Source of the DNA: Sulfurovum sp. bin170
Lineage (GTDB): Bacteria; Campylobacterota; Campylobacteria; Campylobacterales; Sulfurovaceae
Length of the DNA stretch: 16,612 nucleotides
Reading direction: 5' to 3'
Assembly (NCBI RefSeq): GCF_010892395.1
Contig: NZ_JAACKB010000317.1
Coordinates: 1 to 16,612, forward strand
The first letter of the stretch is position 1, and each line of letters begins with the position of its first letter. Shown here piece by piece: positions 1 to 16,612 of the stretch. The translations under genes were made by a program, and so were the position numbers. Below the pieces are notes generated by a model, which had not been told where the DNA came from, did no database searches, and was given only the letters and a program-made list of their open reading frames with translations.

Positions 1-131
1 TCCGCTGTAGTCAACACTCCAACTACTTTTCCGCTTTCATCATAGAATGGGATTTTATTCACTTCTAACCAGATGGCTTCCTGGTTAAGATGTTCAATTG
101 GCCAGCGGATTCTATATTGAGGTTGTTCTGT
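1..131 (-). pseudogene. C-terminal half of a PAS domain, 5' truncated fragment running off the window
   Basis: One minus-strand frame is open from base 131 to the window edge and reads as PAS sequence, including WLEVNKIPFYDESGKVVG followed by VLTTA. This is the last two strands of the PAS fold, typical of sensor kinases and diguanylate cyclases. There is no start codon or PAS N-terminus: the frame is closed by a TGA at 132-134, and beyond it the DNA belongs to the TrkA-N gene in another frame. The first half of the domain has therefore been lost at a junction near 126-135. This could be a real deletion fusion between two same-strand genes or a chimeric join at a contig end. The domain call is firm; the parent protein cannot be named. 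Confidence 0.75.
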
Positions 132-1213
132 TCATCTTTATCCGTAATAATAACATTAGTCAAATTATCTTCAAACCAAATCTTATTTTGATAAAAATTT
201 TCATCTTCAAAATTATCATTTAGTGGAACTAATTTTATATTTAAGATTTTATCAACATAACTATATCTATTTTTAATTTTTTCTATAAATCTATCTGCCT
301 CCCTGTCAACACAATAGATACTCAACTCATTCTCATTGGGCAGATGAGCGATATTGAAAAGTTGACAAATCACCTCCATAGCTAATTCTCCACTGCCAAT
401 AATGGCTATAGAATAAGGTTCACTACCTGTGACTATCTCCTCTTTATCACCAAAGATAGAGTGTTTTGAAAATAGATTTTTAGCTACCAGTTCATAAAAA
501 GAGAACGGTACAATCTCAATATTCTGTCTGCTAACAACCCCTTCCATAAAGAGTGCTTTAAGTGCAAACTCCTCTGAATGGATATAGACTCTTTTATACT
601 CTACATCTCCAAAAGAGTCTGTTAATTTTATCAAAATTTCAAGATTTCTCTTATCATCCCCACTTGATATAATAGCCTGTTGTAGATTGGAGAGGTTGAT
701 ATTTTCAATCACCTCATTATCCAAAATATCACCGATATAGAGACCAAACCCTTTGGCAATATAGTGGTCAATATAGGGATTACTTTTATCACTCTCCACA
801 ATCACTATTTCTCCTGCTCTATCCATTTCACTATTGAGATAATACCGACTATTTTCGCCCAATCCAACGACCAGACTATAAGGCTTTTTAACAATTGATG
901 ATACCACTAGATGGTTAGATACACGATGAATAAAAAAAGAGATAGCCCCTCCAAAAAGTCCTATAATGGCTAAAAGTTTAGCTATATCCAAATAGATATT
1001 ATCATCATCAGGATAGGCAAATGCAAAGAGTGCAATAGTGTTGTTTATGACATCTAAGAAACCATTGGTCTCTTTTGAAATACTAAAACCTATGATTCCA
1101 AATATAAAAGCCAATAAGGCAAAAAAACCTACTACTAGCTCTTTATTATTAATGAGATAGTAGAGTTTGTTGTTTGAGTTTTTGAACTCTGTAAGTCGGT
1201 TTTTTATGTTCAT
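65..1213 (-). CDS. Membrane-anchored TrkA-N/Rossmann NAD-binding protein, C-terminus probably truncated
   Basis: The 382-residue product has two hydrophobic segments (about residues 28-47 and 76-98) and then two Rossmann-like units. The first carries the nucleotide-binding turn GLGEN (117-121) and an acidic strand end (IVIVESD); the second begins near residue 268 with AIIGSGELA. This resembles the potassium-channel-related TrkA-N proteins of bacteria, some of which end in a RyR domain, but no selectivity-filter motif is visible, so a channel is not claimed. The ATG at 1211-1213 follows GGAGAG by 5 bases. It lies 29 bases after aroC on the same strand, so co-transcription is likely. The last ~20 residues (after DKDE) overlap the PAS fragment out of frame and are probably not native, so the true C-terminal domain is missing. 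Confidence 0.75.
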   Translation of the reverse strand: MNIKNRLTEFKNSNNKLYYLINNKELVVGFFALLAFIFGIIGFSISKETNGFLDVINNTIALFAFAYPDDDNIYLDIAKLLAIIGLFGGAISFFIHRVSNHLVVSSIVKKPYSLVVGLGENSRYYLNSEMDRAGEIVIVESDKSNPYIDHYIAKGFGLYIGDILDNEVIENINLSNLQQAIISSGDDKRNLEILIKLTDSFGDVEYKRVYIHSEEFALKALFMEGVVSRQNIEIVPFSFYELVAKNLFSKHSIFGDKEEIVTGSEPYSIAIIGSGELAMEVICQLFNIAHLPNENELSIYCVDREADRFIEKIKNRYSYVDKILNIKLVPLNDNFEDENFYQNKIWFEDNLTNVIITDKDEQNNLNIESAGQLNILTRKPSG

Positions 1214-1242
1214 AGTTGCTCTCCATAAAAATCAATATAGCT

Positions 1243-2319
1243 CTATCCGCAATAAATACTTCGAAGATGCTCCATTTTTTTACCCATATTAAGTAGAACC
1301 ATATCAGCCAAAACAAGTGCCATCATCGACTCACAAACAATAGACCCTCTAATAGCCACGCATGGGTCATGTCTGCCCTTTAGCTCACAAACAGTTGCCT
1401 CATTCTCTTTGGTAACCGTCTCTTGTGCTTGAAAGATAGATGGAGTTGGTTTAAAATGAGTCTTGACAATAATATCATCACCATTTGAGATACCACCGAG
1501 TATACCACCAGAGTGATTTGTTTTGAATCCATTGGGTGTTATCTCATCATTATTTTGGCTACCTTTTAGATGTGTTGAGGCAATGCCATCTCCTATCTCT
1601 ATAGCTTTTGAGGCATTAATTCCCATCATAGCTTCTGCCAAGATAGCATCCAGTTTATAGTATAGTGGTTCACCTAGACCGATAGGAACACCTTTTGCTA
1701 CAGTGAGTACGACTCCACCTACAGAGTCATGGTTACTCTTCGCATCAAGTATAGCTCTCTCTTGTGCTGACTCTACAGTTGGGTCTAGTGCATAGAGTTT
1801 GGAGCTTTTGGCATGAGTAAAGTCATACGATTGAGACTTGATGCCATCTACTTCACATACTCCTGAGGCTATCTCTATATTTAAAGTTTTGAGCATCAAT
1901 TTGGCAATTGCTCCACCTGCTACTCTTGCGGCTGTCTCTCTTGCAGAGCTTCTCCCACCACCACGGTAGTCTCTGATTCCATATTTATGATAATAGGTAA
2001 AATCAGCATGTCCAGGGCGAAAAAGCTCTTTGATATTATCATAGTCACGACTCTTTTGGTTGGAGTTAAAGATAACCATCATAATAGGTGTTCCTGTACT
2101 CAACCCCTCAAATGTACCAGAGAGTATCTCTACCTTGTCATCCTCTTTTCTTGCAGTCTCTAGCTCACTCTTCCCTGGTTTTCTTCTATCTAGTTCAGAC
2201 TGTATAAACTCTTCATCAATATTAAGTCCTGCTGGTACTCCATCGACGATACAGCCAAGAGCTTTTCCATGTGACTCACCAAATGTAGTAATCGTGAATT
2301 TTTTTCCAAAACTGTTCAC
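1243..2319 (-). CDS. aroC: Chorismate synthase
   Basis: This 358-residue enzyme makes chorismate from 5-enolpyruvylshikimate-3-phosphate with reduced FMN, the last shared step of aromatic amino acid synthesis, in the cytoplasm. The family signatures are complete: GESHGKALGCIVDG at the N-terminus, RPGHADFTYYHKYGIRDYRG near the middle followed at once by GGRSSARETAARVAGGA, and HDPCVAIRGS near the C-terminus. Length is normal for the bacterial enzyme. The start is GTG at 2317-2319, directly abutting the TAA stop of rnc with no gap; an AAGGAG sits 8 bases upstream inside the rnc coding end, so translation is probably coupled to rnc. The rnc-aroC order is, from memory, conserved in Helicobacter and Campylobacter. 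Confidence 0.97.
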   Translation of the reverse strand: MNSFGKKFTITTFGESHGKALGCIVDGVPAGLNIDEEFIQSELDRRKPGKSELETARKEDDKVEILSGTFEGLSTGTPIMMVIFNSNQKSRDYDNIKELFRPGHADFTYYHKYGIRDYRGGGRSSARETAARVAGGAIAKLMLKTLNIEIASGVCEVDGIKSQSYDFTHAKSSKLYALDPTVESAQERAILDAKSNHDSVGGVVLTVAKGVPIGLGEPLYYKLDAILAEAMMGINASKAIEIGDGIASTHLKGSQNNDEITPNGFKTNHSGGILGGISNGDDIIVKTHFKPTPSIFQAQETVTKENEATVCELKGRHDPCVAIRGSIVCESMMALVLADMVLLNMGKKMEHLRSIYCG

Positions 2320-2997
2320 TTATTCTACTCCTTGAAGTTTTTTTAGGGCAATCTCTGCTGATTTTTGTTGAGCCTCTTTTTTGCTTCGCCCAATTGCTGT
2401 AGCTATGACTTTGTGTTGTAACTCTATAGATATTTCAAACTCTTTTTTGTGGTCTGGTCCAAAAGCACGAACCATCTTATAGGTTGGTGTCTCTCCAAAT
2501 TCAGCTTGGGTAAGCTCTTGGAGTGTGGTTTTGAAATCTTTGGAGAGAGAGTTGAGGTCTATCGTCTCATAACCATCCTCTATAAGATCCACGGCTACTC
2601 TTGATGCAGTCTGTAGATCACTCTCTAGGTATATAGCTCCTATAATCGCTTCAAATGCATTGGAGAGAAGAGATGGTTTGGTTCGACCACAGTTGTTCTC
2701 TTCTGCTGAGGAGATAAGAAGACATTTACCCAGATTTATATCTAGTGCTAGTTTTGCAAAACCTTTTTCATTGACCAAAGAGGCACGGATTTTAGATAGT
2801 AATCCTTCATTCTCTTTTGGGAATTTGTTGAAGAGATACTCTCCTACTATTAAGTCGAGTACAGCATCACCTAAGAACTCTAAACGCTCATTATTATAAG
2901 GTTTCTTATAACTCTTATGTGTGAGTGCTTCGGTGATGAGGTCATCTCGTCTGAATTGATAGTTTAAAGCTTTCTCTAGTGCTTTAAATTTACTCAT
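2320..2997 (-). CDS. rnc: Ribonuclease III
   Basis: The 225-residue product is a full-length RNase III, which cuts double-stranded RNA in rRNA and mRNA processing. The signature [14 protein letters not shown] is at 37-50, with metal-binding E40 and D44. A double-stranded RNA binding domain covers about 150-225, ending in [17 protein letters not shown]. The second half of the active site reads [11 protein letters not shown]116 is kept, but the position that is an aspartate in E. coli (D114) is N113 here. The ATG follows AAGGA by 6 bases. The 109 bases upstream hold a dispersed repeat instead of the rnhA gene I expect at this point in relatives. Function is secure; whether N113 alters metal use is open. 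Confidence 0.95.
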
Positions 2998-3016
2998 ATT
3001 TTTCCTTTTTTTTCTT

Positions 3017-3096
3017 TAGATATCTTGTAAAACTCCTTGGAGTTGGAGACTTTAGCCCAATGCCAATGAATTAGCGAGGCTGAAGCCATCGGTTCC
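3017..3096. repeat. Dispersed inverted-repeat element, copy A (right end missing)
   Basis: It begins with the terminal motif TAGATATCTTGTAAAACT (3017-3034), followed by a GGAGTTGGAGACTTTAG arm, the loop CCCAATGCCAATGAATTAGC, and a GGCTGAAGCCATCGGTTCC arm ending at 3096. The outer right terminal repeat seen in copy B is absent. It fills nearly all of the gap between the LapB-like gene and rnc, with 19 bases left before the rnc start and 10 before the upstream stop codon. It has no coding potential. Confidence 0.85.
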
Positions 3097-3106
3097 AAAT
3101 AAATGG

Positions 3107-4156
3107 TCAAAGCAGTGAATAACCTGTATGTGACTGTTTTTTTGCAAGACTAACTTTTACCTGTATAGAGTCTATAGCATAACATTTAGGACAGCGTTCA
3201 AAAGAGATAGGAAAATGCTGTTTACATCTACTGCATCCATATTTGAAGTTCAAATCAACTTCATGGCTACCACCTTTTTGTGCGGCATTTATAGTATCAA
3301 TAACAAATATACCACTTTTTGAGACGCTACCCTTGGCTTCTAAAACTCCTTTTGCCCTATATATGCTACTCAATGTTTTATTTGTAGAGATTATATCAAA
3401 ATTGAGGTTTGAAGAGGGTAAGAACCACAGAATATCAAGTATCGAGTCTATTTTATCAATATCCAGTAACTCCCATGCAGCGTTTAGGTCTAGCTTAAAA
3501 AGTTCTTTAATAACCCTTCTATATGAGTATGAACTATCTTCTATAAGCTGTTTTAGTTTTTTAACTTTATCCTCTCGGTTAATCTCTTGGTTTTTTAATA
3601 GATTAGATAGTTTCAAATGTGCTTTGAGTGAATTTGAATTTTCACCCAATATCTCTAGTGGTTTTAGTGTTTGACCTGCTTTATCATGCTTATTTAGAAG
3701 TTCATAAACAACTTCCAGATGATATAAGGCCTCTCTATTCCTTGCATGTTTTCTCAAAATTTCTAAAAATATGGACTCTGAACGCTTCAAAAAACCAGCT
3801 TTTAGGTAAGTCTTTCCAAGACCTTCAAGGAGATACTCTTTCTTGGGAAATGGTGAAATATTATTAATGAGGTATAGATATATACCAATAGATTTTTGAT
3901 ACTCCCCCTGTGTACTAAATGTATGTGCCAGTAGAGAGAGGGGTGTAATCAAAGCCTCTTCAAAAGGTAATTTTTCAATATCTAGTGTACACTCATCAGT
4001 TTTTATTTTCCCTAAAAAACTTTTTAAAGTCTTGCGTTGTCTCTCCTCTTTGTAGTTCCCCATTACAAAAGATACAATAGCAACTACAAGTATAAGTAGT
4101 ACTATTATCAAAATACTAAAGAGTGGGTCGTTATATGCAGGGAGAATTTTGTCCAA
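3107..4156 (-). CDS. LapB-like membrane-anchored TPR protein with C-terminal zinc ribbon
   Basis: The 349-residue product has an N-terminal membrane segment (about 11-33), a helical repeat region with TPR-like units (about 75-200, for example EYQKSIGIYLYLINNISP and KAGFLKRSESIFLEILRK), and a C-terminal ribbon with two CxxC pairs (YGCSRCK and ERCPKC). That order of anchor, TPRs and rubredoxin-like ribbon is that of E. coli LapB/YciM, which controls LpxC turnover and lipopolysaccharide supply; a similar role here is inference. The start is TTG at 4154-4156, with AAGG 9 bases upstream; the next methionine (residue 32) would remove the anchor. It appears to head an operon with rnc, aroC and the TrkA-N gene, and is divergent from dnaG with only 50 bases between start codons. 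Confidence 0.8.
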   Translation of the reverse strand: MDKILPAYNDPLFSILIIVLLILVVAIVSFVMGNYKEERQRKTLKSFLGKIKTDECTLDIEKLPFEEALITPLSLLAHTFSTQGEYQKSIGIYLYLINNISPFPKKEYLLEGLGKTYLKAGFLKRSESIFLEILRKHARNREALYHLEVVYELLNKHDKAGQTLKPLEILGENSNSLKAHLKLSNLLKNQEINREDKVKKLKQLIEDSSYSYRRVIKELFKLDLNAAWELLDIDKIDSILDILWFLPSSNLNFDIISTNKTLSSIYRAKGVLEAKGSVSKSGIFVIDTINAAQKGGSHEVDLNFKYGCSRCKQHFPISFERCPKCYAIDSIQVKVSLAKKQSHTGYSLL

Positions 4157-4178
4157 AGTGCTGTGCCTTTTTTCTTTT

Positions 4179-4184
4179 ATTTTA
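4179..4184 (-). promoter_or_regulatory. Candidate -10 box for the LapB-like gene operon
   Basis: On the minus strand a TAAAAT box sits about 22 bases before the TTG start, placing transcription start near 4172 with a short leader that still contains AAGG. It lies 10 bases from the dnaG -10 box on the other strand. Campylobacterota promoters usually lack a clear -35, and none is seen. Confidence 0.35.
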
Positions 4185-4194
4185 ACATATTAGA

Positions 4195-4200
4195 TATAAT
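4195..4200 (+). promoter_or_regulatory. dnaG -10 box, likely leaderless transcript
   Basis: A perfect TATAAT ends 6 bases before the dnaG ATG (4207). With normal spacing the transcript would begin at or within one or two bases of the start codon. No Shine-Dalgarno sequence is visible before the ATG, which fits a leaderless mRNA. Confidence 0.55.
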
Positions 4201-4206
4201 ACCTTT

Positions 4207-5859
4207 ATGATTGACAAAGCATCCGAAGAGAATCTTAAAAACAGCATCGATATTGTTGATATTATCTCCAACTATATAGAGATAAAAAAAGCAGGAGCAA
4301 ATTTTAAAGCCAACTGCCCTTTTCATAGCGAAAAAACTCCTAGTTTTGTGGTTAGTCCTTCAAAACAGATATATCACTGTTTTTCTTGTGGCGTAGGTGG
4401 CGACGCTATCCAGTTTGTCAAAGAGTATGAGAAGCTAAACTACCCAGAGGCACTAGAGAAGATAGCCTCTATGATGAATTTTTCACTAGCTTATACCAAG
4501 GGTTCTAGTGACCATAATGAGACTCGCAGAGTGTTAGAGCAGGTTCAAGGTTGGTATAGTAAAAATTTAGACTATAATGATATTGCAACAAAATATATAC
4601 GAGATAGAGGGATAAATCAGCACTCTATAGAGACTTTTGGTATTGGTTTTGTAGGGGCTTCTCATGAGCTTATGAATTTCCTCTCTGCCAATTTTTTGCC
4701 TGTTCCAAAAGCAGAAGAGGCAGGGGTTGTGGCACAGAGAGATAGAGGTGGTTTTTATGCACGATTGACGGAGAGAATTACCTTTCCTATCTACTCTGCA
4801 AGTGGGGCTATTGTGGGGTTTGGTGGTCGGACTATTAGTAATCATCCTGCTAAATATATTAACTCTCCTCAAACTAAGTTGTTTAATAAGTCACAACTCC
4901 TTTACGGTTACTCCAAAGCCAAAGAGCATATTTATCGTAGTAAAAAACTTATAGTTTGTGAGGGTTATTTGGATGTAATAATGTTCCACCAAGCTGGGTT
5001 CAAAGAGGCAGTGGCAACTTTGGGAACGGCTCTAACAGTGGAGCATCTACCTATACTTCGCAAGGGTGAACCTAAAATTATACTCGCTTATGATGGGGAC
5101 AAAGCAGGAGTGGCAGCGGCTTTGAAGGCTGCTACCATGTTGACAGAGGGTGGATTTGATGGTTCGGTGGTTCTCTTTCCTAATGGAGCAGACCCTGCTG
5201 ATATGATTGCCGCTGATAAGGTACAAGAGGTGGCAAATCTGCTAAGAGCCGAACAGCCTCTTATCCCTTTTGTGATAGAGATGTCTGCTAAAGCTTATGA
5301 TTTGCAAAATCCTAGAGAAAAAGAGATAGCATTTGGTACGATTAAAAGCTATCTTGACAGACTAAGCCCAATTATTAGAGAAGCCTATATCTCTCATTCT
5401 GCTACTGTTTTGGGTATATCTCCTGCCCTGTTTGGCTCAACAGTAAAAGTGGAAAATGTCAATGCTAGATTCTCTTCACCCAAAGAGGATGTAGGTCAGT
5501 TGAGTATTATCAAAACACTACATGAGAAGAAAAAACTTATCAATGAGGTTATATCTGTGGTTGACTCCTCTATGTTTGGGAGTTACGCATCACTCTTTGA
5601 TGCTGTAATCAAAGAGGAGCAGGGCAATTCAAATTTAACAGGTTTGATGCTTGATGAAAATATAAAGGTTATGGATGAGGATGAGTTAAAAAAGGCTCTC
5701 TCCGCATCTCTTTTTATATATTATACAAATAGGCTAAAGAGTATTACCACAGATAGCTCTCTCTCTTTGATGAAAAAGAGCTTTTTGATTCGTAAAATTA
5801 AGATGGATATAATGCCACGACTAAAACGAGGTGAATTGGTCGCTTACAATAACATCTAG
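4207..5859 (+). CDS. dnaG: DNA primase
   Basis: The 550-residue enzyme makes RNA primers for DNA replication. It has the CHC2 zinc finger (C37, H40, C58, C61), the catalytic TOPRIM domain with the EGYLDV motif (E252, D256) and DGD (296-298), and a C-terminal region (about 430-550) in the place of the DnaB-helicase interaction domain. Length matches Campylobacterota primases, slightly shorter than E. coli. It is transcribed away from the LapB-like gene, an arrangement I recall from Campylobacter. There is no Shine-Dalgarno before the ATG and a perfect -10 box lies just upstream, so it may be translated from a leaderless message. Its TAG stop overlaps the TAG of the opposite gene within CTAG (5856-5859). 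Confidence 0.97.
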   Translation: MIDKASEENLKNSIDIVDIISNYIEIKKAGANFKANCPFHSEKTPSFVVSPSKQIYHCFSCGVGGDAIQFVKEYEKLNYPEALEKIASMMNFSLAYTKGSSDHNETRRVLEQVQGWYSKNLDYNDIATKYIRDRGINQHSIETFGIGFVGASHELMNFLSANFLPVPKAEEAGVVAQRDRGGFYARLTERITFPIYSASGAIVGFGGRTISNHPAKYINSPQTKLFNKSQLLYGYSKAKEHIYRSKKLIVCEGYLDVIMFHQAGFKEAVATLGTALTVEHLPILRKGEPKIILAYDGDKAGVAAALKAATMLTEGGFDGSVVLFPNGADPADMIAADKVQEVANLLRAEQPLIPFVIEMSAKAYDLQNPREKEIAFGTIKSYLDRLSPIIREAYISHSATVLGISPALFGSTVKVENVNARFSSPKEDVGQLSIIKTLHEKKKLINEVISVVDSSMFGSYASLFDAVIKEEQGNSNLTGLMLDENIKVMDEDELKKALSASLFIYYTNRLKSITTDSSLSLMKKSFLIRKIKMDIMPRLKRGELVAYNNI

Positions 5860-6650
5860 TTATCTCTAACTACTCCGATAATTTTTTGAGTCATCTCATC
5901 AATATATCTAATAAGTGGTGCTCTAAATGGTTTGAACTCCTGCTCTGTCCACCTGTTGAAGTTTTGAGGGTATATAAAATTAATCTTATTCTCTTCTACG
6001 ATTGAGCCTTTTGATATAGCTACAAGCGTCATCTTTTTACTCTCATTGATTGCAGTTAGTTGACTGTTTAGTGAACCTAGAGGATTAAGTTTATATACAT
6101 TCGCATAAAATGCTGTAGCAGAGTAAAATTTGTTAGAGTTTAAAAAGCTACGCGTTACAACTCCATACCCACTTGCTTTGAACTCTTTACACCCCAACAT
6201 ACCACAATCTCTAATCGCCTGTTTTGCACTCTCATTGACTATAACAATAGCAGATAGTCCGAGCTGTTTTGTTACTCTTTTGTACGCCTCTGATTTACCT
6301 CTAGCGACCATCCAAATGCCATTGACATTTTTGATTAGATTATTAATCTCATTGGGATTGATACCTTTTTTTCTAAGATTTACAGGGTATACACCCGCAA
6401 AAGTTTTCAGTTTCTCATCTAGCTGTCGCTCTATATAGGAGGGAATTTTCCACCCAAATGGATAGTTTTTTGTAAAATTTGTTAGAGCAGTTGTCCCTAT
6501 GTGGGTATGTGTAGGGTATGCTCTTACATTGACCAGATAACCTACCTTTTGAGCTGAACGGTGAATAGTTGTTGAGCTTGTTGTGGGGGAGGATTGTACA
6601 CATCCTGTTATGAAAAACAATATTATTAAAAGTAAAAATTGTCTAAGCAC
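5856..6650 (-). CDS. Uncharacterised lipoprotein
   Basis: The 264-residue product starts with a short signal peptide ending in the lipobox FITGC (lipidated Cys17), so it should be anchored in the inner or outer membrane, facing the periplasm. I do not recognise the mature domain; it is soluble-looking, with two close cysteines (DCGMLGC) that could form a disulfide. The start is the GTG at 6648-6650: AAAGGAG lies 5 bases upstream and the signal peptide begins at once. A longer reading from an ATG at 6713 would add 21 residues encoded entirely by repeat copy B and would spoil the signal peptide, so it is rejected. The gene converges on dnaG, sharing CTAG as stop codons for both. Its mRNA leader consists almost wholly of the repeat. 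Confidence 0.8.
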   Translation of the reverse strand: MLRQFLLLIILFFITGCVQSSPTTSSTTIHRSAQKVGYLVNVRAYPTHTHIGTTALTNFTKNYPFGWKIPSYIERQLDEKLKTFAGVYPVNLRKKGINPNEINNLIKNVNGIWMVARGKSEAYKRVTKQLGLSAIVIVNESAKQAIRDCGMLGCKEFKASGYGVVTRSFLNSNKFYSATAFYANVYKLNPLGSLNSQLTAINESKKMTLVAISKGSIVEENKINFIYPQNFNRWTEQEFKPFRAPLIRYIDEMTQKIIGVVRDN

Positions 6651-6664
6651 GGCTTCTCCTTTAA

Positions 6665-6756
6665 TAGACTTCTTGCAAAACTCCTTGGAATCGGAGACTT
6701 TAGTCCCGAACATTACGAGGTTGAAGCCATCGGTTCCTAGTTTTGCAAGATGTCTA
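6665..6756. repeat. Dispersed inverted-repeat element, copy B (complete, 92 bases)
   Basis: This is the best-preserved copy. Terminal repeats TAGACTTCTTGCAAAACT (6665-6682) and, inverted, TAGACATCTTGCAAAACT (6739-6756) match at 17 of 18 positions. Inside them are partly complementary arms GGAATCGGAGACTTTAG and GGTTGAAGCCATCGGTTCC around the loop TCCCGAACATTACGA. If the ends are taken as GAC/GTC, the element is flanked by TA on each side. No protein is encoded. Confidence 0.85.
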
Positions 6757-6772
6757 ATCTATATTTCTCACT

Positions 6773-6778
6773 ATTATA
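6773..6778 (-). promoter_or_regulatory. Extended -10 promoter for the lipoprotein gene
   Basis: The minus strand reads TTGCTATAAT, a perfect -10 with the TG extension. Transcription would start near 6766, giving a leader of about 115 bases that contains all of repeat copy B before the AAAGGAG ribosome-binding site. Confidence 0.5.
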
Positions 6779-6801
6779 GCAAAAAAAAGTTTTAAAATCC
6801 T

Positions 6802-6835
6802 CTGTAACCATTCTGTAACCTTTTTTCAATATAAT
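6802..6835 (+). promoter_or_regulatory. Pho box and -10 of the porin gene
   Basis: Two identical half-sites CTGTAAC (6802-6808 and 6813-6819) are separated by 4 bases, an 11-base register. A perfect TATAAT follows at 6830-6835, exactly 10 bases after the second half-site. In E. coli the PhoB box (CTGTCAT-like repeats, 11-base register) replaces the -35 and sits about 10 bases before the -10, so layout and half-site both fit a PhoB-type activator. The same design precedes the PiT gene. Confidence 0.75.
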
Positions 6836-6868
6836 TACCCAATTAAAACAGAAATGGAGTATATAGGT

Positions 6869-7945
6869 ATGAAAAAAATCTTATTATCAGCAGTAGCATT
6901 GGCTACTTTGACAACGATGGCAACAGCAGGTGAGGGAACAGAGGTTAAATCAAAAGTTCCAGTTCTTAAGTTTTCAGGTAAACACTATCTTGGATTTGTA
7001 AGCTCAGAGACAGATGGAGAAGATAGAATCAATAAGTTTGAGACTAGAAGAAACTACTTTCAGGTAAAAGCTTATTTCAAAGATAATCCAAAGAGTTATA
7101 TGAGAACAACGCTTGACACTCATCAGATTGATGATAGCAAACATGAGGACTCTAATGGAGATACTGTTGGTAAAGATATGGATGGTACATGGAATGTTAG
7201 ACTTAAGTATGCTTTTTTATACTTAGATAATGTACTACCAAACACAGGTATTGAGCTAGGACAAGTACATAGACCGTGGATTGACAATGAAGAGCATGGT
7301 GGATGGAACTATCGTTCAATCTCAAAAGTTTATGTTGAAGCTGATAAGGGTGCTCACCTTACTAACTCTGCTGATTTAGGTTTTAACCTAAAGACTAAAA
7401 CAGAGAATTTCTCTAGTGAACTAGGTCTATTTAACGGTGAGGGTTACCACAATGATGACAATGAGAATGAAGCTGGACTTAGTGCTGAGTGGAGACTTAC
7501 AGGTCATATCCTTGGTGGTGGTAAAAGCAAAGCTAAAAAGAAAAACAGTTATGCAAATGTCTCATTTTTTGGTCAACAGAATCAAGAGAGTGGAAAGCAC
7601 AAAAATGAAGACCTAAACTGGATGGGGCTTCATGCTGTATATAATCAACCAGCATTTCTACTTGCAGGACAGTATATCACTGTAGATGATGGTCACACAG
7701 GATACAAAGGTGATGGTTACTCAATCAATGGTGAGTATAGATTTGCCAAAAAATGGAACGCTATAGGACGATATGATTTCTTTGATATGGATGATAATTC
7801 TGGTGAGAAGAAAAGAGCAATTGCTGGTGTAACATATCAGTATAACAAAAATGTAGAGTTTATTGCTAACTACCTTGGAGAGGGTGGAAGTGCAGTTGGT
7901 AAAAGAACCGATGCTGTTATGTTAACAACGGAGATTAACTGGTAA
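6869..7945 (+). CDS. Porin-like outer-membrane beta-barrel protein, probably phosphate-regulated
   Basis: The 358-residue product has a clear signal peptide (MKKILLSAVALATLTTMATA, then GEG). The mature part is rich in alternating hydrophobic/polar strands with acidic and aromatic residues, has no membrane helices, and ends in an aromatic residue (INW), as outer-membrane barrels do. A porin role is inferred; sequence alone does not show whether it selects phosphate. The start chosen is the ATG at 6869; an in-frame ATG at 6854 overlaps GGAG, the ribosome-binding site, and would prepend MEYIG to the signal peptide. A Pho box lies directly upstream and a hairpin terminator directly downstream, so it is a single-gene unit. 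Expression is expected to rise in phosphate shortage. Confidence 0.8.
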   Translation: MKKILLSAVALATLTTMATAGEGTEVKSKVPVLKFSGKHYLGFVSSETDGEDRINKFETRRNYFQVKAYFKDNPKSYMRTTLDTHQIDDSKHEDSNGDTVGKDMDGTWNVRLKYAFLYLDNVLPNTGIELGQVHRPWIDNEEHGGWNYRSISKVYVEADKGAHLTNSADLGFNLKTKTENFSSELGLFNGEGYHNDDNENEAGLSAEWRLTGHILGGGKSKAKKKNSYANVSFFGQQNQESGKHKNEDLNWMGLHAVYNQPAFLLAGQYITVDDGHTGYKGDGYSINGEYRFAKKWNAIGRYDFFDMDDNSGEKKRAIAGVTYQYNKNVEFIANYLGEGGSAVGKRTDAVMLTTEINW

Positions 7946-7956
7946 TTATCTCTCAC

Positions 7957-7980
7957 TTCCCCTTTTGGGGAATCTCTTTT
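7957..7980 (+). terminator. Rho-independent terminator after the porin gene
   Basis: TTCCCC and GGGGAA pair around a TTTT loop (7957-7972), followed by a T-rich tract. It begins 12 bases after the stop codon. Confidence 0.85.
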
Positions 7981-8012
7981 CTTAATTAATAACTATCCTA
8001 TACCATATCTGA

Positions 8013-8018
8013 TACAAT
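8013..8018 (+). promoter_or_regulatory. Candidate -10 box for the MscS-like gene
   Basis: TACAAT lies 18 bases before the ATG at 8037, downstream of the porin terminator, so the channel gene seems to have its own promoter with a leader of about 12 bases. No strong Shine-Dalgarno and no Pho box are seen. Confidence 0.4.
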
Positions 8019-8036
8019 TACAAAAAAGCAATAAAA

Positions 8037-9662
8037 ATGCACATATTAAAACTTACTATTACTATCTTTATCACTATTATCTTCCTCTCTCTATCTAGTC
8101 TCGCCAACGAAAATACTATCTATACACTACTTGAACTACAAAAGTCCAAAATTATTTTGGAAGATGAAATCAAAATAAAAACGATACAGGAGTATACCTC
8201 AACGCTAGATGATGAAAAAAAGCGTCTAAAAGATGAGATTAGACAACTTGATAAAAAGGTCAATGAGTTAAGAAGAAAATTTGAGATGATAGCAATAGGT
8301 ATTGATATATCTTTGGAAGACTCTAGTAAAACCCCCTCTAACAATACCGTAAGTGAAGATTTTCATCTACTTATTAAACCTCTTATAGAGAGTGCAAAAG
8401 AGCTAACCAAAGAGATAAGAAAAAAAGCACAGCTTCAAGAGGAGATAGAGTATTATGATAGAGTTCTCCCTAAAGCGGCTCAAGCATATGAGAATATCGA
8501 AACTCTCTTAAACAGTACCAAAAACAGAACTTTAACAAAAGAGCTACTGGCTCTTCAAGAGTATTGGAACAGACAGATTACACTGCTCTCAAGCAATATG
8601 AACGCCTCCATGCATCAAGTAGAGATGTTAGACAAAAATAGTATCTCTTTTACAGAGTCACTCCACGAGAGTAGCAAAAGCTTTTTTCAAGAGCGAGGGT
8701 TGTTTTTGTTGGAGGGTTTTTTAGCATTTTTGGCTGTTATTATTGTTATGCATACTATTCACATTATAGCTATTAAACTTTTTCCAATTTTTACCAAAGC
8801 AAATCGTAGTTTTCATCTAAGACTCTTTGACCTTCTCTATCGTATTTTCACAGCACTGTTGGCGATTATAGTTCCAATGGCTGTATTTTATTATGAAGAG
8901 GATTGGGTACTTTTTAGTTTTGGTCTTTTGATTCTTTTTGGTATCGCTTGGACATTTCGACGCTTTATCTCAAAGCTATGGCAACAGGCACGACTCCTTC
9001 TAAATATCGGTTCAGTGCGTGAAGATGAACGAATCCTCTATCTTGACCTGCCGTGGAGAGTAAAAAATATCAATATTTTTACGATTATAGAGAACCCAGT
9101 ATCTGGTGTGAGTCTTCGTATCCCTATAGAGGAGTTGATTGGGTTGGCTTCGCGACCTTCACTCGAATATGAGCCTTGGTTCCCTTGTAAAGTGGGTGAT
9201 TGGCTTCTTCTCTCCAATGACTATTATGGAAAGGTAGTGGGAATCTCACTAGAGTTTATAGAGTTTGTTGATGTTGGTGGTGGACATAGGAGCTACATAG
9301 TATCGGACTTTTTAGCACTATCTCCACAAAATCTATCGACGGATTTTAGAATCATAGATAGCATAGGGATTGGTTATGGTCATCAAAAAGAGAGTACTAC
9401 TATTATTGTGAAGCAGTTGGAGAGTTTTATATTGCAAAAAATAGAAAAAGAGGGATACAGAGATGGGCTTAAAAAGTTGATAGTTCAGTTCTCTCATGCA
9501 GGGGAGTCATCACTTGATATTGCTATAGTTGCCAACTTCAATGGAAATATGGCACCTCTCTATCATCGTCTGCGTAGGTCTATTGGGCGATGGGCTGTTG
9601 AGGCTTGTAGTGAGTATGGTTGGGAGATTCCATTTAAGCAGATTACGATTCATAATAGTTAA
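8037..9662 (+). CDS. MscS-family mechanosensitive channel with long periplasmic coiled-coil N-terminus
   Basis: The 541-residue product has a signal peptide (cleavage near LSSLA-NE), then about 190 residues of charged helix with coiled-coil character (about 30-210), three membrane segments (about 221-247, 263-287 and 290-311), and a cytoplasmic part. The stretch GSVREDERILYLDLPWRV (from about 325) with IPIEELIGL resembles the MscS beta domain, and EPWFPCKVGDWLLL (about 379-392) with GKVVGISLEFIEF looks like a further beta segment. It belongs to the larger MscS relatives rather than the roughly 290-residue E. coli MscS. A role in releasing solutes on hypo-osmotic shock is known for the family; a phosphate link is suggested only by its position between two Pho-box genes. 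Its stop abuts repeat copy C. Confidence 0.8.
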   Translation: MHILKLTITIFITIIFLSLSSLANENTIYTLLELQKSKIILEDEIKIKTIQEYTSTLDDEKKRLKDEIRQLDKKVNELRRKFEMIAIGIDISLEDSSKTPSNNTVSEDFHLLIKPLIESAKELTKEIRKKAQLQEEIEYYDRVLPKAAQAYENIETLLNSTKNRTLTKELLALQEYWNRQITLLSSNMNASMHQVEMLDKNSISFTESLHESSKSFFQERGLFLLEGFLAFLAVIIVMHTIHIIAIKLFPIFTKANRSFHLRLFDLLYRIFTALLAIIVPMAVFYYEEDWVLFSFGLLILFGIAWTFRRFISKLWQQARLLLNIGSVREDERILYLDLPWRVKNINIFTIIENPVSGVSLRIPIEELIGLASRPSLEYEPWFPCKVGDWLLLSNDYYGKVVGISLEFIEFVDVGGGHRSYIVSDFLALSPQNLSTDFRIIDSIGIGYGHQKESTTIIVKQLESFILQKIEKEGYRDGLKKLIVQFSHAGESSLDIAIVANFNGNMAPLYHRLRRSIGRWAVEACSEYGWEIPFKQITIHNS

Positions 9663-9667
9663 AAGTA

Positions 9668-9837
9668 GGAACCGATGGCTTTAGCCCAATGCCAATGAAT
9701 TAAGCTAAATAGTTCGGGTGTAAACACGCCGATTCCGAAAATGCAGATTGCATATAAGGAACCGACGGCTTCAGCCTCGCTAATTCATTGGCATTGGGCT
9801 GAAGCCTCCGATTCCAAGGAGTTTTGCAAGATATCTA
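9668..9837. repeat. Dispersed inverted-repeat element, copy C (head-to-tail doublet)
   Basis: Read on the minus strand, a full unit starts with terminal repeat TAGATATCTTGCAAAACT (9837-9820) and ends at 9758; its arms (9797-9815 and 9758-9776) pair at 16 of 19 positions around a 20-base loop. A second unit runs from CCGATTCC at 9736 to GGAACC at 9668 and has lost its outer terminal repeat. Arms 9668-9705 and 9779-9815 from the two units also form a long inverted repeat. The block fills most of the 242 bases between the MscS-like and PiT genes and is the only candidate terminator structure there. Confidence 0.85.
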
Positions 9838-9843
9838 TTTACT

Positions 9844-9877
9844 ATGTTACCGTTCTGTAACCTTTTTATAATATACT
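9844..9877 (+). promoter_or_regulatory. Pho box and -10 of the PiT gene
   Basis: Half-sites ATGTTAC (9844-9850) and CTGTAAC (9855-9861) stand in the same 11-base register as the porin box, and TATACT (9872-9877) begins exactly 10 bases after the second half-site. The shared core TTCTGTAACCTTTTT is identical in the two promoters. An alternative -10 (TATAAT, 9867-9872) would break the spacing. Confidence 0.75.
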
Positions 9878-9904
9878 TCGGCTATTTAAAAACAAAGGGA
9901 TAAG

Positions 9905-11443
9905 ATGAACAACTCTATCAAAGTTATTCTAGGAGCAGGATTTGCAATAGCTGTTGCTTTCTATGTAAACTACGCATTTGGAGATATACCAAATGTAGGT
10001 TTTCTCATGATGGCAGCCGTTTTTGGTGCTTATATGGCGATGAATATTGGAGCTAATGATGTAGCAAACAATGTAGGGCCAGCTGTTGGAGCAGGTGCGT
10101 TGACAATTGGAGGGGCGATTGTTATCGCTTCTATATTTGAGGCAGCAGGTGCGTTAATCGCAGGTGGAGATGTTGTAAAGACTATCAAAAAAGGGATTAT
10201 TGACCCTTCTGCTTTTGCAGGTGACCCTATGATATTTGTCTATGCGATGGCAGCGGCACTCTTGGCGGCGGCTCTTTGGTTGACATTGGCAACTATGCTC
10301 AAAGCTCCTGTATCCACAACCCACTCAATTGTTGGTGGTGTTATGGGTGGTGGTATTGCTGCTGGTGGATTTGCCATTGTCTCATGGGGAACTATGGGTA
10401 AAATCGCTGCTTCTTGGGTTATCTCTCCAGTACTTGGTGGACTAATTGCTGCTGGATTCCTCTATATTATCAAATCCAAAATTGTATTTACGGATAACAA
10501 GCTAGAGTCTGCAAAAAAGATTGTTCCTATTTTAGTATCAGTTATGGCGATGGCATTTATTACTTACTTGACAGTAAAAGGTCTAAAAAAAGTATGGGTT
10601 GATATTGTAGAGATTCTTCCATTTTTACCTGTGGTTGATAAAAAACCAACAATTGGTATTGCTCTGATATTTGGTGTGATTGGTGCATTTATCACCTATG
10701 TGATTGTTAAACCTCGTGTAGCATCTAAGGTGGCAACACTTGAAGATAGTAGAGCCTCTATCAATACTCTGTTTACGATTCCTCTTATCTTTGCTGCCGC
10801 ACTACTATCTTTTGCTCATGGTGCAAATGATGTTGCGAATGCTGTTGGACCTTTGGCTGCTATTTTTGATTCTCTATCAAATACAACTATTTCAGCCAAA
10901 GCATCTATCCCATTATGGGTAATGGTCGTTGGTGGTATTGGTATCTCTGTTGGTCTAGCACTATTTGGTCCAAGACTTATCAAAACTGTTGGTTCAGAGA
11001 TTACAGAGCTTGACCAGATGAGAGCGTTTTCTATTATGATGGCTGCTTCGATTACGGTTGTTATCGCTTCACAGCTTGGATTGCCTGTATCTTCGACTCA
11101 TATCGCGGTTGGTGGTGTATTTGGTGTTGGTTTCCTTAGAGAGTGGCTTGACCGTAATGCAAGTTCTGCAAAACATGAGGAGCTTCAAACACAACTAGCA
11201 GTAGTTGATGGGTATAAAGTAGAGCTTGAAAATGTAGGTAGTGACTATAAGAGAAAATCTGAACTCTTTGAGATTGTCAAGGCAGAGAAGAAGATTGCTA
11301 AAGTAATCAAAAAAGAGTTAAAAGAGAAGTATGTTAAGCGAGGTATGGTTCAAAAAATTGTAGCTGCTTGGATTATTACTGTTCCTGTGGCTGCTGTTCT
11401 TTCGGCTGTTATATTCTTTATTCTTAAGGGGATTGGGGTTTAA
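9905..11443 (+). CDS. pit: PiT-family low-affinity inorganic phosphate transporter
   Basis: The 512-residue inner-membrane protein carries both copies of the PiT signature, GANDVANN (49-56) and AHGANDVANAVGP (from 304), each followed by the paired motif PVSTTHSIVGG or PVSSTHIAVGG. The inverted duplication is typical of the family, which moves phosphate with a cation. Hydrophobic segments cover most of the chain, apart from a charged helical stretch (about 425-485) before the last membrane segment. Length matches the Campylobacterota members I recall. AAAGGGAT lies just before the ATG. A Pho box lies upstream, which is notable because E. coli pit genes are not classic PhoB-activated genes. No DUF47/PhoU-like partner gene is next to it. 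Confidence 0.95.
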   Translation: MNNSIKVILGAGFAIAVAFYVNYAFGDIPNVGFLMMAAVFGAYMAMNIGANDVANNVGPAVGAGALTIGGAIVIASIFEAAGALIAGGDVVKTIKKGIIDPSAFAGDPMIFVYAMAAALLAAALWLTLATMLKAPVSTTHSIVGGVMGGGIAAGGFAIVSWGTMGKIAASWVISPVLGGLIAAGFLYIIKSKIVFTDNKLESAKKIVPILVSVMAMAFITYLTVKGLKKVWVDIVEILPFLPVVDKKPTIGIALIFGVIGAFITYVIVKPRVASKVATLEDSRASINTLFTIPLIFAAALLSFAHGANDVANAVGPLAAIFDSLSNTTISAKASIPLWVMVVGGIGISVGLALFGPRLIKTVGSEITELDQMRAFSIMMAASITVVIASQLGLPVSSTHIAVGGVFGVGFLREWLDRNASSAKHEELQTQLAVVDGYKVELENVGSDYKRKSELFEIVKAEKKIAKVIKKELKEKYVKRGMVQKIVAAWIITVPVAAVLSAVIFFILKGIGV

Positions 11444-11458
11444 TATTTATATTACAAA

Positions 11459-11480
11459 GGGCAGAGACATTGCTCTGCCC
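11459..11480. terminator. Hairpin between convergent genes, likely bidirectional terminator
   Basis: GGGCAGAG (11459-11466) and CTCTGCCC (11473-11480) form a perfect 8-base stem with a 6-base loop ACATTG. It sits between the stops of the PiT gene and the facing protease-like gene. There is no strong T tract on either side. The flanking CCTACG recalls the GTAGGG motif inside copy D, so it may be a repeat recruited as a terminator. Confidence 0.6.
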
Positions 11481-11486
11481 CTACGA

Positions 11487-14147
11487 TTAGAACTCACTAC
11501 CAAGTAATATTCTAAATAGTGATTTGTCCTCCGAATCTTCATTATATAGCCACTCAAGCTTTATAGGAACTGGCAGTTTATGAAAAAAGAGTATATCACT
11601 CTCCAGACCAATTGTAGTTTCGTTATATTGTCTATTCTCATTTGGAAGTTCAAAATCATAAAACCTATGTTTCAGATAGATGGTCTCTCTCTGTAGTGAT
11701 ACTGGAAATGAGAAGAAGTATAGGGGAGTATCAAAGACCTTATATACAGTTGCTCCTGCTACTTTTGCCTCTTTTGCGTATAGGGTCTTATCTAGCGTTG
11801 GCATGGTGATAGAGGCAGAATCGTTTTGGATATCCCCCCAGTTGTCATCTATCTCTATTCCTCGTTCAAATCGCTCATCGACATTGTCGCTTTTTAGGTA
11901 AGATGCTCTTAGACCCACATAGCTCTGCCATCCCAAATCATGCATCCAAGTGTAAGAAGCTCCAAGAGCGTTGCTATCTCTATCTTTTGAGGTGAAGAGA
12001 TTGAGATAGTTTAGATGATTTGGAAATTTACTCTTGCCGAACTGTTTGTTGTTGATTATATCAAAAGAGAGCGTAAGTGGTTTTCGATATGCAGAGTCAT
12101 ACTCTTTGCTATACTCTAGTGTAGATGAGCCACGCCAGTATCCTGTGGCTAAAAATGGTAATTTTAGATAAGCAGAGTAGCCGTGGTCTCTATCTGTGGA
12201 GTTGACATCAATCTCTTCATCATACTCAACACCATAGAGACTACCCCCAAACTCCAAGGAGTGAGCTTGACTTTGATAACCTATTCCTCCTACTGTTCTC
12301 TCATCATCATGTGAAAGCATAGGGGATAGTATATTTTGCATTAGTGGGTCAACAAAGTTTGCTCGAAGATTAAAAAGCACACCATCCTCTGTGGAGTAGC
12401 CTACAAATTGGTCAAGTGAGCTATATCTGAGTTGAGTGAGAGAGTTGTACTCTTTTGATTTTAGTTTTGTACTGGATATTTCAAACGGCTGACTATTTTG
12501 TGTCACCTTGCTCTTTTTATCCTCTATCTCATAGTTAGTATTAAAGACTTTGGCATCTTTTGGTGAGATAGTTAAAGTTTGGTATTTATACTCCTCTGAG
12601 TCTATAGTAGCCACAACTGCTTCTGTGCCATTGATAAGCTTGAAGTCTATAACATCATCCCCTGCTGTTACTCTCTCTGTTTTAGCTCCACTGTAACGAT
12701 AGGCAGTGCTACCATGTTCACTTTTTGCTATAAAATATATCGCTCCAATGCTATCTACATCTGTTACAAAACCGTAGTGACCTTGGTAGTCAAAGAGTGC
12801 CTTTTTGTTTCTGTAGAGAGTTCTAGTTTGACCCTTCTGTTTGAAGTAGTAGAGATTGCCATCTTTGTCGATATGAACGCTAGAGTGACTCAAACCATAA
12901 AACTCTTGACCGATATATATATGTGGAGTCTCCAGAGATTTGTCTAAATTGAAATAGACGGCTCTACCATCAGGCATATAGCCCTGTATCACTTTCGATT
13001 CTGTTCCCTCTTTCAGATATGAGTCATTATCAAAAAGACCCATAACGATTTTGGTAGGTGAAGTTTTTGATGAGCTTTGAGTATTATACTTTTCATCTAT
13101 CTTGAAAGGTTCGCCTCTGTTACATGCTCCCTCTTGGTAGCTTATCTCTTTTTTATCTCTACTATATTTTAAAATTTGTGGAAAGTTTTCAAGGTCGGAG
13201 ATAACTGTATATATCTCATTGTCAGAGCTATTCATGGGAACAAAGCTTTGACTTTTTGCGATGATTTTCCCTTTTGTGCTTTTGAAATTGGCATGTTTTG
13301 TTTTTATCTCTGTGACAAACTCTGCCAAAAGGGTTTTAAATGTCTTGCCAAATAGGTTTTTGAAAGCAGCGTTAGTAAAAAATGGAAAGAGCTGTTTTGA
13401 GTGTAGTTTAAAGTAGTGGTTGACCTTTTTAACCCCATACTTCTCTACCAAAAACTGCTGAAAAAAACCACCAACCAAGTAGACCTTTTCACCATAAGGG
13501 AAATCAAAAGTCTCATTGTATATAAGCTCTGGTTTGATTTTATCAGCCTTTGCCAATGCAACAACCTCGGCAAGTGCATATCCACTATATAGTCGACCAC
13601 CATTGTCAAAACGAGACTCGTTCATCACAGCATTTCCCTCTAGCAGAAAATTACTCTCCAACAGATTTGGTATGGGGAAAAATGGAAAAAGTCCCAAAAA
13701 AGATACAGGCGTATTACCTACTATCTTGTGACTAAGCCATGAAGCTTTGCTCTCTTTTGCATTGAGCTGAAAGTTGTGTGCTGTCTCGTGTATAATCAGA
13801 GTTTTGAGCCAAGAGTTAAAGCAGAAGTAGTCAATGTGTCCCACACCTGCACCGTAGTATAGTTGAGAGTTAAAAGGGATTTGAGTTGAGAAGCCATTGG
13901 CAATTTGGTTGTTTTTTGAAGCTAAACCAACGAAGAGAGTATCATCTAGCTTATATCCAAAATCATCTTCATACTGCTGCATCAAATCTTGTTGATATGC
14001 TTTCATCTTTGGAAGAATCTCTGCATATTCTGATGTGTAAACATAACTTACATCTTCATTTTCACTGATTTTGTAGTTATCTGGGACGACCACCCCCTCT
14101 GCAAAGATAGTTATTGGTAGTGCTATAGATAGTAATATTTTCGACAT
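11487..14147 (-). CDS. Secreted metalloprotease-like protein fused to propeller-like and outer-membrane barrel regions
   Basis: The 886-residue product has a short signal peptide (cut near residue 16, IFA-EG). A zinc-protease motif HETAH is at 120-124 and a probable third ligand E170 lies in FLLEGNAVMNE, the EGxA pattern of peptidase-MA-like gluzincins. Residues about 290-590 are beta-rich with repeated strand pairs (DKDGNLYYFKQKG, DSIGAIYFIAKS), suggesting a TolB-like propeller. Residues about 600-886 alternate like barrel strands and end in GSEF with a terminal phenylalanine, the usual outer-membrane insertion signal. I infer an outer-membrane-anchored peptidase; substrate unknown. AGGAGAG is 5 bases before the ATG. 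It converges on pit and diverges from the Uma2 gene. Confidence 0.65.
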   Translation of the reverse strand: MSKILLSIALPITIFAEGVVVPDNYKISENEDVSYVYTSEYAEILPKMKAYQQDLMQQYEDDFGYKLDDTLFVGLASKNNQIANGFSTQIPFNSQLYYGAGVGHIDYFCFNSWLKTLIIHETAHNFQLNAKESKASWLSHKIVGNTPVSFLGLFPFFPIPNLLESNFLLEGNAVMNESRFDNGGRLYSGYALAEVVALAKADKIKPELIYNETFDFPYGEKVYLVGGFFQQFLVEKYGVKKVNHYFKLHSKQLFPFFTNAAFKNLFGKTFKTLLAEFVTEIKTKHANFKSTKGKIIAKSQSFVPMNSSDNEIYTVISDLENFPQILKYSRDKKEISYQEGACNRGEPFKIDEKYNTQSSSKTSPTKIVMGLFDNDSYLKEGTESKVIQGYMPDGRAVYFNLDKSLETPHIYIGQEFYGLSHSSVHIDKDGNLYYFKQKGQTRTLYRNKKALFDYQGHYGFVTDVDSIGAIYFIAKSEHGSTAYRYSGAKTERVTAGDDVIDFKLINGTEAVVATIDSEEYKYQTLTISPKDAKVFNTNYEIEDKKSKVTQNSQPFEISSTKLKSKEYNSLTQLRYSSLDQFVGYSTEDGVLFNLRANFVDPLMQNILSPMLSHDDERTVGGIGYQSQAHSLEFGGSLYGVEYDEEIDVNSTDRDHGYSAYLKLPFLATGYWRGSSTLEYSKEYDSAYRKPLTLSFDIINNKQFGKSKFPNHLNYLNLFTSKDRDSNALGASYTWMHDLGWQSYVGLRASYLKSDNVDERFERGIEIDDNWGDIQNDSASITMPTLDKTLYAKEAKVAGATVYKVFDTPLYFFSFPVSLQRETIYLKHRFYDFELPNENRQYNETTIGLESDILFFHKLPVPIKLEWLYNEDSEDKSLFRILLGSEF

Positions 14148-14171
14148 CTCTTCTCTCCTAAATGGTTTTAG

Positions 14172-14180
14172 GTATAATAC
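14172..14180. promoter_or_regulatory. Symmetric shared -10 for the divergent protease-like and Uma2 genes
   Basis: The nine bases GTATAATAC read TATAAT on the plus strand (14173-14178) and TATTAT on the minus strand (14179-14174). Starts would be near 14185 for the Uma2 gene and near 14167 for the protease-like gene, each leaving room for the ribosome-binding site (AAAGAGAG and AGGAGAG). Only 61 bases separate the two start codons. Confidence 0.5.
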
Positions 14181-14208
14181 TCAAAAACATATTAAAGAGA
14201 GCAAGATT

Positions 14209-14742
14209 ATGGATGAGGCACTAAAATTAGAAAACTATAGTTATGATGATTATTTAGATATAGACAGTAGCACAAAAGAGCGAGTGGAGTTAATCTTTGG
14301 GACAATTCATATGATGGCAGGGGCTAGTGCTTCACATCAAGATGCAGTTGGTAATGTCTTTTTTATACTAAAAAATATTAGCAAAGCGAAAAAGAGATGT
14401 TTTCCTCGTATAGCACCTTTTGACATAAAATTAACCGTAGACAACAGTGTCTCTGTAGTTCAACCTGATGTTATGCTATTTTGTAAATCAGATGAACTAC
14501 CATGTGCCATTTTTGAAGTACTCTCTCCATCAACAGCATATAAAGATAAGAGTATCAAAAAAGAGCTTTATGAAAAAAGTGGTGTAAGAGAGTATTTTTT
14601 GGTCAATGTAGAGTATAGGACTATAGATAAGTTTATACTCAAACGAGGGAAGTATAGTTATGATAGAGTTTATGGAGTAGATGATAAGATAGAGATACTC
14701 TGCTTGGAGCAGGAGGTTAATGTTTTGGAGGTTTTTGAGTAG
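14209..14742 (+). CDS. Uma2 family (DUF820) restriction-like endonuclease
   Basis: The 177-residue product matches the Uma2 family, which has a PD-(D/E)xK nuclease fold. Visible hallmarks are SHQDAVGNV near the N-terminus, VQPDVMLF with the first acidic residue, IFEVLSPSTAYKD with the next acidic residue, and KKELYEKSGVREYFLV. All expected catalytic positions are present, so it could be active, but the biological role of the family is poorly known. It is a lone gene with no obvious methylase or antitoxin partner. Its stop codon touches repeat copy D with no spacer. Uma2 genes are very abundant in cyanobacteria and patchy elsewhere, so horizontal gain is possible but not shown by the sequence. 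Confidence 0.85.
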   Translation: MDEALKLENYSYDDYLDIDSSTKERVELIFGTIHMMAGASASHQDAVGNVFFILKNISKAKKRCFPRIAPFDIKLTVDNSVSVVQPDVMLFCKSDELPCAIFEVLSPSTAYKDKSIKKELYEKSGVREYFLVNVEYRTIDKFILKRGKYSYDRVYGVDDKIEILCLEQEVNVLEVFE

Positions 14743-14894
14743 TAGACTTCTTTCAAAACTAGGAACCGATGGCTTCAGCATAAGGATTTAGACAAGGGAA
14801 TCCCTTGTCTCTACGGTTTTGAAATTAAAATATTGTAGGGACAATGGCATTGGACTAAAGTCTCCGATTCCAAATGAATTTTGAAAGAAGTTTA
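14743..14894. repeat. Dispersed inverted-repeat element, copy D (with internal insertion)
   Basis: Terminal repeats TAGACTTCTTTCAAAACT (14743-14760) and, inverted, TAAACTTCTTTCAAAATT (14877-14894) flank arms AGGAACCGATGGCTTCAGC and TAAAGTCTCCGATTCC. Both ends share the same TTTC for TTGC change, so they have changed together. The middle holds about 70 extra bases, including a palindrome. It fills the whole gap between two convergent genes. Confidence 0.85.
14791..14809. repeat. Perfect palindrome nested in repeat copy D
   Basis: GACAAGGGA and TCCCTTGTC are exact inverted repeats around a single A. GTCTCTAC at 14807-14814 partly pairs with GTAGGGAC at 14835-14842. It lies between convergent genes and could serve as a bidirectional terminator or be a second, smaller repeat family. 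Confidence 0.7.
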
Positions 14895-14896
14895 GT

Positions 14897-16612
14897 TTAA
14901 ACCTTAAACCCCATACTACTCTCTCCATCAAAACTAGAACCAAGCTCTTTCTCTATCTCCTCTAAAAAATCTTGCATAGAGAATAGAGATTCATCTCTGA
15001 CGGCAACTTTATAGGCAGTATTACGGACAATGAGGTCTATCTGCCCACCAGTTAGCTCATGTTTGGCTAATATATTTACATCAAAACCCTCTTCATAGTC
15101 GGCTTTTTCTAGTAGCATAAAGTGCCATAGTCTCTTTCTTTGTATAATGCCAGGTTTTTTGAACTCTATTTTGTAGTTAAATCTTCGCGAGAAGGCTTTG
15201 TCTATATTGTCAAGTAGGTTGGTTGTGGCTATTAGGATACCTTCAAACTTCTCTATCTGCTCCAAGAAGATATTTTGCATCTGGTTGTGCATCTTGTCAG
15301 CACTGCTTCCTGCACCCTCTGTTCGGCTACTGAGGAACTGGTCTGCTTCATTTAGTAGCAAGATTGGGTCAACTTTTGCTTTTTTGCTTAGGATTTTAAA
15401 ATCGTCAAAGATTTTACGGACATTTTTTTCGCTCTCTCCTACATACATAGATAGAATCTTGGAGCAGTCAAAGCTTAGGATAGGGCGTTTGAGTGTTTTG
15501 GCTAGACTCATAGCTGTCATGGTTTTTCCTGTTCCAGGGGAGCCGTAGAAGATGATTCTTGCATCTATCCCTTTTCTTTTATCTTTGATTCCCCACTCTT
15601 TTAGTTTTTTAAAGACATCTTTGTCAACTTGTTTGATGACTGTATCAAGTACAGCTCTTGTTTTTGGGTGAAGTACCACATCATCTAGTGTAGTGGTTGT
15701 CTTTAGACACTCAAACATCTCTTGCTCTTCTACTAGTTTATCTAGCTTAAGTTTGGTTACTTTTTTCTTTTTGTTTGGATGGATAATCTTTTGAAGTATA
15801 TCATCTTGGAGGTAGAATGAACGGCTGATTCCACCAAACATATTGAGTATCTCCTCATAATCTATGATATTTTCACTAATTAGTTTAGAGCCATCTTCAA
15901 GCAAGGAGCGGTTACGAATCTTCTCATACTCATCTAGGGATATAAGCTCTATAAGGGTGTTCATATCACGGAACTGCCCCTCTCCTCCTGAGTACTCCTC
16001 TTTTAGAAGAGCCAAGAATATCTTCTCCTCCTGCTCAGAAAACTCTTTTTCCTTGAAAAACTCCTCTACAATAATCGGCTCTTTTGTAATCTCTAGCCTT
16101 GCATCAATGCGTTTAGATAGAAGAGTTAGTTTACTCTGTAATCTACCTGCACTTAGTGAGCTATCACTAAAACCCTGTTTGGATATAGCTATTTTGTGTA
16201 GAAGTTCTATAATGTCAAACTGGTCTTGGAGATACTCAAGATGGTCAGTATATGGTTTTATCTCTGGTAGTATAATCTCCATCGACCCCTCTTCAAGTAG
16301 TCTAAGCAGAGCCATGCTAGGGCTTATGGAGCTATTTAGTATCTCTAGTTTGGAGACTTCTTGAATTTTTATATGCCCAAAACTTATTTGAACAATCCAA
16401 CCCAAGTCTATAAGCTTCTTAATCAAAGAGAGATGATTTAGATGCTCATAATCTTTGGATTTGAAGTTATCTTGTAGGATTTCTAGTACAGATGTCTCTT
16501 CTAACCCTTGCACAAATCGTCTACTTATATACTGTAACAGTGTTGCCTCTTGGGGAGAACATTTTAAATCTTTATAGATTAGTGCTTTTTCAACTTTTTT
16601 GGCTTCGATAAA
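14897..16612 (-). CDS. AAA+ ATPase, 5' end beyond the window
   Basis: The reading frame is open to the window edge, so the true start lies outside; a GTG at 16511-16513 is inside the gene, since 33 further codons upstream read as normal protein (for example KCSPQEATLLQYISRRF). The visible N-terminal ~330 residues are helical and not recognised. The C-terminal AAA+ module has Walker A GSPGTGKT (codons 15544-15521), Walker B ILLLNEADQF, sensor 1 IATTN and an arginine pair in AFSRRF. In Walker B the usual aspartate is asparagine (codon 15352-15350) while the catalytic glutamate is kept; I recall NEAD in a subset of AAA+ ATPases. The module resembles the protein-remodelling AAA+ clade (Cdc48/FtsH type) without a protease domain. 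The target is unknown. The stop is 2 bases from repeat copy D. Confidence 0.8.
   Translation of the reverse strand, partial: FIEAKKVEKALIYKDLKCSPQEATLLQYISRRFVQGLEETSVLEILQDNFKSKDYEHLNHLSLIKKLIDLGWIVQISFGHIKIQEVSKLEILNSSISPSMALLRLLEEGSMEIILPEIKPYTDHLEYLQDQFDIIELLHKIAISKQGFSDSSLSAGRLQSKLTLLSKRIDARLEITKEPIIVEEFFKEKEFSEQEEKIFLALLKEEYSGGEGQFRDMNTLIELISLDEYEKIRNRSLLEDGSKLISENIIDYEEILNMFGGISRSFYLQDDILQKIIHPNKKKKVTKLKLDKLVEEQEMFECLKTTTTLDDVVLHPKTRAVLDTVIKQVDKDVFKKLKEWGIKDKRKGIDARIIFYGSPGTGKTMTAMSLAKTLKRPILSFDCSKILSMYVGESEKNVRKIFDDFKILSKKAKVDPILLLNEADQFLSSRTEGAGSSADKMHNQMQNIFLEQIEKFEGILIATTNLLDNIDKAFSRRFNYKIEFKKPGIIQRKRLWHFMLLEKADYEEGFDVNILAKHELTGGQIDLIVRNTAYKVAVRDESLFSMQDFLEEIEKELGSSFDGESSMGFKV

Follow-up and report, generated by a model that had tools for sequence, protein, structure and literature searches.

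Two promoters with a common layout

A porin gene and a phosphate transporter gene 3 kb apart in Sulfurovum sp. bin170 have promoters that look alike, raising the question of whether both answer to phosphate scarcity through one operator. In the window (the whole stretch of DNA analyzed, 16,612 nucleotides), the porin promoter carries CTGTAAC on the forward strand at 6802–6808 and again at 6813–6819, in 11-base register, with a −10 element, TATAAT, at 6830–6835, 10 bases past the second half-site. The porin open reading frame follows at 6869–7945 on the same strand (358 amino acids counted from the second ATG). The second promoter, also on the forward strand, has ATGTTAC at 9844–9850 and CTGTAAC at 9855–9861, in the same register, and TATACT at 9872–9877, again 10 bases past the second half-site. 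It precedes a PiT family transporter of 512 amino acids (9905–11443, forward strand), which matches PF01384 (PHO4) over its whole length (profile positions 1 to 350 of 350, E = 5.2e-109). Because TATAAT also stands at 9867–9872, a gap of 5 that is an almost equal alternative, either −10 element could be used at PiT.

An earlier note had described paired half-sites in 11-base register, 10 bases before a −10 element, and an identical core; the coordinates confirm the geometry at both promoters, and the core is the 15-mer TTCTGTAACCTTTTT, at 6811–6825 and 9853–9867. The half-site that it named, CTGTAAC, holds for the porin pair and the second PiT half-site but not for the first PiT half-site, which has two mismatches, and as a motif it has to be corrected to TGTWAY, the form given by pooled sites of relatives. 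Both promoters fit the exact pattern TGTWAY-N5-TGTWAY-N10-TAYAMT.

A review describes the PHO box as two direct repeat units of 11 nt, in each of which 7 bases are conserved and 4 less so, with a motif that varies by species (PMC4415409). The sites at 6802–6819 and 9844–9861 have this structure: conserved 7-base units recur at a distance of 11 bases, with 10 bases to the −10 element and the box in place of a −35 element. The Escherichia coli PHO box also sits 10 bases before the −10 element, and it precedes the porin gene PhoE; 11-nt direct repeats and a place before pstS and a porin are thus common to both systems. They differ in that the half-site in E. coli is CTGTCAT, a motif that the pooled sites do not reproduce: here it is TGTWAY, and CA usually comes after the first half-site. 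The boxed genes here also include PiT, two porin families, and possible lipid genes. Because the motif varies by species (PMC4415409), the CTGTCAT mismatch sets apart the E. coli box only.

The exact pattern occurs twice in the window versus not once in 200 dinucleotide shuffles, and the 2,124,559-base assembly as a whole contains no third match, with none at all for the reversed pattern; 60 relatives hold 73 matches versus 5 for the reversed pattern, and 298 genomes of the class hold 142 versus 11 (our own counts from the listing). The scan that the earlier note had proposed, a CTGTAACN4CTGTAAC matrix, does not discriminate: with up to 3 mismatches and the −10 element left out, it gave 141 matches versus 137 in the control. 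Chance in AT-rich DNA could yield bare half-site pairs, which are no commoner than in the control, but as the source of both boxes it is negligible given the shuffles, the reversed-pattern controls in all three genome sets, and the upstream-site counts below, and the earlier view that shared sequence and geometry are unlikely to be accidental is borne out far above chance. A copied element deserves little more credit. Both boxes are closely preceded by copies of one interspersed palindromic repeat (6663–6756 and 9661–9839), and over 59 nt the two promoters are 76% identical, as would be expected if the likeness came from copying and not from selection on an operator. We nevertheless consider this very improbable: the repeat ends about 45 bases before the first box and 4 before the second; it recurs, whole or in part, in at least 13 other stretches of this genome, whereas the assembly has just two exact boxes; and in other species each promoter is conserved before the ortholog of the gene that it precedes here.

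Sites upstream of phosphate genes in relatives

Homologues were gathered by protein search, with at most 30 loci per search among the matches listed, and upstream sites were counted when at least 16 of 18 positions agreed. The sets comprised 30 loci each for pstS (32 genomes matched), the PhoB-like regulator (45), and PiT (38), and 28 of 30 for the porin, the other two being pieces of one gene in genome G010; 29 of 30 pstB loci, 23 of 24 PlcP-like loci, and 79 of 80 PiT loci from a wider set of named genomes were scanned, the rest being without upstream DNA. Among the matches listed, a site precedes pstS in all 30 loci, the porin in 23 of 28, PiT of whole genomes in 15 of 30 (both counts including the window's own gene), the regulator in 13 of 30 (17 are without), and pstB in 5 of 29. 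In the wider named set, 8 of 79 PiT loci have a site and 71 fall below the cut-off. Among letter-shuffled upstream regions, 0 to 0.7% reach the cut-off; on the reverse strands, 4/30 pstS, 1/28 porin, 1/30 PiT, and 1/30 regulator loci do.

In all four of these sets, a gap of 10 to the −10 element outscores gaps of 9 and 11. The pstS sites, all 30 of them found at 10, compare with none at 9 and 1 at 11 (15/30 at 7). For the porin there are 23/28 sites at 10, 1 at 9, and 1 at 11, with 17/28 at 5, a score put down to a T-run; for PiT, 15/30 at 10, none at 9, 1 at 11, and 14 at 5.

Where the exact matches fall tells the same story. Among the 73 in the 60 genomes, 18 were placed by coordinates (17 before this porin, 1 before PiT), 51 were read for the downstream reading frame, 3 had none, and 1 (G044:C25:18277) was left unread. 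Altogether, 49 of the 73 precede pst, pho, PiT, or this porin family; of the 55 away from this porin and PiT, 31 stand before pstS, pstB, pstC, phoU, or the regulator and 8 before a second porin family, and 9 of the 51 reading frames belong to none of the reference families. A gene in G058 and G053 first taken for PstA proved to be PstC. A further 27 loci, part of the 142 class matches, comprise 10 before PstS, 1 before a PstS-like protein, 5 before PstC, 2 before PhoU, and 9 before other genes. The 80 named loci were rejected as a neutral control, being chosen for holding PiT: 24 of their 263 upstream regions, those of PiT included, reach 16/18, and of 27 sites with at least 17 matching positions, 25 lie before pst, phoU, phoB, PiT, or porin genes and 2 do not, as assigned by eye from first residues. 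Absence of the site at pst and pho genes, or many sites at unrelated genes, would have spoken against a PHO box; the relatives favor it.

In Campylobacter jejuni, the PhosR box, which we take to be GTTTC-N6-GTTTC, belongs to a phosphate regulon in the same phylum and has the same 11-base register; its half-site core is GTTTC, unlike the GTWAY found here. C. jejuni pstSCAB is described as directly regulated by PhosR (PMC3197622). Among the 298 class genomes, families f10 and f13 (their genomes counted by eye) are nearly without the TGTWAY form. When the presumed C. jejuni consensus is searched as GTTTC-N6-GTTTC-N10-TANAAT, it matches 15 times versus 13 in the control and, in family f10, 11 times versus 4 (our own counts). 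For this pattern, placement before pstS, not the total count, is what tells: 6 of the 15 loci precede PstS homologues, one more a PstS-like protein, and one another secreted protein (the last two by eye). Because the pattern precedes pstS in family f10, the C. jejuni box seems to share this layout and to differ in its core. The earlier note suggested that this lineage may use a distinct PhoB-type site, but the site is probably not a system separate from that of C. jejuni.

The regulator and the Pst genes

What we observe directly is the sites themselves, how they are conserved and spaced, and that in relatives they go with pst, pho, PiT, and porin genes; these observations support the PHO-box model of both promoters put forward in the earlier note. 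From sequence comparison, we infer that both sites are very probably PHO boxes through which a PhoB/PhosR-type regulator switches on the porin and PiT in phosphate scarcity. The phosphorylated regulator, most likely the product of G000:C111:6437-7123, would bind the two 11-base repeats head-to-tail, replace the −35 element just before the −10 element, and turn on both genes when phosphate is scarce; the porin would then widen or specialize phosphate entry through the outer membrane, and PiT would carry phosphate across the inner one.

This candidate has both a receiver domain (PF00072) and a winged-helix domain (Trans_reg_C, PF00486). Its best match among 85 NCBIfam families is PhoB (TIGR02154), at 166.9 bits versus the equivalog cut-off of 296.2, so that, unlike E. 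coli PhoB, it is termed PhoB-like only. Across the 60 genomes, the box is present in 34 of 45 with the regulator versus 6 of 15 without (P = 0.024), and outside the genus in 10 of 19 versus 0 of 7 (Fisher P = 0.023), kinship being ignored in both comparisons; in six genomes a box is present although the regulator has no match at E = 1e-50.

Another OmpR-family regulator, responding to osmotic, acid, or envelope stress and also controlling phosphate genes, could use such operators: direct repeats with a unit of 10 to 11 bases are common among the sites of this family, OmpR is a classic regulator of porins, and a further response regulator resembling the PhoB-like protein is encoded close by (L314:5082-5735). 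We regard this as unlikely, since the box marks pstS, pstC, pstB, phoU, PiT, and the PhoB-like regulator itself, and its presence tracks that regulator across genomes.

The assembly of Sulfurovum sp. bin170, which is 83% complete, yielded no candidate for pstS, pstB, or PhoU, so the test of pst and pho genes in this genome is limited to the regulator gene. The Pfam search for PhoU (E = 1e-8) was too strict, missing a PhoU in G025 that hmmscan recognizes, and all that we take from it is that the bin170 genome gave no candidate at first look. No box precedes the regulator gene (best, 14 of 18 positions). A one-mismatch box lies over its stop codon (G000:C111:7119-7151), an orphan with no start codon behind it, at the position that pstS occupies in relatives. 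A second genome, G015 (99% complete), has no PstS or PstB match; its porin (18/18) and PiT (16/18) are boxed, and the regulator is present. Tentatively, and with somewhat less than even confidence, some Sulfurovum species, this one included, may have a Pho regulon that lacks Pst and PhoU, in which PiT and the Pho-box porin would be the main uptake route, the regulator would sense phosphate without a Pst-PhoU complex, and the box at its 3′ end would be a fossil pstS promoter.

The porin and the wider regulon

Because the same DNA signal precedes phosphate uptake genes in relatives, phosphate shortage is probably what calls for production of the porin. Whether it prefers phosphate is a finer point: there is close to an even chance that a genuine PHO box only raises the level of a general porin in low phosphate, one with no such preference. 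Pseudomonas aeruginosa OprP is induced in low phosphate, and our structure model (pLDDT 79.9) predicts the 16-stranded barrel of OprP and OprO. The fold does not separate these from general porins, PorB, OprP, OprO, and Omp32 all lying within 1 Z unit; Pfam Porin_O_P gave no match at E up to 0.5, and the best PDB sequence match, Porin P, is not significant (E = 0.024 over 63 profile positions). Instead, 19 of 120 listed relatives (our own count) bear PF13609, presumably a general porin family, and a different porin family, PF16930, carries the box in eight relatives. Against a general porin, homologues lie inside or adjoin pst-pho clusters in G032, G051, G058, and G053, the basic residues R60, R61, K67, R79, K113, and R209 are invariant, and one relative carries the NCBI name OprO/OprP family phosphate-selective porin, which is a label only.

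The site also precedes 14 of 23 loci, among the matches listed, of a PlcP-like metallophosphoesterase, and an acyltransferase-GNAT fusion, presumably of the OlsF kind, is encoded close to the regulator or PiT gene in G009 and G035. Both resemble parts of the lipid remodeling of phosphate starvation through PlcP and ornithine lipids; unlike PlcP, the phosphoesterase scores as LpxH-like, below the LpxH cut-off, and may be something else.

We found no Pho-box study in Campylobacterota outside C. jejuni in the open-licence literature. The sites described here define, in a form that can be put to use, an operator of phosphate starvation for many Campylobacterota, and they suggest a single layout behind the GTTTC box of C. 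jejuni and the E. coli-like box. They mark an uncharacterized porin as a likely phosphate starvation gene, suggest that this role alternates between two different porin families, and point to possible lipid-remodeling genes under the same control.

Architecture and conservation of the box

The porin gene (6869..7945) and the PiT phosphate transporter gene (9905..11443) of the window are each preceded by two half-sites in 11-base register (6802..6819 and 9844..9861, respectively), followed by 10 bases and a -10 element, just as the earlier note had described. The window corresponds to contig C358, one of 462 in an assembly of 2.12 Mb that is 83% complete. The pattern TGTWAYN5TGTWAYN10TAYAMT has 2 matches in the window versus 0 in 200 shuffles, and these are its only exact matches in the whole assembly; with up to 2 mismatches allowed, the genome holds 24 matches versus 14 in the control. 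An interspersed palindromic repeat (3017-3101, 6663-6756, 9661-9839, 14743-14779, and 14842-14901), full or partial copies of which occur in 13 further stretches examined from this genome, lies a short way upstream of both boxes; the boxes are not contained in it. Between the two genes, 8037-9662 encodes a 541-aa protein without any Pfam match that, judged by eye, resembles a mechanosensitive channel towards its C terminus. The PiT protein is closest in sequence to those of two metagenome-derived Sulfurovum genomes (75 and 73% identity), followed by three at 71-72% whose titles say no more than Campylobacterales or Epsilonproteobacteria.

Homologues of the porin, PstS, the PhoB-like regulator, and PiT were gathered by protein search, and for each the highest-scoring site in the 450 bases upstream was recorded. 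Sites of at least 16/18 were found at 30/30 pstS, 23/28 porin, 15/30 PiT, and 13/30 regulator loci, counts that include the genes of the window as well as the query genes; the pstS and regulator queries had themselves been derived from box matches. Such scores were reached by 0 to 0.7% of letter-shuffled upstream regions and on the reverse strand at 4/30, 1/28, 1/30, and 1/30 loci, respectively. A gap of 10 bases outscored gaps of 9 and 11 in all four sets: gaps of 10, 9, and 11 gave 30, 0, and 1 pstS sites, 23, 1, and 1 porin sites, 15, 0, and 1 PiT sites, and 13, 0, and 3 regulator sites. Other gaps also scored (gap 7 at 15/30 pstS loci, gap 5 at 17/28 porin and 14/30 PiT loci), which we attribute to T-runs and to elements that overlap; the window's PiT promoter has a further candidate -10 at gap 5, and for PiT both gaps, 5 and 10, are candidates. 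The 81 pooled sites give the consensus tTGTWAYCAWTTTGTWAYC with TATAMT. In a wider named set, only 8/79 PiT loci have such a site.

A probable phosphate regulon in relatives

The earlier note had proposed looking for the box before pst/pho genes, and in relatives' genomes it stands there, at every pstS locus scored and at many exact matches. Sixty relatives hold 73 exact matches versus 5 for the reversed pattern; by coordinates, 17 precede the window's porin family and 1 precedes PiT. Among the remaining 55, 42 were assigned by phmmer against reference proteins (PstS, 20; Porin_5, 8; PstB, 6; PstC, 2; PhoB-like, 2; PlcP-like, 2; PhoU, 1; glycosyltransferase, 1), 9 lie before other open reading frames (ORFs), 3 lack an ORF, and 1 was unread. 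One of the 9, in G035, precedes a gene that looks PstS-like by reading, followed by apparent pstC, pstA, and pstB. Scored sites also occur at 14/23 PlcP-like and 5/29 pstB loci.

Porin homologues sit inside phosphate clusters in four genomes, with genes named by resemblance and the G051 kinase checked. The order is box, porin, regulator, box, pstS in G032; G051 has box-porin divergent from box-pstSCAB-phoU-kinase; and G058 and G053 have pstS, porin, box, pstC, with divergent phoU, regulator, and likely kinase.

None of the 8 genomes with an exact box before a Porin_5 (PF16930) gene (L183, L185, L194, L200, L212, L215, L218, and L220; PF16930 checked on L212) matches the window's porin. Boxed Porin_5 genes occur in 0/29 genomes with the window-type porin versus 8/31 without it (P = 0.005, boxed genes only, uncorrected for kinship), which suggests two porin families with one job. 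What aligns between the two proteins is chiefly the N-terminal region, signal peptide included (24 bits, E = 0.004, single comparison). The predicted model of the 358-aa window porin has 16 strands (pLDDT 79.9); PorB, OprP, OprO, and Omp32 tied in Z against it, which fits a phosphate-selective and a general porin alike.

A lipid-remodelling arm of the regulon is possible. Six loci may point to lipid remodelling (L192, L196, L174, L190, L316, and L324). The PlcP-like phosphoesterase is also LpxH-like, one glycosyltransferase gene is boxed, and an ornithine-lipid-type fusion of an acyltransferase with GNAT lies close to the regulator or PiT. Ornithine lipids are reported for Sulfurimonas in passages of PMC9789136.

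Reach across the class

Across the 298 class genomes scanned, exact matches occur in 87 (142 matches versus 11 in the control); by eye, these are 2 of ~101 in family f10, which we guess to be Campylobacteraceae, 5 of ~89 in f13, and ~80 of the remaining 108. At 27 further loci, the downstream gene is PstS (10), PstS-like (1), PstC (5), PhoU (2), or another or no ORF (9). In two f8 genomes (L412 and L414), the gene behind an exact box encodes the same protein, 326 aa long and signal-like at its start.

The earlier note had suggested that this site may be distinct from the GTTTC-based C. jejuni PhosR box, which we take to be GTTTC-N6-GTTTC. The cores do differ, but the layout is probably not a separate one: GTTTC-N6-GTTTC-N10-TANAAT (15 matches versus 13 in the control; 11 versus 4 in f10 alone) has PstS downstream at 6/15 loci. 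From sequence, we infer that the two boxes may be one layout whose half-site core drifted. Among open-licence PMC papers (titles, abstract starts, and some passages), we found none that deals with a Pho box in Sulfurovum or in another free-living member of the Campylobacterota; passages of PMC4674564 annotate pstSCAB, phoU, and phoB for one genome of this kind, and passages of PMC4415409, PMC3197622, and PMC9449129 treat the PHO box and PhosS/PhosR.

The regulator and an orphan box

The window's genome has a single regulator match at an E threshold of 1e-50 (C111:6437-7123; 68% identity to the G009 protein), with domains PF00072 and PF00486; its best NCBIfam family is PhoB, at 166.9 bits, under the 296.2 cut-off. 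Among the 60 genomes, the box is present in 34/45 with the regulator versus 6/15 without it (P = 0.024) and, outside the genus, in 10/19 versus 0/7 (P = 0.023), both uncorrected for kinship.

Searches of the 83% complete assembly for PstS, PstB, and PhoU each returned no candidate. Its sole one-mismatch box (G000:C111:7119-7151; L314) overlaps the stop codon of the regulator gene, and no start codon occurs in the 70 bases that remain before the contig ends. In G032, G033, G011, G022, and G017, the pstS promoter lies 1 to 14 bases behind the regulator stop codon. This genome has likely lost pstS, the promoter being left over, but the contig stops there and ~17% of the genome is missing.
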